From positions 2,900,001 through 2,964,000 of the forward strand of contig NZ_CP029002.1 of NCBI RefSeq assembly GCF_003073375.1: a stretch of DNA of 64,000 nucleotides, in the 5' to 3' direction. This stretch comes from Lysinibacillus sp. 2017 (GTDB taxonomy: Bacteria > Bacillota > Bacilli > Bacillales_A > Planococcaceae). This document shows, in pieces, positions 1 through 64,000 of this stretch (the stretch's first letter is position 1; each line of letters begins with the position of its first letter). Position numbers and translations under genes: made by a program. The notes beneath the pieces are model-generated. The model was not told where the DNA came from, did no database searches, and saw only the letters and a program-made list of their open reading frames with translations.

Positions 1-1211
1 AGGCGCTCTGCTTCTGTTTTTGAGATACCACGACTCATTAGATAATACAATTGAGTTGGGTCTACACGTCCAACAGATGCTGCGTGTCCTGCTGTTACAT
101 CATCTTCATCAATTAAAAGAATAGGATTGGCATCACCACGAGCTTTTTCAGAAAGCATTAACACGCGAGATTCTTGCTCTGCGTTTGCTTTTGTCGCTCC
201 GTGCATAATGTGACCAATTCCGTTAAAGATTGATTGTGCGGCGTCTTTCATAACACCGTGTTTTAAAATTCGACCGTCAGAGTTTTTACCCCATTGACGA
301 ATTAATGTTGTGAAGTTTAATTTTTGTTCACCACGACCTACAGTAACCATTTTGAAGTCAGATGTAGAATTGTCGCCAATTAAGTTTGTAGTGTTTTCAT
401 AAACAGTATTACCATCATTCATTAAGCCTAATGCCCAATCAATTTTTGCATCACGTTCAACGTGACCACGACGGCTCATATATGAAGTGAAGCCTTTTGC
501 TAAGTTATCTACTGCACCAAACGTAACTTGCGCATTGTTTTTTGCAATTACTTCTGTAACAACGTTTACTTGGCCTTTTGCTTCTTCAAATGTAGAAATA
601 TATGTTTCTACATATGTTACTGCTGAAGATTCTTCTGCTACCACTAATACATGGTTGAATAATGAAGCTTCTGCATTATCATTTATGAATACCACTTGTA
701 AAGGTGTTTCGATGACTACGTTACGTGGAACGTATACGAAAATACCGCCATTTACTAATGCTGCATGGTAAGCTGTTAACTTATTTTCATCAACTTTTAC
801 AGCTGTTGTCATGTAATATTTTTCAACTAAATCCGCATGCTCGCGAATAGCAGTTTGAATATCTGTGAAAATAACACCTTTGTTTACAAGTTCGTTAGAA
901 ACTTTAATATATGCAGGTGTGTTGTTACGTTGAATATAAAGGTTTTCTTGACCTTCTGTATCAATGATTGCCTTTGCTTCTTCAGGTAGTTCTTCAAGTG
1001 ATGTATATGCTGCACTTTCTACTGTATGTGCAGGAAAATCAATGAAGTTCCATTTTGTAATATTCGTTCTATCTGGTTTTGGTAATTCAAGCGCAGCAGC
1101 TTTTTCTAATGCGCTCACGCGGAAATCAGCGAATGCTGCTGGTTCATCGTTTTGTTCAGAGAACGAGCGTACTTCTTGTGCTGATAACGCTAATTTAGTT
1201 TCAACCGTCAT
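1..1211 (-). CDS. sufD: SufD, Fe-S cluster assembly scaffold protein (3' end outside window)
   Basis: SufD forms the SufBCD scaffold complex on which Fe-S clusters are built in the cytosol. The reading frame is open from an ATG at 1211 to the window edge, so only the first 400 or so residues are present. The translation begins MTVETKLALSAQEV and contains the SufB/D beta-helix stretch with GRVDPTQLYYLMSRGI near the truncated end. A good ribosome site (AGGAGG) lies about 10 bases upstream. It follows sufC by 18 bases on the same strand, the usual sufC-sufD order in Bacillales, so both are probably on one transcript. Confidence 0.93.
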   Translation of the reverse strand, partial: MTVETKLALSAQEVRSFSEQNDEPAAFADFRVSALEKAAALELPKPDRTNITKWNFIDFPAHTVESAAYTSLEELPEEAKAIIDTEGQENLYIQRNNTPAYIKVSNELVNKGVIFTDIQTAIREHADLVEKYYMTTAVKVDENKLTAYHAALVNGGIFVYVPRNVVIETPLQVVFINDNAEASLFNHVLVVAEESSAVTYVETYISTFEEAKGQVNVVTEVIAKNNAQVTFGAVDNLAKGFTSYMSRRGHVERDAKIDWALGLMNDGNTVYENTTNLIGDNSTSDFKMVTVGRGEQKLNFTTLIRQWGKNSDGRILKHGVMKDAAQSIFNGIGHIMHGATKANAEQESRVLMLSEKARGDANPILLIDEDDVTAGHAASVGRVDPTQLYYLMSRGISKTEAER

Positions 1212-1229
1212 CTTCGTCGTCCTCCTTAA

Positions 1230-2012
1230 TTATGCTTCTTCTGTAATAGCGTCAGTATTCTCGATACCTAACTCTTGTTTAATCCATTCGTAACCATCAG
1301 CTTCTAAACGTTGCGCTAATTCTGCACCGCCAGATTTCACTACTTTACCTTGCATCATTACATGTACTTTATCAGGAGTAATGTAGTTAAGTAGACGTTG
1401 GTAGTGAGTAATCATTAAGCATGCAAAGCCTTCGCCACGCATCTCGTTAATCCCTTTAGATACTACTTTTAATGCATCGATATCTAAACCAGAATCAATT
1501 TCGTCTAAAATACCGAAAGTTGGTTTGATCATCATCATTTGTAGAATTTCGTTACGTTTTTTCTCACCACCAGAGAAGCCTTCGTTTAAGTAACGTTGTG
1601 CCATTTCTTCTGGCATTTCTAAGAATTCCATAGTTTTGTCTAATTCACGGATAAATTTCATTAATGAAATTTCATTGCCTTCTTCGCGACGAGCATTAAT
1701 TGCTGATCGTAAGAAGTCTGCGTTTGTTACACCCGTAATTTCTGATGGATATTGCATACCTAAGAATAGACCAGCTTTCGCGCGTTCATCTACTTCCATT
1801 TCTAGTACGTTTTCACCGTTGATTAAAACTTCACCTTGAGTTACTACATATTTAGGGTGACCCATAATTGCTGAAGCTAATGTTGATTTACCAGTTCCGT
1901 TTGGACCCATGATTGCGTGTACTTCGCCAGTGTTAATAGTAAGGTTTAAACCTTTTAAAATCTCTTTTCCGTCAATTTCAACGTGAAGATCTTTAATTTC
2001 TAAAGTTGTCAT
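1230..2012 (-). CDS. sufC: SufC, Fe-S cluster assembly ATPase
   Basis: SufC is the ABC-type ATPase of the SufBCD scaffold. The 260 residues match the family length. Visible motifs are Walker A GPNGTGKST (residues 36-44), the signature FSGGEKKRNE, and Walker B FGILDEIDSGLD. It has no membrane segments, as expected for a soluble ABC ATPase. The ATG at 2012 is preceded by TTTGGAGGTAA. It is the first gene of the segment seen here, with its own promoter about 60 bases upstream and sufD directly downstream. Confidence 0.97.
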   Translation of the reverse strand: MTTLEIKDLHVEIDGKEILKGLNLTINTGEVHAIMGPNGTGKSTLASAIMGHPKYVVTQGEVLINGENVLEMEVDERAKAGLFLGMQYPSEITGVTNADFLRSAINARREEGNEISLMKFIRELDKTMEFLEMPEEMAQRYLNEGFSGGEKKRNEILQMMMIKPTFGILDEIDSGLDIDALKVVSKGINEMRGEGFACLMITHYQRLLNYITPDKVHVMMQGKVVKSGGAELAQRLEADGYEWIKQELGIENTDAITEEA

Positions 2013-2072
2013 TAAATTACCTCCAAATGTTCATTTGCACGACACATGCATGCTAAATTAATTTCATACCCA

Positions 2073-2101
2073 ATCTTACCCGAAATGGATGTGCGTTGCA
2101 A
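2073..2101 (-). promoter_or_regulatory. Predicted sigma-A promoter of sufCD
   Basis: On the minus strand TTGCAA (-35, 2096-2101) and TAAGAT (-10, 2073-2078) are separated by exactly 17 bases. The -10 box lies about 60 bases upstream of the sufC ATG. Seen by eye only. Confidence 0.6.
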
Positions 2102-2428
2102 ATAGTTTAGAATGATTTTAAATAAAAATTCTCTATCATTTTTTAAAAACTCTTTCTATTAGTCTGTTTCTACTATATAAACAGCAGTTTGATTGAATTC
2201 TTTATTTTCATTAGGTAAGTTTCAAATGAGAATCAATTTCACTTATTTAATTGATTTAATTGGATTATTTATTTTTCTAATGCGGAAGTAGATTTAGGTT
2301 GACAAGCGTCTTCATTAAACGTTTTCTAATAAATTGTGGCGTTTAAAAGTAGGTGCCGTTTTCTTACTATAGATTGTTCATTAAATAAATGTAGATTAAG
2401 GGATTGTAAGAGTTTATTTCAACCACGT
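2102..2428. other. Intergenic region upstream of sufC
   Basis: About 330 bases between the sufC promoter and the gltD terminator, AT-rich. No open frame with a ribosome site was found on either strand. A weak Fur-like 15-mer (TGAGAATCAATTTCA, 2227-2241) is the only pattern noticed and is not trusted. Confidence 0.5.
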
Positions 2429-2464
2429 AAAAACGCCACTTCAACATGTGAAATGGCGTTTTTT
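2429..2464 (-). terminator. Rho-independent terminator of gltBD
   Basis: Inverted repeat with arms AAAACGCCA and TGGCGTTTT and extra inner pairing (TTCA/TGAA) around a short loop. Both flanks are T-rich on the appropriate strand, so it may work in both directions. It begins 11 bases beyond the gltD stop. Confidence 0.85.
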
Positions 2465-2474
2465 AATTATTATA

Positions 2475-3956
2475 TTAGTTTTTTACTAAGGCCTCTGTTA
2501 GGTAATAGTGGACGCTTGCAGCAACGCCTCGCCCTTCTTTAATCGCCCAGACGATGAGGCTTTGACCACGTCTTGCGTCTCCCGCTGCAAATACACCTGG
2601 TACATTTGTTTCGTAATCTTTAATAGATGCACGGATGCGGTTGTTTGTTACCTCTGTGCCGAAATGTTCTGGTGTTTCTTTTTCCGTACCTTCGAAGCCA
2701 ATTGCGACAAATACATGCTGTGCTGGCCAAACTTTTTCTGTGCCTGGTAGCTCCTTGAAGTAATGGAAGCCATCTTCACCTAGAATTTTTTCCATTTGAA
2801 TGGTGTGCAACTCTTTTACGTTTCCTTTTGCATCTTTTACGATTTTTGTCGTTTGGATGCAGTATTCACGAGGGTCACCACCATATTTTGCATCTGCTTC
2901 TGCGTAGGCATAGTCTAATTTATAAATGTTCGGATCTTTTGGCCACATCGTTTCATCTGTACGTGTTAACGCTTGCTGTGGATGCTTACCAAATTGATAG
3001 ACGGAACGGCAATTTTGACGAAGTGCTGTTGCAACACAATCTGCACCTGTATCACCACCACCGATAACGATGACATCTTGCCCCTTCACGTTTAATCCCT
3101 TTTTATCTTTAAAATTTGAATCTAATAGACTTTTTGTAACGCCCGTTAAATAATCCATCGCTAAATGAATATTTCCAGCGTCACTACCTTCCATATGGAG
3201 TTGACGTTGCTTTTGAGCACCCGTGCATAAAATAACGGCATTAAAATCTGCCTGTAGCTGTTCTTTTGTTAAGTCTTTTCCGATTTCTGTGTTTGCGATA
3301 AATTTAATACCTTCTAATGAAAGTATGCCTATACGTCGATCAATCAATTCTTTTTCTAGTTTCATATTTGGAATACCATACATTAATAATCCGCCAAAAC
3401 GGTCCGAACGTTCAAATACTGTGACATTATGACCTAATTGATTCAATTGGTCGGCTGCTGCCAAACCTGCTGGACCTGATCCAACGATTGCCACTTTATA
3501 CTGTGTGCGCTCTTTTGGGATACGTGGCGTTACCCAACCATTTTCAAAACCTTTATCAATAATTGTGCGTTCAATTGATTTAATTGCCACTGCTGGGTCC
3601 GTAATTGCTAATGTACAAGAGCCTTCACAAGGTGCTGGACATACGCGCCCTGTGAATTCTGGGAAGTTATTCGTCATATGAAGACGATCCAGTGCTTCCT
3701 TCCACTTTCCTTTGTACACTAAATCATTCCACTCTGGGATGACATTATGAATCGGACATCCCGCAGCTGTGCCTCGAATCTCTATTCCCATATGACAAAA
3801 TGGTGTACCACAATCCATACAGCGAGCGCCTTGCGTTTGCAACTTTTCATCTGGTAGCTTGCTTGTATATTCACTCCAACTCGAAATACGGTCTAGTGGT
3901 GCTATTTCCTGCCCTTTTTCACGCTTAAATTCCATAAACCCTGTTGCTTTCCCCAT
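2475..3956 (-). CDS. gltD: Glutamate synthase small (beta) subunit
   Basis: GltD passes electrons from NADPH to the large subunit for conversion of glutamine plus 2-oxoglutarate to two glutamates. The 493-residue length is typical. The N-terminal Fe-S region has CMDCGTPFCHMG, CPIHNVIPEW and CPAPCEGSC, which supply the 4Fe-4S cysteines. A first dinucleotide fold has VAIVGSGPAGLAAADQL (FAD) and a second has VIVIGGGDTGADC (NADPH). The C-terminal GVFAAGDARRGQSLIVWAI is the usual FAD-binding end. The ATG at 3956 has a strong AGAGGAGG site. It lies 15 bases downstream of gltB and is almost certainly co-transcribed. Confidence 0.97.
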   Translation of the reverse strand: MGKATGFMEFKREKGQEIAPLDRISSWSEYTSKLPDEKLQTQGARCMDCGTPFCHMGIEIRGTAAGCPIHNVIPEWNDLVYKGKWKEALDRLHMTNNFPEFTGRVCPAPCEGSCTLAITDPAVAIKSIERTIIDKGFENGWVTPRIPKERTQYKVAIVGSGPAGLAAADQLNQLGHNVTVFERSDRFGGLLMYGIPNMKLEKELIDRRIGILSLEGIKFIANTEIGKDLTKEQLQADFNAVILCTGAQKQRQLHMEGSDAGNIHLAMDYLTGVTKSLLDSNFKDKKGLNVKGQDVIVIGGGDTGADCVATALRQNCRSVYQFGKHPQQALTRTDETMWPKDPNIYKLDYAYAEADAKYGGDPREYCIQTTKIVKDAKGNVKELHTIQMEKILGEDGFHYFKELPGTEKVWPAQHVFVAIGFEGTEKETPEHFGTEVTNNRIRASIKDYETNVPGVFAAGDARRGQSLIVWAIKEGRGVAASVHYYLTEALVKN

Positions 3957-3971
3957 GCTAGAACCCTCCTC

Positions 3972-6900
3972 TTATTTCGAACTCACAAGCTTTTTTTGAT
4001 TTTCAGTTGTTTCAATAAACGCCTGCATCGCTGCATTTTCATCTGTTAATCCATTTAATTTATGTTGCTCAATTTTTTCAAGAATTGCTTTGTAATCTGT
4101 TGGTACAACCTTCACAAATTTCGGTACGAACTGCTCCCATTTTGCTAAAATATCCAGCGCATAAGTACTATCTGTTTCCTCTAAATGTTTAATAATTAAT
4201 TGTCGTACCATTTCGATTTCATGTGTATTTGATAACTTTTCAAATTGAATCATTTCCATATTACATTGCGCTTTAAACTTTGCTTCGTCCGTCGGTAAAA
4301 TATATCCGATACCACCTGACATCCCTGCACCAAAGTTTTGACCAACGTCACCTAATACGACAATTTTACCGCCAGTCATGTATTCACAGCCGTGGTCACC
4401 AATCCCTTCAACTACAATGTTCGCACCTGAGTTACGAACACCAAAGCGATGCCCTGCACGACCGTTAATAAATGCTTGCCCGCTCGTTGCACCATATAAG
4501 CAAACATTCCCTGCAATGACGTTTGTTTCTTGCTCGCCCTTAATCGGTGCAATCGCTACTACTTTACCACCTGATAAACCTTTACCGAAATAATCATTGA
4601 CGTCCCCAACAACACGCATCGCCATCCCGCGTGGTATGAATGCGCCGAAGCTTTGACCTGCATGCCCTGTGAATGAAAGTTGAATTGTATTGTCTGGTAA
4701 GCCGACTTCACCATATTTACGTGAAATTTCACTCCCCACAATGGTTCCCATTACTCGGTCTGTATTTTTAATTGGGTAGCTAAGTTCAATTGCTTGTTTG
4801 TCTGCAATTGCTTGCTCTACTTTCGGTAATAATTCACGTACATCGAAGCTTTCAGCAATGTGATGATCTTGCACTGTTTGCTTTGTACGTACCCCTTGCA
4901 TTTGGTGAAGTAAAGCAGATAAATCTAATTGGCTTGCTTTCCAGTGTTGTTTTGATCGCTCTGAAATTTGTAATACATCTGTACGGCCAACCATTTCATC
5001 TACTGTACGGAAACCTAAAACACTCATGTATTCGCGCATTTCTTCTGCGATAAAGCGCATATAATTGACTACATGATCGGCGTTCCCCATAAATTTTGCA
5101 CGTAGCTCTGGATTTTGTGTCGCCACACCAACTGGACAGGTATCTAAATGACACGCACGCATCATCACACAGCCTAATACGATTAACGGAGCTGTCGCAA
5201 AGCCGTATTCTTCCGCACCAAGTAGTGCCGCCATCACAACGTCTTTTCCTGTCATTAACTTACCGTCTGTTTCTAAAACGACGCGATCACGAAGACCATT
5301 TAGCATTAATGTTTGATGAGCTTCCGCTAAGCCAAGTTCCCATGGTAATCCTGTATGCTTAATCGATGTTTTCGGTGATGCCCCTGTACCGCCGTCATAA
5401 CCCGAAATAACGATGACGTCCGCTGCACCTTTCGCCACACCAGCTGCGATTGTACCAACCCCTGCTTTTGCGACAAGCTTTACGGAAATACGTGCGTAAC
5501 GGTTGGCATTTTTTAAATCATGAATGAGCTCCGCCATATCTTCAATGGAATAAATATCATGATGCGGTGGTGGTGAAATTAAGCCAACACCTGGTGTAGA
5601 ACCACGAACATCTGCTACCCAAGGGTATACTTTGTTCCCTGGTAGTTGCCCACCTTCACCTGGCTTTGCTCCTTGCGCCATTTTGATTTGCAGCTCATCA
5701 GCATTCACTAAGTAATGTGATTTCACACCGAAACGACCTGAGGCAATTTGCTTAATGCTTGAACGGCGGTTATCCCCATTAGAATCCTTTGTGAAGCGAG
5801 CTGGATCTTCCCCACCTTCTCCTGAATTCGAGCGTGCACCTAGTTTATTCATCGCAATCGCTAATGTTTCGTGTGCTTCTTTCGATAACGAACCAAAAGA
5901 CATCGCACCTGTTTTGAAGCGTTTAACAATCGAGTCTACCGATTCAATTTCTTCCATCGGTAATCGGCGCTCAGCCTTTTTGAACTCAAATAAATTACGT
6001 AAGAAACCGATGCGTTCTTCATTGGCCATTTCCGCATACATTCTATATAACCCGTAATCATTTTTCCGTGTTGCCCATTGCAGTGTATGAATCGTTTTCG
6101 GATTAAACGCATGGTGCTCACCATCTGCACGCCATTGGAAATCAGAACCCGATTGTAGCTCTGCACTTATTGATGCAATAGCAGCATCGTGACGACGTTT
6201 CGCCTCTTCGCCAATTGTTGCTAAATTAATGCCATCAATTTGAGATGCTGTCCCTGTAAAGTATTCATCAATAACCGCTTTTGAAATACCAACCGCTTCA
6301 AATACTTGTGCACCGCGGTAAGATTGCACTGTTGAAATACCCATTTTTGACATGACTTTTACAACACCATCTGCAGCCCCTTTACGGAATTTTTGAACGG
6401 CCTTTTCATACGAAACGTTTAAATGCTCTTTTTCAATAGCTTCTGCTAGCGTTGCGTATGCTAAATATGGATGAATGGCATCGACACCAAAGCCAATTAG
6501 CGCTGCAAAGTGATGCACCTCACGAACCTCTGCGCAATTGACAATGATGCTCGCATTTGTACGTAATCCAATACGCACTAAATATTGATGAATCGCACTT
6601 GCCGCAAGTAACACAGGAATCGTTAATTGTTTCGCGTCTTCTTCATAATCCGTTAATACTAAAATTGTTCTACCACCAAATATTGCGGCTTCTGCTTCCG
6701 TTTTAATACGATTTAATTCGATTTCTAAATTTTCAATATATTTGAGCGAGATTTCTGCTACTTGGAAAGCTTCCTCCTCGTTGTCTAGTAGTTGTTCATA
6801 TTCTGCTGTCGTTAATACTGGCGTATCGAGCATAATACGGCGGGCATTCGTTGCTGTAGGATGTAAAAGGTCCCCTTCTGCTCCTAGAAGCGTCATCGTT

Positions 6901-8492
6901 GAAGTCACAACATGTTCACGAATTGAGTCGATTGGTGGGTTCGTTACTTGTGCAAATAACTGTTTGAAATAATTGAACAACGATTGCGGACGATTTGATA
7001 ATACGGCAAGCGGTGAATCATTCCCCATGGAACCAAGTGGATCTTTTCCTTCTTTCGCTAAGGGGACAATATATTTTTGTACGTCTTCATATGTGTAACC
7101 ATGAATTTTCTGGCGTAATGTTAAATCATTTACCTCTACGGCTTTTTCTTCACTTACGTCAAGCTGAATCATGTTTTCTTCAAGCCACTTTGCGTACGGC
7201 TCAGCTGTTGCCATTTCCGCTTTCAACTCTTCATCAGAAATGATTTTTCCTTGCTCCAAATCAATTAGTAGCATACGTCCCGGGCTTAAACGGTCTTTAT
7301 ACAAAATATCTTCTTCCGCATAATCAACAACGCCCGTTTCAGAAGAGAAAATCACGTGATCATCTTTCGTAACATAAAGTCTTCCTGGGCGTAAACCGTT
7401 ACGATCTAAAATCGCGCCAATTTGTTTACCATCTGTGAAGCAAATTGCTGTCGGACCATCCCAAGGTTCCATCAAACTTGAATGGTATTGATAAAACGCT
7501 TTACGATCTTCTTCAATACGTGGGTTTTCCGTCCATGGCTCTGGAATCATCATCATTGCTGTTTGTGCTGGTGAGCGACCCGCTAATACGAAAAATTCAA
7601 ACGCATTATCGAGCATCGAAGAATCCGAACCTGTTTGATCGATAATTGGTAATAACTTTTCTAAATCATCACCAAAAGCTTCTGAAACAAATTGTTGCTC
7701 CCGTGCACGCATCCAGTTAATATTGCCGCGAAGTGTGTTAATTTCTCCGTTATGAATGATGTAACGGTTCGGGTGTGCGCGTTTCCAAGATGGGAATGTG
7801 TTTGTTGAATAACGGGAATGCACTAGCGCTAATGCTGATACGAAACTTTCATCTTGTAGGTCAATATAAAAATCACTCACTTCTTCAGGAGCTAGTAACC
7901 CTTTAAACACCATCGTTTGACTTGAAAGACTCGGAATATATAATTCATAGCCTTGCTGTGCTGCCCAGTGTTCTACTTGTTTACGAATAACATAAAGTTT
8001 ACGTTCAAACGCCTTTTCGTCCGCGGCTGTTGAACCAATAAACACTTGACGTACAACTGGTGCACTACTTTTTGCTATATCGCTTAAATTTTCTTTATTC
8101 GTAGGTACAATTCTCCAGCCGATTAGTTCCTGGCCTTCTTGTTCAATTAATTCGTTCATCTTTTGTTCAATTTTTTGCTCTTGAACTGCGTCATCCGTCA
8201 AAAAGATTTGGCCCACACCATATTGTCCTTTTTTAGGTAACTGTAAATCCGGACAGTTGTATTTAAAGAAAGCATCTGGAATTTGTACCATTAAGCCTGC
8301 GCCGTCGCCTGTTTTACCGTCTCCCCCACGTCCAGCACGGTGCTCTAAGCGACATAACATTTCTAAACCATTTTTCACGATGTCATGTGATGCAATCCCT
8401 TTTATGTTGGCATACATTCCGATACCACACGCATCATGCTCAAACTGTGGATCATATAACCCTTGCGCTATAGGTAACTGATGAAAACTCAT
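3972..8492 (-). CDS. gltB: Glutamate synthase large (alpha) subunit
   Basis: GltB (1506 residues) carries both half-reactions: glutamine hydrolysis and reductive transfer of ammonia to 2-oxoglutarate. The N-terminus has HDACGIG, where the cysteine at residue 22 is the class II amidotransferase nucleophile exposed by propeptide removal. Order of domains is amidotransferase (about 22-430), central domain (about 480-770), FMN-binding synthase barrel (about 840-1210) and the C-terminal GXGXG beta-helix. The 3Fe-4S cysteines appear in CVMMRACHLDTCPVGVATQ. The ATG at 8492 follows GAGGGGGAA. It is transcribed divergently from the gltC-like gene, the classical arrangement. Confidence 0.98.
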   Translation of the reverse strand: MSFHQLPIAQGLYDPQFEHDACGIGMYANIKGIASHDIVKNGLEMLCRLEHRAGRGGDGKTGDGAGLMVQIPDAFFKYNCPDLQLPKKGQYGVGQIFLTDDAVQEQKIEQKMNELIEQEGQELIGWRIVPTNKENLSDIAKSSAPVVRQVFIGSTAADEKAFERKLYVIRKQVEHWAAQQGYELYIPSLSSQTMVFKGLLAPEEVSDFYIDLQDESFVSALALVHSRYSTNTFPSWKRAHPNRYIIHNGEINTLRGNINWMRAREQQFVSEAFGDDLEKLLPIIDQTGSDSSMLDNAFEFFVLAGRSPAQTAMMMIPEPWTENPRIEEDRKAFYQYHSSLMEPWDGPTAICFTDGKQIGAILDRNGLRPGRLYVTKDDHVIFSSETGVVDYAEEDILYKDRLSPGRMLLIDLEQGKIISDEELKAEMATAEPYAKWLEENMIQLDVSEEKAVEVNDLTLRQKIHGYTYEDVQKYIVPLAKEGKDPLGSMGNDSPLAVLSNRPQSLFNYFKQLFAQVTNPPIDSIREHVVTSTMTLLGAEGDLLHPTATNARRIMLDTPVLTTAEYEQLLDNEEEAFQVAEISLKYIENLEIELNRIKTEAEAAIFGGRTILVLTDYEEDAKQLTIPVLLAASAIHQYLVRIGLRTNASIIVNCAEVREVHHFAALIGFGVDAIHPYLAYATLAEAIEKEHLNVSYEKAVQKFRKGAADGVVKVMSKMGISTVQSYRGAQVFEAVGISKAVIDEYFTGTASQIDGINLATIGEEAKRRHDAAIASISAELQSGSDFQWRADGEHHAFNPKTIHTLQWATRKNDYGLYRMYAEMANEERIGFLRNLFEFKKAERRLPMEEIESVDSIVKRFKTGAMSFGSLSKEAHETLAIAMNKLGARSNSGEGGEDPARFTKDSNGDNRRSSIKQIASGRFGVKSHYLVNADELQIKMAQGAKPGEGGQLPGNKVYPWVADVRGSTPGVGLISPPPHHDIYSIEDMAELIHDLKNANRYARISVKLVAKAGVGTIAAGVAKGAADVIVISGYDGGTGASPKTSIKHTGLPWELGLAEAHQTLMLNGLRDRVVLETDGKLMTGKDVVMAALLGAEEYGFATAPLIVLGCVMMRACHLDTCPVGVATQNPELRAKFMGNADHVVNYMRFIAEEMREYMSVLGFRTVDEMVGRTDVLQISERSKQHWKASQLDLSALLHQMQGVRTKQTVQDHHIAESFDVRELLPKVEQAIADKQAIELSYPIKNTDRVMGTIVGSEISRKYGEVGLPDNTIQLSFTGHAGQSFGAFIPRGMAMRVVGDVNDYFGKGLSGGKVVAIAPIKGEQETNVIAGNVCLYGATSGQAFINGRAGHRFGVRNSGANIVVEGIGDHGCEYMTGGKIVVLGDVGQNFGAGMSGGIGYILPTDEAKFKAQCNMEMIQFEKLSNTHEIEMVRQLIIKHLEETDSTYALDILAKWEQFVPKFVKVVPTDYKAILEKIEQHKLNGLTDENAAMQAFIETTENQKKLVSSK

Positions 8493-8609
8493 AAAAATTC
8501 CCCCTCATTCTTCCATTACATATTTACATTTTAAAGTTATCAGAATAATATAAACAATATATAGTTTGGATAGGAACCATCTATTTTCTAGATTAATGGG
8601 GTGTAACTA
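8493..8609. promoter_or_regulatory. Divergent gltB/gltC control region
   Basis: The 117 bases between the two divergent starts must hold both promoters. A perfect inverted repeat ATCTA-N5-TAGAT (8579-8593) lies just before the regulator's start and is a candidate LysR-type binding site. The centre (8540-8565) is very AT-rich. In B. subtilis GltC acts on this interval; whether this dyad is the site is inference. Confidence 0.55.
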
Positions 8610-9512
8610 GTGGAATTACGACAATTACGTTACTTTGTCGAGGTAGCAGAACGCGAACATATTTCGGAGGCAGCAGAGCATCTACATGTTGCCCAGTCTG
8701 CGATTAGTAGACAAATTGCCAATTTGGAAGAGGAGCTCGGAACGCCACTTTTTGAACGTATCGGACGTAACGTCAAACTAACACCAATTGGTAAAATTTT
8801 TTTAGAACACAGTATTACGGCTTTGAAGGCCATTGATTTTGCAGCCAAACAAGTAGAAGAACATTTAGACCCTGCAAAAGGAACCATTAAAGTCGGCTTT
8901 CCAACAAGCTTGGCAAGCTACGTCTTACCGACTGTCATCTCTGCATTCAAAAAAGAATTCCCAGATATTTCATTTCAATTACGTCAAGGCTCGTATAAAT
9001 ACTTAATTGAAGCGGTAAAAAATCGAGAATTAAATTTAGCATTGCTCGGTCCATTACCTCCTAAAGATGAGGCAATCGATACAACTGTCCTTTTTAGTGA
9101 GAGCATTTACGCCTTACTTCCAGCGACACACCCGCTCGCAAAAAAAGAGACTATCAATTTAATTGATTTACGCAATGACGATTTCGTACTTTTCCCTGAA
9201 GGCTATATTTTACAAAAAGTGGCGGTCGATGCTTGCCGTTCAGTTGGTTTTTTACCGAATATTACTTCTGAAGGCGAAGATATGGATGCATTAAAAGGAT
9301 TGGTAGCTGCAGGTATCGGAGTCACACTTTTACCAGAAAGCTCACTCTATGATTCTACGCCGCGCATGACCGTCAAAATGCCAATCGCAATCCCAGTCAT
9401 CCGTAGAAATGTTGGCATCATTGCACCAACAACAAGAGAACTTGCACCGTCTGAACAAGTATTTATCGATTTTGTATCGAAGTTTTACTCACGATTAACA
9501 CGTTTTCAATAA
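8610..9512 (+). CDS. gltC: LysR-family regulator, GltC-like
   Basis: A 300-residue LysR-type transcriptional regulator. The N-terminal winged helix reads MELRQLRYFVEVAEREHISEAAEHLHVAQSAISRQI, followed by the inducer-binding domain from about residue 90. The start is GTG at 8610, preceded by GGGGTG with good spacing. Its position divergent from gltBD is that of gltC, the activator of glutamate synthase that responds to 2-oxoglutarate and glutamate in B. subtilis. The role here rests on that position plus family membership. Confidence 0.88.
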   Translation: MELRQLRYFVEVAEREHISEAAEHLHVAQSAISRQIANLEEELGTPLFERIGRNVKLTPIGKIFLEHSITALKAIDFAAKQVEEHLDPAKGTIKVGFPTSLASYVLPTVISAFKKEFPDISFQLRQGSYKYLIEAVKNRELNLALLGPLPPKDEAIDTTVLFSESIYALLPATHPLAKKETINLIDLRNDDFVLFPEGYILQKVAVDACRSVGFLPNITSEGEDMDALKGLVAAGIGVTLLPESSLYDSTPRMTVKMPIAIPVIRRNVGIIAPTTRELAPSEQVFIDFVSKFYSRLTRFQ

Positions 9513-9558
9513 AAAAATGCCTACTGTTAAAGAATATCCTTCAACAGTAGGCATTTTA
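9513..9558. terminator. Bidirectional terminator between gltC and metQ
   Basis: Long inverted repeat with arms AATGCCTACTGTT and AACAGTAGGCATT, A-rich before and T-rich after. It lies between two convergent genes and can serve both. Confidence 0.88.
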
Positions 9559-9569
9559 TATTTTAAAGA

Positions 9570-10373
9570 TTATTTTGAAACCGGTACTACAGAGCCGCCC
9601 CATTCTTCAAGAATGAAATCTTGAATTTCTTTTGAATGTAATGCTTCTACTAATGCTTTAATTTCTTTTGAATCTTCATCACCAGATTTAACCGCGATAA
9701 TGTTTACGTATGGTGAATCTCCAGACTCGATTGCGATAGAATCTTTTAATGGATTTAACCCATTATCGATAGCGAAGTTTGAGTTGATTAGTACCGCGTC
9801 GCCCTCTTCATTTTCATACATTTGCACTAAAAGTTCTGCTGCAGTATCCGCATCAAATACAAAGTTTTTCGGATTTTCTACGACATCTTTAATTTCTGCT
9901 TTTGTTTTATCAATTCCATCAGCTAAAGTGATTAAACCTTCTGCTTCAAGTAATGACAACATACGACCGTGGTCAGCTACTGAGTTTGAAAGTAAAATTG
10001 TTGCACCTTCTGGTAATTCACTTAAAGATTTATATTTTTTAGAGTAAATACCAATTGGCTCGATATGGATATTACCTGCATTGGCAAAATCATAGTCGAA
10101 ATCGGCTTTTTGGCTTTCGAAGTACGGAATGTGTTGGAAGTAGTTGGCATCTAAATCACCAGACTCTAAATCTTTGTTTGGTAATACGTAATCCGTATAT
10201 GATTCGATTTCTAATTCGATGCCTTGCTCCGCTAAAATTGGTTTTACCTTTTCTAAAATCACGGCATGTGGTGTATTTGATGCACCGACTACTAATTTGT
10301 CATCATCGTTGCCACATGCTGCTAATGCTAATACAGATGCCCCTAAAATAACGCTTGATAATAATTTTTTCAT
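9570..10373 (-). CDS. metQ: Methionine ABC transporter, substrate-binding lipoprotein
   Basis: MetQ is the lipid-anchored methionine-binding protein of the MetNIQ importer. The 267 residues start with a lipoprotein signal, with lipobox LALAAC and Cys20 followed by GNDDD. The mature domain is the NLPA family (VVGASNTPHAVILEKVKPIL, then YFQHIPYFESQKADF). It is the last gene of the metN-metI-metQ transcript, with a gap of about 160 bases after metI that shows no gene or clear terminator. Confidence 0.95.
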   Translation of the reverse strand: MKKLLSSVILGASVLALAACGNDDDKLVVGASNTPHAVILEKVKPILAEQGIELEIESYTDYVLPNKDLESGDLDANYFQHIPYFESQKADFDYDFANAGNIHIEPIGIYSKKYKSLSELPEGATILLSNSVADHGRMLSLLEAEGLITLADGIDKTKAEIKDVVENPKNFVFDADTAAELLVQMYENEEGDAVLINSNFAIDNGLNPLKDSIAIESGDSPYVNIIAVKSGDEDSKEIKALVEALHSKEIQDFILEEWGGSVVPVSK

Positions 10374-10535
10374 TGTTTAAAACCCCTGTCTTGTTTTGTT
10401 TTTACGCCTTCGTTTTTCCAAAACTTTTTTATATTCAGTAAATTACATTTGTAGACGCTCGCTCATTTCAAACTTGCGTCTACTTTGTTTCAGTTAAACA
10501 AAGGCAATTTATAATTACGGCCTTTAAGCCCCTAA

Positions 10536-11210
10536 CTATCGCTTGTCTACTTTTGTCGTAATGTAGTCACCAATATATTGAATGATGAATACCACTACTA
10601 AAATTAAAATGGTTGCCATTAATGTAACGTCTGTACGATTACGTTGGAACCCGTCTAAGAAAGCTAAGTTCCCTAAACCACCAGCTCCGATAATTCCCGC
10701 CATTGCTGTATAACCAACTAAAGCAACCGCTGTTACGGTAATGCCTGAAATCAACGCTGGTAAGCTTTCCGGAATCAGTACCTTCCAAATGATTGTTGAA
10801 GTTTTCGCACCCATTGAACGAGCTGCTTCAATAACCCCTTTATCAATCTCACGTAGTGCAATTAGAACCATGCGTGCATAGAACGGTGCAGCTCCGATAA
10901 TGAGTGCAGGTAGCGCGGCATTCGCTCCACGAATTGTGCCTAATAAAAATTTAGTAAATGGAATTAATAAAATGATTAATACGATAAATGGAACCGAACG
11001 GAAAATGTTGACGATGGATCCAGTTAAAAAGTGAGCCACTTTGTTTGCCCATAACTGATTGTCACTAGTTAAAAATAAAACAATCCCAATTAAAATTCCT
11101 AATATGAACGTGATAACCGTTGCAACAGTTGTCATATACAGAGTTTCGTATGTTGCGTCTAACATTTTACCCCAATCGACATTTGGAAGTAATTGATTAA
11201 ACATGTTCAA
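10536..11210 (-). CDS. metI: Methionine ABC transporter, permease
   Basis: A 224-residue inner-membrane permease of the MetI family (called MetP in B. subtilis) with about five transmembrane helices. The EAA loop that contacts the ATPase reads EAARSMGAKTSTIIWKVLIP. The start codon lies inside the last codons of metN (14-base overlap), so translation is probably coupled. It is part of the SAM-riboswitch-controlled methionine import operon. Confidence 0.95.
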   Translation of the reverse strand: MNMFNQLLPNVDWGKMLDATYETLYMTTVATVITFILGILIGIVLFLTSDNQLWANKVAHFLTGSIVNIFRSVPFIVLIILLIPFTKFLLGTIRGANAALPALIIGAAPFYARMVLIALREIDKGVIEAARSMGAKTSTIIWKVLIPESLPALISGITVTAVALVGYTAMAGIIGAGGLGNLAFLDGFQRNRTDVTLMATILILVVVFIIQYIGDYITTKVDKR

Positions 11211-12225
11211 TCACCTCCGTTTGAACTTCGTGCTGTGCTAAAAAGTTTAGTGCTGCTTTTACCTCGTCAGCTGGACCGTCGATATGGATATACAGTGTTC
11301 CAAGTGAACCACCATTTGTCGTTGAAATTTTACCGTGCACAATATTTACGACAATATCGAATTGTTTGATAATTTGCGAGATAACAGGTTGCTCTGTCGT
11401 TTGACCAACGAAGCTTAATTTGACGATTTTCCCAGATGGGTAGTTTGCGATAATTTGTTGTAAAGAGGCTTGCGTTTCTTGTGTTGCACCTGAAGCTTGT
11501 GATACGAAATTTTTCGTAATTGGTGCTTGAGGTTGTTGGAACACTTGCAATACATCGCCTTGTTCTACCACTTTCCCCGCTTCCATGACTGCTACGCGAT
11601 TACAGATTTTGCGAATCACATGCATTTCATGTGTAATGAGGACAATTGTTAAGCCAATTTTTTTGTTGATGTCGAGTAAAAGTTCTAAAATTGAATCCGT
11701 TGTTTCTGGGTCTAAGGCTGATGTTGCTTCATCACAAAGTAAAACTTCTGGGTTGTTAGCTAATGCGCGGGCAATGCCGACACGTTGCTTTTGACCACCT
11801 GATAATTGTGATGGATAGGCTTTTCCACGACCAGCTAATCCTACTAGTTCAATTAGTTCTGAAACTCGTTTCGCACGCTCATTCTTTGAAACACCCGCGA
11901 TTTCTAATGGAAATGCGATGTTTTCTTCTACTGTACGTGACCAAAGTAAGTTGAAATGTTGGAAAATCATACTTATTTTTTGGCGCGCATCACGTAGCTT
12001 ATTACTTGATGCCTTTGAAATATCTTGACCGTTGACAATGACTGAACCTGATGTTGGCTTTTCTAATCCATTTAGAAGGCGAATCATCGTACTTTTACCA
12101 GCGCCACTATAGCCGATAATACCGAAAATTTCTCCATTTTTAATCGATAAGCTTACTTGATCAACAGCCGTTAATTGACCGCTCTTTGTTTGGTAAACTT
12201 TCGTTACGTTTTGTATATCAATCAT
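11197..12225 (-). CDS. metN: Methionine ABC transporter, ATP-binding protein
   Basis: The ATPase of the methionine importer, 342 residues. Walker A is GYSGAGKST (residues 38-46), the signature is LSGGQKQRVGIARAL, Walker B is VLLCDEATSALDPE. Residues from about 265 form the NIL domain, which binds methionine and inhibits transport when the cell is replete. It is first in the operon and directly downstream of the SAM riboswitch and its terminator. Confidence 0.96.
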   Translation of the reverse strand: MIDIQNVTKVYQTKSGQLTAVDQVSLSIKNGEIFGIIGYSGAGKSTMIRLLNGLEKPTSGSVIVNGQDISKASSNKLRDARQKISMIFQHFNLLWSRTVEENIAFPLEIAGVSKNERAKRVSELIELVGLAGRGKAYPSQLSGGQKQRVGIARALANNPEVLLCDEATSALDPETTDSILELLLDINKKIGLTIVLITHEMHVIRKICNRVAVMEAGKVVEQGDVLQVFQQPQAPITKNFVSQASGATQETQASLQQIIANYPSGKIVKLSFVGQTTEQPVISQIIKQFDIVVNIVHGKISTTNGGSLGTLYIHIDGPADEVKAALNFLAQHEVQTEVIEHV

Positions 12226-12310
12226 CGCTAGGACTCCTTTAACTAAACTAACTACCCATTACTTTTTAATGCTGCGACTATTTTGCTTTATTTCTACCTA
12301 ATAAAAACAA

Positions 12311-12343
12311 AAAAACCTTTCTACAAAGACAAGTAGAAAGGTT
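12311..12343 (-). terminator. Riboswitch-controlled attenuator terminator
   Basis: Perfect 11-bp stem (AACCTTTCTAC with GTAGAAAGGTT) followed on the minus strand by TTTTTTTG. It lies between the SAM aptamer and metN, so it is the terminator arm of the expression platform. Confidence 0.9.
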
Positions 12344-12365
12344 ATCACATCTGTATGTTGAACCG

Positions 12366-12471
12366 TTCTCTCATCTCTCAAAGTTAAACTTTGTGTGAAT
12401 TGGCACCTTTGCATAAATGCAGGTTGCCGGGCTTCATAGGGCACTTCCCTCGACCGCTCTTTATAAGAGTA
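12366..12471 (-). ncRNA. SAM-I (S-box) riboswitch
   Basis: Minus-strand leader of metN. It shows the S-box core: CTCTTATAAAGAGCGG, then GAGGGA, GCCCTATGAAGCCCGG and CAACC, a GC-matched P3/P4 region, and a closing 3' P1 strand ATGAGAG pairing with CTCTTAT. SAM binding favours the downstream terminator, switching off methionine uptake. Confidence 0.95.
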
Positions 12472-12501
12472 ACGCTATTTAGTTTGTTTATTATGAATTT
12501 C

Positions 12502-12530
12502 ACTTTAACACGCTAAATTGTATACGTCAA
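12502..12530 (-). promoter_or_regulatory. Predicted sigma-A promoter of the met operon
   Basis: On the minus strand TTGACG (-35, 12525-12530) and TAAAGT (-10, 12502-12507) have a 17-base spacer. It sits about 30 bases upstream of the SAM aptamer and overlaps the last bases of the upstream thioredoxin-like gene. Confidence 0.65.
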
Positions 12531-12832
12531 TTACTTTTTAATATTTCATACAAAAACGGTACGGATTTAAACGCATAAACTTTTTCCTTTATTTGACCAT
12601 GTTCGGTAATGATTAAACAAGGCACACTTTCAATCTTTAATTCATAAGGTAAGTCTTCTAAATAATTGATATTTGCCATTCCTAAAGGTAAATCAGGTAA
12701 TAACACCTCAATAACTTCCAAAAATTTCTTTGAAACATCGCATGTACCACACATAGGTGTATAAACAAAAAATGCGGTTTGTTCTTTTTCATTCATTAAT
12801 TGCTGCCACTGAGCTCTCGTCCATTGTTCCAT
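12527..12832 (-). CDS. Thioredoxin-like protein (YusE type)
   Basis: A 101-residue thioredoxin-fold protein. The redox motif is CGTC in TPMCGTCDVSKKF (Cys at about residues 28 and 31), and a cis-proline region reads ESVPCLII with an extra cysteine. No signal peptide, so cytosolic. It follows the toprim gene by 7 bases on the same strand, as yusF-yusE do in B. subtilis. Its substrate is unknown. Confidence 0.85.
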   Translation of the reverse strand: MEQWTRAQWQQLMNEKEQTAFFVYTPMCGTCDVSKKFLEVIEVLLPDLPLGMANINYLEDLPYELKIESVPCLIITEHGQIKEKVYAFKSVPFLYEILKSN

Positions 12833-12839
12833 TGTGATG

Positions 12840-13166
12840 TCATCCTTCTTGTACTGAAAATTTCGCTTCCTTTAAAAGCTGCACTAAGACGCTTGCAGGT
12901 GTTTCTGCAACCTCTCGATACACTTCTGGAATAATGACATGCTGTGCTTCGGAGTAAGTTCGTCTCATAAGCTTACGCAACTTTTCTCCATTACGATCAG
13001 CATCAAACATTGTCACCATTTCATAATGCTCGTACACAGACAATAAATCAATTAAACCGTCTTCACTAATCGTGCCATTTGTACATAATATCACAACGGG
13101 CTCAGCTAGAAGTGGCGCGACTTTTAGTTTATCCGAACGCCCTTCGACGATGATGCATTTGTTCAT
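12840..13166 (-). CDS. Small toprim-domain protein (YusF type)
   Basis: A 108-residue protein made almost entirely of a toprim domain. The conserved glutamate is in CIIVEGRSDK near the N-terminus and the acidic pair in MFDADRNGEKLRKL. Toprim domains bind metal and act in nucleotidyl transfer or hydrolysis; this stand-alone type resembles the toprim part of RNase M5 and primases but has no assigned role. The ATG at 13166 follows GGAGGTATACC. It is probably co-transcribed with the thioredoxin-like gene. Confidence 0.85.
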   Translation of the reverse strand: MNKCIIVEGRSDKLKVAPLLAEPVVILCTNGTISEDGLIDLLSVYEHYEMVTMFDADRNGEKLRKLMRRTYSEAQHVIIPEVYREVAETPASVLVQLLKEAKFSVQEG

Positions 13167-13234
13167 GGTATACCTCCTTTTTCTATGTATATTATCAGAT
13201 TGAGTTATTAAAATTTATACTATCGCTTTTCAAT

Positions 13235-13276
13235 GAAAAAAGCACTAAAACCCAGAAACCCGGATTTTAGTGCTTC
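13235..13276 (-). terminator. Terminator of gcvH
   Basis: Inverted repeat with arms AGCACTAAAA and TTTTAGTGCT, with a T run on the minus strand. It lies 13 bases beyond the gcvH stop. Confidence 0.85.
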
Positions 13277-13288
13277 AAATAGTAATTC

Positions 13289-13669
13289 TTATTCTTCGAT
13301 TAATTCAGCGTAATGGTCTGCACTCATTAATTCTTCAACTTCTACTTCATTCGTTAATTCAACTGTAATCATCCATGCTTGTTCGTATGGAGATTCGTTT
13401 ACGTATTCTGGGTTATCAGAAAGTTCCTCATTGATTGCAACAACTTTACCAGACACTGGTGCGTATAGTTCAGAAACTGTTTTTACAGATTCAACGCTAC
13501 CGAATGGTTGGTCTTTAGCAATTTCGTCGCCTACTTCTGGTAGCTCAACGAATACGATGTCACCTAATTCCGCTTGAGCGAAGTGTGTAATACCTACTGT
13601 TGCTTTACCGTCTTCAATTTTTACCCACTCGTGTTCTTTTGTATAACGTAATTCTTTTGGTGTGCTCAT
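13289..13669 (-). CDS. gcvH: Glycine cleavage system H protein
   Basis: The lipoyl carrier of the glycine cleavage system; in Bacillales it also passes lipoyl groups to 2-oxoacid dehydrogenases. The 126 residues match the family. The lipoylated lysine is in [12 protein letters not shown]. The start is placed at the ATG at 13669 ([17 protein letters not shown]), because GGAGG lies 9 bases upstream; an in-frame ATG 10 codons earlier would put the ribosome site inside the coding region. The other gcv genes are not here, as is usual for Bacillales. Confidence 0.96.
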
Positions 13670-13749
13670 GAGAAAACCTCCAAGTAATATGTAGTACATT
13701 CATGTTCAGTTTGCCATATTTCGTTCGGAATTTCAATAAGATTAACGCT

Positions 13750-14106
13750 TTATTTCCAATTTTCTACGAAGTCAGACTCCTTAAATCCTAATGTTAATTT
13801 TTTACCATCTGTAACAATAGGACGTTTAATTAACATGCCATCTGATGCGAGTAACGCTAATTGTTCTTCTTCAGACATATTCGCTAGCTTGTCTTTTAAA
13901 CCAAGATCACGGTACTTCATGCCGGATGTATTGAAGAACTTTTTAAGCGGCAGTCCACTTGCTTCATAATATGATTTTAATTGTTCTTTAGAAGGAGTTT
14001 CTTCCACAATATGAACACTTTCATAGTTCACACCGTTTTCATCGAGCCATTTTTGTGCTTTTTTGCATGTTGTACATTTCGGATATTGAATGAATTTTAT
14101 TGTCAT
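13750..14106 (-). CDS. ArsC/Spx-family thioredoxin-fold protein (YusI type)
   Basis: A 118-residue member of the ArsC/Spx family. It has CTTCKKAQKW (CxxC) near the N-terminus and RPIVTDGKKLTLGF near the C-terminus, the family's typical end. It could be an arsenate-reductase-like oxidoreductase or a small Spx-like factor; position between fadE and gcvH matches yusI, whose function is not established. The start at 14106 is preceded by AAAGGAGC; upstream in-frame codons lack a ribosome site. Confidence 0.85.
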   Translation of the reverse strand: MTIKFIQYPKCTTCKKAQKWLDENGVNYESVHIVEETPSKEQLKSYYEASGLPLKKFFNTSGMKYRDLGLKDKLANMSEEEQLALLASDGMLIKRPIVTDGKKLTLGFKESDFVENWK

Positions 14107-14168
14107 AAAAGTGCTCCTTTTTGTCAGTAACTTTCCACCTATTGTAACGGATACTCTATAACAAAGCA

Positions 14169-14200
14169 AAAAACGGATGCAGCGTCCTGCACCCGTTTTT
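14169..14200 (-). terminator. Terminator of the fad operon
   Basis: Stem of ACGG-a-TGCAG with CTGCA-c-CCGT around CGTC, with a T run on the minus strand. It lies 75 bases beyond the fadE stop. Confidence 0.8.
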
Positions 14201-14274
14201 CTTTAATTCAATCAATTACACATCGGCATAATTACCTTCTGGCCCAGTATTTGAACCCCTGCTGAAAGTAGTTA

Positions 14275-16056
14275 TTAAACTACGTATTTTTCTGCTTCTA
14301 TTAATTTCACAGATGCTTCGCGTTTTTTAGGAATTAAGTTGTAAGGGTTGTTGCGCGTTAATTTGCGTAATGCTGAAAGAATCATACGTGCATTATCGCC
14401 TTCAACTGAAGCAAGTAATGTTAATTTTGCTTCTTTTTCGATTTCTGCAAATGCTTCTTGGCAGAAAATTTGCGTATAAAGAATTTTTTGAGCTGCTTTT
14501 TCTTCACCGTCACGTGCGATTGCTTTTTGTGTACGGATTACAGCTGATTCCATTGCATATAATTGGTTCGCAATATTGGCGATGCTTACTAATACTTCTT
14601 GCTCTGCATCTAATTTTGCTCCAAAGCGTTGTGCAGCTGAGCCTGCTACTAATACGGCAATTTTCTTCGCGTTTTTCACTAAGTATTTCTCTTGTTCTAA
14701 CGCTGCGTCACCGATTTCTTCAGGCATTAGCATTAATAGCTCATTTTGTAACTCTTGAGCAACTTGTAATAGAGGTAACTCACCTTTTAATGCTTTTTTC
14801 ATGAAAGTACCTGGTACGATCATACGGTTAATTTCGTTTGTACCTTCGAAAATACGGTTAATACGAGAATCGCGGTAAATGCGCTCTACTTCGTACTCAG
14901 CCATAAAGCCGTAACCACCGTGTAATTGCACTGCTTCGTCAGCTATGAAGTCTAATGTTTCAGAACCAAATACTTTTGCGATTGAGCATTCGATTGCGTA
15001 TTCAGCGATTGCACCTGCAATTGCTTTTCCGTCTTTTTGCTCTGCTTCAGATAATTGGCTTAAACGGTCTTCGAAGTAACCTACAGTACGGTAGTTTAAT
15101 GACTCAGACGCATAAATGTGAGAAGCCATTGTTGCGATTTTATCTTTTGTTAAGTTGAAATCAGATAATTTTGTTTTGAATTGTTGACGTTGGTTTGTAT
15201 AAGCTACAGCAAGCTCGAATGCACGTTTAGAAGCTCCTACAGTACCTACTCCTAATTTGTAACGTCCGATGTTTAAGATGTTGAACGCGATAACGTGACC
15301 GCGACCGATTTCACCTAGTACGTTTTCAACTGGTACTTGTGCATCTTCTAAAATTAACGTACGTGTTGAAGATGATTTAATACCCATTTTCTTCTCTTCT
15401 GGACCTACAGAAACGCCTGGGAATGTACGCTCTACGATGAAACCTGTAAATTTATCGCCATCGATTTTTGCGTATACTACGAATACATCTGCGAAACCAG
15501 CGTTAGTAATCCATTGTTTTTCACCATTTAATACGTAGTGCGTTCCTGCTTCATTTAATTTTGCAGTTGTTTTTGCGCCTAATGCATCTGAACCTGAACC
15601 TGGCTCTGTTAATGCGTAAGCTGCGATAAATTCACCTGAAGCTAATTTTGGTAAGTAGTGAGATTTTTGCTCATGGTTACCGAATAATACGATTGGTAAA
15701 GAACCGATACCAACGTGTGCACCGTGCGTGATTGAGAAACCACCAGCTGGCGACATTTTTTCAGCGATCAATGCTGAAGAAATTTTGTCTAAGCCTAAGC
15801 CTTCATATTCTTCTGGTACGTCTGCTGCTAGTAGACCTAGATCGCCTGCAGTTTTTAATAAACGTACTGAATGTTCGAATTCGTGGTGCTCTAAGTTTTC
15901 AACTACTGGTAATACTTCATTTGTTACATATTCTTGCGTTGTTTGAGCAATCATTTTTTGCTCATCCGTGAAATCCTCTGGCGTAAATACGCGCTCGATT
16001 TCTACGTCCTCGATTAAGAAGCCGCCACCTTTAATGATGTTTGTTGTTTGTTCCAT
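14275..16056 (-). CDS. fadE: Acyl-CoA dehydrogenase
   Basis: FAD enzyme for the first step of fatty acid beta-oxidation, acyl-CoA to trans-2-enoyl-CoA. At 593 residues it is the longer type with a C-terminal extension, as in B. subtilis FadE. Recognisable are YALTEPGSGSDA (FAD and substrate binding), QWITNAGFADVFVVYAK, and LHGGYGFMAEYEVERIYRD followed by IFEGTNEINR, whose first glutamate is the probable catalytic base. The ATG at 16056 follows GGGAGGAATTTATC. It is third in fadN-fadA-fadE. Confidence 0.95.
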   Translation of the reverse strand: MEQTTNIIKGGGFLIEDVEIERVFTPEDFTDEQKMIAQTTQEYVTNEVLPVVENLEHHEFEHSVRLLKTAGDLGLLAADVPEEYEGLGLDKISSALIAEKMSPAGGFSITHGAHVGIGSLPIVLFGNHEQKSHYLPKLASGEFIAAYALTEPGSGSDALGAKTTAKLNEAGTHYVLNGEKQWITNAGFADVFVVYAKIDGDKFTGFIVERTFPGVSVGPEEKKMGIKSSSTRTLILEDAQVPVENVLGEIGRGHVIAFNILNIGRYKLGVGTVGASKRAFELAVAYTNQRQQFKTKLSDFNLTKDKIATMASHIYASESLNYRTVGYFEDRLSQLSEAEQKDGKAIAGAIAEYAIECSIAKVFGSETLDFIADEAVQLHGGYGFMAEYEVERIYRDSRINRIFEGTNEINRMIVPGTFMKKALKGELPLLQVAQELQNELLMLMPEEIGDAALEQEKYLVKNAKKIAVLVAGSAAQRFGAKLDAEQEVLVSIANIANQLYAMESAVIRTQKAIARDGEEKAAQKILYTQIFCQEAFAEIEKEAKLTLLASVEGDNARMILSALRKLTRNNPYNLIPKKREASVKLIEAEKYVV

Positions 16057-16115
16057 GATAAATTCCTCCCAGAATGGTCTTTGTGATTTTGTGAATCTAA
16101 TTATTTAATAATGAA

Positions 16116-17288
16116 TTACAGTATTTCAAATACGCCCGCTGCGCCCATACCGCCGCCGATACACATTGTCACAACACCGTATTTACCACCGCGACGTTTT
16201 AATTCGTTAATTAATTTCACTGTAAGAATTGTACCTGTTGCACCAAGTGGATGACCTAGAGCAATTGCACCGCCGTTTACATTCACTTTATCCATATCAA
16301 TACCTAGCTCACGTACAACTTGAATTGATTGAGATGCGAACGCTTCGTTAATTTCCCAAAGGTCGATTTGGTCTTGTGTTAAGCCTGCGATTTCTAACGC
16401 TTTAGGTACGGCTACGATTGGACCAATTCCCATTACTTCTGGTGGTACCCCGCCCACTGCGAATCCTAGGAATTTAGCAAGTGGTGTCAACCCATGCTTT
16501 TCAGCTTCTTCACGGTCCATAACTAATACTGCTGCTGCCCCGTCTGAAGTTTGAGAAGCATTCCCTGCTGTTACAGATCCTTTCACGTTGAATGCTGGGC
16601 GTAATTTTGCTAAACCTTCAACAGAAGTGCCTGGACGTACACCTTCATCTGTATCGAAAATTGTTTTCTTTTCTTGTAATTTATTGTCAGCGTCCACGTA
16701 GTATTCTGTTACTTCGATTGGCACGATTTCGTCTTTGAATTTGCCTTCTTTAATAGCCTTTTCAGCTAATTCATGTGAACGAACTGCAAACGCATCTTGA
16801 TCTTCACGGCTTACATTGTAGCGTTTTGCTACTTCCTCTGCTGTGTGACCCATGCCGATGTAGTATTGTGGTGCATCTTCTGCAATTTTCGGGTTTAATC
16901 GTACTGTGTTCCCCGTCATTGGAATCATACTCATCGATTCTGTACCACCAGCAATAATCGCTTTTGAGTGACCAAGCATAATGCGTTCAGCTGCATAAGC
17001 AATTGTTTGTAAACCTGAAGAACAGAAACGGTTTACTGTTAGTGCAGGTGTTGTATCTGGAAGACCTGCTAACGCACCAACTAAGCGTGCAACGTTCATT
17101 CCTTGCTCTGCTTCTGGCATCGCACATCCCATAATTAAATCATCAATTGGACCTTCATAGCCCGCACGTTTTAACGTTTCTTTTACTACTACTGCACCAA
17201 AATCATCTGAACGAGTATTGGCTAGTGACCCTTTTTTTGCACGTCCGATTGGTGTTCTCGCCCCTGCAACGATAACGGCTTCACGCAT
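16116..17288 (-). CDS. fadA: Acetyl-CoA C-acyltransferase (3-ketoacyl-CoA thiolase)
   Basis: Thiolase of 390 residues that releases acetyl-CoA in the last step of beta-oxidation. The acyl-accepting cysteine is Cys89 in NRFCSSGLQTI. The C-terminal catalytic residues are in NVNGGAIALGHPLGATG (His) and TMCIGGGMGAA (Cys). The ATG is preceded by AAGGGGGAAAC. It lies between fadN and fadE, all on one strand with gaps of about 60 bases. Confidence 0.96.
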   Translation of the reverse strand: MREAVIVAGARTPIGRAKKGSLANTRSDDFGAVVVKETLKRAGYEGPIDDLIMGCAMPEAEQGMNVARLVGALAGLPDTTPALTVNRFCSSGLQTIAYAAERIMLGHSKAIIAGGTESMSMIPMTGNTVRLNPKIAEDAPQYYIGMGHTAEEVAKRYNVSREDQDAFAVRSHELAEKAIKEGKFKDEIVPIEVTEYYVDADNKLQEKKTIFDTDEGVRPGTSVEGLAKLRPAFNVKGSVTAGNASQTSDGAAAVLVMDREEAEKHGLTPLAKFLGFAVGGVPPEVMGIGPIVAVPKALEIAGLTQDQIDLWEINEAFASQSIQVVRELGIDMDKVNVNGGAIALGHPLGATGTILTVKLINELKRRGGKYGVVTMCIGGGMGAAGVFEIL

Positions 17289-17352
17289 AATGATGTTTCC
17301 CCCTTGTAATGGGCTAGCGAGACGAGTCTAGCTAGCGAAATAGTTTACTTAA

Positions 17353-19737
17353 TTAGTTACGTAATGGTTTTCCTTTTACAAGCATATGCTGCATACGCAT
17401 TTGTGATTTTTGATCTGCAACTAGCTCTAAGAAAGCTTGTTTTTCAAGGTTTAGTAAATATTCTTCAGAAACTTCTGTTCCATATGGTACTTTACCGCCT
17501 GCAATAACATACGCTAGCTTTTTAGCGATTTTCAAGTCATGCTCTGTAATGAATCCTGAATCGAACATACCTTGTGCACCTAAAAGTAATGTTGCATAAC
17601 CTGGTGCGCCAACTACTTTCACTTTCTTTTTCACTGGTGGAATGTAGCCTGCATCTGCAAGTGCTATTGCTGCTTGTTTTGCATCATAGATTAGGTGATC
17701 TGGGTTTACAGAAATACCGTCTGCGAAGTTTAAGAAGTTATTTTCACGCGCTTCTTCACCAGAAGTTGAAACTTTCGCCATTGCAACTGTTTCAAATACT
17801 TTATTTGCGATATTTTGGTAGTCTACTTCAACACCGTTTGGTAAGCCTTTAATGAATTTTTCATAAAGACCGATATTACCGCCACCGCCTGGAATTAAGC
17901 CAACCCCTACTTCAACTAGACCCATATAAGTTTCTGCTGAGGCTTGGATATGTGCAACTGGTAAACAAACTTCCGCACCGCCACCTAAAGCCATTTGGAA
18001 TGGTGCTGCAACAACTGGTTTCGCACTGTACTTAATACGGCGCATCGCTTGTTGGAATGACTTAATAACAAAATCAAGTTCGAAAATATTGTCATCTTGT
18101 GCTTCCATTAAGATCATGCCAAGGTTTGCACCTACACAGAAGTTTTTGCCTTGGTTCCCGATTACAAGACCTTTGTAGTTTTTCTCTACTTCATCAACCG
18201 CGAAGTTAATCATTTGAATGATGTCTAAACCTATCGCATTTGATTTTGAGTGGAATTCTAGTAATGCAATACCGTCGCCTAAATCAATTAAGCTTGCGCC
18301 TGAATTCGATTTGATGACTCCGTGTTTTTTCTTATAACGTTTTAAGTTGATTGCTTTTTCGTTCACTGGTACTTTTACATACTCTGTGCCGTTATAGTAA
18401 GCTAAGTCGCCTTCGATTTCTGAGTAGAATGTAGTGAAGCCTTTATCAAGTAACCCTGTTACAAAAGCAGGAATCTCACGGCCTTCTTCTTTCATCTTCG
18501 CAACTGATTTTTCTACACCGATTGCATCCCACATTTCAAATGGACCTTGAGCCCAGCCGAAGCCCCATTTCATAGCATTATCGATTGCTACGATATCGTC
18601 TGCGATTTCACCCATTACCTGTGCTGAATAAATTAACGTTGGGGCGAATGAGTTCCATAATAATTCACCGATGCGGTCGTTTGCATAAATTAATGTTTTT
18701 AATTTTCCACCTGGACCTTTTGCTTGTTTTGCCATCTCAAGTGATGGTGCCACTAGCTTTTTATTTGGTTCATATTCAAACGTTGATAAGTTTAGTTGCA
18801 GAATCTCTTTTCCTTCTTTTTTGAAGAAGCCTTGACCTGATTTTGCACCGATCCAACCGTTTGTGATCATCTTGTTTAAAATTGGTGATTCTTCAAATAC
18901 CGCTTGTTCCGCGCCAGTTGTTTGGTCATATACGTTTTTCGCTACATGTGCGAATGTATCGAGACCAACAACATCAAGCGTACGGAATGTTGCTGATTTT
19001 GGACGGCCAATCAATGTACCTGTCACTGAATCTACTTCACCTACTGAATAATTACGAGCAATCATTTCTTGCATCGTTACTAGTAAACCGTAAGTACCGA
19101 TACGGTTTGAAATGAAGTTTGGTGTGTCTTTTGCGATTACAACACCTTTACCAAGTACATCTTCACCAAATTCTTGCATGAAGCTTACGACTTCTGGTTT
19201 TGTTGTGTTCGCTGGAATCACTTCTAATAATTTTAAATAACGTGGCGGGTTAAAGAAGTGTGTTCCAAGGAAATGCGCTTGGAAATCTTCTGATCGTCCT
19301 TCTGCCATTGCGTTAATGCTTACCCCTGATGTATTTGATGAAACGATTGTTCCTGGCTTGCGCACAGCATCAATCTTTTCAAATAAACCTTTTTTAATGT
19401 CTAATTTTTCTACGATAACTTCGATAATCCAATCGACATCTTTTAACTTGTCTAAATCATCTTCAAAGTTCCCTGGTGTGATTAATGCTAGATTTTTTTT
19501 CGCTGAAAGTGGCGCTGGTTTTTGCTTCAATAATTTTTGTAATGCGGAAGCAGCAAATCGATTTTTAACTGCTTTCGAATCAAGCGTTAACCCCTTTGCT
19601 TCCTCTTCCTTTGTTAGCTCATTTGGTGCAATGTCTAATAATAATGTAGGAATCCCGATATTTGCTAAATGCGCTGCAATACCTGAACCCATTACCCCTG
19701 AACCTAAAACAGCTACTTTTTGAATTTTGTAAGACAC
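17353..19737 (-). CDS. fadN: 3-hydroxyacyl-CoA dehydrogenase/enoyl-CoA hydratase
   Basis: Two-domain beta-oxidation enzyme. The N-terminal half is the NAD-dependent 3-hydroxyacyl-CoA dehydrogenase (VAVLGSGVMGSGIAAHLAN, then FLGTHFFNPPRYLKLLEVI). The C-terminal part, from about residue 480, is a crotonase domain (GNQGKNFCVGANLGM and MALGGGAEVCLPV). The start is taken as GTG at 19737 (MSYKIQKVAVLG), 794 residues, because AGGGGGA lies 7 bases upstream. An ATG 12 codons earlier lies inside the predicted FadR operator and has no ribosome site. First gene of the fad operon. Confidence 0.94.
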   Translation of the reverse strand: MSYKIQKVAVLGSGVMGSGIAAHLANIGIPTLLLDIAPNELTKEEEAKGLTLDSKAVKNRFAASALQKLLKQKPAPLSAKKNLALITPGNFEDDLDKLKDVDWIIEVIVEKLDIKKGLFEKIDAVRKPGTIVSSNTSGVSINAMAEGRSEDFQAHFLGTHFFNPPRYLKLLEVIPANTTKPEVVSFMQEFGEDVLGKGVVIAKDTPNFISNRIGTYGLLVTMQEMIARNYSVGEVDSVTGTLIGRPKSATFRTLDVVGLDTFAHVAKNVYDQTTGAEQAVFEESPILNKMITNGWIGAKSGQGFFKKEGKEILQLNLSTFEYEPNKKLVAPSLEMAKQAKGPGGKLKTLIYANDRIGELLWNSFAPTLIYSAQVMGEIADDIVAIDNAMKWGFGWAQGPFEMWDAIGVEKSVAKMKEEGREIPAFVTGLLDKGFTTFYSEIEGDLAYYNGTEYVKVPVNEKAINLKRYKKKHGVIKSNSGASLIDLGDGIALLEFHSKSNAIGLDIIQMINFAVDEVEKNYKGLVIGNQGKNFCVGANLGMILMEAQDDNIFELDFVIKSFQQAMRRIKYSAKPVVAAPFQMALGGGAEVCLPVAHIQASAETYMGLVEVGVGLIPGGGGNIGLYEKFIKGLPNGVEVDYQNIANKVFETVAMAKVSTSGEEARENNFLNFADGISVNPDHLIYDAKQAAIALADAGYIPPVKKKVKVVGAPGYATLLLGAQGMFDSGFITEHDLKIAKKLAYVIAGGKVPYGTEVSEEYLLNLEKQAFLELVADQKSQMRMQHMLVKGKPLRN

Positions 19738-19758
19738 GAGCACTTCCCCCTTCTCCCT

Positions 19759-19776
19759 TGAATGAACAGTCATTCA
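19759..19776 (-). promoter_or_regulatory. FadR-type operator upstream of fadN
   Basis: TGAATGAACAGTCATTCA is an 18-base palindrome that fits the B. subtilis FadR (YsiA) box TGAATGANTANTCATTCA apart from one central base. It lies between the predicted promoter and the ribosome site, where a bound TetR-type repressor would block transcription until acyl-CoA releases it. Confidence 0.85.
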
Positions 19777-19818
19777 TTTTGAAATGAAAAAAAAACTTCT
19801 AACAGCTTTTCTGTTCTT

Positions 19819-19847
19819 AGTGTAGATTATTTTGATAATTTACGCAA
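19819..19847 (-). promoter_or_regulatory. Predicted sigma-A promoter of fadNAE
   Basis: On the minus strand TTGCGT (-35, 19842-19847) and TACACT (-10, 19819-19824) have a 17-base spacer. The FadR box starts about 40 bases downstream of the -10. Confidence 0.55.
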
Positions 19848-20045
19848 TAATTTTCTCACAATTTTAAATAAAATTATTATTCTAATTTAACGAACAAAAG
19901 AGCTAAAAAGTCTGCTTTGTCCCGCCAAGAAAGTAAATGCCCCAAAACGCACAATGGAGGGATGAATGGTAATTAAATTTAAGAAGCTTAATTACTTTTC
20001 GTAATCAGCCTTTGTGTGTACAATGGGCTTAAAGGAGTGATTTGA

Positions 20046-20363
20046 ATGCAAGAAATTACAACAATTGAACAATTTACTGAATTAACGGGTACTGAAAAGT
20101 CAGTAATCGTGAAATTCTTCGCTGGCTGGTGCCCTGACTGCACACGTATGGATATGTTTATCGATCCAATTATCGAAGAGTATACTCAATATGACTGGTA
20201 CTCTATTAACCGCGATAACTTCCCTGACTTAGCAGAGAAATATCAAGTAATGGGGATTCCATCATTATTAATCTTCAAAAATGGTGAAAAATTGGCTCAC
20301 TTACATAGTGCTAACGCAAAATCACCTGCACAAATTGAAGAGTTTTTAAACGCACAAGCTTAA
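20046..20363 (+). CDS. Thioredoxin family protein
   Basis: A 105-residue single-domain thioredoxin with active site WCPDC (Cys at about residues 28 and 31) and cis-proline GIPSLLIF. No signal peptide, hence cytosolic. The WCPDC variant differs from the WCGPC of TrxA; B. subtilis YdbP-like proteins carry a similar site, so this is probably an accessory thioredoxin. Start follows AAAGGAGTGATTTGA. It is a single gene with its own terminator, divergent from fadN. Confidence 0.88.
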   Translation: MQEITTIEQFTELTGTEKSVIVKFFAGWCPDCTRMDMFIDPIIEEYTQYDWYSINRDNFPDLAEKYQVMGIPSLLIFKNGEKLAHLHSANAKSPAQIEEFLNAQA

Positions 20364-20376
20364 TTCCCGCGAATTT

Positions 20377-20414
20377 GAATCCAAAAGTTATGTATCTTTT
20401 GGATTCATTTTTTT
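20377..20414 (+). terminator. Terminator of the thioredoxin gene
   Basis: Perfect stem GAATCCAAAAG / CTTTTGGATTC followed by a run of T. Confidence 0.9.
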
Positions 20415-20513
20415 GAATTAGGACTAATTATTCTACATAAAGCAGTAGCCTTTAACTTCTATACATATTACAATGTACTACACGTAAAATTAGTTATTAT
20501 GAAAGGATAGTGT

Positions 20514-21692
20514 ATGACTTCAGATCAACGAAAAAAATTAGCTTTACTTATGCTCAACATGTTTATCGCAGTTGGAAGCTTTGGGATTATTATACCGATT
20601 ATTCCAGCGTATTTAAAAGAGATTGGTCAGGGTGGGACTGCAGCAGGATTAATCATTGCAATTTTTGCGTTTACACAATTTTTAGTTTCTCCAATTGGTG
20701 GGAAATGGACGGACAAATACGGTCGTCGTCCACTTATTAATATCGGATTACTTACATTAGCGATTTCTATGTTTATTTTTTATTTTGCTAATTCGATTTG
20801 GCTACTCTACTTATCACGTGCAATTGGTGGAATTGGCTGTGCGTTTTTAATACCTGCGATTTATGCTTATGTAGCAGATATTACAACGATGGATCAACGC
20901 GCAAAGGGGAATAGCTTTATTTCTGCTGCGATGTCTTTAGGTATCGTTATTGGACCTGGTATTGGTGGATTCTTAGCGGATTATGGTTTAAAAATACCGT
21001 TACTTGTTTCAGCGATTGTCGGAGTACTCGCATTTGTCGTTTCATTTTTCACTTTAAAGGAAAGTCAACTTGAAAAAGAGACAATTGTAGAAGGCTTAAA
21101 TCAATCGATGGTAAAGGATATTATTTTATCCGTAAAGAAACCATTCTTCATTCCATTGGTCATTACGCTGATTATGAGTTTTGGATTAATGGCGTACGAA
21201 ACCGTTCTTGGTCTTTATGTGGATGACAAATTTGGGGCGACCCCACAAGAAATTGCGTTCATGGTTACTGCAACAGGATTAGTTGGTGTGATTATGCAAC
21301 TTTTTGTTGTCGATTGGATTGTAAAGGCAATGGGTGAATTAAATGTATTAAAATTATTTTTAATTGTAACAGCCTTTGGATTCTTGCTATCAATCATTGC
21401 TGGAAGCTACAGAATGTTCTTTGCCATTTCGTTATTAATTTTCTTAGCAACGTCGATTTTACGTCCTGTTTTAACAACACTTATTTCAAAGTTGGCAGGA
21501 AATGAACAAGGATTTGCGATGGGTATGAATAATGCATACATGAGTATCGGGAATATTTTAGGACCATTACTAGCGGGTGCACTCTATGATATTCGTATTT
21601 TATATCCATTTATTGCTGGATTAATTATTTTAGTGTTAACAACGATTTTCACGTTTATGTGGAAAGGTGTAAGATTACAAAAATCAATTTAA
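20514..21692 (+). CDS. MFS transporter, drug:H+ antiporter (12 TM)
   Basis: A 392-residue major facilitator protein with about 12 hydrophobic segments. Motif A reads GGKWTDKYGRRPLIN after TM2 and motif C GPGIGGFLADYG in TM5, which marks a drug:H+ antiporter of the NorA/TetA/Bmr type. Substrate cannot be read from sequence. Start at 20514 follows GAAAGGATAGTGT. The next gene begins 20 bases after its stop on the same strand and probably shares its transcript. Confidence 0.88.
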   Translation: MTSDQRKKLALLMLNMFIAVGSFGIIIPIIPAYLKEIGQGGTAAGLIIAIFAFTQFLVSPIGGKWTDKYGRRPLINIGLLTLAISMFIFYFANSIWLLYLSRAIGGIGCAFLIPAIYAYVADITTMDQRAKGNSFISAAMSLGIVIGPGIGGFLADYGLKIPLLVSAIVGVLAFVVSFFTLKESQLEKETIVEGLNQSMVKDIILSVKKPFFIPLVITLIMSFGLMAYETVLGLYVDDKFGATPQEIAFMVTATGLVGVIMQLFVVDWIVKAMGELNVLKLFLIVTAFGFLLSIIAGSYRMFFAISLLIFLATSILRPVLTTLISKLAGNEQGFAMGMNNAYMSIGNILGPLLAGALYDIRILYPFIAGLIILVLTTIFTFMWKGVRLQKSI

Positions 21693-21712
21693 ATAACAAG
21701 GAGGCAATTCTA

Positions 21713-22324
21713 ATGAAAATTATCGTTTTCGGTGCAACCGGTGGCGTTGGTCAACAATTCGTTCAAATGGCGGTAGAAGCTGGTCATGAGGTTACTGCTT
21801 TTGCGCGCACACCAGAAAAATTAAAAACAACAGGTGTGAACATCATTCAAGGTGATGCATTTAACGCCGAACAAGTGGCGGCTGCTATTCCTGGTCATGA
21901 AGCCGTTATTTCTTGTTTAGGCTCTAGTACAGGTACGAAAAAATCAAATGAGCTTGAAACAATGGGCAAAAACATTGCCGATGGGATGGAAAAAGCGGGT
22001 GTGAAACGTTTAGTATACTGTGCTTCTGCTGGGGTGGATCGCGAAATTCCTGGTATTATGGGCAAGATGATGATGAAAATGCTAGCGAATCCATTAGCCG
22101 ATCACCGCGCTGCACTTGACTACTACAAATCGAAAGGTGTCGTTTACACCATTGCGCGTCCTATGGGCTTAAAAGATGCGCCACTTACAACGGATTATAA
22201 AGAAGAAGTGGACGGTGTACCAAAAGGTTCGAGTACCATTCCACGTGCGAGCGTTGCACATTTTATGGTGAAGGCTTTAGCCGATCCTGCTTATGAGAAT
22301 AAGTCAGTTGGGTTATGTAGCTAA
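21713..22324 (+). CDS. NAD(P)H-binding SDR-like protein
   Basis: A 203-residue atypical short-chain dehydrogenase/NmrA-like protein. The dinucleotide-binding motif is MKIIVFGATGGVGQQFVQMA at the N-terminus, followed by VISCLGSSTG and RLVYCASAGVD. No clear YxxxK pair, so it may bind cofactor for sensing or reduction (flavin-reductase/BLVRB-like proteins look alike). The start at 21713 has AAGGAGG upstream; the frame runs back into the MFS gene but that extension has no ribosome site. Confidence 0.85.
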   Translation: MKIIVFGATGGVGQQFVQMAVEAGHEVTAFARTPEKLKTTGVNIIQGDAFNAEQVAAAIPGHEAVISCLGSSTGTKKSNELETMGKNIADGMEKAGVKRLVYCASAGVDREIPGIMGKMMMKMLANPLADHRAALDYYKSKGVVYTIARPMGLKDAPLTTDYKEEVDGVPKGSSTIPRASVAHFMVKALADPAYENKSVGLCS

Positions 22325-22327
22325 TTG

Positions 22328-22376
22328 TAAAAAAACGAAAACCACCTCAAATAGTTGGGGTAGTTTTCGTTTTTTA
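22328..22376. terminator. Bidirectional terminator
   Basis: Inverted repeat with arms AACGAAAAC and GTTTTCGTT plus inner pairing, A-rich and T-rich flanks. It separates the plus-strand pair from the convergent anti-sigma-like gene. Confidence 0.8.
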
Positions 22377-24209
22377 TTTGGAGTTATCATATTCCTCAAT
22401 TTGTTTAGCTAATTGTCGGAAATGATTCGCTAGCTCTTCGGGAATTGTATACAGTATAGTTATATTAGTTATCCTATCTACTTTCATCACAATACTCTTT
22501 AGACCATCTTCATTTAACCATAACTCGAACTTCTCCTTTTTACCATTGTGGTATTCGATTTCAATCATTAACTCCGATTTCTCCAAACTAACGAAATCTT
22601 TGTTTACAGCTGAATTCGCAAATAATTCATTTATCCCTTTTATGTCTTCTTCTAGTACATAAGAATTTGTGCCATATCCATTAATTTTATATATTCTTAG
22701 TGATTGAATCTCGTCTTCTAAGAGAATGTTACTTATTTCCGGTAAATCCTCAAACGCAATAGGTATCGTATATTCAATACCCTTTTCATCCTGCAAAATG
22801 CGTGGTCCAGTACGTGTTAGCGTCCAGCTAAAACCTTTATCACCAGTAATAAAATATTGATTATTTTTTGTTTTGATTTGAATATTCGTATATTGTTCTT
22901 CGATTAATTCTCCGGAAGCCGGTTTTTCATCTGCTGATTTTGGCTTCTCATAATAAAGGCGTGTATCAGACTTATAATGAAGCGTCCCATTAGCAAATAT
23001 ATATATGATTTGGCTATTACGGCGATTTTGTAAAACCATTTCTTGTAAATGCTCTGGCTTTGCTTCAAACATGTCGATTGTGCGAGAATCCGTTAACACA
23101 TTAGATGCAGTAAACTTATAATCCGTCGAAATTTGCTGTAGGTCCTCTGTGTATTTCACAACTACATGTGATCCCATTGATGCTTCTGTAGTATAAAATA
23201 TTCTAGGATTATCAAGTTCGGCTTGTTCAAAAATATCGGCGTAAACGAGTTGCCCTTGTTGAATGGTCATAATTTTGGGTTGCTCACCCACTGTTATTAA
23301 AATCGGTTCTTCGAGCACATCTGTTTGATAAGTTGTAATGCTTCGCTCCCCAAGCTCTCCTGTCATAATTTGATAGTTTCCTTCGTCATTCAGGTAAATG
23401 AATGTCATATGCATTGTTAAAGCATCAATAAAATAAAACTGATTGTCATGACCAGCACTGAAATACGACATGCCCTCACTTACAATTCCCAAATCAAAGC
23501 GCTCCCCAGAAAACGCTTCAAAAATTCGTTTCATTCCAAGCTTCGTCTCAAGCTGATAGAACGTATTGCCGTTGATTCTTTCCTTTTCAGCTTGATCAAG
23601 ATCAATGTCATTTGATGTCATTGGCGTTGCAATAGGTGCTGTTTTATAGTTTAACGAAATTGTTTTTGGCAGTTCGATTTTTTGATTGTAATAGCTAAAT
23701 TCATATGCATCACTTAATACGAATTTATTGCTTGGTTTATCTAGTACTAGCTTTTCTAAATATACATATCTTTCTGTAGCTGACTGTAATTTCACAAAAA
23801 GTGTGAGTTCGTTATCTGCATCAATCGTTTTAACGACTTCTAGCGCTTTTGTTAAATCAAATACTTTGTAGCGTGTGATTACTTCGTCTGTACTTAATGT
23901 CGCCACTTCTCTAAGTGCCTTTTTATCCTTTTTTGCAATTGCTGAATAATACTGCTCCATAAGCTGTTTTTGTCCATCGGTTAAATACTGCTCTTTTATT
24001 TCCACAGCGGAGTTTTCGTTTTGAGACGGTGTTAAATATAGTATTGCGCTAATTGCAAGCATGAGGACAAAGACAATAGCTGGTTGCAATAATGGTATTC
24101 TTTTAGGAGGCCTTTTTTTCGTTAAAACTTTTTCTACAAATGACTCATTTAACATCGGCTTTTTCCCAATCGTCTCATCAATTGCTTGCTTCACTTGAGA
24201 ATTCGTCAT
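22374..24209 (-). CDS. Large membrane protein, probable anti-sigma factor
   Basis: A 611-residue protein with a cytoplasmic N-terminus of about 45 residues, one membrane helix (LLQPAIVFVLMLAISAILYL, about residues 40-62) and a large extracytoplasmic domain. Its start overlaps the end of the ECF sigma gene by 32 bases, the standard place for an anti-sigma factor. The zinc-binding HxxxCxxC motif of many anti-sigma factors is not visible. The outer domain has no signature I recognise; its many beta-strand-like segments suggest a sensor fold. Function is inferred from position. Confidence 0.7.
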   Translation of the reverse strand: MTNSQVKQAIDETIGKKPMLNESFVEKVLTKKRPPKRIPLLQPAIVFVLMLAISAILYLTPSQNENSAVEIKEQYLTDGQKQLMEQYYSAIAKKDKKALREVATLSTDEVITRYKVFDLTKALEVVKTIDADNELTLFVKLQSATERYVYLEKLVLDKPSNKFVLSDAYEFSYYNQKIELPKTISLNYKTAPIATPMTSNDIDLDQAEKERINGNTFYQLETKLGMKRIFEAFSGERFDLGIVSEGMSYFSAGHDNQFYFIDALTMHMTFIYLNDEGNYQIMTGELGERSITTYQTDVLEEPILITVGEQPKIMTIQQGQLVYADIFEQAELDNPRIFYTTEASMGSHVVVKYTEDLQQISTDYKFTASNVLTDSRTIDMFEAKPEHLQEMVLQNRRNSQIIYIFANGTLHYKSDTRLYYEKPKSADEKPASGELIEEQYTNIQIKTKNNQYFITGDKGFSWTLTRTGPRILQDEKGIEYTIPIAFEDLPEISNILLEDEIQSLRIYKINGYGTNSYVLEEDIKGINELFANSAVNKDFVSLEKSELMIEIEYHNGKKEKFELWLNEDGLKSIVMKVDRITNITILYTIPEELANHFRQLAKQIEEYDNSK

Positions 24210-24702
24210 CCCATGCCCCCCCTTCTAAATTATCTTTTAATTTTTCCCGACCGCGCTTCAGCCTTGTTTTCACCGTATTATCCGAACAAGATAATAGGTT
24301 AGCAATTTCATCGATTTTCAGCTCTTTATAATAATATAAAATAATAATTTCACGATACTTTACTGGTAAGTCGAGCACTGCTTGACCTAATAAGCGATTG
24401 TCGGATTGTGTTAACACTTGCTGTTCTGCTGATTTTGTTCCTTGAAAAATTTGTTGGATTTTATTTGTTAAAACGGTATTTTTGTAGCTCCAACTGCGTA
24501 AATAATCATAGCTGCGATTAATCGTCATTCGATATAAATACGTGCGGTATGTCGAACCCCCACGGAATTGCTCGCGCTGCTCATATGCCTTTAACAACAC
24601 GTCCTGCACGACATCCTCTGCTGCTTCCCTACTTTTCACATAGGTATAAGCAAGCCTGAGTAACTCTTCGCCATGTTCACGAATAAACTGTTCCAATTGC
24701 AT
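24178..24702 (-). CDS. ECF-type RNA polymerase sigma factor
   Basis: A 174-residue sigma-70 family protein of extracytoplasmic function type. Region 2 reads YTYVKSREAAEDVVQDVLLKAY and region 4 LPVKYREIIILYYYKELKIDEIANLL. The ATG at 24702 has AAAGGAGCC upstream; longer in-frame forms lack a ribosome site. The overlapping downstream gene is the probable anti-sigma factor. The promoter just upstream is itself ECF-like, so the pair is probably autoregulated. Confidence 0.93.
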   Translation of the reverse strand: MQLEQFIREHGEELLRLAYTYVKSREAAEDVVQDVLLKAYEQREQFRGGSTYRTYLYRMTINRSYDYLRSWSYKNTVLTNKIQQIFQGTKSAEQQVLTQSDNRLLGQAVLDLPVKYREIIILYYYKELKIDEIANLLSCSDNTVKTRLKRGREKLKDNLEGGAWDDEFSSEASN

Positions 24703-24740
24703 GTTTTCAGGCTCCTTTCTTTCAATATTGTTTTCCGTTA

Positions 24741-24767
24741 GACGGAGTGCTTGGATTTTAAGTTTCA
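24741..24767 (-). promoter_or_regulatory. Predicted ECF-sigma promoter (autoregulation)
   Basis: On the minus strand TGAAAC (24762-24767), a 17-base spacer, then CGTC (24741-24744). This is the SigM/SigX-like -35/-10 pattern of Bacillus ECF factors. It lies about 40 bases before the sigma gene start. Confidence 0.75.
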
Positions 24768-24836
24768 AAAGTAAAAAAGATTAATTTCTTCATGAACTGG
24801 GTATATTATAACTTTATAGTAATGGAGGTGTTTAGT

Positions 24837-25367
24837 ATGCGAGTACTACTAAACGTAAACGGAATGTCACAATATAGTTCAGATGTTCGACCAGAATATC
24901 AAAACTCGGCATGCGGACCGACAACAGCACATGTTATTTTAAATTATTTATGTAAAGATGATGAAAAGATTCTCACAAAAGATGTGAATGAACTTTACAA
25001 ATTATTGGGTGGGACGAAAATCGGACTTTTTAAATGGCGCATGATTCGAAACTTACGCCGATTACTAGGAGATGACTGGTCTGTTGAGGAATGTACGCTT
25101 ACTCAGGCGGTTGAACAGTTGCGTGCAGGAAATCCTGTTGCCATGCGATTTGACGTTTACTTTTCGGGGCAATTTCTCTCTAAAAACAAGCCGCTTTATA
25201 AGTATCACTGGGTACCATTAATTGGCTATGAAATTATAGACAATGAGCTTTATTTAACGATTCATGATAATGGTGGTCGTAACCGAGAAAGCCAAATTCG
25301 AACGTTCAAATATGATGATAATCGAAAAGTATTGGATTTCGTAAAAATTGAACCAAAGGAGTGCTAG
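24837..25367 (+). CDS. C39-like cysteine peptidase family protein (cytosolic)
   Basis: A 176-residue protein with a papain-like arrangement of the peptidase C39 type. The likely nucleophile is Cys28 in NSACGPTTAHVILNYL, the histidine is in YHWVPLIGYE and an aspartate in LTIHDNGG. No signal peptide or membrane segment. Start at 24837 follows ATGGAGGTG; an upstream in-frame ATG lacks a ribosome site. Sequence style resembles the next gene, a lipoprotein with the same fold. Substrate unknown. Confidence 0.7.
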   Translation: MRVLLNVNGMSQYSSDVRPEYQNSACGPTTAHVILNYLCKDDEKILTKDVNELYKLLGGTKIGLFKWRMIRNLRRLLGDDWSVEECTLTQAVEQLRAGNPVAMRFDVYFSGQFLSKNKPLYKYHWVPLIGYEIIDNELYLTIHDNGGRNRESQIRTFKYDDNRKVLDFVKIEPKEC

Positions 25368-25391
25368 CCTGCATAAGCTAGCGCTTTTTTA
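25360..25391 (+). terminator. Terminator
   Basis: Stem GCTAGC / GCTAGC with flanking AG/CT pairs, followed by TTTTTT. It overlaps the last codons of the peptidase-like gene. Confidence 0.8.
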
Positions 25392-25488
25392 TTTTATCAA
25401 AAAAAGTTATTGCGTATTTTGTTATTTTGTATATAATAAATTCTTGTGCTTAATGCACGAAAAATACCAAGAATAGGTGGAGTGATAA

Positions 25489-26463
25489 ATGAAAAAAACC
25501 CTTACAGCAGTTTTAGCATCTGCAATGTTACTGGGTGCATGCTCAGAAGAAACAAAGGACAATGCGGAGGTAAACGTAGACACAAAGGCATCAGCCGAAA
25601 CTACTGTGGCAGTTAAACCAACCCCAATAAAGGGCGAAGATTTTGATGAAGCAGGCGGTGCAGATGCATACGCAAATGCTGGAGACAATGACGAATCTCG
25701 CTACTACAAAGCGCCTGATTTTTATAATTTGAAATCAGATGAAAATTTAACAATTATAGAAAAGTTCCAAACGATGCAACAGACGACAGAATGGTCTTGT
25801 GGCCCTGTTACTGCATTAATGGTCGCGAATCATTTCGGCTATGACGAAATGACAGAAATGGAAATTGCCACGCAAATGAAGGCAATGACGGATCTTGATG
25901 TAGAAGGTGCATTACCTGGCTCTGCGAACAACTTTCCTGAATACGGCTCAGATGTTTCGAAATTACATAGCTTTTTCTCTAGCTTAGAAGGTTTTGAAGT
26001 TGTTGAATCAAGCTACCGTGAAGATTACTCAGAGGCCGACCTTATTCAAGCAGACTCTGGTGCAACAGGAAACAATGTTGGCAATCTGCCAGAAACATTT
26101 ACATGGAATAGCTTATATTCATCAGAAAATAGCGACACAACAGAAGCTTGGATATCTGATGCAAAAGATAGTTATTTTGTAAAATGGCTGACAGAACATT
26201 TAGAAAATAATCGTCCAATTATGGTTGAATGGGGTGACTGGGGTGGACATTGGCAAGCCATTATTGGATACGACAATAACGGTACACCTGGTATCGGTGA
26301 CGATGTATTAATTTTTGCTGATCCTTATGACACTTCAGATCACTGGCAAGATGGCTATTACTTTTATCCACTAGAGCGCTGGTTCGGTATGTGGAATGAC
26401 CGTAATATCGCACCAAAGCCATTCCAACTACAACCATACATCGTAGTTGATTATAAAAAATAA
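25489..26463 (+). CDS. C39-like cysteine peptidase lipoprotein
   Basis: A 324-residue secreted lipoprotein. The signal peptide ends with lipobox LLGAC (Cys18), followed by an acidic, low-complexity linker to about residue 70. The peptidase-like domain has the nucleophile in TTEWSCGPVTALMVANHFG, the histidine in GGHWQAIIGYDNNG and an aspartate in FADPYDTSDHW. It would be anchored on the outer membrane face. Start follows AGGTGGAGTGATAA. It is adjacent to a cytosolic relative; both may derive from one duplication, but they differ a lot in length. Substrate unknown. Confidence 0.8.
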   Translation: MKKTLTAVLASAMLLGACSEETKDNAEVNVDTKASAETTVAVKPTPIKGEDFDEAGGADAYANAGDNDESRYYKAPDFYNLKSDENLTIIEKFQTMQQTTEWSCGPVTALMVANHFGYDEMTEMEIATQMKAMTDLDVEGALPGSANNFPEYGSDVSKLHSFFSSLEGFEVVESSYREDYSEADLIQADSGATGNNVGNLPETFTWNSLYSSENSDTTEAWISDAKDSYFVKWLTEHLENNRPIMVEWGDWGGHWQAIIGYDNNGTPGIGDDVLIFADPYDTSDHWQDGYYFYPLERWFGMWNDRNIAPKPFQLQPYIVVDYKK

Positions 26464-26471
26464 TGATAGAC

Positions 26472-26507
26472 AAAAACGCGGGAAGCATTAGCTTTCTGCG
26501 TTTTTTA
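26472..26507 (+). terminator. Terminator of the C39-like lipoprotein gene
   Basis: Imperfect stem (ACGC, GAAGC with GCTTTC, GCGT) followed by a T run, directly after the stop. Confidence 0.75.
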
Positions 26508-26686
26508 TTTTCTATTTTCCTAGAAGGTCACATAAAAAAAGAAGAGGCGGCTTCATAAGTTTACGGGTTCTCTTTAGTAGTGCAAAAACCAAAATACCTA
26601 GTAAACGCTCTGTTGTTTCACTGGGTATTTTATCTACTAAAACGGACTTGAACTGACACTAATAAATACTCTATATACATTATAAA

Positions 26687-26721
26687 TTCAATAAACGTTC
26701 CTAAATGCCAATTTTGGAAGG
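26687..26721 (+). repeat. Boundary element copy A
   Basis: TTCAATAAACGTTCC, then TAAATGCCAATTTTGGAAGG. It resembles copies at 27179, 28069 and 28692, each lying between short unknown genes. Confidence 0.5.
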
Positions 26722-26730
26722 CGCCCAAAA

Positions 26731-26768
26731 GCGACAAACACTGTTAAATCATTGTTTGTCGTTTTTTC
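26731..26768 (+). terminator. Orphan terminator-like hairpin
   Basis: Arms GCGACAAACA and TGTTTGTCG, followed by TTTTTT. No gene ends directly before it. Confidence 0.65.
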
Positions 26769-26936
26769 ATAGAAAATAACGCTCTGAGATGCTGTGAAAA
26801 ATTATTTTAAAGAGGACTATTCGATCCACTTGTTCTGAATGGTTGTAACATATAAATATTGCTCCTTCGATTTGCTTTTTAAGTTAGTTAAGGTAAAAAT
26901 ATGAATCATAATAATAATAATTTAGGAGGCTTAATA

Positions 26937-27152
26937 ATGATTTTTTTTGATTGGGAAATAGAATTGGTGGAAGGTTTAAAGCCATATATAGATATCGAAA
27001 ATAAAAGAATGGCTATTCTTACAACTGGAGATGATGAAATTCATCTAGCTTTAGAATTTGATGAAAATAATAATTTAGTTATGCACCCAAGATGGAATAT
27101 AAATATTATTATCTTAGGTGACAAGCATATAAAATTTACAACAAATTCGTAA
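26937..27152 (+). CDS. Small hypothetical protein
   Basis: 71 residues, acidic, with no signal peptide or membrane segment (begins MIFFDWEIELVEGLKPYIDI). The start at 26937 is chosen because TTAGGAGG lies 7 bases upstream; the frame is open further up but without a site. I do not recognise the family; the pattern of short beta-strand-like segments would suit an immunity-like or single-domain protein, but that is a guess. First of three short plus-strand genes separated by small palindromic elements. Confidence 0.6.
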   Translation: MIFFDWEIELVEGLKPYIDIENKRMAILTTGDDEIHLALEFDENNNLVMHPRWNINIIILGDKHIKFTTNS

Positions 27153-27178
27153 AATCATTTATAAACCATATACAATCA

Positions 27179-27210
27179 TTCAATAAACGTGCCCCAACGG
27201 TTTAGGAATA
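27179..27210 (+). repeat. Boundary element copy B
   Basis: TTCAATAAACGTGCCCC, then AACGGTTTAGGAATA. It shares its first 12 bases with copy A and lies 26 bases after the stop of the preceding small gene. Confidence 0.5.
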
Positions 27211-27278
27211 TTTAGTTAAAGTATTTAAAAACAAAAAGGCAATTTATGGTATCATTTAAGCTGATTGGGGGATAATTA

Positions 27279-27554
27279 ATGGATTTTAATATTTTGATGT
27301 ATATAATGCTCATTTTAAGTCATTTAATATTTGTCAGTTTAATATTGGCTATTTTTACTTCCGTCTTTGTGAAAAGTAGAAAGAAGGGATATGTATTTTT
27401 AACAATCTATATATTACTAAGTACATATTCGCTAACCACTGCATTTAAGACCTCAATGCTATTGGGAAGTTACCTGTTGATTATATACATTTGCTTAGGT
27501 ATAGTAACTTACTTTGTTATTAAAAAGAAACTTTCAAAAGGAACCGAAATTTAG
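27279..27554 (+). CDS. Small membrane protein, hypothetical
   Basis: 91 residues with three hydrophobic segments (about 5-28, 38-55 and 60-82) and a lysine-rich loop VKSRKKG and tail. Start follows GGGGGATAATTA. Family not recognised. It is flanked on the left by a boundary element and has no obvious terminator. Confidence 0.6.
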   Translation: MDFNILMYIMLILSHLIFVSLILAIFTSVFVKSRKKGYVFLTIYILLSTYSLTTAFKTSMLLGSYLLIIYICLGIVTYFVIKKKLSKGTEI

Positions 27555-27682
27555 AAATGGATGCTTAGTACAACAAACATTTTATAAACCGAGGAATTTG
27601 ACTTAGTGTTAATCCCTCTACTTTTGGGAATAGTATTGGAATATAGAATTACTTAGGTAATGACAAATTTAAGGAGAATGAA

Positions 27683-27997
27683 ATGAATAAATTTAGCCTA
27701 CTTAATAAGTTTATAGTTCAAGAAGAAAAAATAGAAGAAATGGTTAATATTCTGTTAGAAGCAGCTGAGTCAATGGAAACTTTAGATGAATGTGAAATAT
27801 ATCTTGTGAACATTGCCGATAATGAACCAAATTCAGTTTACGTTTATGAAGTTTGGACTGATGAAAGTTCTCATCAAGCCTCTCTAGGTCTTGAGGTTAT
27901 TCAAAAATTAATTAGCCAAGCAAAACCTATTATTACTGGTATGGAAAGAATTAGCACGCTAAAAACAAAAGGTGGAAAAGGTGTATCTAAATTATAA
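27683..27997 (+). CDS. Antibiotic-biosynthesis-monooxygenase-fold protein
   Basis: 104 residues matching the ABM (dimeric alpha/beta barrel) pattern: an N-terminal strand KFIVQEEKIEEMVNILLEAA, then ECEIYLVNIADNEPNSVYVYEVWTD with the typical ExW strand, then SHQASLGLEVIQKLI. Relatives include YgiN/LsrG-type quinol monooxygenases. Cytosolic. Start follows AAGGAGAATGAA. Stands alone, with a terminator about 110 bases after the stop. Confidence 0.75.
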   Translation: MNKFSLLNKFIVQEEKIEEMVNILLEAAESMETLDECEIYLVNIADNEPNSVYVYEVWTDESSHQASLGLEVIQKLISQAKPIITGMERISTLKTKGGKGVSKL

Positions 27998-28068
27998 AGC
28001 CTAGACTGTTTGTATACAAATATGCTTTAACCAAAGGCAAATTTAGTGCAACAAGTTTTAATAAATTA

Positions 28069-28104
28069 TACAAAATAACACTCCCAAATGACACTTTGGT
28101 AACC
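28069..28104 (+). repeat. Boundary element copy D
   Basis: TACAAAATAACACTCCC, then AAATGACACTTTGGTAACC. It shares the frame TACAAAATAAC and the CCCAAAT...TTTGG palindrome with the copy at 28692. Confidence 0.5.
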
Positions 28105-28106
28105 AA

Positions 28107-28137
28107 CCCCCCCTATTTAATTAAATGGGGGATTTTT
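28107..28137 (+). terminator. Terminator after the ABM-fold gene
   Basis: C-run/G-run stem (CCCCC with GGGGG) enclosing the palindrome TTTAATTAAA, followed by ATTTTT. Confidence 0.7.
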
Positions 28138-28175
28138 GGCTTCATGTGAACGATAGGGTCCCAAATTATGTTTGT

Positions 28176-28580
28176 TTAAAGAAAAATGGTATTTTTGTAA
28201 AAGGTTCTTTTTAATATTTCTTGTATTAACCAAAATAGAATTGCACAGATAATGCCTAGTATTATCATTTCAGCTATCATTTTAATAGTTATCCCTCGAA
28301 ACGCTATAAAACAAAATAGTATGCCTAATAAGCACCCGCTAAAAATATAACTAACAAAATTATAAATTTTCGCTTTGATTTTAAAGTCTAAAATGAAAGA
28401 GATACTTGCACCAATAATAAATAATACGAAAACATAAAGGCTATAACCAAATAAGCTTATAAAAAACTCGTCATAAATGGGCGGATTATGTGAAAAATAA
28501 ATATAATTAAACGTTAGAGCTGCTGAAACTAGCAATGAAGTAACAAGTATTGTAAATATTTTTAGTTCAATAAATTTCAT
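28176..28580 (-). CDS. Hypothetical membrane protein (4 TM)
   Basis: 134 residues with four hydrophobic segments (about 8-28, 38-60, 72-92 and 98-120) and few charged residues. Start at 28580 follows AAGGGG. Family not recognised. It is transcribed towards the preceding small-gene group and may use the C-run/G-run hairpin as terminator in reverse. Confidence 0.6.
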   Translation of the reverse strand: MKFIELKIFTILVTSLLVSAALTFNYIYFSHNPPIYDEFFISLFGYSLYVFVLFIIGASISFILDFKIKAKIYNFVSYIFSGCLLGILFCFIAFRGITIKMIAEMIILGIICAILFWLIQEILKRTFYKNTIFL

Positions 28581-28691
28581 TCTAATCAACCCCTTGTAGT
28601 TTATATCTTAGCTATTCTTTAATATAAACCGAAAACCCTCTTTATATTGAGCTTTTCTAAAAGGAAAAAGCAAAATTGAAATACATTCCTA

Positions 28692-28727
28692 TACAAAATA
28701 ACGTTCCCAAATCAAAGTTTGGGAATA
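28692..28727 (+). repeat. Boundary element copy E
   Basis: TACAAAATAACG followed by a perfect 8-bp inverted repeat TTCCCAAA-N6-TTTGGGAA. Best-preserved copy of the element. Confidence 0.55.
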
Positions 28728-28966
28728 CGCAGAGACGCGAGAAACGCTGATTTAATAACGTTTCTCATTTTTCTTATGGAACATTGTTTATACGTGATTT
28801 TATGCATGTTTCTACAAATCCACTTCCAACAACGGTTTGAACGTGTTTTGGGGAATGTTACAACGCTGGTATTGTTGTATGAAATCGTGCATATTCTCCA
28901 AGCTATAATCTTATGTTTTTTTAATGTAAACTTTATTTAATAAGTAAAATCTCAAGAATATAAACA

Positions 28967-29010
28967 AAAATAGCCTATTAAATCTAGTGTCGATTCAATA
29001 AGCTATTTTA
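28967..29010 (-). terminator. Terminator of the exonuclease gene
   Basis: Arms AAAATAGC-c-TATT and AATA-a-GCTATTTT around a 17-base loop, followed by T-rich sequence on the minus strand. Confidence 0.7.
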
Positions 29011-29082
29011 AGTATTATTTTACAATTTGTAATTCAATAGAGAACCCATAAGCTTCATAAGCACGTCTCTTCCAACTAAGCA

Positions 29083-29958
29083 TTAATAAATCGAACGAGC
29101 GTGCTTCGCGATTAAACGATATCCATGCTCTTCTACTGTATTAAACAATGCTGGTGTGTATTCTGTTAATCTTAACGACTCTAAATCTGCGGCAATTTCT
29201 GCCTCACAATGAATCATCGCTAATTTGTGAGATAGTCGTAGCATCTCTTCATTTTCACTAATTTTCGTACGTTGACCTGGTTTTAATGTTGGCAGGGCAG
29301 CTAATACACCATTAATTGAACCATGATTTTGAATGAGTTGTAATGCTGTTTTCGGACCGATTCCTTTAACGCCTGGGTAGCCGTCACTCGAATCCCCCAT
29401 AAATGCCTTCACTTCGGCAAATTGCTTTGGCGAGATGCCATATTCTTCAACAAAACGAGCTTCTGTATACACATCGTATTCCGTGTAACCTTTTTTCGTA
29501 AATGCAATCGTTGTTGAAGGGTTCAGTAATTGTAGCAAATCTTTGTCGCCACTTACGACTGTAATTTGTGCATCGTCTTTCCACTTTTCAACCATAGAAC
29601 CGATTAAATCATCGGCTTCAAGTCCTTTTGTTCCGAAGTTTTTCCAGCCAATTAATTTGGAAACATCTTTTGCCATATCGAACTGTGGCAGCATTTCTTC
29701 TGGCGGTGCGGGACGATTTGCTTTATAGCCATCATATATTTCATTGCGGAATGTTTGCGATCCCATATCCCAACAAACAGCTAAATGCGTTGGTTTGATT
29801 AGATTTTGTGCAGTTAATACGTGTCTTGCAAAGCCTTGCACGCCGTTTGATGGTGTTCCGTCTTCTAAACGAATAAATTGATTCATAGCAGCTGATGCGA
29901 AAAATGAACGGAACAGTAATGCCATGCCATCAATGATTAGTAAATGTGGTTTTGTCAT
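29083..29958 (-). CDS. 5'-3' exonuclease (YpcP/Xni-like)
   Basis: A 291-residue stand-alone flap/5'-3' exonuclease, related to the N-terminal domain of DNA polymerase I. Metal-binding signatures are HLLIIDGMALLFRSFFA, VSGDKDLLQLL, and FMGDSSDGYPGVKGIGPKTA, the last being the helix-hairpin-helix DNA-binding region. It probably removes flaps or RNA primers. Start set to ATG 29958 because AGAGG lies 9 bases upstream; the ATG three codons earlier touches the ribosome site. Single-gene unit. Confidence 0.92.
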   Translation of the reverse strand: MTKPHLLIIDGMALLFRSFFASAAMNQFIRLEDGTPSNGVQGFARHVLTAQNLIKPTHLAVCWDMGSQTFRNEIYDGYKANRPAPPEEMLPQFDMAKDVSKLIGWKNFGTKGLEADDLIGSMVEKWKDDAQITVVSGDKDLLQLLNPSTTIAFTKKGYTEYDVYTEARFVEEYGISPKQFAEVKAFMGDSSDGYPGVKGIGPKTALQLIQNHGSINGVLAALPTLKPGQRTKISENEEMLRLSHKLAMIHCEAEIAADLESLRLTEYTPALFNTVEEHGYRLIAKHARSIY

Positions 29959-30025
29959 AATATACATCCTCTCTATCTCGTATGCTTATTATAACAAACA
30001 CTAACCCTATTATCGTTTTGAAAGA

Positions 30026-31510
30026 TTAGTCTGACGGTAGTAAATAAGCGATAATGCGATTCACGTCTTTACTGAAAATACGATCCTCTGTCATACTCGG
30101 TGCAATTTTTCGTAATTCATCCCATTTTTGGCGAAGCATTGGTGACATCTTATCAACTCCACGGTATTCCACTGCTTGTGCTGCGCAAAACGCTTCAATT
30201 GCTAACACATTACGGACATTAGCGATAATCATGCGCGCATGACGTGAACCTGTTGTCCCCATACTGACATGGTCTTCTTGATTCGCAGAGGAAGGAATCG
30301 AATCAACGGAAGCTGGATGTGCGAGTGTTTTATTTTCTGACACTAAACTTGCCGCACTGTACTGCAGAATCATCGCACCAGACTCTAAACCGGGATTTGC
30401 GCTTAAAAATGCGGGTAGCCCTTCATTTAATTGCGGGTTGACTAAACGTTCAATGCGTCGCTCGGATACGTTTGCTAGCTCTGCGACACCAATTTTTAAA
30501 AAGTCCATTGCAAAGGCAATTGGTTGGCCGTGAAAATTGCCACCTGAAATAACTAATTCCCCATCTTCAAAAATTAATGGATTGTCCGTTGCGGCATTCA
30601 TTTCTAGTTCAAGCTTTTCTTTTACATAGTTCAACACTTGCCAGCTCGCCCCGTGAATTTGTGGAATGCAGCGTAATGAGTACGGGTCTTGTACGCGCTT
30701 TTCTCCTTGATGTGTAATAAGCTCACTGCCTTCAAGCCAATCACGCATTCGGGCTGCAACGTCGATTTGCTCCTGCATATTACGTGCCTCATGAACCGCT
30801 GGATGAAAAGCATCAATTATGCCGTACAGCGATTCCATTGTCATCGCAGCAATCCATTCACTCGCATACGCTAGCTTTTCTGCCTCGATGTAATTCACAA
30901 CCCCTTGCGCTGTCATCGCCTGCGTCCCGTTAATCAGCGCTAACCCTTCTTTTGCTTGTAGTTCGATTGGTGCTAAGTGATGCGCTTCAAATACTTCGTT
31001 TGAAGGTTTACACACGCCTTCAACCCAAACTTCTCCTTCCCCAATAATTGCTAGAACTAAATGGGAAAGTGGCGCTAAATCTCCTGAAGCCCCAAGTGAG
31101 CCTTGCTGCGGGATTACCGGATTGACTTCTTCATTGATCATCCATAATAAGCGCTCTAACACTTCTAGTCGAATACCTGATAATCCTTTTAATAACGCAT
31201 TCAAACGCAATACCATCATTGTTTTTGAGACTTTTTCAGGGAATGGCTCACCAAACCCACATGCATGTGAGCGAATTAAATTTAATTGGAGCTTGCTTAC
31301 TTCGTGTTCTGCAATTTTTACATCACTAAATTTTCCGAAACCCGTATTAATGCCGTACACCGTTTTATCTTGCTGTACGATACGCTCTACCGCTTGACGA
31401 CTTTTTTCTACGCGTGCAATGGCATCTTGTGCGATTTCCACTTTTTCGTTGCCGTATAAAATACTTGCCAATTGCTTAATAGATAAATTTTGTCCGTTTA
31501 ATTGAATCAT
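30026..31510 (-). CDS. hutH: Histidine ammonia-lyase
   Basis: Converts L-histidine to urocanate and ammonia, the first step of histidine breakdown. The MIO prosthetic group forms from ASG in [14 protein letters not shown]. Also seen are [10 protein letters not shown] and the C-terminal [13 protein letters not shown]. Length 494 is typical (B. subtilis 508). Start at 31510 follows AAAGGGTGGG; ten upstream codons in frame are left out. The rest of a hut operon is not adjacent, so its partners must be elsewhere or missing. Confidence 0.93.
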
Positions 31511-31731
31511 GTAACCCACCCTTTGCATTTTTCTACACAAAAAAAATTCGTTAATTTTATTATTGTATAAATAGCAGTTTATTTCTAGTTAATTTTTATT
31601 TATTTTTCAATACTTTCTAATAAATTGCATATTTTATAGCGTTTAAAGCATTTTCTTCTTAATTTAATTTACTGCGTTAATAAGCTATTTCACTATCGAT
31701 TTAATATTTTAGCATACTAAATCAATCATAC
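31511..31731. other. hutH upstream region
   Basis: About 220 AT-rich bases between hutH and the ubiB terminator. It must hold the hutH promoter. No clear -35/-10 pair, CodY box or catabolite-repression site was picked out by eye. Confidence 0.4.
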
Positions 31732-31760
31732 AAAAAAGAGACCCTTTTAAAGGATCTCTC
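31732..31760 (-). terminator. Terminator of osmC-ubiB
   Basis: Stem of AGAGA-CC with GG-TCTCT around CTTTTAAA, followed on the minus strand by TTTTTTG. It directly follows the ubiB stop. Confidence 0.85.
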
Positions 31761-31763
31761 ATG

Positions 31764-33761
31764 TCATTTGGTTCTCTTTATATCTCGTATTGCTTGAATG
31801 GATAAACGTACGAGTAAAATCGCACATAAAAATAGTCCTAAGTAGGCCGCTGTATTTAAATATACCGCATATGCCGTATGAATAAATTGTGAGATGGCGA
31901 GTAATGCGACCGAAATGATGCCAAATGTAATGCCGACAAGCAATAGCACAAAGCGAGAAAACAGCTGGGTCACAAATTTTGCATTCGCTTTATCTGAGAA
32001 AATATCATGATGTAAAATAATTTTTCCGCTTTCTACTTTTTTAAACAATTGATCGATACGGCGTGGCACTTTTCTTAAATTCGGCAACATTAATGCCAAT
32101 TCTTCTTCAAGTAATTGCTTCGTGGCGCGTGGTTCTTTAAATGGCTTGAGCAAGCTTGCTTTTAAATAGTCATTCGAGAAATCTTTCACTTCGCTAAAAA
32201 TTTCAAAACCAGGGTGAATGATTCCTAACGTACCATCTAATGTAACGACCGCCCGTAATGCCACGCTCACAGCTGGGTAAAAATGCAGGCCGAAATCTCT
32301 TGCGACAGAGAAAATCGAGTAAATAAGTACATCTGTTGGAATGCGAGAAACAAAGTTAATCTTCAGTAAAATTTGGCTAATGGCTTGCTCCATTTCAAGA
32401 CGATTAATATCCTCTGCATTTTCAACAAGCAAGCTAATCCCATCGACAACAAGTGCTGCATCGTTTTGATGAATACCTACTAAAAAATACTTCAATCCGT
32501 CCTGTTGCTGCACGGCCAATCGACCAACCGCACCATAATCTAGCATCACTAACTTCCCTGTATCTTGCTCCAAATAAATATTACCTGGATGCGGATCTGC
32601 GTGGAAAATACCTGAAATGAGTGCTTGTTCTAAAAACGCATACAGTAAGTTTTTCGCAAATTCATGTCGATCCACTTGCTCGGTTTGAAACAAATCCGTT
32701 GCAACGGAAACAGATTTTCCTTTTACAAACTCCATCACTATTAAATTTTCATTTGACACATCATGAAACACTTTCGGCACCTTTACGTCCACTTTTCCGG
32801 TTTGAACGATATTACCCATTTGTTCCATATTCCGTGCTTCAATATGAAAGTCGATTTCTTCACTTAACGCCAAACTAAACCCTTTTGCTAAATCATAAAA
32901 ACCTAAGTTTTCGGCCCATTTTGACTTACTTGTAATCCAACCTGCGAACTCCATTAAAATCGTCAAGTCCTCTGTCATGATTCCCTTTACCTCAGGGCGT
33001 AACAGTTTCACCACTACGGGCTCATTTGTTTCCTTTAAAACTGCCTTATGTACTTGACCAATGGATGCGGAAGCTAATGGACTTTTATCAAAGTAAGAAA
33101 AAAATTGTTGGTCTTGTCCTTTTAAATTTTCTTTTAAAATGGCATCTACTTGCTGTTCTGATAGAGGTCTCACATGCTGCTGAAGCTTCTCTAATTCCTC
33201 GATAAAAATAGGTGGTAATAACTCTTTTCGCGTTGATAATACTTGCCCAAACTTCACGAAAATCCCACCACATTGCTCTAACGTATCTCGTAGCGCTTTT
33301 GCTAATTCCCGTTCATCTTCTCTTGAACGCGCGTACTTCATTGTGCGCGTCACACCATTTTTCACCGCAATACTGACAACTTGACGCAACCTTTTTTGAC
33401 GGCGCCAATACGTAATAAGCGTTTTAAAATACGAGCGTCGCCCAACCGGTGTCCCGTTCTCATTTAATTCAATTGGATCAAATAACTCAAAAAATAAATA
33501 CAACAGCATCGAAATCAGAAGCATACTGCCTAGCCATAAAAGTGTGGAAATATTAATGACATTCGTTACAATGTTGCCGTCATAATAACTTGCATCTCTT
33601 AAATACGTATACCAAAATACAAAAGTCGTAAAAGCCACGCTAATAACAACCGATAAAATTCGTTTTCCTAAGCTTACTTGAGATCCGATTAACCGCCCAC
33701 TAATAAAAAAGATAATTATCGCAGCTATTGCTAATTGAATGATTACTGAAACCATATCCAT
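31764..33761 (-). CDS. ABC1/UbiB-family atypical kinase, membrane bound
   Basis: A 665-residue UbiB/ADCK-type protein. It has membrane segments at both ends (about 5-50, 70-95 and 605-655). The kinase-like core contains the KxGQ motif FVKFGQVLSTR, the alanine-rich nucleotide loop PLASASIGQVHKA, VVVKLLRPEV, HADPHPGNIYL, and MLDYGAVGRL replacing DFG. Family members support isoprenoid-quinone synthesis or lipid homeostasis; the exact role in Gram-positives is unsettled. Start ATG 33761 follows GGGGAG at 7 bases. The ribosome site touches the stop of the upstream osmC gene, so the two are coupled. Confidence 0.9.
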   Translation of the reverse strand: MDMVSVIIQLAIAAIIIFFISGRLIGSQVSLGKRILSVVISVAFTTFVFWYTYLRDASYYDGNIVTNVINISTLLWLGSMLLISMLLYLFFELFDPIELNENGTPVGRRSYFKTLITYWRRQKRLRQVVSIAVKNGVTRTMKYARSREDERELAKALRDTLEQCGGIFVKFGQVLSTRKELLPPIFIEELEKLQQHVRPLSEQQVDAILKENLKGQDQQFFSYFDKSPLASASIGQVHKAVLKETNEPVVVKLLRPEVKGIMTEDLTILMEFAGWITSKSKWAENLGFYDLAKGFSLALSEEIDFHIEARNMEQMGNIVQTGKVDVKVPKVFHDVSNENLIVMEFVKGKSVSVATDLFQTEQVDRHEFAKNLLYAFLEQALISGIFHADPHPGNIYLEQDTGKLVMLDYGAVGRLAVQQQDGLKYFLVGIHQNDAALVVDGISLLVENAEDINRLEMEQAISQILLKINFVSRIPTDVLIYSIFSVARDFGLHFYPAVSVALRAVVTLDGTLGIIHPGFEIFSEVKDFSNDYLKASLLKPFKEPRATKQLLEEELALMLPNLRKVPRRIDQLFKKVESGKIILHHDIFSDKANAKFVTQLFSRFVLLLVGITFGIISVALLAISQFIHTAYAVYLNTAAYLGLFLCAILLVRLSIQAIRDIKRTK

Positions 33762-33773
33762 CAAATCGCTCCC

Positions 33774-34208
33774 CTACTTTAGAGTAAGATGTACTTGAAT
33801 GTTTACATTCCCTTTTAACGCTTTACTAATCATACAAGTTTCTTCTGCTTTATATGCATAACGCTCCGCTAAACGAATGGCGCGCTCCAATTGTTCTTGT
33901 AGCTGTATTTCTACGTAATGATGAATTTCTTTATAGGTGAACACACCATTCGTCACGTCCACTAAGCCTTCTGATTTCATATTGAGCTTTGCTTTAATGT
34001 CGCTACGTTCGAGCATTGCCGCAAGTGTTATTAAATAGCAAGTGGCTGCTGCACCTAGTAGCATTTCATCAGGATTGGTCCCAATACCTGGTCCATCCAT
34101 TTCAGGTGGAATGGAAATTTGTGTAGAAAGTCGCTCTGCGTTTAAATCGCCTACCGCATTACGACCACCTGGCCAATCTAGTTTTGCTGTAAATGTATGT
34201 AGTGTCAT
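33774..34208 (-). CDS. OsmC/Ohr-family peroxidase-like protein
   Basis: A 144-residue OsmC-family protein (AKLDWPGGRNAVGDL near the N-terminus, then GTNPDEMLLGAAATCYLITLAAML, where the cysteine is the expected peroxidatic residue; a second cysteine lies in EETCMISKAL). Such proteins reduce organic peroxides in the cytosol. The most similar group by eye is the SACOL1771-type of peroxiredoxins. Start follows AAGGTGATTTTAG. First gene of the osmC-ubiB pair; its promoter must lie in the 110 bases before the repeat array. Confidence 0.9.
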   Translation of the reverse strand: MTLHTFTAKLDWPGGRNAVGDLNAERLSTQISIPPEMDGPGIGTNPDEMLLGAAATCYLITLAAMLERSDIKAKLNMKSEGLVDVTNGVFTYKEIHHYVEIQLQEQLERAIRLAERYAYKAEETCMISKALKGNVNIQVHLTLK

Positions 34209-34320
34209 CTAAAATCACCTTCCATTCTTTTTACTAACTATACCATTTCCGCTAATTACTGAGTGGTCAATTTATATATAGCTAGATAAAGCTATTTTCA
34301 AAGGGAATCGATTTTCTAAT

Positions 34321-35575
34321 AAAGTGGTTATTCGGGGGTAGTTATTTGGCAGGTTCTTCGCACGCAAGCCGCACAGCCATGTTGCACATGTCTGTACGAC
34401 TCGCCTTTGTGCTTCGTGAAAGACCTGCCAATAGAGGGTGCATCCATTTTCCTTTTGCTTGTATTCACGTGCTGGCGCTTACAGTGGTAGGCGCCAGTCG
34501 GTTTATTAGGCGAATCTTTTTATAAAATCAGGGAAATCACAGTGAATTCATCCTTTATTAAAGCGGTTATTCGGGCATAGTCATTTGGCAGGTTCTTCGC
34601 ACGCAAGCCGCACAGTCATGTTGCACATGTCTGTACGACTCGCCTTTGTGCTTCGTGAAAGACCTGCCAATAGAGGGTGCATCCATTTTCCTTTTGCTTG
34701 TATTCATGTGCTGGCGCTTACAGTGGTAGGCGCCAGTCTTTTTATTAGGTGAATCTTTTATAAAGTTGAGAAAGATAAGTTCAAGTGGATCCGCCTTTTA
34801 TAAAGTGGTTATTCGGGCATAGTCATTTGGCAGGTTCTTCGCACGCAAGCCGCACAGTCATGTTGCACATGTCTGTACGACTCGTCTTTGTGCTTCGTGA
34901 AAGACCTGCCAATATAAGGTGTATCCATTTTCCTTTTACTTATATTCACGTTCTGGCGCTTACAGTGGTAGGCGCCAGTCGGTTTATTAGGCGAATCTTT
35001 TTATAAAATCAGGGAAATCACAGTGAATTCATCCTTTATTAAAGCGGTGATTCGGGCATAGTCATTTGGCAGGTTCTTCGCACGCAAGCCGCACAGTCAT
35101 GTTGCACATGTCTGTACGACTCGCCTTTGTGCTTCGTGAAAGACCTGCCAATAGAGGGTGCATCCATTTTCCTTTTGCTTGTATTCACGTGCTGGCGCTT
35201 ACAGTGGTAGGCGCCAGTCTATTGGGTGAATCTTTTTATACAGTAGGGTTTATCATAGTGAATTCATCCTTTGTTATAGGGGTGATTCGGGTGTTTCATT
35301 TGGGCGGGCGCAGCACACATTCACAAAGCCTCTTTGCAAGAGTCTTTCGCGAATGTTCTTTGTGCTGTGTGTAAGGCCCGCCCATTCAAGGTGTATCCAT
35401 TTTCCCTTTACTTGTATTCACGGGCTGGCGCTTACAGTGGTAGGCGCCAGTCTTTTTATTAGGCGAATCTTTTTATACAGTAGAGAAAGTTTAAGTGGAT
35501 CTGCCTTTTTTAAAGTGGTTATTCGGGTGTAGTCATTTGGCAGGTTCTTCGCACGCAAGCCGCCAGTCTTTTTAT
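34321..35575 (+). repeat. Direct array of six ~240-bp two-hairpin repeats (U array)
   Basis: Units begin near 34321, 34560, 34802, 35041, 35276 and 35512 (period 236-242). Each starts AAAGYGGTKATTCGGG and holds hairpin 1 (in unit 1, 34346-34431, outer arms TTGGCAGGT/ACCTGCCAA), a linker CCATTTTCCTTTTGCTT with TGTATTCA, and hairpin 2 (34472-34497, CTGGCGC/GCGCCAG). Unit 5 has a different hairpin 1 (GGGCGGGC/GCCCGCCC arms). Unit 6 is truncated by a deletion joining the two hairpins at a CGC microhomology. No credible gene is inside; open frames that recur here follow the repeat period. Confidence 0.93.
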
Positions 35576-35761
35576 AAAGTAGGTAAAATCGCAATGTATT
35601 TATTTATCATCTAAATACTGTGAACTCATTTATCTAGAGTTTTAGTAGAAAAGGCAATCCTGCCATTATAGAATATAAGGCTTTGACAACTATTGAACCT
35701 TATCTATCCATATATTCATCCCTTTACAAAAAGAGAATCTGTGACAGTCCCTTTCACACTT
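35576..35761. other. Spacer between the two repeat arrays
   Basis: 186 bases of AT-rich unique sequence between the inversely oriented U and V arrays. No gene or clear signal seen. Confidence 0.6.
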
Positions 35762-36903
35762 AATTCAACGGACTCGCTTTAAAAGAAAAACGGCGCCTTT
35801 GCTCGCCAACAGCGCCGCCCCTGAATACATGCAAAAGTAGAATGGACTAGCCTTTGATTTGGCTGGCCTAGCATACCGCAACAGTATCAGTAGTAGGGAC
35901 ACGTACCACGTGACCCTGCTGCTGATATGCGGTCGCCTGCCAAATTATGAAACACCTTTATAGATTATTTATTAGAATTTGACTAGCTCTGACAATCCCT
36001 TTAACCCACAAAATTCAACGGACTCGCTTTAAAAGTAAACGGCGCCTTTGCTCGTCAACAGCGCCGCCCCTGAATACATGCAAAAGTAGAATGGACTAGC
36101 CTTTGATTTGGCAGGCCTAGCCCAAGGCGCAAAGAAGAGTCGTACAGATATGTGCAACATATCTTTGCGACTCTGGGCGCCCAGCCTGCCAAAAAACGAT
36201 ACACTTTCATAACATCTCTATTAGAAGATGACTAGCTCTGACAATCCCTTCAACCCACCAAATTCAACGGACTCGCTTTAAAAGTAAACGGCGCCTTTGC
36301 TCGCCAACAGCGCCGCTCCTGAATACATGCAAAAGTAGAATGGAACTATCCTTTGATTTGGCAGGCCTAGCCTAAGGCGCAAAGAAGAGTCGTACAGATA
36401 TGTGCAACATATCTTTGCGACTCTGGGCGCCCAGCCTGCCAAAACTCAATACACTTTCATAACATCTTTATTAGAAAATAACTAGCTATAACAATCCCTT
36501 CAACCCACAAAATTCAACGGACTCACTTTAAAAGTAAACGGCGCCTTTGCTCGTCAATAGCGCCGCACCCGAATACATGCAAAGGCATAATGGATTACAC
36601 TTTGATTTGGCAGGCCTAGCCCAAGGCGCAAAGAAGAGTCGTACAGATATGTGCAACATATCTTTGCGACTCTGGGCGCCCAGCCTGCCAAAACTCAATA
36701 CACTTTCATAACATCTCTATTAGAAGATGACTAGCTCTGACAATCCCTTCAACCCACAAAATTCAACGGACTCGCTATAAAATTAAACCCTGCCATATCA
36801 CGATACACTTTCATAACATCTCTATTAGAAGATGACTAGCTCTGACCAACCCTTCAGCCGACAAAACTTGAAATACTTTCATAGCATCTTTATTAGAAAA
36901 TAA
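35762..36903 (-). repeat. Array of ~250-bp repeats of the same family, opposite orientation (V array)
   Basis: Units begin near 35762, 36012, 36261, 36511 and 36760 (period 249-250), each starting AATTCAACGGACTCGCTTT; the fifth has lost both hairpins and a tail-only sixth follows to about 36903. Read on the minus strand each full unit gives hairpin 1, the linker CATTCTACTTTTGCATG then TATTCA, and hairpin 2, the same order as in the U array. In unit 2 hairpin 1 is 36107-36193 (TTTGGCAGGC/GCCTGCCAAA, inner AGAGTCG/CGACTCT and GATATGT/ACATATC) and hairpin 2 is 36040-36066 (CGGCGC/GCGCCG). Unit 1 has a quite different inner hairpin around CACGTACCACGTG. Confidence 0.92.
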
Positions 36904-36911
36904 TGCGCTGT

Positions 36912-36956
36912 AAAAAACAAAACCCACCAACAAGTTTGCACTCGTTGATGGGTTTA
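36912..36956 (-). terminator. Terminator of the ATP-grasp gene
   Basis: Arms AAACCCA-c-CAAC and GTTG-a-TGGGTTT, followed on the minus strand by TGTTTTTTA. Confidence 0.85.
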
Positions 36957-36965
36957 ACTGTGTGA

Positions 36966-38180
36966 TTACCACACGTTTTCTTTATATTTTTTATAGTAGT
37001 TCACTTGGCGAATGAACATGTAGAATTTACGTTTTAAGTGCTTGTCCTGCTTGTAGAATAATGGGTTAACTATTTTTTTCTCGCGAATTAAACGCTGAAT
37101 ATCCTTTTGTACATCTTTGTCTTCAACGAAGTTTTTCAGTACAATTTTAGGGACAACCGAGAACAGTACATCGCCTTTTAAGTAAGCGCATTCCTGTGAA
37201 CGATTGTAAATTAAATCATCGACAAAGTTACGTGCTAAATTATAGCCCATTGCATTGACATAATAGCTTGAACGCCCTTGACGAATATTCACTTCAAACA
37301 CTTTGAATTTGCCGTCGCGCTCATCGTATTTTAAATCGAAGTTACCGTAACCACGATAACCCACTGCTTCTAAAAAGCCGCGTAGTTTCATCATCACTTC
37401 TTCGTTGTAGCGTGTAATCAGGGCTGTGTAGTTCCCGATTGCTGTTTTTGTATGCTCTTGTAAAACCACTTGGGCAAATGAAACAAATTGTGTTTCGCCT
37501 TTTGAGTTCACATACACAACAGAATCCCACATTGCTGTATCTTCACCAGGGATATAATCTTGGATAATCAGCTGATCTTTATAGCCACTATTTTTAATCA
37601 TATCGATGACTTTTTGTACTTCTTCTTTGCTTTCCACTTTGAATACTTTTGCTTGTCCTTCAAATGGATGACGGCTGTATTCAATCCCGTTACTTGGTTT
37701 AATGATGACTGGATACATCATGTCTTGTTCGAAATCACCATCCGTTTTGCAATCATAAAAAATTGTTGTCGGAATATCGATGTCGTACTGTGCGCAAAGC
37801 TTATAGAAGTTCGACTTAATTTGTAAATCGTTCATTAATTCTTCTTCAATATAATTGAACACGAAGTAATTTTTTAAGATGTCTCGGTTTTCAATAATTA
37901 ATCGCACGTATAAATCGTTCGTTCCGACTAAAATTAATTTTTCTGCTTCACCTTCATATTTTTTCGCTACACTAATTAAAATTTTCGCGAACTGTGATGG
38001 ATCGGCTAATTTTTTGTCATATTCGATTGCACGTGGAATCGTACTTAAATTTGTAAATGGTAATACACCTTTCCCAACTAAAATGGGACGAATTTTATAT
38101 TCTTCATGGAATGAAATTGCCATGTTGTACGCATTAATATCAGTACCTACAATAATCGGTAAAAATGGTTGTTGGCTCAT
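36966..38180 (-). CDS. ATP-grasp ligase, possible D-Asp/D-Glu ligase of peptidoglycan
   Basis: A 404-residue ATP-grasp protein without signal or membrane segments. The N-terminal domain reads LPIIVGTDINAYNMAISFHE; the ATP-grasp core has YPVIIKPSNG, LIIQDYIPGED and YGNFDLKYDE, and FKVFEVNIRQGRSS holds the Mg-binding Glu/Asn pair. The N-terminal pattern (G-D-INAYxMAxSFHE) reminds me of Enterococcus faecium D-aspartate ligase Aslfm. Relatives of the suggested genera use L-Lys-D-Asp or L-Lys-D-Glu cross-bridges, so this could be the bridge ligase, but another carboxylate-amine ligase is possible. Single-gene unit with its own terminator. Confidence 0.75.
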   Translation of the reverse strand: MSQQPFLPIIVGTDINAYNMAISFHEEYKIRPILVGKGVLPFTNLSTIPRAIEYDKKLADPSQFAKILISVAKKYEGEAEKLILVGTNDLYVRLIIENRDILKNYFVFNYIEEELMNDLQIKSNFYKLCAQYDIDIPTTIFYDCKTDGDFEQDMMYPVIIKPSNGIEYSRHPFEGQAKVFKVESKEEVQKVIDMIKNSGYKDQLIIQDYIPGEDTAMWDSVVYVNSKGETQFVSFAQVVLQEHTKTAIGNYTALITRYNEEVMMKLRGFLEAVGYRGYGNFDLKYDERDGKFKVFEVNIRQGRSSYYVNAMGYNLARNFVDDLIYNRSQECAYLKGDVLFSVVPKIVLKNFVEDKDVQKDIQRLIREKKIVNPLFYKQDKHLKRKFYMFIRQVNYYKKYKENVW

Positions 38181-38360
38181 AACTTTCTTCCTCTCAATTC
38201 TATCAACGAGCTTCGTAAGCTTTTTATAATAATTACTTACCTATCATACAATACTCTTTTGAATTATGCTTGAATTTGCAAGCTTATTTTCAGCTATTCT
38301 GTTCTCATTTATTGAAACTTCCGCTAAGTTAAAACGTACTACTTATTAGGGGTGATAAAA

Positions 38361-39260
38361 ATGAACGATCGATTACAATTATTTTTCGACAATCTTGATA
38401 AAATCCATCTTTACTTCGGAACAGAGGACGATAAGTGTGCCAGAAATTTAGCGTTAAAATTAACCGTTCGAAACATTCATTTTTATTATGAGGATTATGA
38501 AAAAGTACAGCAGCAAATGAAAGTACATACGAAATGGTACCAATTTGTTAGCATGAATTTGCCAGTTTGCCATGCTTATTACGTCCATTTTGCGAAAACG
38601 CCGGAAAAAATCCCACACGCCCTACATATGTATAAATTATTGACGAAAAAATTCCATCGTGGTGACCAATGTTATTTAGCAGCACTTCATATTGAATCAG
38701 AACAATCCATTCAAAAAATTGAAGCATTAATTACAGAATTAATGAAGCAGCCGAGCTTAAAATATTCGCATTTAGCAACCAATACTTGCGCGATTTTAGC
38801 CGCTCGTCCTGAATCACCACAACAATTAGCCGTCACTTATGAAACATATTATCAAGCGCTCGTTTCCATTGGCTTTGAACGAAATAGGGAAACCAAAAAT
38901 AGTGCCTTGTTATTAACGATTGGCACGGGTGCGTATTGTGAAGCGACATTCAAGCATTTACAAACATTAGCAGCCTTCATTCAAAGGGCCGAAATTTCAG
39001 TGATAACTTGTCACTATATAACACTTACACTCCTAGCATTAGCAAAATTCGAAATCGCCCAATTCCCAGCACTTTATGATATTCATGATGAAATTTGCCG
39101 AAAACTTAAAATTAGTCGTAACCAATGTAATTCTTTATTAATTGCCGCTCAAGTTTATACGTCCAATGAAGCAATTGGAGATTTACTGTCTTATGAGCTA
39201 AATTACTCTGATTTTATGTACGCAGCAATCAATGATGATTTTGGCGGTGATGGAGATTGA
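38361..39260 (+). CDS. DUF4003 family protein
   Basis: A 299-residue, mainly alpha-helical soluble protein with no signal peptide. The overall pattern (DRLQLFFDNLDKI..., YLAALHIESE..., YQALVSIGFERNRETKN...) is that of the DUF4003 family of Bacillales and Lactobacillales, whose function is unknown. Start set to ATG 38361 because AGGGGTGAT lies just upstream; the in-frame GTG three codons earlier is part of that site. Divergent from the ATP-grasp gene and convergent with the beta-helix gene. Confidence 0.75.
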   Translation: MNDRLQLFFDNLDKIHLYFGTEDDKCARNLALKLTVRNIHFYYEDYEKVQQQMKVHTKWYQFVSMNLPVCHAYYVHFAKTPEKIPHALHMYKLLTKKFHRGDQCYLAALHIESEQSIQKIEALITELMKQPSLKYSHLATNTCAILAARPESPQQLAVTYETYYQALVSIGFERNRETKNSALLLTIGTGAYCEATFKHLQTLAAFIQRAEISVITCHYITLTLLALAKFEIAQFPALYDIHDEICRKLKISRNQCNSLLIAAQVYTSNEAIGDLLSYELNYSDFMYAAINDDFGGDGD

Positions 39261-39282
39261 CAATTGCTACTATACAAATATA

Positions 39283-39320
39283 AAGGGTTTATCGCAGTCA
39301 TTTACGATAAACCCTCTTTT
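39283..39320. terminator. Bidirectional terminator
   Basis: Perfect 11-bp arms AGGGTTTATCG and CGATAAACCCT, with an A-rich start and TTTTTTAT after. Between two convergent genes. Confidence 0.88.
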
Positions 39321-40346
39321 TTATTTCGTTATCAAGTTTTTCGGTTCACATAACTCAAATTTCCCAATCATACTTTCAGTTGTACCCATTGTACTTCCTA
39401 CTACTACAATGGCCTCATTCATGGCAGCAATACATTTTGTAAATGTATTACCACTTGCTGAAATTGTACAATTTAAGGTATCAATCGCTGCACCACCTGC
39501 TCGCGATGAACAGCTGTCAAACACCGCATTATTGATCGTAATATCAGCATCATAAATATGTAGTGCACCTGACATATCTGCACGACTTCCTTTGAAATGA
39601 CAGCCTTCCAAAACTAACTTCACCTTTTGTACTTTACCTGTAATGCGGCTGAAGAAATCCATTTTCTTCATATGACGCGCTTCCGTACCCGCAATATACA
39701 TGCTACCACCTTTACCAAGCGTCGAATTATGTTCAAACACACAATTTCGCAACACGAAATGATCGCTGTTCGTGAAGTAAACCGCACCACCGCGTTCTTC
39801 GTCATAACATTTTTCAAACGAGCATGTATCAAGTTCCACCTTGGCGTTGTTCATTTCAATGGCGCGCACATTACTCGCACCGAAGAAATGAGCGTCTTGA
39901 ATTTTTGTTAAGCCTACATTTCGTAGCGATAGCATCGTTTTGTTTGCATCAAGTGACGCGATAAATTGGGCACCATCTGCTTTTAATACACCACCATCAA
40001 CAATAATGGTTGCTTCGTTGCCAAAGGTTACTTTCATGCCATTTAAATCGAGCTCGGCACCCTTACTGACAATTATCTCGCCATTTAAATAAGTGGCATG
40101 GCTTAATTTTTTCTTGTGACCTGCGAGTAGCGTCATTTGCATAAGACGTTCTTGATATTCAAAGCCTGGTAAGAAGAAGGCTAAATCCTGTAATGGGAGC
40201 GCTACACTTTGCTCAAAAGCAGCTTGCACCACTTTTGTCGCCACCTCGGTATCTTTTTTCAGCATTGCTAAGCGGAAACCTCGGATAAACTGCACTTCTT
40301 CATAGTTCCACTTTATGTACGGATTGTGGATCTGCTTCAAGCGCAA
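39321..40346 (-). pseudogene. Beta-helix protein, 3' part of a probably frameshifted gene
   Basis: 341 codons. From about residue 100 the sequence is a right-handed parallel beta-helix: repeated short strands with asparagine and glycine turns (YFTNSDHFVLRNCVFEHN, INNAVFDSCSSRAGGAAID), as in pectate-lyase-like and Pmp-type repeats. The N-terminal 90 residues are helical. The only upstream start is a TTG at 40346 without a ribosome site, and the frame begins inside the previous gene. It is more likely the continuation of that gene after a one-base shift than an independent gene. No signal peptide, so intracellular. Confidence 0.6.
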
Positions 40347-40566
40347 CTGAGATGGCTAGCTTTTTAAATTCCGCTGGTAAATCGAGTAGCGCAACTTGTT
40401 TTTTTAATACATCCTTTGCCATCTCACTTGGATAACCATTCACACAAACGAGCATGGCATAACCGATTGCATAGGTTTTACGGAATTGAATATTTTCATT
40501 GGCAAGCGGATGTTTTTCAGCAAGCAGCTCACGTTTTACTTGGCGTAAATTATCTAAAATTGACAT
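40300..40566 (-). pseudogene. Helical N-terminal part of the same probably frameshifted gene
   Basis: 88 codons, helical (SILDNLRQVKRELLAEKHPL..., AYAIGYAML-like core YAIGYAMLVCVNGYPSEMAK). It has a proper start (ATG 40566 after GGAGGATAAG) and ends in TGA inside the first codons of the beta-helix frame. The core looks like a TerB-type helical domain, tentatively. A +1 shift near 40300-40320 would join it to the beta-helix segment and give a protein of about 415 residues. If the reading is correct, both halves could instead be made as two coupled proteins. Confidence 0.55.
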
Positions 40567-40699
40567 GTCTTATCCTCCAAAGGCTCTAGTAATCGTTACA
40601 TTGAACTTTTCTCTCCTTATTATAACGACAATTTTTGTATATTTTGTATATTATTTCCCAAGAAATAACCTTCTTCTTGGTAATCTACATGAATTCGAC

Positions 40700-40740
40700 A
40701 AAAAGGCATCTCGTGTGTATACCGTTACGAGATGCCTTTT
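40700..40740 (-). terminator. Terminator of sstT
   Basis: Perfect 14-bp arms AAAAGGCATCTCGT / ACGAGATGCCTTTT, directly beyond the sstT stop, T-rich on the minus strand. Confidence 0.9.
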
Positions 40741-40745
40741 GTTAA

Positions 40746-41957
40746 TTATTTAGTTTTACGTTCTTTTGCATATTCAGCGGCTGCAGTAAAGACTATGTCT
40801 GAAGAAGAGTTTAATGCTGTCTCACATGAATCTTGAATAACACCGATGATGAAGCCAATCGCAACTACTTGCATCGCCACATCATCTGAAATGCCAAATA
40901 AGCTACATGCTAATGGAATTAATAATAATGAACCCCCTGCAACTCCCGAAGCCCCAGCTGCTGATATAGCTGATAGCACCATTAAGATAACGGCAGTAAT
41001 GAAATCAACTTCAATTCCTAATGTGTGCGCTGTTGCCATTGTTAAAATGGAAATTGTGATTGCCGCGCCCGCCATATTAATCGTAGCTCCTAAAGGAATC
41101 GATACGGAATATGTGTCTTTGTCTAATTTCAGTTTTTCAGCTAATGCCATATTAACAGGAATATTTGCTGCTGAACTACGTGTGAAGAAAGCTGTAATCC
41201 CACTTTCTTTTAATGATGCTAAAACAAGCGGATACGGATTGCGACGCGCTACGATGAACACAATTAATGGGTTGATCACTAAAGCCACGAAGAACATCGT
41301 ACCAACTAAAATTAAAATTAAACGACCATACTCAGATAAAGCTGATAAACCTGTTGTAGAAATCGCTTCAAACACAATTGCCATAATCCCAATTGGTGCT
41401 AAGCTAATTACCCATTGTACAATTTTCGTTACGGCGTCTGATAAATTTGAAATCACCGTTTTTGTTGAATCACTTGAAGCTTTTAATGCGATTCCTAGTA
41501 CGACCGCCCATGCTAAAATCCCAAGATAATTTGCATCCATAATCGCACTTACTGGATTTGAAACAACGTTATATAATAATTTCTCTAATACTTCTAAAAT
41601 ACCACTTGGCGGAGAAATATCTTGCGCACCTGTTTTTAATGTTAATGTCGTTGGGAAAATGTAGCTTACGATAACTGCTGTAAATCCTGCAAGTAACGTA
41701 CCAACTGCATATAATACGATAATCATTTTCATATTTGTCGCCTTGCCACTCACATGTGAAGCAATGGCATTAATAACTAACACAAACACCAAAATCGGTG
41801 CTACAGCCTTTAAAGCTGAAATGAATAACGTACCTAAAATTGTAATTCCACTTACTGCATCTGGAATCGTTAAGGCAAGTATAATACCTACAACAATCCC
41901 GATTATAATGCGATTGACTAAATTAATACTGTTCCATTTTCCTAATAACCGTTCCAT
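40746..41957 (-). CDS. sstT: Na+/serine-threonine symporter
   Basis: A 403-residue DAACS-family membrane protein with 8 to 10 hydrophobic segments and two re-entrant loops. It matches SstT of E. coli at many points: [87 protein letters not shown] and [13 protein letters not shown]. It imports serine and threonine with Na+. Start at 41957 follows GGAGGG; a longer in-frame ATG lacks a ribosome site. Confidence 0.95.
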
Positions 41958-42267
41958 AAGACCCTCCGCCATTCTTAGATGATTGATGAAAACAAACAAT
42001 CGGTTGAAGATGATTTTCCCTCACCAATTGAAGATTTCTATACTACACTTCAATACTCGTTCTCTTGTTATACCACAATAATACATTGTATTACTTGGTA
42101 ACACAACTGTATTTTTAGAGTGTACATTTGATTGCACAGTTACTCATCAATCAAAACGTTGCTATATAGACATTTAAATCCGAATGGAAGTATAAAAACA
42201 CGAATGAATTTTTATTTCAAAGACTAATTATTTACTATACACGTACAATTTCCAATTAAACCCTCTT
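41958..42267. other. Intergenic region upstream of sstT
   Basis: About 310 bases, AT-rich, between two minus-strand transporter genes. It should hold the sstT promoter. No convincing terminator for the upstream gene, riboswitch or open frame was found. Confidence 0.45.
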
Positions 42268-43191
42268 TTACGTTCGGATTATTTTATAAAATACGGAGGC
42301 TAATACTTGTTGAAATAGCATACCAAATACAACAGGCATGGCTACTTTTGATGGGAAATAAGTTGTAGCAATAACAACACCGACTGCGATATTTCTCATC
42401 CCCGCATTAAATACAAATGTTGCTTGATCGGCACGAGACTTCAAAAAAGTGCGACTAATTATTAACGAAAACGTATAACCAGAAACTGCGACTACTAACA
42501 CTAAGCCAATAACACTCGCTAATTCTACATTCAAGTTTTTTACATACGGTGCAATCGCGCTACTATTAATCATAATAATACCGAATAAACAAAGCTTCGA
42601 TACAAGCGCTAACGGCATCCCCGCCTTTTCCGATAACTTCCCCTTTGTCCATTCATTCATGATCATCCCTAAAATAGATGGCAACACAATCATCCATATT
42701 AAATCGAAAATAAGGGCAGATGTTTCTAATTGAATGCTTTCCCCTAAAACAAGATGCAACGTCACAGGCATTAAAATGGGTGCAAGTAATGTATCGATCA
42801 AAATAATCGCTAGGCATAATGGCAAATTCCCTTTACTAATCGTTACCCAAATAACACTCGTCACACCTGTTGGTACTGCAACAGATAATAAAAACCCAAT
42901 CGAAAGTAAATGATCATTAAAAATAACTTGCGCTAAAAAATACGCCCATAATGGCATTAAGATATGTAAGAATGCAATGATAAATAAAATCGTTTTTGGA
43001 TATTCTTTAAACACTTTAATATCACGAAACTTCAATTTAAGGCTGCTAATAAACGTCATCCCTGCAAATAAAATTGGCACTAAAAACAACAAATGCCCCC
43101 CGATTTCTTCTAATAAAATACCCATAACTAGACTAAGTGGCGTTAAAATAGGCATCCATCGTTGAATAAATTGATTGAGCTGTTGAACCAT
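42268..43191 (-). CDS. Bile acid:Na+ symporter (BASS) family transporter
   Basis: A 307-residue polytopic membrane protein with 9 or 10 hydrophobic segments. Diagnostic stretches are VPILFAGMTFISSLKLKFRD, VAVPTGVTSVIWVTISKGN, LAPILMPVTLHLVLG and FNAGMRNIAVGVVIATTYFP, matching the BASS/arsenical-resistance ACR3 superfamily and best the BASS branch. Bacterial members import small organic anions such as pantoate or keto acids; the substrate here is open. Divergent from the HD-GYP gene. Confidence 0.85.
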   Translation of the reverse strand: MVQQLNQFIQRWMPILTPLSLVMGILLEEIGGHLLFLVPILFAGMTFISSLKLKFRDIKVFKEYPKTILFIIAFLHILMPLWAYFLAQVIFNDHLLSIGFLLSVAVPTGVTSVIWVTISKGNLPLCLAIILIDTLLAPILMPVTLHLVLGESIQLETSALIFDLIWMIVLPSILGMIMNEWTKGKLSEKAGMPLALVSKLCLFGIIMINSSAIAPYVKNLNVELASVIGLVLVVAVSGYTFSLIISRTFLKSRADQATFVFNAGMRNIAVGVVIATTYFPSKVAMPVVFGMLFQQVLASVFYKIIRT

Positions 43192-43461
43192 GACTTTTGC
43201 CTCTCTTCCAGTAATTTTTCCCTATTCGGATTGTATCATAGACACTTTCTTAACTTTATTTTCTCATTGCTACGAATCCTTTTTCTACCTAATTCACTAG
43301 CGCTAGGTAATTTGATTTTCCTATTAATAGTATCCCCACAATATTCAATTGAACTAAAATATTTTTGTTTTTTTTTAAATACTTAAGAGTTTTTAACTTA
43401 ATTTTAACCTTTTTACTTTATTTTACTTGTAACAGGTAAAAGATTTAGGGAGAGTGTTAAA

Positions 43462-45138
43462 ATGCAACAAAAAAAAGCGAGTACGAACTATGAGATTTGT
43501 TTCATTAATGATTTAAAGTCTGGACAAATCGTCTATGAGGATGTGTTTGTGGAACAACGCTGCCTTCTAGCTAAAGGCCATGTGTTAACAGATCGCATCA
43601 TTACTATTTTAAAAAATCGCAATGTTCAGCAAGTCATGATTGAAAAAGCACTGACTACCAATCATTCAGACAACTCCGCGATGAATATCATAGAGCAAAT
43701 GAAATATGAACTAGGTCATGACTTTTTAAAAGTACTTGGTACGTTAAGCTCGGAAACACGCTATGGAAAAGCGCTCAATAATTCAGAAGATGTCCATTTC
43801 TTAAAAAATTTATTAGCAAATTATATGGAAAATCCTATGATTTATAAATTATTTACAAACTTAAAAAATCACGATGAAAGTACGTATCTCCATTCAATGG
43901 ATGTATTTACGCTTGGAACATTATTTGCACTTTCAGAAGGTATTACAAATATAGAAGAAATTGCACTTGGCTACTTATTCCATGATATTGGGAAGATGAA
44001 TATTACAAGTACGTTACTCAACAAAAAGGAACGCTTAACGAAAGAGGAATACGCTGCCATTCAAAGTCATCCTACAAAAGGCTATCAACTATTATGTAGC
44101 AATGGCTTTGAACATATTGCTCATTTTGCTAAGTCACATAACGAACGCTTGGATGGTTCCGGTTATCCAGAGGGCTTAACGAATGATCAACTTTCACATG
44201 AGATGCAAATTTTGCAGATTGTGGACGTCTATTCTGCCATCACGATGAAACGTTCCTACAAAGATGGTGTGGCTGCAGTCATTGCTATGGAAAAGTTAAT
44301 TAAGCAACATACAAAATTCGATAGCAATTTAGTTTATCGTTTTATAGATCTAATTGGTATCTATCCTGAAAATGCAGTTGTTTTACTTTCAGATGGTAAT
44401 CAGGCAATCGTAGAAAAGGTCAATTCCCTTTATCCATTATTACCAACTGTCAAAGTTATTCAAACAAGTGAGACGTTTCAAATGCCGATGGACTTTAGCT
44501 TATCTATCAACAAAATGATAACGTGTCAGGTTGATACACCACAGCAGTTGTTTAGTAAGTTTTCGGATTTCCTTCTAAATAATGACGAGGAACAAATGAT
44601 TCGTTACTACAAAAAACTAAAGGTACATTATCATAAAAGTGAATGGTTTACGCATATTTATTTACCAGTACTACATATTTTCCGAGTTATGGAAAACTAC
44701 AATATGGTTCCAGAAGTACGTTTTGAAGAGGTGAAAAATAAGTTACTAACAATGATTGAAAAAACATTAAAGTCCTTCCGACAAAACCATCATCACCATG
44801 AAAAAATCCTACTGTTAACTGAAGATCAAAATACATCTGCGATTATTCAGATTTTTGAAGGTATATTGCATAACCATAATATTTATCCGTTTATTTCTAT
44901 CGTTAACCAATCAAAAGAAGCCATTGAAAATATGATTATGTTATGTAAGGCGGAAAAACTGATCGTCATTGGAGATTCATTTAAAGACATGCCTACCTCT
45001 ACAATTCAGTATTACCATTTAACGGAGCAGCAATTAGAAGGATTGCTATCTCGCTATTCAAGTACCGACGTTCCAACACATCAATTGCTAAATGATTTAG
45101 GTCAATTTCTTAAAACCGAACATCTACTATGGGTTTAA
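43462..45138 (+). CDS. HD-GYP domain protein, probable c-di-GMP phosphodiesterase
   Basis: 558 residues. The N-terminal 100 form a DUF3391-like input (INDLKSGQIVYEDVFVEQR). The HD-GYP domain (about 125-300) has HSMDV, FHDIGKMN, IQSHPTKGYQLL, SHNERLDGSGYPEGL and QIVDVYSAITMKRSYK. The usual HHE is HNE here, so one metal ligand may be changed. The C-terminal 250 residues contain a helical region and an alpha/beta end resembling a receiver-like or sensory fold that I cannot name. It lies 19 bases before the large sensor kinase and is surely co-transcribed, suggesting one signalling unit. Start follows TTAGGGAGAGTG. Confidence 0.82.
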   Translation: MQQKKASTNYEICFINDLKSGQIVYEDVFVEQRCLLAKGHVLTDRIITILKNRNVQQVMIEKALTTNHSDNSAMNIIEQMKYELGHDFLKVLGTLSSETRYGKALNNSEDVHFLKNLLANYMENPMIYKLFTNLKNHDESTYLHSMDVFTLGTLFALSEGITNIEEIALGYLFHDIGKMNITSTLLNKKERLTKEEYAAIQSHPTKGYQLLCSNGFEHIAHFAKSHNERLDGSGYPEGLTNDQLSHEMQILQIVDVYSAITMKRSYKDGVAAVIAMEKLIKQHTKFDSNLVYRFIDLIGIYPENAVVLLSDGNQAIVEKVNSLYPLLPTVKVIQTSETFQMPMDFSLSINKMITCQVDTPQQLFSKFSDFLLNNDEEQMIRYYKKLKVHYHKSEWFTHIYLPVLHIFRVMENYNMVPEVRFEEVKNKLLTMIEKTLKSFRQNHHHHEKILLLTEDQNTSAIIQIFEGILHNHNIYPFISIVNQSKEAIENMIMLCKAEKLIVIGDSFKDMPTSTIQYYHLTEQQLEGLLSRYSSTDVPTHQLLNDLGQFLKTEHLLWV

Positions 45139-45157
45139 CTAAAGGAGCTGCTCTCAA

Positions 45158-48100
45158 ATGTTTGCTGAGAATCTAACATTAAACCAGCTATTAACGCGCG
45201 AATATGTTGAGAAATATAAGAAGATGATGCTCATTCAGCCAATGCCATCCATTGTTTCGGAGCAACAAGTACAAGCGCAATTTGAACGCATTACGGCCAA
45301 GACAGAACAAAATATATGGCTTTTTCAACCAATTGACTATACATTCGATTCTGGGCAATATGCGATTGTCTATGAGGATTTTTCAGGACAAATTTTGCAA
45401 CAGTATTTAAAAGAAACGACACTTAGCTCACATCAAATTTTACAAATTGCGATTGAGCTAACAAATGCTTGCATTAGTATCCATCAACATGGTGAAATCA
45501 TTGAACATTTCTACCCAACCCTTATTTCGATTCAACCACAAACGCATAAAATAAAATTTTTAGCACCCATAGCGGTGAAATGGTCGAGTTCTCAAACAAC
45601 GCAGCAGCACATACCAAAAGTAACAGACTTATCTTTTTTAGCGCCCGAGCAAACGGGTCGTGTTATTTCAGAAATTGATGAACGTACGGATCTCTATTCG
45701 ATTGGTGCGATTCTTTTTGAAATGTTGACGCGAAAACCATTATTCCAAACAGATAATATTGCGGATTATATGTTTTATATTTTAACGAAAACGCCAGATT
45801 TAGCTTTACTCGAACAGCATTGTCAACTTCAAGTTTTGAATCAAATAATTGCAAAATTACTAAGCAAAAACAAAGAAGACCGTTATCAAACGGCTTTCGG
45901 TCTACGTATGGATTTAATAAAAGCAATGGAATTATTAGTCAACCAGGACTTTTCAGCACAATTTGTGATTGGGGAAAAGGATACGCCGTTCCAGCCGATG
46001 CTTATATCAAAATTATACGGTCGTGAAACAGAGCAAACACTCTTACACAATACTTATAATCGCGCTAAAAATGGTCACAAAGAAATCGTTTTTATAAGCG
46101 GGAACTCTGGTAGCGGGAAATCCACTCTTGCACGAACATTAATTCAAGTGGCCACACAAGAAAAAGGCTATTTCCTTGAAGGTAAATTTGATCAACTTCA
46201 AGAGCAGCATTCCTTCCAACCGATAGTAGAACCATTCCGAAAATTATTGCGTCAAATTTTTTTAGAGGGTGAACAAGCGATTGAAGAATTTCGCGATAGT
46301 CTTTTAAACGTAGATTTAACGTTAACAGATAGCTTATTACAGCTTATTCCCGAATTAAAGTGGTTCGTCAATGATCGCATTCGTATTACACAAGAGAGTA
46401 AACAATATTTATTGCAACTAAATGCCTTTATTTTCTCATCCATTCAAAAATTATTGCTCATTTTTTCTAAAAAGAAGCAGCCGATTATTATTTTTATCGA
46501 TGACATTCACTGGGCAGACCATGAGACCATTTATATGTTAAAACAAATTTATGAACAACTTGAGGGTGGTTACTTCCTATTAGTCATTGCCAGTCGTGAG
46601 GAATCCGAAGAGATAAAAGACGAATTGTTGCATTGGCAAAAGGAATTACCTTCTTTTAGTAGCATACAGGTGCGATTACTTTCCTATGATTGTATTTTGG
46701 AATGGGTATGCGATTCTTTGCATTCAAGGTGTAATACAGCAAAAACCATTGCATTACGCCTTTTCCAAATGACACAAGGAAATGCATTATTTGTACATGA
46801 AGCATTTCGTATTTTCATTAAGGAAAAGACAATTTTCTATAATCTTCAAACCGCAAGTTGGGAATACGATATAGAAAAATTGCATCAAAGCATTGACCAT
46901 ACTGGATTGTTTAATTTTATCGAAAGTCGTATGAGTTTGCTGACAGACAATGCACACTCCCTGTTACAAACTGCCTCTTGTTTTGGTCATGTATTTGACT
47001 TTTATTTATTAACTAAAATCGCTAAAATGCCTTATTACGACTTACTTTTAAATTTAGAACAACTATTAACAAATGGCTTCATTGTGACAGTCGATAATCA
47101 ATTTGATCCTACGTTATTAAGCATGCCAGAAAATAAGCAGCAACTACATTCGATGAAATTCCAGTTTATTCACGACCGCATTCAGCAATCTGCTTACGAA
47201 ACTTTACCTCATGAAAAGCGTGTGGAAACTCATTTTGCCATTAGCCGACTTTTGCAACAAGAAGATGTGCTTGAAAATCAGTTGCAAGCTCTCGTTCGTC
47301 AACTGAATAATTGTGTGGAACTATTATCATCCACTGAGCATCGACAATTAGCCCTGTGGAATTTAGAGCTTGCTACGAATGCCAAAAGTGCTGGCCTTTA
47401 CGTTAATGCACGTCAGTATTTCAAACAATGTTTATCTTTTTTACCTGATGATCCATGGACACAGCTTCGCGAACAAATGATCCAAATTTATATGGGGATT
47501 GGGGAATGCGAATATTTAGTTGGGAATTATGAGCAATCTAAACTGTATATTTTCGAAGCTCTTTCTCATACACAAACGACACTTGAAAAATTAAAAGTTT
47601 ATCGCTTAATGTCGCTTATTTTTATCGAGGAAGAAAATACCGAGCTCGTGTTAAATGCTGGGATTACGGCGATGGATTTATGCCAAATGAACATTAAGCT
47701 TGAACCGAAAAAATGGCAAGTTGCACAGGAATTTTTCTTATTAAAGGCTGCCCTTCGCAATAAATCAAATGAAGATTTACTTAATCTAAAGCCCATTGAA
47801 AATGAAGAAATTGATGTACTCATTCAAATTATGATCAATATCGTGAGCAATTCCTTCCGAATGAGTTCCAATTTAACAGGTATGATTTTACTGCGCCTTA
47901 TGCGACTGCAATTGAAGTACGGGGCTCCTACAGAAAGCGCCATTGTCTATATTAACTATGCGCTCATTTTAATTTCGGGCTTCAATGATGTAAAAGAAGC
48001 ATCACGCTTTGGAAAATTAGCCGTTTCAATGGCGGAAAATCAAGAAAATACGTATATTTTAGCTCGCGTATATTTTATTTATAGTATTTTCTTAAATCAC

Positions 48101-50251
48101 TGGGAAAAAGATTTTGATTCAAGCATCCATCAAATGCGTGGTATGCAACAAAATATGGAGAAACTCGGCTTGTACTATACCCTTACTGCAGCATCTTGCT
48201 TCTTATGTTGCGCCCAGCTTATTGATGGGAAATCTCTACAAGTAATTAACGAGGAACTTTTGTATCAACAGCAATTGTATGGTAAATACCAAAGTGTCCT
48301 TGCAAATGATTATTTGAAAGAATTAAAGCATTGGATTCATACGCTTAAGTCACCGAATGTTGAGCCAGAATGGAACGCGCATATCACATTAAAAGACGAA
48401 GAAGCCGTCACGGTTATGCACTATACACTACGCTTACGCATGGCCTACTTATTTAAAAATGAACAGCAAATTAAGCAATTGTTAAAAGATCTGGCAAAAC
48501 AAAGTGACGAGGTGTATTCTCTTCCTACGACACCCGTCTATTACTTCTTCCGCGCACTTTGCAACATCGACTTTTTAAAAGGAAGAATGCCGCATTCACT
48601 TTCGAAACGAACACTTTTAAAAGAAATAAAAGACAGTATCCGTCTTTTTAAGAAATGGGCCGCGGAAGCACCGCATCAATATGAACATTTGTATGTGACG
48701 CTTTTAGCTGAGCAACATGCGTTGAACTGTGAGCTTGACCAAGCAAAACGTTATTATGACCAAGCGTTACATTTAGCGAAGATTTATCATTTCCCTCAGG
48801 ATGAAGCGATTATTTATGAGCGTACTGGAAATGTGTATATTGAGGAGTCAAATCAAGCGAAGGCATCCTATTACATTTCTGAAGGCATTCAAAAAATACG
48901 TGAATGGGGCGCGATTACAATCGCAAATGAATGGAAAATACGGTATACCGACTATACGCTCAAAAATAACTCCAATAATTATCAAGTACTTCCCTATGAG
49001 TTGATGAGCTTGTTTGATGTAACACAAACATTAGCAAACGAGGTAAGTATCGATGAAATGTTGCATCAGCTTTTACATTCGGTTTTAAAACAAGCAAACG
49101 CTACTTCTGGTTATTTTATTCGTTATACGGAGGATGGCTACTATACTATTTCTCAAGCTCATGTTAAAGATGAAGTTATATCAAAAAGGCAAGTTCCCGA
49201 GAAAACCAAACAATCGATAAACATCATATTGGATTACGTTCAGCAGCTTGGAAAACCATTAATTGTTGATAATTTAGATAATAATTTAACCTTTAATCAT
49301 TTAACAATTGAAGCAAAATCAATTCTATGTATGTCGATTCAACATAAAGGTAAAACGCAGGGCTTCTTATTTTTAAAAAATCATTTATTATACAATGCAT
49401 TCAACTCCGTTCAGCTTGATTTTTTACGTATTATTTCCACACAACTTGCAGTAGCTCTTGAAAACTCGGAAATATACAACGAGCTTGAAAATCGTGTAAA
49501 GGAACGAACTGTAACATTAGACAAAATGAATGTATCATTAAAGGATGCTAATACTCGTTTGGCCATTAATGAAGGAGAACGGAAAAAATTATTACAAAGT
49601 ATTTCGCATGAATTGCGCTCGCCCCTGACGTCAACTTTAGGGTATATTGAATCGATATTAGATGGCGTCGTGCAAGATCAAGCACAGCAAACACTTTACT
49701 TACAACGAAGTCGTGAACGATTACTCGCATTAAATCGACTGATTCAGGATTTATTTGAACTAGCAAAATTAGAAGCTGGACGAATGGATTTTACATTTAC
49801 TAAAGTTTCAGTTGAACAGTTTTTCGAAGACTTTGCTTACCGATTTGAAGATGATGTTCATTACGCCAATTTAACTTACTCGGTTTCTTGTAAGCTGCAG
49901 CCCGATTGCTATGTTTTAGTCGACTTACTAAGAATTGAACAAGTCCTTTCGAATTTTATTACAAACGCCATCAAATATACGAAGGAAGGACGAGTTTCAT
50001 TATCCATGGCTATTGAAGAGGGCGAATTCGTTTGTATTGTTGAGGATAGTGGCATCGGTATACCTAACCAAGACCTGCCATTTATATTTGATAGCTACTA
50101 CCGCGCATCAAATGCTAACGTATTGAATTCTCATGGAATCGGACTTGCCATTTGTAAAGAAATCATTACGCAGCATCAAGGGAAAATTTTCGTAGATAGC
50201 TTAAAAGAACAAGGATCTCGATTTTTCTTCACACTACCACTCAAACACTAA
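45158..50251 (+). CDS. Giant sensor: pseudokinase, AAA-type ATPase, GAF and histidine kinase
   Basis: 1697 residues. Domains in order: Ser/Thr-kinase-like (about 1-265), STAND/AAA-type ATPase (Walker A ISGNSGSGKST at about 311-321, Walker B IIIFIDDIHWAD at about 442), a long helical TPR-like region (about 680-1270), GAF (about 1290-1440), coiled coil, HisKA with phospho-acceptor in SISHELRSP (about 1483), and HATPase (NFITNAIKYT, VEDSGIGIP, SHGIGLAICKEI). The kinase-like domain lacks the catalytic HRD and DFG sequences (EHFYPTL and FLAPIAV stand in their places) although LSFLAPEQTGRV and the C-lobe are kept, so it looks like a pseudokinase. No membrane segment: a cytosolic sensor. No response regulator is adjacent. 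Confidence 0.9.
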   Translation: MFAENLTLNQLLTREYVEKYKKMMLIQPMPSIVSEQQVQAQFERITAKTEQNIWLFQPIDYTFDSGQYAIVYEDFSGQILQQYLKETTLSSHQILQIAIELTNACISIHQHGEIIEHFYPTLISIQPQTHKIKFLAPIAVKWSSSQTTQQHIPKVTDLSFLAPEQTGRVISEIDERTDLYSIGAILFEMLTRKPLFQTDNIADYMFYILTKTPDLALLEQHCQLQVLNQIIAKLLSKNKEDRYQTAFGLRMDLIKAMELLVNQDFSAQFVIGEKDTPFQPMLISKLYGRETEQTLLHNTYNRAKNGHKEIVFISGNSGSGKSTLARTLIQVATQEKGYFLEGKFDQLQEQHSFQPIVEPFRKLLRQIFLEGEQAIEEFRDSLLNVDLTLTDSLLQLIPELKWFVNDRIRITQESKQYLLQLNAFIFSSIQKLLLIFSKKKQPIIIFIDDIHWADHETIYMLKQIYEQLEGGYFLLVIASREESEEIKDELLHWQKELPSFSSIQVRLLSYDCILEWVCDSLHSRCNTAKTIALRLFQMTQGNALFVHEAFRIFIKEKTIFYNLQTASWEYDIEKLHQSIDHTGLFNFIESRMSLLTDNAHSLLQTASCFGHVFDFYLLTKIAKMPYYDLLLNLEQLLTNGFIVTVDNQFDPTLLSMPENKQQLHSMKFQFIHDRIQQSAYETLPHEKRVETHFAISRLLQQEDVLENQLQALVRQLNNCVELLSSTEHRQLALWNLELATNAKSAGLYVNARQYFKQCLSFLPDDPWTQLREQMIQIYMGIGECEYLVGNYEQSKLYIFEALSHTQTTLEKLKVYRLMSLIFIEEENTELVLNAGITAMDLCQMNIKLEPKKWQVAQEFFLLKAALRNKSNEDLLNLKPIENEEIDVLIQIMINIVSNSFRMSSNLTGMILLRLMRLQLKYGAPTESAIVYINYALILISGFNDVKEASRFGKLAVSMAENQENTYILARVYFIYSIFLNHWEKDFDSSIHQMRGMQQNMEKLGLYYTLTAASCFLCCAQLIDGKSLQVINEELLYQQQLYGKYQSVLANDYLKELKHWIHTLKSPNVEPEWNAHITLKDEEAVTVMHYTLRLRMAYLFKNEQQIKQLLKDLAKQSDEVYSLPTTPVYYFFRALCNIDFLKGRMPHSLSKRTLLKEIKDSIRLFKKWAAEAPHQYEHLYVTLLAEQHALNCELDQAKRYYDQALHLAKIYHFPQDEAIIYERTGNVYIEESNQAKASYYISEGIQKIREWGAITIANEWKIRYTDYTLKNNSNNYQVLPYELMSLFDVTQTLANEVSIDEMLHQLLHSVLKQANATSGYFIRYTEDGYYTISQAHVKDEVISKRQVPEKTKQSINIILDYVQQLGKPLIVDNLDNNLTFNHLTIEAKSILCMSIQHKGKTQGFLFLKNHLLYNAFNSVQLDFLRIISTQLAVALENSEIYNELENRVKERTVTLDKMNVSLKDANTRLAINEGERKKLLQSISHELRSPLTSTLGYIESILDGVVQDQAQQTLYLQRSRERLLALNRLIQDLFELAKLEAGRMDFTFTKVSVEQFFEDFAYRFEDDVHYANLTYSVSCKLQPDCYVLVDLLRIEQVLSNFITNAIKYTKEGRVSLSMAIEEGEFVCIVEDSGIGIPNQDLPFIFDSYYRASNANVLNSHGIGLAICKEIITQHQGKIFVDSLKEQGSRFFFTLPLKH

Positions 50252-50439
50252 AAGTATGTGCCCCTTCTAGATAGGACGATTCACGGGGCACTCTTCTTCA
50301 TCTCAACTTTCAAAGCACTAACATCCCTTTCGAAAATTCCGACTTATATAATACTATTTTTTTATTCAGATAAACCTATTAATAGTAATTCTTGCACGAT
50401 ACATGTTATTTTATTTAATGATCGGAAGGAGGAATACCT

Positions 50440-50640
50440 TTGAACTTAAATAAGCGTGGTTTCATGTTTTTATTTGCCGGCATCGTTTTATTAGCCCTTT
50501 CTATTTTCGTAACGATTGATTGGGGCTTTGGATTATGGATGGCCGTATTTTTAATAAGTCTTGTATTATGTACAATCGGAATTATTTTGTTAATCATTCA
50601 GTTAGTGAGACAAATTAAAGAAGACCGTCAAAATAATTAA
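50440..50640 (+). CDS. Small membrane protein (2 TM), hypothetical
   Basis: 66 residues with two hydrophobic segments (about 7-28 and 31-55) and a charged C-terminal tail VRQIKEDRQNN. The start is TTG at 50440, chosen because GGAAGGAGG lies 6 to 8 bases upstream; no ATG is available. Family not recognised. Terminator directly after. Confidence 0.65.
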   Translation: MNLNKRGFMFLFAGIVLLALSIFVTIDWGFGLWMAVFLISLVLCTIGIILLIIQLVRQIKEDRQNN

Positions 50641-50645
50641 AATAA

Positions 50646-50698
50646 AAAGTACAATGACACACTCAAAATCTTTTGAAGTGAAGTCATTGTACTTTTTT
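50646..50698. terminator. Bidirectional terminator
   Basis: 13-bp arms AAAGTACAATGAC / GTCATTGTACTTT followed by TTT. Between convergent genes. Confidence 0.85.
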
Positions 50699-51591
50699 CA
50701 TCTCATTAATAAGAGTAATAATTTTCGCATCGCATGCTTTGCCTCCGGTATCGGGAAAACAGGAAAGACATGATTCATTTTAGGATATTCAAAATAAATG
50801 ATTTCAACACCCTGCTCATTTGCCTTACTTAATAGCATTTGTGCATCTACAATTAATAGTTCTGCTGTCCCCACAAATAACGTGATACGTCCGATGTCTT
50901 TTAGATCCCCATATAAAGGGCTTACCTTATAATAATCGAGTTGCTGAACATTCGCCCACAGCTTACCTAATTGCTCAGCACCGTAAACCCCTAGTAACGG
51001 GTCGATATTTTGCTCTTGTAGCTTTAAATAATCTGGGTGTTGACCGGTAATATCGAGCCAAGGTGAATGCAGCACTACTTGTTCTGGCTTTGTCTTGCCA
51101 ATAATTTTTACATCTTGTGCAAAGGCTAAAGCAAGTCCGCCTCCAGCAGAATCCCCCATAAAGATAAACGGTGCATCATATTGTTGAAGCAGTTGTTCAT
51201 ATAATGCATGAATCTTGTGAAAAGCATCCTCGTGATTCGCATGAGGCAACTTCGGATAAATAGGAACCACAATCGTAAAATCCGTATGTTTTGCAAGCTT
51301 CACTAAATAACGCCAATGGAAAACAAGTGGCTCATTAATATAAGCACCACCATGAAAATAATAAATGACCTTTTTCGGATTCGGTTGTTCGTTAATGATG
51401 TAATAAAGCATTTCGTCAATTTGAGCTTTTTGAATGTTGTTTCTCCGTTGAAATCTACTGTTTAATTCATAAGGTGTTGCATGATATTTTGCTTCGATAA
51501 ATTCTTGCATCAATTTAATATCTAAATATCGTTTCCTTGTTCCTCTTAAAAGTAGCAACTTCTCAAATGCAACACTTTGCCAACTACGCAT
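50698..51591 (-). CDS. Alpha/beta hydrolase (HSL-type esterase)
   Basis: 297 residues. The oxyanion-hole motif is YYFHGGAYI, the nucleophile elbow is FMGDSAGGGLALA, with the acid and histidine expected at AELLIVDAQMLL and YPKMNHVFPVF. These mark the hormone-sensitive-lipase esterase group. No signal peptide. The start at 51591 follows AAAGGGGG; upstream in-frame codons overlap the previous gene and are left out. Substrate unknown. Same strand as, and just downstream of, the UPF0158 gene. Confidence 0.88.
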   Translation of the reverse strand: MRSWQSVAFEKLLLLRGTRKRYLDIKLMQEFIEAKYHATPYELNSRFQRRNNIQKAQIDEMLYYIINEQPNPKKVIYYFHGGAYINEPLVFHWRYLVKLAKHTDFTIVVPIYPKLPHANHEDAFHKIHALYEQLLQQYDAPFIFMGDSAGGGLALAFAQDVKIIGKTKPEQVVLHSPWLDITGQHPDYLKLQEQNIDPLLGVYGAEQLGKLWANVQQLDYYKVSPLYGDLKDIGRITLFVGTAELLIVDAQMLLSKANEQGVEIIYFEYPKMNHVFPVFPIPEAKHAMRKLLLLLMR

Positions 51592-51629
51592 AATTACGAT
51601 ACCCCCTTTCCTTAAAAGTTTGGTTTCAT

Positions 51630-51995
51630 TTAAAGTTCTTCTAACCATTGTTTCATTTCTTTTTTGGCATACTCCAGTTCATAGTCATACCATTGTTCAA
51701 TAACACCTACGACACTTGCTGCTTCTTTAAATGCACGAAACGGTTTGCGTCCATTTAATGCTTGAAACAAAGCTTCTTCTACTTTCCCTTCAAATTGATT
51801 TGAAAAATCGACCATGACTTCATACATTTCGCGTGAGTCTTTTACTGGGACCAGTTCAATTGAATCATCCTCTTCCCAATCGTCGGCTTCCTCTTCTAGC
51901 GGAACATACACTTCTTGCGTTTCGCTATTGTAAAAGAAGCGTAATTCATCTTCACCATTTAAATAGGCATCTGCTAATTGCTCAAGTAAATCCAT
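51630..51995 (-). CDS. UPF0158 family protein
   Basis: 121 residues, strongly acidic, cytosolic. The C-terminal pattern MYEVMVDFSNQF, ALFQALNGRKPFRAFKEA and QWYDYELEYAKKEMKQWLEEL matches the UPF0158 family, whose function is unknown. Start at 51995 follows AAGGGGGAGAAG. Probably co-transcribed with the esterase gene. Confidence 0.8.
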   Translation of the reverse strand: MDLLEQLADAYLNGEDELRFFYNSETQEVYVPLEEEADDWEEDDSIELVPVKDSREMYEVMVDFSNQFEGKVEEALFQALNGRKPFRAFKEAASVVGVIEQWYDYELEYAKKEMKQWLEEL

Positions 51996-52333
51996 GTCTT
52001 CTCCCCCTTTTTCTTTCTATATATTACGAAAAGTGCCACCTTATTGTCGAGTATATATTGATGAAATAAATACAGTCCCGCTTCTATCCTTTGTATTATA
52101 TTCTTACACTACATTACCCGCTTCCACTGGGCATTCATCCTAAAAATTCGCTATTTTTAAGTATAATCATAAAAAAATAACATTCAACAAAGATGCGTTA
52201 AATCTTTTGTTGAATGCTTTCATTTTTTATCCTCTTTGACTTTCATTGTAAAAAACAATCGAATATACGATAAGCATTTGGTACACTGTTACTAATAACT
52301 ACTGAGGATTCGATCAATTTGGGGTGGAAAGTC
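51996..52333. other. Divergent intergenic region
   Basis: About 340 bases between the UPF0158 gene and the ADP-ribosylglycohydrolase gene. It contains a terminator-like hairpin (52180-52223, ATTCAACAAAGAT with ATCTTTTGTTGAAT) that follows no visible gene. Nothing else was seen. Confidence 0.5.
52180..52223 (+). terminator. Orphan terminator-like hairpin
   Basis: Arms ATTCAACAAA-GAT and ATC-TTTTGTTGAAT, T-rich after. Could end a short unannotated transcript. Confidence 0.5.
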
Positions 52334-53236
52334 ATGAACAAACGAAAACGTGCATTATGGGGATTTATCATTGGCGACGCTTATGGTGTGCCGATGGAAT
52401 TTATGGAACGGGACAGTTTCAATGTTCGCGATATGATTGGTTATGGTTGCTGGGACGTACCCGCAGGAACATGGTCTGATGATAGCGCGATGACACTCAT
52501 TACAATTGAACATTTAATTAATGATTCTTCCTTCGCTGATCTAAAACGTGCCTTTTGTGACTGGGGTTATCGTGGTTACTGGACATACAATGATGAGCCT
52601 TCCTTTGATGTGGGTTTAACCATTTCGGAAGTCATGAATCGTTGGGAACAAAAAGGTCTTTTCGAAACGGCTAAAACTGATGAACAAAGTAACGGAAACG
52701 GTGCCTTAATGCGTATTTTGCCAATTGCCTTTTATAGCTATAAACGAAGTATAGAAGAACGCTATGTAAAGGATTATGCAACATTAACGCATGGTCATAT
52801 TCGCTCTACACTTTGCTGTTTGCATTATGTATATGTTGTACATGCGCTAATGGACGGTCTGTCAATTCAAGAAAGCTTACAGCAAGCAAATGAAGCGTTC
52901 ACTCCAAAATTAAAGGATTATCCAGAAGAGGCCGTCCATTTTGAACGGATCTTATCTATAGAAAACGTGCAACGAGATGACATTCAAAGTAATGGTTATG
53001 TGATTCATACGTTAGAGGCGGTTTATTGGAGCTTATTAAATAGTACGAGCTACTTTGAAACCATTTACAATGCCGTTCATCTTGGAAATGACACAGATAC
53101 AATTGCTGCAATAGCAGGTGGACTTGCTGGACTTCATTATGAAGAATTAGATATTCCAGAAGATTGGATGGGGCTTATACCAAAACGTGAACAAATCGAT
53201 ACATTACTAGATCGCTTTGTGAAAGTTATTTTTTAA
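52334..53236 (+). CDS. ADP-ribosylglycohydrolase family protein
   Basis: 300 residues of the DraG/ARH type. Metal and substrate motifs are FIIGDAYGVPMEFM, WSDDSAMTLITIEHL, GNGALMRILPIAFYS, THGHIRS and HLGNDTDTIAAIAGGLAG; the last aspartates bind the two metals. It removes ADP-ribose from proteins or small molecules; the target is unknown, and no ADP-ribosyltransferase is adjacent. Start at 52334 follows TGGGGTGGAAAGTC. Confidence 0.92.
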   Translation: MNKRKRALWGFIIGDAYGVPMEFMERDSFNVRDMIGYGCWDVPAGTWSDDSAMTLITIEHLINDSSFADLKRAFCDWGYRGYWTYNDEPSFDVGLTISEVMNRWEQKGLFETAKTDEQSNGNGALMRILPIAFYSYKRSIEERYVKDYATLTHGHIRSTLCCLHYVYVVHALMDGLSIQESLQQANEAFTPKLKDYPEEAVHFERILSIENVQRDDIQSNGYVIHTLEAVYWSLLNSTSYFETIYNAVHLGNDTDTIAAIAGGLAGLHYEELDIPEDWMGLIPKREQIDTLLDRFVKVIF

Positions 53237-53238
53237 TC

Positions 53239-53407
53239 ATTCCTTTTTAATCAAGTACGTTCTGCTACGCTACGGGGGACGCTTTCCTGGGGGCGTGGCT
53301 CCATCTAACTTGTTACTTGCCTCTACGGTGGCAAGCAACAAGTGGATATTCCGCGCACGCTTAATCCCCCAAGGAGTCGCCCCCTGCGCTTCGCGTCACT
53401 CAATTTT
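53239..53407 (+). repeat. Long palindromic intergenic repeat, copy 1 (R2a)
   Basis: 169 bases, nearly identical in inverted orientation to 61138-61305 (about 6 differences). The element is itself a long imperfect hairpin: GGGGGACGCTTTCC with GGAGTCGCCCCC outside, ACTTGTTACTTGCC with GGCAAGCAACAAGT inside. It follows the preceding stop directly and has no coding potential. Confidence 0.88.
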
Positions 53408-53433
53408 TATACAAATTTTGTTATTCTAATAGG

Positions 53434-53526
53434 GTGTTTAAAGAAATTGCTGCAGCAAGTGAATCATTAGCCGACCTTTCAGAACAACTACAAGCGGTTA
53501 TTTCACACTTTAAATTAAATAAATAA
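53434..53526 (+). pseudogene. 3' fragment of a methyl-accepting chemotaxis gene
   Basis: 30 codons ending in TAA, reading VFKEIAAASESLADLSEQ then LQAVISHFKLNK, the usual C-terminal helix of a chemoreceptor signalling domain. There is no start and no upstream part. Joined to the chemotaxis gene at 58381-59202 at its last valine codon, it would restore a normal end. It keeps its terminator. Most likely the displaced 3' end of that gene. Confidence 0.75.
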
Positions 53527-53529
53527 ATG

Positions 53530-53580
53530 GAAATGCCGTTCCCTCATTAATCAATAAATGAAGGAACGGCATTTTTTTTA
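53530..53580. terminator. Terminator
   Basis: Arms AAATGCCGTTCC / GGAACGGCATTT with inner TCATT/AATGA and a T run. It serves the chemotaxis fragment and, in reverse, the lipoprotein gene. Confidence 0.88.
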
Positions 53581-53582
53581 AA

Positions 53583-54059
53583 TTAATCAACCTCAACAGA
53601 AGATTTAATAATATCTCCGTTATATAATTGTACTTTTTCGTAATCCTGCTTTTCGACTTGCAGGACAAATGTATGCGGTACGCCCTCTTCTTTACAGTTA
53701 GAGCCTTCCACTGGCAATAACTTCGCCGCTAAATTACCGTCATGATTATAAACACTATCTACCGCAATACCACAGCTATTCGAATACGTAACGATAAAGA
53801 CCGCAAAATAGTTTTCCATATCCATCGTTACACCTTCTACTTGAAACCGTGCTTGTAGTTCTTCTAGTTGTCCGGCTGTTTTTGCATACGCCACATACGG
53901 TACAAGTGACTCATATACTGGCGCAATTTTTTCTTCATATTTTACGATTTCAAACGGCACTGCCTCGTCTTCAGCAAATGTTGGTGTGCTTTTTGCTCCA
54001 CCATCGCACCCCGTCAATGCAAGCACAACTAAAAGAAGGGATATCCCATATTTTTTCAT
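53583..54059 (-). CDS. Hypothetical lipoprotein
   Basis: 158 residues with a lipoprotein signal (MKKYGISLLLVVLALTGC, Cys18). The mature part is acidic, with two cysteines (SCGIAVD and SNCKEEG) that could form a disulphide. Family not recognised. The start at 54059 follows GAGGAAATT; an in-frame ATG 11 codons earlier would destroy the signal peptide. Anchored on the outer face of the membrane. Confidence 0.75.
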   Translation of the reverse strand: MKKYGISLLLVVLALTGCDGGAKSTPTFAEDEAVPFEIVKYEEKIAPVYESLVPYVAYAKTAGQLEELQARFQVEGVTMDMENYFAVFIVTYSNSCGIAVDSVYNHDGNLAAKLLPVEGSNCKEEGVPHTFVLQVEKQDYEKVQLYNGDIIKSSVEVD

Positions 54060-54641
54060 TTTTAATTTCCTCACATTTCTATAAGAGCTCATGTCTATCC
54101 TTCTGTGATTTTATTAGAAAAGCGCTTGTTTATCAAATTTTTGATCAGGCAATTTAGTGAAGAAATATATGCTTTTCTTCATTTAAATAGAATTTAGCAT
54201 TACAAATGTGGAACCTTCTAAAAAAACAGTTTATTTACAGCTAAATATATGCACAAAATTTTATGATTTTAGCAATTCCAACCTTGAATTTTTTTCAGTT
54301 CTCCTATCAAAAGATTAAAAACCTTTCACAAACATTGTTCTATGGGCTTTGATACTAATAGATTGAATATATCGGTAAATATAAATAGCAAAATGCAATC
54401 GTTTTCATTTTCTATTAACAAAAATAGATTTTGGAATTAATTTAATAAATGTAAATTAAATGGTAAAATATTGTCTGTTTTGTGACGACAATTTGTTTTT
54501 TCGAGTAAGTTCTATTAGAAATCATAAGATTATTTTTGTTATAGTTGCTAATAGACTTGTTTATTAAACAAAAGCTTACGAAGCAATGCATGACAGCTTG
54601 CTTTGCTTATTTAAGTTCATAGAAAAGGGAGTTATTTATTC
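54060..54641. other. Long AT-rich intergenic region upstream of the DHA2 exporter
   Basis: About 580 bases, no gene with a ribosome site on either strand. It must contain the promoters of the lipoprotein gene and of the exporter. No operator could be assigned; no adjacent TetR/MarR regulator exists. Confidence 0.45.
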
Positions 54642-56051
54642 ATGGAATCACAGTTACAAGTGAAAAGTCCAAAATTGATGGCCGCAGTTTTAATGATTGC
54701 TTCATTCATCGGTTTATTCGGTGAAACCGCATTAAACATGGCATTAACAAACATCATGGAAGACTTCAGCGTTAGCGCAGGATTAGCGCAGTGGTTAACG
54801 ACTGGTTATTTATTAGTATTAGCAATTTTAGTACCTTTATCAGCTTATTTAGTACGTTGGTTCTCAACACGCCAATTAATCGTCAGTGCATTAGTAATTT
54901 CAATCATCGGATCATTAGTTGCTGCACTTTCGCCAAACTTCGCCATTTTATTAGTGGGTCGTTTAATCCAAGCAATCGGAACAGGTATCTTCTTACCATT
55001 AATGTTCAGTGTTGTCTTAGTTATTTTCCCAATTCAAAAACGTGGGGCGGTTATGGGGATCGTTGGTTTAGTATTAACAGCTGGTCCAGCATTAGGTCCT
55101 ACAATCGCCGGTTTAATTATTAGTGCTTCTAGCTGGCACTATATTTTCTGGATCATGTTAGTACTGAACTTTCTCCTAGTAGTTGTCGGTGCATCTAAAA
55201 TGGAAAATGTGTCAGAAATCACAAAACCGAAAATCGATGTTCTTTCATTTTTATTATCAACAGTTGCATTCGGTGGTATTGTATTCGCATTAGCAACACT
55301 TGCAGAAACACCATTTTCAGATGCAATCGTATGGGCACCGTTAGTAGCAGGTGTTCTAGCATTAGTATTATTCGTGCTTCGTCAATTTAAAATGGACGCA
55401 CCAATGATTGACTTACGCGTTTTCAAATTCCCAATGTTCGCATTAGGTACTGTACTTATGTTTGCAACATTATTCGTTATTTTAACAGTAGCGATTTTAA
55501 TTCCTCTTTACCTTAAGAATGTATTAGGCTACACAGCAATTGCTGCTGGTTTACTAATGTTGCCAGGTAACGTTTTAAACATCATCATGTCACCAATCGT
55601 TGGTACGAACTTCGATAAAGTTGGTGCAAAAATTTTCACACGTATTGGTTTCACAATGATTACAGTTGCTGCGATTTTCTTAGTATTTGGTTTATCTGCA
55701 ACAACACCAGTATGGCAAGTCGTTACTGCTTTATGTGTCTTCTTCGTAGGTGTATCAATGACAATCATGCCAGCACAAACGAATGCTATGAACACATTAG
55801 CACCAAAACTTTATGCTGATGGTTCTGCAGCAATGAACACGTTAAACCAAGTAGCAGGTGCTGCAGGTACAGCCCTAGCAATTACATTATTCACAGCTGG
55901 TCAAAAAGACTATATCGCTGAATTTGGTGCAGCGAACCCAGCTGACTTCCTAGCACACGGTGTAAGCCACGCCTTTATCGCTGTATTAGTAGTTGGTATT
56001 ATTGGTTTAATCGGATCATTATTCATCAAAAATAGTCGTCCAATACATTAA
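54642..56051 (+). CDS. MFS transporter, DHA2 family multidrug exporter (14 TM)
   Basis: A 469-residue membrane protein with about 14 hydrophobic segments. Typical of the EmrB/QacA (DHA2) group are ETALNMALTNIMEDF in TM1, WLTTGYLLVLAILVPLSAYL and motif C GLVLTAGPALGPTIAG in TM5. It exports drugs or other small molecules by proton antiport; LmrB-like proteins are similar. Start at 54642 follows AAAAGGGAG. Stands alone, with no neighbouring regulator. Confidence 0.9.
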   Translation: MESQLQVKSPKLMAAVLMIASFIGLFGETALNMALTNIMEDFSVSAGLAQWLTTGYLLVLAILVPLSAYLVRWFSTRQLIVSALVISIIGSLVAALSPNFAILLVGRLIQAIGTGIFLPLMFSVVLVIFPIQKRGAVMGIVGLVLTAGPALGPTIAGLIISASSWHYIFWIMLVLNFLLVVVGASKMENVSEITKPKIDVLSFLLSTVAFGGIVFALATLAETPFSDAIVWAPLVAGVLALVLFVLRQFKMDAPMIDLRVFKFPMFALGTVLMFATLFVILTVAILIPLYLKNVLGYTAIAAGLLMLPGNVLNIIMSPIVGTNFDKVGAKIFTRIGFTMITVAAIFLVFGLSATTPVWQVVTALCVFFVGVSMTIMPAQTNAMNTLAPKLYADGSAAMNTLNQVAGAAGTALAITLFTAGQKDYIAEFGAANPADFLAHGVSHAFIAVLVVGIIGLIGSLFIKNSRPIH

Positions 56052-56065
56052 TTTCATGCACATTC

Positions 56066-56103
56066 AAAAGCACGCTAGCCATAATTGCTAGCGTGCTTTT
56101 TTC
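56066..56103 (+). terminator. Terminator of the DHA2 exporter
   Basis: Perfect 14-bp arms AAAAGCACGCTAGC / GCTAGCGTGCTTTT followed by TTC. Confidence 0.92.
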
Positions 56104-56226
56104 ATTCCTCGTGATTCGGCTTCATAAATACTCCCTTACACCGCTCAATTATCAATGCAACGTATTATGCATTAACTTCCGAAAGTTTAAGTATATTCAT
56201 TCACAAATTAAATTGATTTTGCATAA

Positions 56227-56520
56227 TCACATTTTTATTCTGTTATATTTTTTTATTATAGTAACTAAAATCGCAAGGAAAAATACGATTAGGCTATTTA
56301 TTAGTAAATAACCGGCAAGATTCAACCCATAGAATATCGCAAAGGCATCTTTAATAATAAATAATGCTAATGCAATTCCTAGTCCACCAAATACGCCTGC
56401 TAGTAGTAATATTATAAAAGCAGCAGAATATAGATTTTTCTCCTTTTTGAAGACCATAAACCCAATAACATTTGCAATAACGATTAAAAAGCCCATAAGT
56501 ATGATGAAAAAACTATCCAT
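56227..56520 (-). CDS. Hypothetical membrane protein (3 TM)
   Basis: 97 residues with three hydrophobic segments (about 4-22, 32-56 and 64-90) and a basic tail KKYNRIKM. Its start overlaps the end of the DUF5694-like gene by 8 bases, so translation is probably coupled. Family not recognised. Confidence 0.65.
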   Translation of the reverse strand: MDSFFIILMGFLIVIANVIGFMVFKKEKNLYSAAFIILLLAGVFGGLGIALALFIIKDAFAIFYGLNLAGYLLINSLIVFFLAILVTIIKKYNRIKM

Positions 56521-57241
56521 TTAATTCCCTCCATAAATCATCACTGTATTGAATTACTTTAATGGATGGATCGTCTTCTAACTGTTGCTTAATTAAATAG
56601 TTATGTGCAGCACCATATAAAATAACAATACGTTTTGTTTCAGGTTTTATTGATTTTTTTATATTATGAACGATTCGTAAATTACGATAATACCAATATT
56701 TTGATACCCATTCAAATGCAATTTCATCCTCTAACTGCATAAGGTCTACATACACTTTATGATCGTTTAATACGTACTCGTCAGAATTTATATATTTATA
56801 TAATTTGATGATTTCTCTTTCCTGAATAATAGATGATAACTTATTGATGACGATTGGGATGCGTGCCATTATTTTCTCATACGCTTCTTTTGATTTTCCT
56901 TCTGCAACAAATTTTAAATCAAGTGATGCATCTAAATTCTCGTTCCAATCGGCAGCATAAATCGTCTCATGTCCATGTTTTTTTGCTAGTCTAAACCCTA
57001 TTTGATATATTTCATTTTGTTTAAAATCCTCACTGATCAATTCTGAATGATAAAGTGTATTTAAATTGTGCTGTAAATCAACTGGATACTCGATAAAGAT
57101 TTGATCAGCTTGAAACTTTGCAATATCATTCGTTAATTGTTCAAAATGAATGTCACTATATTTGTCTGTATCATCTTTTGACAAAGCGTTGATGTCAGGC
57201 GTGTAACCTAAGTGAATGGTACCTACTAATAAAACTTCCAT
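56513..57241 (-). CDS. DUF5694/TraB-like domain protein
   Basis: 242 residues. The pattern VLLVGTIHLGYTP near the start, FIEYPVDLQ, YAADWNENLDASLD, NLRIVHNIKKSI and RIVILYGAAHNYLIKQQLE belongs to DUF5694, in the TraB/TIKI (EreA-ChaN-like) superfamily of putative metal-dependent hydrolases; the conserved histidines (TIHLG and AAHNY) and glutamate are kept. Start taken at 57241, 7 bases after AGGAG; the ATG two codons earlier touches the site. Cytosolic. Coupled to a small membrane protein downstream. Confidence 0.75.
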   Translation of the reverse strand: MEVLLVGTIHLGYTPDINALSKDDTDKYSDIHFEQLTNDIAKFQADQIFIEYPVDLQHNLNTLYHSELISEDFKQNEIYQIGFRLAKKHGHETIYAADWNENLDASLDLKFVAEGKSKEAYEKIMARIPIVINKLSSIIQEREIIKLYKYINSDEYVLNDHKVYVDLMQLEDEIAFEWVSKYWYYRNLRIVHNIKKSIKPETKRIVILYGAAHNYLIKQQLEDDPSIKVIQYSDDLWRELNG

Positions 57242-57496
57242 GTACATGCTCCTTTTACTAGCTTTATTTATTTTGTTATTAAATTATAAGTTTAATTATC
57301 TCATATGAACCTTAATATGGGTATTTTTGTAATTTGTATTCCCTATATCAGCGATCAACTTTTATTTGGGAATCCTATTTGGAGAGACTTTTAAAATCGT
57401 TAGGATATTTACAATTATTGTATACTTGGAAATAATTGTAGACTTGAAATAAAGTCATACCGTTTTGGAAAATTCGATAAAATTACGGGGGAACTT

Positions 57497-58153
57497 ATGA
57501 AAACTCATTATTATTTAGGTTGGTTTAATGATTTTTTTCCAGACAATCTGGGCAGGGTGTTACAGGAGGATATAACGGATAGAAAGTCGCTTGTTATGAT
57601 TAGCTCGGATCCTTTATTTAATGAGGTTGATGGTGCTACTGAACGCTCGTGGTTTGACGAGGCTGACATTATGTTCGATGAATATCATTTAATTAATTAT
57701 CGCGTACAGAAGGAAGATGCCCAAACCTTAATTCAAAATGCCTCAGTTATTTTCTTGTTAGGTGGAAATACTCTTAACCAAAATAGTTTTTTAATTGAAT
57801 ATAATTTATCTGTTGCGATTAAAAAAAGCAATGCTGTTGTGATGGGAGCAAGCGCTGGTGCAATCAACATGTCTGCTAAATGGTTATGTTCGAAAAGTTT
57901 TGGCTATAACGTTGAAATTAGCTCTGTTTACGACGGAATCGGCCTTGACAATTTTTCCGTCCTATCGCATTTTGATCTTGAAAATAACATTACATTGGTT
58001 CAACGCGAACTATCTCCCTTATCGGAAGAAATTAATATTTATGCGTCGAACAATGATTGCGCTGTACGTGTAAAGGGAGACAAAATTGACATTTTAGGCA
58101 ATGTATATTTAATTTCCAACTCAAAAATTCAGAAATTAGATGAGACGCTCTAA
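57497..58153 (+). CDS. Peptidase S51-like protein (dipeptidase E family)
   Basis: 218 residues of the class I glutamine-amidotransferase-like fold. The nucleophile serine is in VVMGASAGAINMSAKW, preceded by FLLGGNTLNQN, the usual S51 pattern. The histidine may be SHFDLE. Relatives include peptidase E (Asp-X dipeptides) and cyanophycinase. Start at 57497 follows ACGGGGGAACTT. Stands alone with a terminator. Confidence 0.85.
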   Translation: MKTHYYLGWFNDFFPDNLGRVLQEDITDRKSLVMISSDPLFNEVDGATERSWFDEADIMFDEYHLINYRVQKEDAQTLIQNASVIFLLGGNTLNQNSFLIEYNLSVAIKKSNAVVMGASAGAINMSAKWLCSKSFGYNVEISSVYDGIGLDNFSVLSHFDLENNITLVQRELSPLSEEINIYASNNDCAVRVKGDKIDILGNVYLISNSKIQKLDETL

Positions 58154-58195
58154 TTGTCGTAAATGGCCATAAATTTTAACTGTTCTTAACAATAA

Positions 58196-58230
58196 ACGAC
58201 CTCAGAGATTTCCCCGAGGTCGTCTTTTAT
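58196..58230 (+). terminator. Terminator of the S51-like gene
   Basis: Arms ACGACCTC / GAGGTCGT followed by CTTTTATTT. Confidence 0.85.
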
Positions 58231-58385
58231 TTATTGTTGTGCGCTTTCGCAGCTTGACTTTGATGTAATTTTTTCATTGCAAAACGGGCAATGGGTTGTG
58301 CGATTAATAATTCAATCCAAAAGGCAATCCCAAAGTTACGTAGCCAAATGGATATTTCATTTGCTCTTAAATAAACAACTTTATC
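58227..58385 (-). pseudogene. 3' fragment of a DUF2798-like membrane protein gene
   Basis: 52 codons ending in TAA with no start: DKVVYLRANEISIWLRNF then GIAFWIELLIAQPIARFAMK. The WLRNxGIAFxIxxxxAxPIAR pattern is that of the second membrane helix of DUF2798 proteins. It begins exactly where the chemotaxis gene ends. It looks like the 3' part of a small gene cut by a rearrangement. Confidence 0.6.
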
Positions 58386-59202
58386 TCACTTCACTTAAAT
58401 TTAATAGGTTGGCTGCGTTGTCATTAATATTGGCATAGGCCCCGTCTAATTCACCCATACTTACGGCGAATTGTTGTGTGAACGCAGCGATTTGTGTGGA
58501 TGTTTCCGTTACGGATTGGATCGATTCACGAATATTTTCAAGTTGCGTCGCGATTTTATTGGCACTATCCGTACTTCCCTGAGCCATTTTTTGAATTTCA
58601 TTTGCTACGACTGCAAATCCACGACCGTGCTCCCCTGAACGAGCCGCCTCAATCGAAGCATTCAATCCTAGGATTTTTGATTTAGATGCGATGTCTTTTA
58701 CTAGTCCGACAATATGATTGATTTGCTGAATGTCACCATTCATGGTTTCGGCTGATTGTACTAAGCCTTCTAAACGATTGGAAACATCAGAACTTGCCTT
58801 TGTCAATTCTGCATTGGTTGCAGACATTTCTTCCACTGCGCTTGATAATTCTTCTGCTAGTTGACGCATCGCATCCATTTTTTCATTTGAAATAATTGCA
58901 CTGACGACGCCAAGAAACTGTGAACCGTCAAAAATTGGCTTCGCGGTTGAAATATAAGCAAAACCAAACTGTTCTGGCCCTTTTTCATCTCGAACAGGCA
59001 TTTTTGAATGAAGGGCTTTAACTGTAACAGTGCCTTTAAAACTCTCAACTTTCATCCCTAAACTTATTTTCAAATCGACTTTTTTCCCTGGCATATAACC
59101 GACTACTTGTTCCGTATCCGTAACCACGATACACGCATCTTCTGGAAAAGTAGCTTGATAGATATCCATTGTGTCGACAACTGCTTGCAATTTTTGATGC
59201 AT
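58381..59202 (-). CDS. Methyl-accepting chemotaxis protein, soluble, C-terminally clipped
   Basis: 273 residues. The N-terminal 100 form a PAS-like sensor (ACIVVTDTEQVVGYMPGKKVDL, FAYISTAKPIFDGSQFLGVVSAI). The signalling domain follows, with the hairpin tip IASKSKILGLNASIEAARSGEHGRGFAVVANEIQKMA. No membrane segment. It ends abruptly in LLNLSEVR; the missing 30 codons appear to be at 53434-53526 on the other strand. The tip is intact so it may still signal. Start at 59202 follows GAGGGGGAAACGTT. Confidence 0.85.
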   Translation of the reverse strand: MHQKLQAVVDTMDIYQATFPEDACIVVTDTEQVVGYMPGKKVDLKISLGMKVESFKGTVTVKALHSKMPVRDEKGPEQFGFAYISTAKPIFDGSQFLGVVSAIISNEKMDAMRQLAEELSSAVEEMSATNAELTKASSDVSNRLEGLVQSAETMNGDIQQINHIVGLVKDIASKSKILGLNASIEAARSGEHGRGFAVVANEIQKMAQGSTDSANKIATQLENIRESIQSVTETSTQIAAFTQQFAVSMGELDGAYANINDNAANLLNLSEVR

Positions 59203-59454
59203 AACGTTTCCCCCTCTATGTATAGGTACTCCTAATTATACTAAAAATTCACTATATTACTCGTTCATAACTGGTATATTTTGTGAATTATGATTAATAT
59301 TGGATAATCACCGTAACATGGGGTTGATTTTTATTTGTATTCGTTTTGTCTAGCTATTGGCGGGCTACGGCATGACCGCATTATGGCCACGTGGTACGTG
59401 TCCATACTACTGTCTTTAATGCCGCGGTAGTGACCCCTTAAAGTTAGAGTTTTA

Positions 59455-60351
59455 TTATGCAGCTAATTGGTTGACATGAGTTCGGTATTTTACTGGGCTC
59501 ATGCCACCCAGTTTCTGTTTAATTCGTTCGTTATTATAGTAATCGATATAGTCTTCGACTTTCTTCTTTAACGCTTCATAAGAGGTTAATTCCTCACCGT
59601 AATACATTTCTTGTTTCAATAAGCCAAAGAAGTTTTCCATGGCCGCATTATCTGCACAAGTTGCTTTGCGAGACATGCTTTGGAAAATCTTGTTCTGCTT
59701 TAACGTGCGTACCCATGCCTTATGTTGATAGTGCCAGCCCTGATCAGAGTGAATTGTTATTCGATAGTTTGCGCCATCCTGTAGGACTGGGAGCGCTTGT
59801 TTCAGTGATGCCATGACGAACTCTAGTGTCGGCCGTTTTGAGATACTAAATCCAATTATCTCTCCATTATATAAGTCCATAAGCGGACTTAAATACAGTT
59901 TTTCGTCATTTGTACACTTGAACTCTGTTACGTCCGTTACGACTTTCTGTAAGGCATGTGGTGTACTGAAGCGACGATTCATACGGTTTTTAGCCACTTT
60001 TCCAACAGTCCCTTTATACGATTTATAGCGTGACTTGCGTACAAATTTCTCACATTTCAAGTTCAATTCCTGCATGAGGCGCTGTACTTTCTTGTGATTA
60101 ACCATGTACCCTTGTGCTTTTAATTCCGCATGAATCCGACGGTAACCATATCGCCCTTCATGTTTCTCAAACGTCTCTAAAATCAAGGCTTTCCAAGCTT
60201 CATCCGGGTTCTCGTTTTTGAGTTGCTTGATGTGATAATGGTACGTTGCTTCTGGAATCGCTACTTGTTTTAAGACATCGATTAATCGGAATCCTTCTTC
60301 TTTAAGCTCGAAGGCAATGGTTGCTTGTGCTTTTCGAGGAATGTTTTTGGG
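59455..60351 (-). CDS. IS3-family transposase OrfB (integrase catalytic domain)
   Basis: Catalytic part of the transposase, about 298 residues when read from the frameshift site. The DDE residues are in VVTDVTEFKC, IHSDQGWHYQ and NAAMENFFGLLKQE; the spacing from the second Asp to the Glu is exactly 35 residues. The HTH_21 region GRYGYRRIHAELKAQG is at about residue 65. There is no ribosome site of its own; expected product is an OrfAB fusion by -1 frameshifting. Confidence 0.93.
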   Translation of the reverse strand, partial: PKNIPRKAQATIAFELKEEGFRLIDVLKQVAIPEATYHYHIKQLKNENPDEAWKALILETFEKHEGRYGYRRIHAELKAQGYMVNHKKVQRLMQELNLKCEKFVRKSRYKSYKGTVGKVAKNRMNRRFSTPHALQKVVTDVTEFKCTNDEKLYLSPLMDLYNGEIIGFSISKRPTLEFVMASLKQALPVLQDGANYRITIHSDQGWHYQHKAWVRTLKQNKIFQSMSRKATCADNAAMENFFGLLKQEMYYGEELTSYEALKKKVEDYIDYYNNERIKQKLGGMSPVKYRTHVNQLAA

Positions 60352-60839
60352 TTCTCCCGAAAAGCCCTCAACTTTTTTAAATAAGCGACCTCTAAACGAA
60401 GTAGTTCCACTTCTCGTTCTAGCTGTTCTTCGCGTGACATTATTTCTTGTTTCGTTTTATTTGTTTTTTTAGGCATAGTTGGCCATCCTTTCACGCGTTC
60501 CAGGCCTTCTATACCTTCCTTTGAAAATTTAGCTTTCCATTTCGAGACCAAATTAGGGTCGTTCAAGTCAAATTGAATCGCTGTCTCCTGTAAAGAAGCA
60601 CCTGTTTGTTTCATAAAGTTTAGTACATTTAACTTGAATTGAACAGAATAAACTTGATCCTTCTTTTTCACCGCTAACCCATTTCGCCCAAATGCTTTAT
60701 AGGCGCTTACCCAACGTCTTACTTGTGAGGGTACAAGTGGTGCATATTTATTTGCAATTAATCGATAACCATATGGGCCATTTAAATATTCCTGAACGAC
60801 CTTTAATTTAAATTCTTCACTATACTTCGCCTTAGGCAT
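60282..60839 (-). CDS. IS3-family OrfA (helix-turn-helix DNA-binding protein)
   Basis: 185 residues with two helix-turn-helix segments (YSEEFKLKVVQEYLNGPYGY and YSVQFKLNVLNFMKQTGASL) and a C-terminal leucine-zipper-like helix LEREVELLRLEVAYLKKL used for multimerisation. The start ATG 60839 follows GGGGTGATGTT. Its last codons overlap orfB. Confidence 0.92.
   Translation of the reverse strand: MPKAKYSEEFKLKVVQEYLNGPYGYRLIANKYAPLVPSQVRRWVSAYKAFGRNGLAVKKKDQVYSVQFKLNVLNFMKQTGASLQETAIQFDLNDPNLVSKWKAKFSKEGIEGLERVKGWPTMPKKTNKTKQEIMSREEQLEREVELLRLEVAYLKKLRAFRENPKTFLEKHKQPLPSSLKKKDSD
60345..60351 (-). promoter_or_regulatory. -1 ribosomal frameshift heptamer CCCAAAA
   Basis: Read in the orfA frame as C-CCA-AAA, so a slip by -1 re-pairs CCC and AAA and enters the orfB frame (PKNIPRKAQ). 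It fits the X-XXY-YYZ rule. Confidence 0.75.
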
Positions 60840-61137
60840 AACATCACCCCAAAAGTTCGTTTTTAGCTCTAACTTTTGGGGTGCAGTACCCGCATGCAAG
60901 GCCCGCCAATACAAAGTGTTGTACTTTTTACCTGGTTAAATGCTTCAGATAATGCCGCTTGCGCTTTCGCGAGGCGGCTGGATTAATCAGAATTACATCT
61001 TATTAATGATATGAAAGTGAATGCCATTGTTTCATTTATGATTAACCCATTTCCTATAAACTATTTTAACTTTTATAAAAGATACTTATCGAATAAGCCT
61101 TATCTAAAAAACCTTATTAGAAAAAATTTTTTATTCC

Positions 61138-61305
61138 AAAATAGAGTGACGCGAAGCGCAGGGGGCGACTCCTTGGGGATTAAGCGTGAGCGGAATATCC
61201 ACTTGTTGCTTGCCGCCGTAGAGGCAAGTAACAAGTTAGATGGAGCCACGCCCCCAGGAAAGCGTCCCCCGTAGCGTAGCAGAACGGACTTGATTAAAAA
61301 GGAAT
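61138..61305 (-). repeat. Long palindromic intergenic repeat, copy 2 (R2b)
   Basis: 168 bases, the reverse complement of 53239-53407 apart from about 6 positions including one indel. Same nested palindrome structure. Sits between the W repeat unit and the terminator of the PPOX-fold pair. Confidence 0.88.
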
Positions 61306-61394
61306 CACTTTGAATTCTAAAGTTATGTCATCCCCAACTTATGGTGATGAACCTTAATATTACCTTCTAATGAATTCTAATAAAATTGCCGCAT

Positions 61395-61438
61395 AAAAAA
61401 AAGAGAACTGAGGCATAAAGGATTCTCCTCACTTCTCC
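61395..61438 (-). terminator. Terminator of the PPOX-fold pair
   Basis: Arms GAGAA-TGAGG and CCTCA-TTCTC with a run of eight T on the minus strand. Confidence 0.8.
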
Positions 61439-61445
61439 TTGTTAT

Positions 61446-61850
61446 TTAAAAGTGTAAGTCCTGTGGCTCTCCATCGTTCATTAATTTAATCGTTATTGGA
61501 TCTAGTTGTAGCGTAATCATTTCATCTGCATCAGAGTTAAAAATATCTTTGAAGAAATTGGCGATTTTCAGTTTCAATGTGTCATCCTTAATCTCTGTCA
61601 GCTTTGCCGTAATCTCTACATAAGGAGCATCCATAGCTTCCTTTGTATAGCCGAGTAATATATGCGTGTACGGGTTTTTTTCTAAATCCATTACCTTTTG
61701 CGATTCCTCTGTCGTCGTTGTATACAACACAAATTCCTCGTTTGTAAATGTCATATAGCGAACATATGGCTTCTGACCGTTAAGTGTCGCCATCGTTCCA
61801 ATTTTATTTTTATTGATAATCGAAAGTACTTTTTCTTTTACTGTCTCCAC
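61446..61850 (-). CDS. Pyridoxamine-5'-phosphate-oxidase-like fold protein 1
   Basis: 134 residues of the split-barrel FMN-binding fold: KIGTMATLNGQKPYVRYMTFTNEEFVLYTTT, then PYTHILLGY and YVEITAKLTE. It resembles the general-stress protein 26 group. Probably binds flavin or haem; activity unknown. It lies 12 bases after a similar gene and the pair looks like a tandem duplication. Start follows AAGGGGGAATCA. Confidence 0.82.
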   Translation of the reverse strand: METVKEKVLSIINKNKIGTMATLNGQKPYVRYMTFTNEEFVLYTTTTEESQKVMDLEKNPYTHILLGYTKEAMDAPYVEITAKLTEIKDDTLKLKIANFFKDIFNSDADEMITLQLDPITIKLMNDGEPQDLHF

Positions 61851-61862
61851 ATTGATTCCCCC

Positions 61863-62270
61863 TTAAATTAAATGAACTTCTTCTTGGTTTTTCCCATTTT
61901 TGTTCATAATACGCATTCGAATTGGTGTTACTTGAAGAACAACGAATTCTTCTTCGTTTGCTGCAGGGTACTTTTCTAATAGTTGTTGCTTCACAATATC
62001 GTGTAGGGTCGTCACAGCATTGCCTTCAATTTCTAAGAATGTTTCAAGTAAGCCGTCACTTTCATAGCCAAGTAAAATATGAGTTGATGCATTTTCTTTT
62101 AGCTCGTTCACGACTGCAGAATCTTGTTTTGCCACGGTGTACAGTTTGTTTTCAACATATAAAAATGTCATATAGCGAGAATTCGGTCTGCCTCCATTAT
62201 TTGTTGCCATGACACCAATATTGTTTTCATTCAAAATTTGCAGTGCGATTTCTTTTGACGTGTTCCCCAT
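61863..62270 (-). CDS. Pyridoxamine-5'-phosphate-oxidase-like fold protein 2
   Basis: 135 residues, clearly related to the downstream gene (NIGVMATNNGGRPNSRYMTFLYVENKLYTV, ASTHILLGYESDG, FLEIEGNAVT). Same split-barrel family. Start follows AGGAGTGGGAAC. First of the two-gene operon; both paralogues keep the SRYMTF/VRYMTF cofactor-binding strand. Confidence 0.82.
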   Translation of the reverse strand: MGNTSKEIALQILNENNIGVMATNNGGRPNSRYMTFLYVENKLYTVAKQDSAVVNELKENASTHILLGYESDGLLETFLEIEGNAVTTLHDIVKQQLLEKYPAANEEEFVVLQVTPIRMRIMNKNGKNQEEVHLI

Positions 62271-62463
62271 GTTCCCACTCCTTCAAATTGTCCTATTCCA
62301 TCAACAAGCATGTTTAGCGAAATGTTCATTCGCTCTATTTGTATTCTTCCCTTTAGATGGACATGTAAAACAAAACATGTTGAAAACTGTAGGCTAATTC
62401 CTATTATGTCTCCCCATTATTTACATAAATTAAAATGACTACGAACGAAAGAAGGTATGCTTG

Positions 62464-62883
62464 TTGAATCAATATCCGTTTAATCCGTTTGATGAGAGCC
62501 CAAACGGACAACCATTTAATCCGTTCTTCCCGCCATCATTTGATGGACCAGGGTCATTTCCAATGAATCCTCCACCATTTGGTAGTCCAGGCGCGCCCCC
62601 AATGAATAATCCTCAGCAACCGGGAGGAAACACCCCAATGCCACCGGGACCGCCCCCTGCCTTTTCACCAGCAATGACAATGTCAGGTTCACAAACAGGT
62701 TCTAGTGGAATTAGTCGCTGTATTTACCGCAACACCTTTATTTGGCAAAGAAACGGCAATAGCTTTTGGTTCTTCCCAACATTTGTATCCAGAAATGTTA
62801 TTTTAGGTTTCCGATGGGGACGATTTGGCTGGACGTTTAGCACGATCAATCGAGACTCGATCCTGACGTTCCAATGTTTTTAA
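62464..62883 (+). CDS. Proline/glycine-rich protein with aromatic C-terminal domain
   Basis: 139 residues. The first 85 are low complexity, rich in Pro, Asn, Gly and Phe (NPFDESPNGQPFNPFFPP). The last 55 form a compact domain CIYRNTFIWQRNGNSFWFFP, then FVSRNVILGFRWGRFGW, which I have seen at the C-terminus of short Bacillales proteins often labelled 'transporter' without evidence. No signal peptide. Start is TTG (62464 or 62461), since AGAAGG is the only ribosome site. A surface or spore-coat role is a guess. Confidence 0.65.
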   Translation: MNQYPFNPFDESPNGQPFNPFFPPSFDGPGSFPMNPPPFGSPGAPPMNNPQQPGGNTPMPPGPPPAFSPAMTMSGSQTGSSGISRCIYRNTFIWQRNGNSFWFFPTFVSRNVILGFRWGRFGWTFSTINRDSILTFQCF

Positions 62884-63009
62884 TGATTATGTGTTTGATA
62901 GTTGATAGTTGAGTGCTAACTATTGGTATAATAACAATAGATTGCTACTTTTTATGGTAGAACTTATCACAGCCTATTCCTACTACTATACTTATTTGAG
63001 GTGAACATA

Positions 63010-63987
63010 TTGTTTAGATTCATAGGCTTTGCTATCTTACTTATACTAGTTCTTTCACTAGTATTGCTTATTTTCACGCCGTACCCCGCTTCTGCGGTCA
63101 TTAAGAAATTATTTGAAGGTGGCGTCGCTGTTGAGCCTAAAAACTACGCTGAAATAAAAGCGAACACCTTCCAGCAGGAACATATAATTTATAAATCAAG
63201 CTTTTCATCAAATGAACTTGATGTTATTTCACCTAAAACGGTAGATACCCCATTACCTGTTATTCTGTGGGTCCATGGTGGGGCTTTCGTTGCAGGCGAT
63301 AAATCCGACATTACCGAATATGCGGTGCAAATTGCCGAAAAAGGATATCACGTCGTCAATATCAATTATGACCTCGCCCCAAAGGCAAAATACCCGACAC
63401 CCTTACTCCAGCTGAACGACGTGTATCAATGGGTGATGGAAAATGCCGAAAGCTACAAATTTGATATAACAAAGCTGTTATTTGCAGGAGATTCTGCTGG
63501 TGCTCAAATCGTGAGCCAGTACGCATTAATCCAAACAAATGAAGCATATGCCAAAGAGATTAAAATCACGCCTGTTGTAGCAAAAGAAAACATAGCTGGG
63601 CTCCTTCTATTTTGCGGGCCTTTTGACATTCAAAAATTGAGCCACTTAAGTGACAACAAAATCGTGGCCTTTTTATTAAATCGTGTAGGTTGGGGCTATA
63701 TCGGAGACCGTAACTGGCAAACATCTGAAACGGCTCGGCTCGCGTCACCAATCGATTTTGTGACACTTGATTATCCACCATCGTTTATAACGGATGGTAA
63801 TGTCATGACGTTTGATGAACATGGTAAAGAACTTGCTGCGCGATTACAAGAACTGGGTGTGCCTGTCGTAGAAAAATTTTATGAGGGCAACGAACTACCG
63901 CATGAATATCAGTTTATGATGAATACACCAGAAGCTTTTGAAACATTTGATGCTGTGGTGAAGTTTATCGGAGAAGTTGTGGAATAG
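63010..63987 (+). CDS. Membrane-anchored alpha/beta hydrolase (esterase)
   Basis: 325 residues. One N-terminal membrane helix (FRFIGFAILLILVLSLVLL) anchors the protein, with the catalytic domain outside. The oxyanion motif is VILWVHGGAFVAGD and the nucleophile is in LLFAGDSAGAQIVSQ; the histidine is probably in ELPHEYQF. It belongs to the same HSL-like esterase group as the hydrolase at 50698-51591 but is not close. The TTG at 63010 is taken as start since GAGGTG lies 7 bases upstream; the GTG at 63001 would be inside that site. Ends 13 bases before the window edge. Confidence 0.82.
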   Translation: MFRFIGFAILLILVLSLVLLIFTPYPASAVIKKLFEGGVAVEPKNYAEIKANTFQQEHIIYKSSFSSNELDVISPKTVDTPLPVILWVHGGAFVAGDKSDITEYAVQIAEKGYHVVNINYDLAPKAKYPTPLLQLNDVYQWVMENAESYKFDITKLLFAGDSAGAQIVSQYALIQTNEAYAKEIKITPVVAKENIAGLLLFCGPFDIQKLSHLSDNKIVAFLLNRVGWGYIGDRNWQTSETARLASPIDFVTLDYPPSFITDGNVMTFDEHGKELAARLQELGVPVVEKFYEGNELPHEYQFMMNTPEAFETFDAVVKFIGEVVE

Positions 63988-64000
63988 AAATTCTTGTTCT

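Follow-up and report, generated by a model that had tools for sequence, protein, structure and literature searches.

What kind of element fills 2.6 kb of gene-free DNA with two oppositely oriented arrays of the same two-hairpin repeat? The question is raised by positions 34321-36903 of the window, by which we mean the whole 64,000-nucleotide stretch that was analysed (C1:2900001-2964000, from a chromosome that is a single 3.74-Mb contig). Here U units on the plus strand face V units on the minus strand, each unit having two hairpins, as an initial annotation of the window had already recognised.

Layout of the island

In each unit a linker of about 50 nt joins hairpin 1 (some 80 nt) to hairpin 2 (some 22-25 nt), and the repeat as a whole can be described as a two-hairpin core of about 150 nt plus a spacer of about 95 nt. 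The U arm (34321..35510, plus strand) holds five full tandem units, the cores of which the covariance model places at 34347-34495, 34586-34734, 34828-34976, 35067-35215 and 35302-35448; the fifth has a differing hairpin-1 interior (type U2). The initial annotation had counted six U units: five are indeed full, and the sixth is truncated (35512..35571, plus strand), its hairpin 1 stopping after the first arm and giving way to sequence that resembles the end of hairpin 2. Direct-repeat spacings are 239, 242, 239 and 233 bp in the U array and 249, 250 and 249 bp in the V array. The V arm (35761..36755, minus strand) has four full tandem units with cores at 35792-35942, 36041-36191, 36290-36441 and 36540-36690, the unit adjoining the centre being of hairpin-1 type V2 and the remaining three of type V1. 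Remnants of broken V units lie at its outer end (36756..36903, minus strand), and the earlier count of four full V units plus broken ones holds. The two arms are separated by the centre (35572..35757, no strand assigned; grouped by eye on an alignment). U and inverted V are 74% identical over U positions 26-160, in agreement with the earlier view that they are one element inverted.

Of the two neighbouring genes, one is OsmC-like and the other (36966-38180) encodes an ATP-grasp-type domain; the terminator-like hairpin of the latter (36920..36955, minus strand) lies just outside the island. No gene is apparent within the island, as had been annotated: the plus-strand ORFs of 73 and 102 aa that overlap the U array merely traverse the repeats. 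A CRISPR array is ruled out, since the units (233-250 bp) follow one another without a gap and are repetitive throughout; both it and a simple satellite had rightly been set aside. Elsewhere in the window, a SAM riboswitch (Rfam RF00162, 85.8 bits) is found at 12368-12469 on the minus strand.

Copies across the chromosome

The repeat is not confined to this locus. A search with one U unit, which scored 40 of 58 candidate regions, gave at least 126 genomic matches and thereby excludes chance as the source of the repeat; with one V unit (19 of 49 candidate regions scored) there were at least 89. The two single-unit searches gave 164 matches (overlap ≤40 bp), which are distributed over 24 islands with lengths of 0.26-3.4 kb; later searches added a small pair at 316 kb as well as two islands, at 293 kb and 760 kb. 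A pattern for hairpin 2 (GGCGCTN{5,17}AGGCGC) matched the genome 170 times, against 3 times for the reversed control; 169 of these matches were placed, one of which (730083) may be due to chance, and one was left unplaced.

A single rule governs orientation. Of these 24 islands, one has a single arm and the other 23 have two, which converge; among the 26 islands examined, including those at 293 and 760 kb, all 25 with two arms are convergent, as is the small pair at 316 kb. The second arm of the 460-kb island is a weak match (59 bp, 16.5 bits), and the covariance model finds one unit there. Arms hold 1-10 units, and several hairpin-1 interior types alternate inside one array. The centres are related as well. 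Those of 24 of the 26 islands (460 and 786 kb left out), aligned with V turned left, fall by eye into four groups. The first comprises 15 islands, including that of the window, with centres of about 170-210 bp, some with internal deletions; the second comprises five islands with a short centre, of which I2 retains almost none; the third comprises I3 and I24; and the fourth comprises I7 and I9, with longer, diverged centres. The centre of about 186 bp in the window, which had been taken for unique DNA, thus has relatives (by eye) in 14 other islands of the same genome.

The initial annotation had suggested that the element duplicated locally. In a comparison restricted to full-length units of the main types, the nearest neighbour of a V unit lay in its own island in 3/44 cases (2.1 expected), and local duplication is unlikely to be the main origin; for U units the count was 6/16 (1.7 expected), so that some local likeness does exist. 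Mean identity within and between islands was 0.913 versus 0.868 for V and 0.891 versus 0.860 for U. Descent of units by position from one island to another was not seen (V 2/11 and 1/11 against 2.4 expected; U 6/11 and 5/11 against 4.7). Because units do not resemble their positional counterparts, the case for copying of whole composites is carried by the related centres.

Two further observations concern sequences found with the repeat. A smaller module, consisting of a variable-arm hairpin and, after it, TGTGACGAAAGCGAAGCGACAGTCACA or a variant of that sequence, occurs inside hairpin 1 or near the centre (islands I7, I13-I16, I19 and I22, and the left unit of L131 and L137). The window also contains a divergent relative of the unit (59357..61270, plus strand; matches of 40.8 and 32.5 bits) with a hairpin 1 of the type seen in the congeners G002 and G011. 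This hairpin is split by a two-ORF, IS3-like insertion at about 59434-60882 (borders and label by eye), after which follow hairpin 2 (about 60955-60978) and a third GC-rich module (about 61145-61270). The 293-kb island (L265) appears by eye to hold the same IS.

Sites without the array and relatives in other genomes

The genus was represented by 16 Solibacillus genomes, this one and 15 congeners. At one island site, the gap between hpf and secA measures 1318 bp here, 35-332 bp in 13/15 congeners, 423 bp in G010 and 2258 bp in G004; the model finds no unit in this stretch in 14/15 congeners and one in G010. The other site is that of the window. The nearest named relatives of its ATP-grasp protein are those of Solibacillus merdavium and S. 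faecavium (88-89%), and in these two species and S. palustris the next gene comes directly after the terminator of the ATP-grasp gene, with no array. Of 79 named loci surrounding this gene, none has a match to the unit profile, nor does the covariance model find a unit in the three Solibacillus loci. Alignment A3 comprised 89 loci, with matches at E ≤ 1e-12. G010 has a single unit after the ATP-grasp gene (orthology judged by eye from the encoded C-terminus). No case of movement among close strains was observed, and with congeners 83-87% identical in secA, gain and loss of the array are indistinguishable.

The covariance model has matches (E ≤ 0.001) in 15/16 Solibacillus genomes: at least 150 in this genome, where 150 of 1114 candidates were scored, 45 in G010, 40 in G003, 33 in G011, 20 in G005, 19 in G015, 14 in G002 and 0-8 in the other nine. 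The initial annotation had proposed such a search of the family, and under stricter filters, with at most 20 candidates scored per genome, it found relatives in 22/151 genomes and 4/19 genera (three beyond Solibacillus). An exact-pattern scan of named genomes gave 0 matches, and plasmids and phages gave no match. In G107, which belongs to another genus, the arrays are one-directional and their sequence is much changed; the spacings are 239-243 in an array of four units and 249-251, with a last one of 214, in an array of five. In the same genome, a terminator-like hairpin after a CheR-like gene (L284, 1671-1692; by eye) has the hairpin-2 stem with its T-G mismatch, as if a hairpin of the repeat had been taken over as the terminator of a gene, or a gene terminator by the repeat.

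Some congener copies take shorter forms, for which terminal inverted repeats, as they characterise the short non-coding, multicopy MITEs, were sought. In G003, both inverted ends (CTATATARGTTNAAC, ≤3 mismatches) are found in 16/31 copies, 277-291 bp apart, and the wrong-orientation control matches in 12/62 flanks. In G002, the 5′ motif is present in 7/11 copies and the 3′ motif, with the pattern used, in 0/11, so the ends of the form of about 615 bp in that genome are those of the consensus alone. Both ends occur in 1/21 copies in G010, and no common outer ends were seen by eye in the genome of the window. In the elements of about 600 bp found in G002 (L254-L264) and G011 (L239-L253), hairpin 2 is followed, at a distance of about 180-210 bp, by a third module that is GC-rich and conserved, GGGGGCGACTCCTAG...GGAAAGCGTCCCCC; five such loci were scanned with no Rfam match to this module.

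Proposed origin of the islands

The island is probably a single member of a family of non-autonomous, foldback-type mobile repeats that code for no protein. Counted in support are the presence of islands at some two dozen unrelated sites between genes, their uniform orientation, the kinship of their centres, a fold kept by compensatory change, relatives in other genera and absence from congeners at two sites. The initial annotation had offered a structured RNA family, a nucleoid or recombination site, and a non-autonomous palindromic element; the last is the best supported of the three, given its many copies, the empty congener sites, the lack of an ORF and the shorter, inverted-end relatives of one congener. 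The mobile composite would have the form V-array, centre, U-array, with inverted arms of 1-10 tandem units pointing towards the centre, and would have been multiplied at new sites with the help of a trans-acting enzyme. This enzyme may recognise the hairpins, with DNA a likelier target than RNA. Arms could grow, shrink and be homogenised through recombination between islands. Insertion would presumably be tolerated where it falls downstream of a gene's terminator and ahead of the following gene, and hairpin 2 with its T-rich tail might provide a further terminator in this genome.

A broader reading is possible but considerably more tentative, namely that these sequences form a bacterial mobile element of a new kind, built on a two-hairpin module of about 150 nt, with a fold conserved across genera, that travels in different vehicles and spreads without protein of its own by means of its hairpins as the recognised form, its insertion or survival being limited to the origin half of the chromosome. 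The vehicles might then be an inverted-end element of about 287 bp and a three-module element of about 615 bp (in one congener each), and the foldback composites described here.

Terminators and neighbouring genes

The arrays might instead have been selected between genes as transcription insulators, that is, as inward-facing arrays of intrinsic terminators that catch read-through from either side. The convergence of the arms would fit such a role, and so would the T-rich tail found 3′ of hairpin 2 in this genome (7-8 T per 10 nt in 70/87 V units). The region of the island has seven terminator-like sites where 2.7 are expected, and six of them are hairpin 2. At the outer ends of islands, a terminator-like hairpin with a T run points inward within 200 bp in 35/50 cases (some of these sites being repeat sequence itself), as compared with 14/50 on the opposite strand and 13.5 in shuffles; for sites scoring >14 the counts are 19 versus 3. 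Furthermore, an orthologous site between acyl-CoA-synthetase-like and peptidase-like genes (names by eye) is occupied in five congeners (G001, G006, G008, G009 and G012), by a unit or by units that face each other, the main arm counting 1-3 of them.

Against this, the T-rich tail is absent in G002 (1-3 T per 10 nt) and in most G011 copies, so a terminating role of hairpin 2 is not general, and the flanking genes manage without an island in congeners. The 78 copies examined in G003, G010, G011 and G002 (ORFs by a simple script) also count against it: single copies are antisense to both neighbours in 31/78 cases and sense to both in 18/78. The gene on the 5′ side faces the copy with its 3′ end in 32/78 and with its 5′ end in 46/78. 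Selection as insulators is therefore unlikely to be the primary explanation, but it is compatible with a mobile repeat as a secondary role. The excess of terminators at outer ends may itself show mere survival between genes, because terminators are expected after genes. Insertion after terminators was considered as a general rule and was not borne out by congener copies: there is no such preference in G003 (4/31 versus 6), little in G010 (8/21 versus 6) and G002 (5/11 versus 4), and some in G011 (7/15 versus 3).

Fold of the unit

Another explanation is that each unit is a gene for a structured non-coding RNA, arranged in tandem and with hairpin 2 as its terminator. Folding, which the initial annotation had proposed as a check, gave z scores of -3.6 for one U unit and -3.2 for one V unit relative to shuffles, and covariation is strong. 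RNAalifold predicts 32 pairs, 18 of them showing double compensatory change, for 26 diverse units (alignment A1, 26 of 29 units that were picked by pattern and thinned at 94% likeness, which missed the longer U3 interior). Slight trimming of this structure leaves 95.5% of its 770 cells paired. The number of cells with double change is 115, a value reached by 0/500 shuffles (shuffled mean 32.9), and falls to 6-18 after sliding by 1-3 columns; 18/30 pairs show double change, against a shuffled mean of 12.3. The pair-type count is not above shuffles (31 versus 31.7), and kinship among the units inflates the other covariation counts. Hairpin 2 has a T-G (U-G) pair in 132/135 sequences, which would also suit an RNA.

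Across 136 units, the 3226 cells of hairpin 1 include 3025 Watson-Crick pairs, 34 G-U and 78 A-C, and because G-U is not above A-C there is no RNA signature on the unit strand. Read on the opposite strand the same cells, which come from related units, give 78 G-U and 34 A-C, so an RNA transcribed from that strand is conceivable. Promoter-like sites are also scarce in the region (1 found, 5.4 expected; sigma-70 consensus only), and no Rfam family reaches its gathering threshold in the array: the best match touching the island edge is SpF43_sRNA, with 30.8 bits where 70 are required. No constant gene partner was seen by eye. Tandem RNA genes, which the initial annotation had listed as a structured RNA family, are thus a rather improbable account of these arrays.

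Position on the chromosome

DnaA (protein read by eye) is encoded at the contig start, and all 29 listed loci, as well as all 169 placed hairpin-2 matches, lie within 1.07 Mb of dnaA, a span that makes up 57% of the chromosome (the limit was chosen after looking). The farthest locus (2668222) is a hairpin-2 match only, in which the covariance model finds no unit. This concentration in the origin half might be taken to mean that the islands are chromosome-organising sites, arrays of hairpins bound by protein. The corresponding probability of 9e-8 assumes independent loci and a preset limit, neither of which holds. In addition, copies in G003 and G010 are scattered over the whole contig (the origins there were not located), and most congeners have few copies. 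A chromosome-organising function seems very unlikely; the nucleoid or recombination site suggested by the initial annotation may still be considered in view of the origin-half confinement.

Candidate mobilising enzymes

No target duplication is evident: the longest direct match between flanks averages 7.0 in 24 islands, against 6.9 for mismatched pairs, and fuzzy borders could hide a short one. Four families were searched as mobilisers (Y1, RT, TnpB-type and IS110), and none tracks copy number. This genome has 7 RT and 6 IS110 matches. The Y1 transposase (PF01797), with 0 matches here, is present in 9/16 genomes of the genus. Integron attC arrays are marked by R′/R″ core boxes, gene cassettes and an integrase; no cassette-like ORFs lie between units, and R′/R″ core boxes were not seen by eye.

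Derivation from a known ssDNA- or RNA-guided system (IS200/IS605 or REP/RAYT, a group IIC intron, an integron attC array or IS110) can hardly be upheld, despite the hairpins and despite a location next to terminators that recalls the group II introns of this chromosome, since this genome is without a Y1 transposase or TnpB-type domain, the window contains no group II intron RNA by Rfam (none at gathering, and none in 33900-37100 at E up to 5), G015 with 19 copies and G002 with 14 have no Y1, RT or TnpB-type match, and G011 with 33 copies has no IS110. The group II introns just mentioned are five near-identical elements of about 1.86 kb with a 433-aa RT (L287-L290), at C1 592459, 837278, 2275628, 2277489 and 2427742; four lie directly after a terminator-like hairpin and T run, and one lies in tandem after the preceding copy.

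Comparison with known elements

REP, REPIN and BIME sequences are intergenic palindromes, often in inverted pairs, that are mobilised in trans by a Y1-type transposase. The islands differ from them in that REP-type hairpins are 20-40 bp long, in the part of the account cited here (PMC3733652), and in the absence of Y1 from this genome.

A foldback-type repeat, as proposed for the islands, has its closest formal counterpart in foldback (FB) elements, which the cited part of one report describes as inverted repeats of a composite, multi-domain make-up in which the number of tandem repeats varies; their lengths differ within and between copies, and they have been called hotspots of ectopic recombination (PMC3169594). 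The islands likewise have long inverted arms with a variable number of tandem units. There are several differences: the FB elements described in that part are eukaryotic, and the repeat of one of them, Tm1, has about 14 bp (PMC3169594) where the present one has about 245 bp and two hairpins; and here no target duplication and, among the four families searched, no transposase-bearing relative was found.

The nearest bacterial kinds found are BOX and BrickBuilt, and inverted array arms do not feature in the cited parts of their descriptions. BOX of Streptococcus pneumoniae is described in its source, as far as cited here, as a modular, interspersed element of 67-637 bp with a predicted fold and 125 copies, which its authors read as parasitic; the internal module can be missing or repeated, and TIR and TSD are present (PMC3049150). 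Like BOX, the units of the islands are modular, dispersed, predicted to fold and present in more than 100 copies. However, the islands are inverted arrays around a centre, reach 3.4 kb, and show no TIR or TSD in this genome. The BrickBuilt MITE of Porphyromonas gingivalis (19 copies) has 23-nt repeats between a leader and a tail, with small inverted ends (PMC4596501, in part). It shares with the islands the tandem repeats inside a dispersed intergenic element but, on that account, lacks a two-hairpin unit and inverted arms. SPRITE, also of S. pneumoniae, resembles the unit in being a dispersed terminator-like hairpin with a T-rich tract, but it has one hairpin and 30 copies, and the cited part of its description mentions no arrays (PMC3049150). 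In the literature searched, from which subscription papers were largely absent, no paper was recognised as describing the present element.

Strong compensatory change without a wobble signature makes these repeats a good system for studying the conservation and copying of DNA hairpins. Some 170 hairpin-2 copies in the origin half provide a natural test for positional limits to the spread of repeats. For annotation, spurious ORFs in these genomes can be traced to such arrays.
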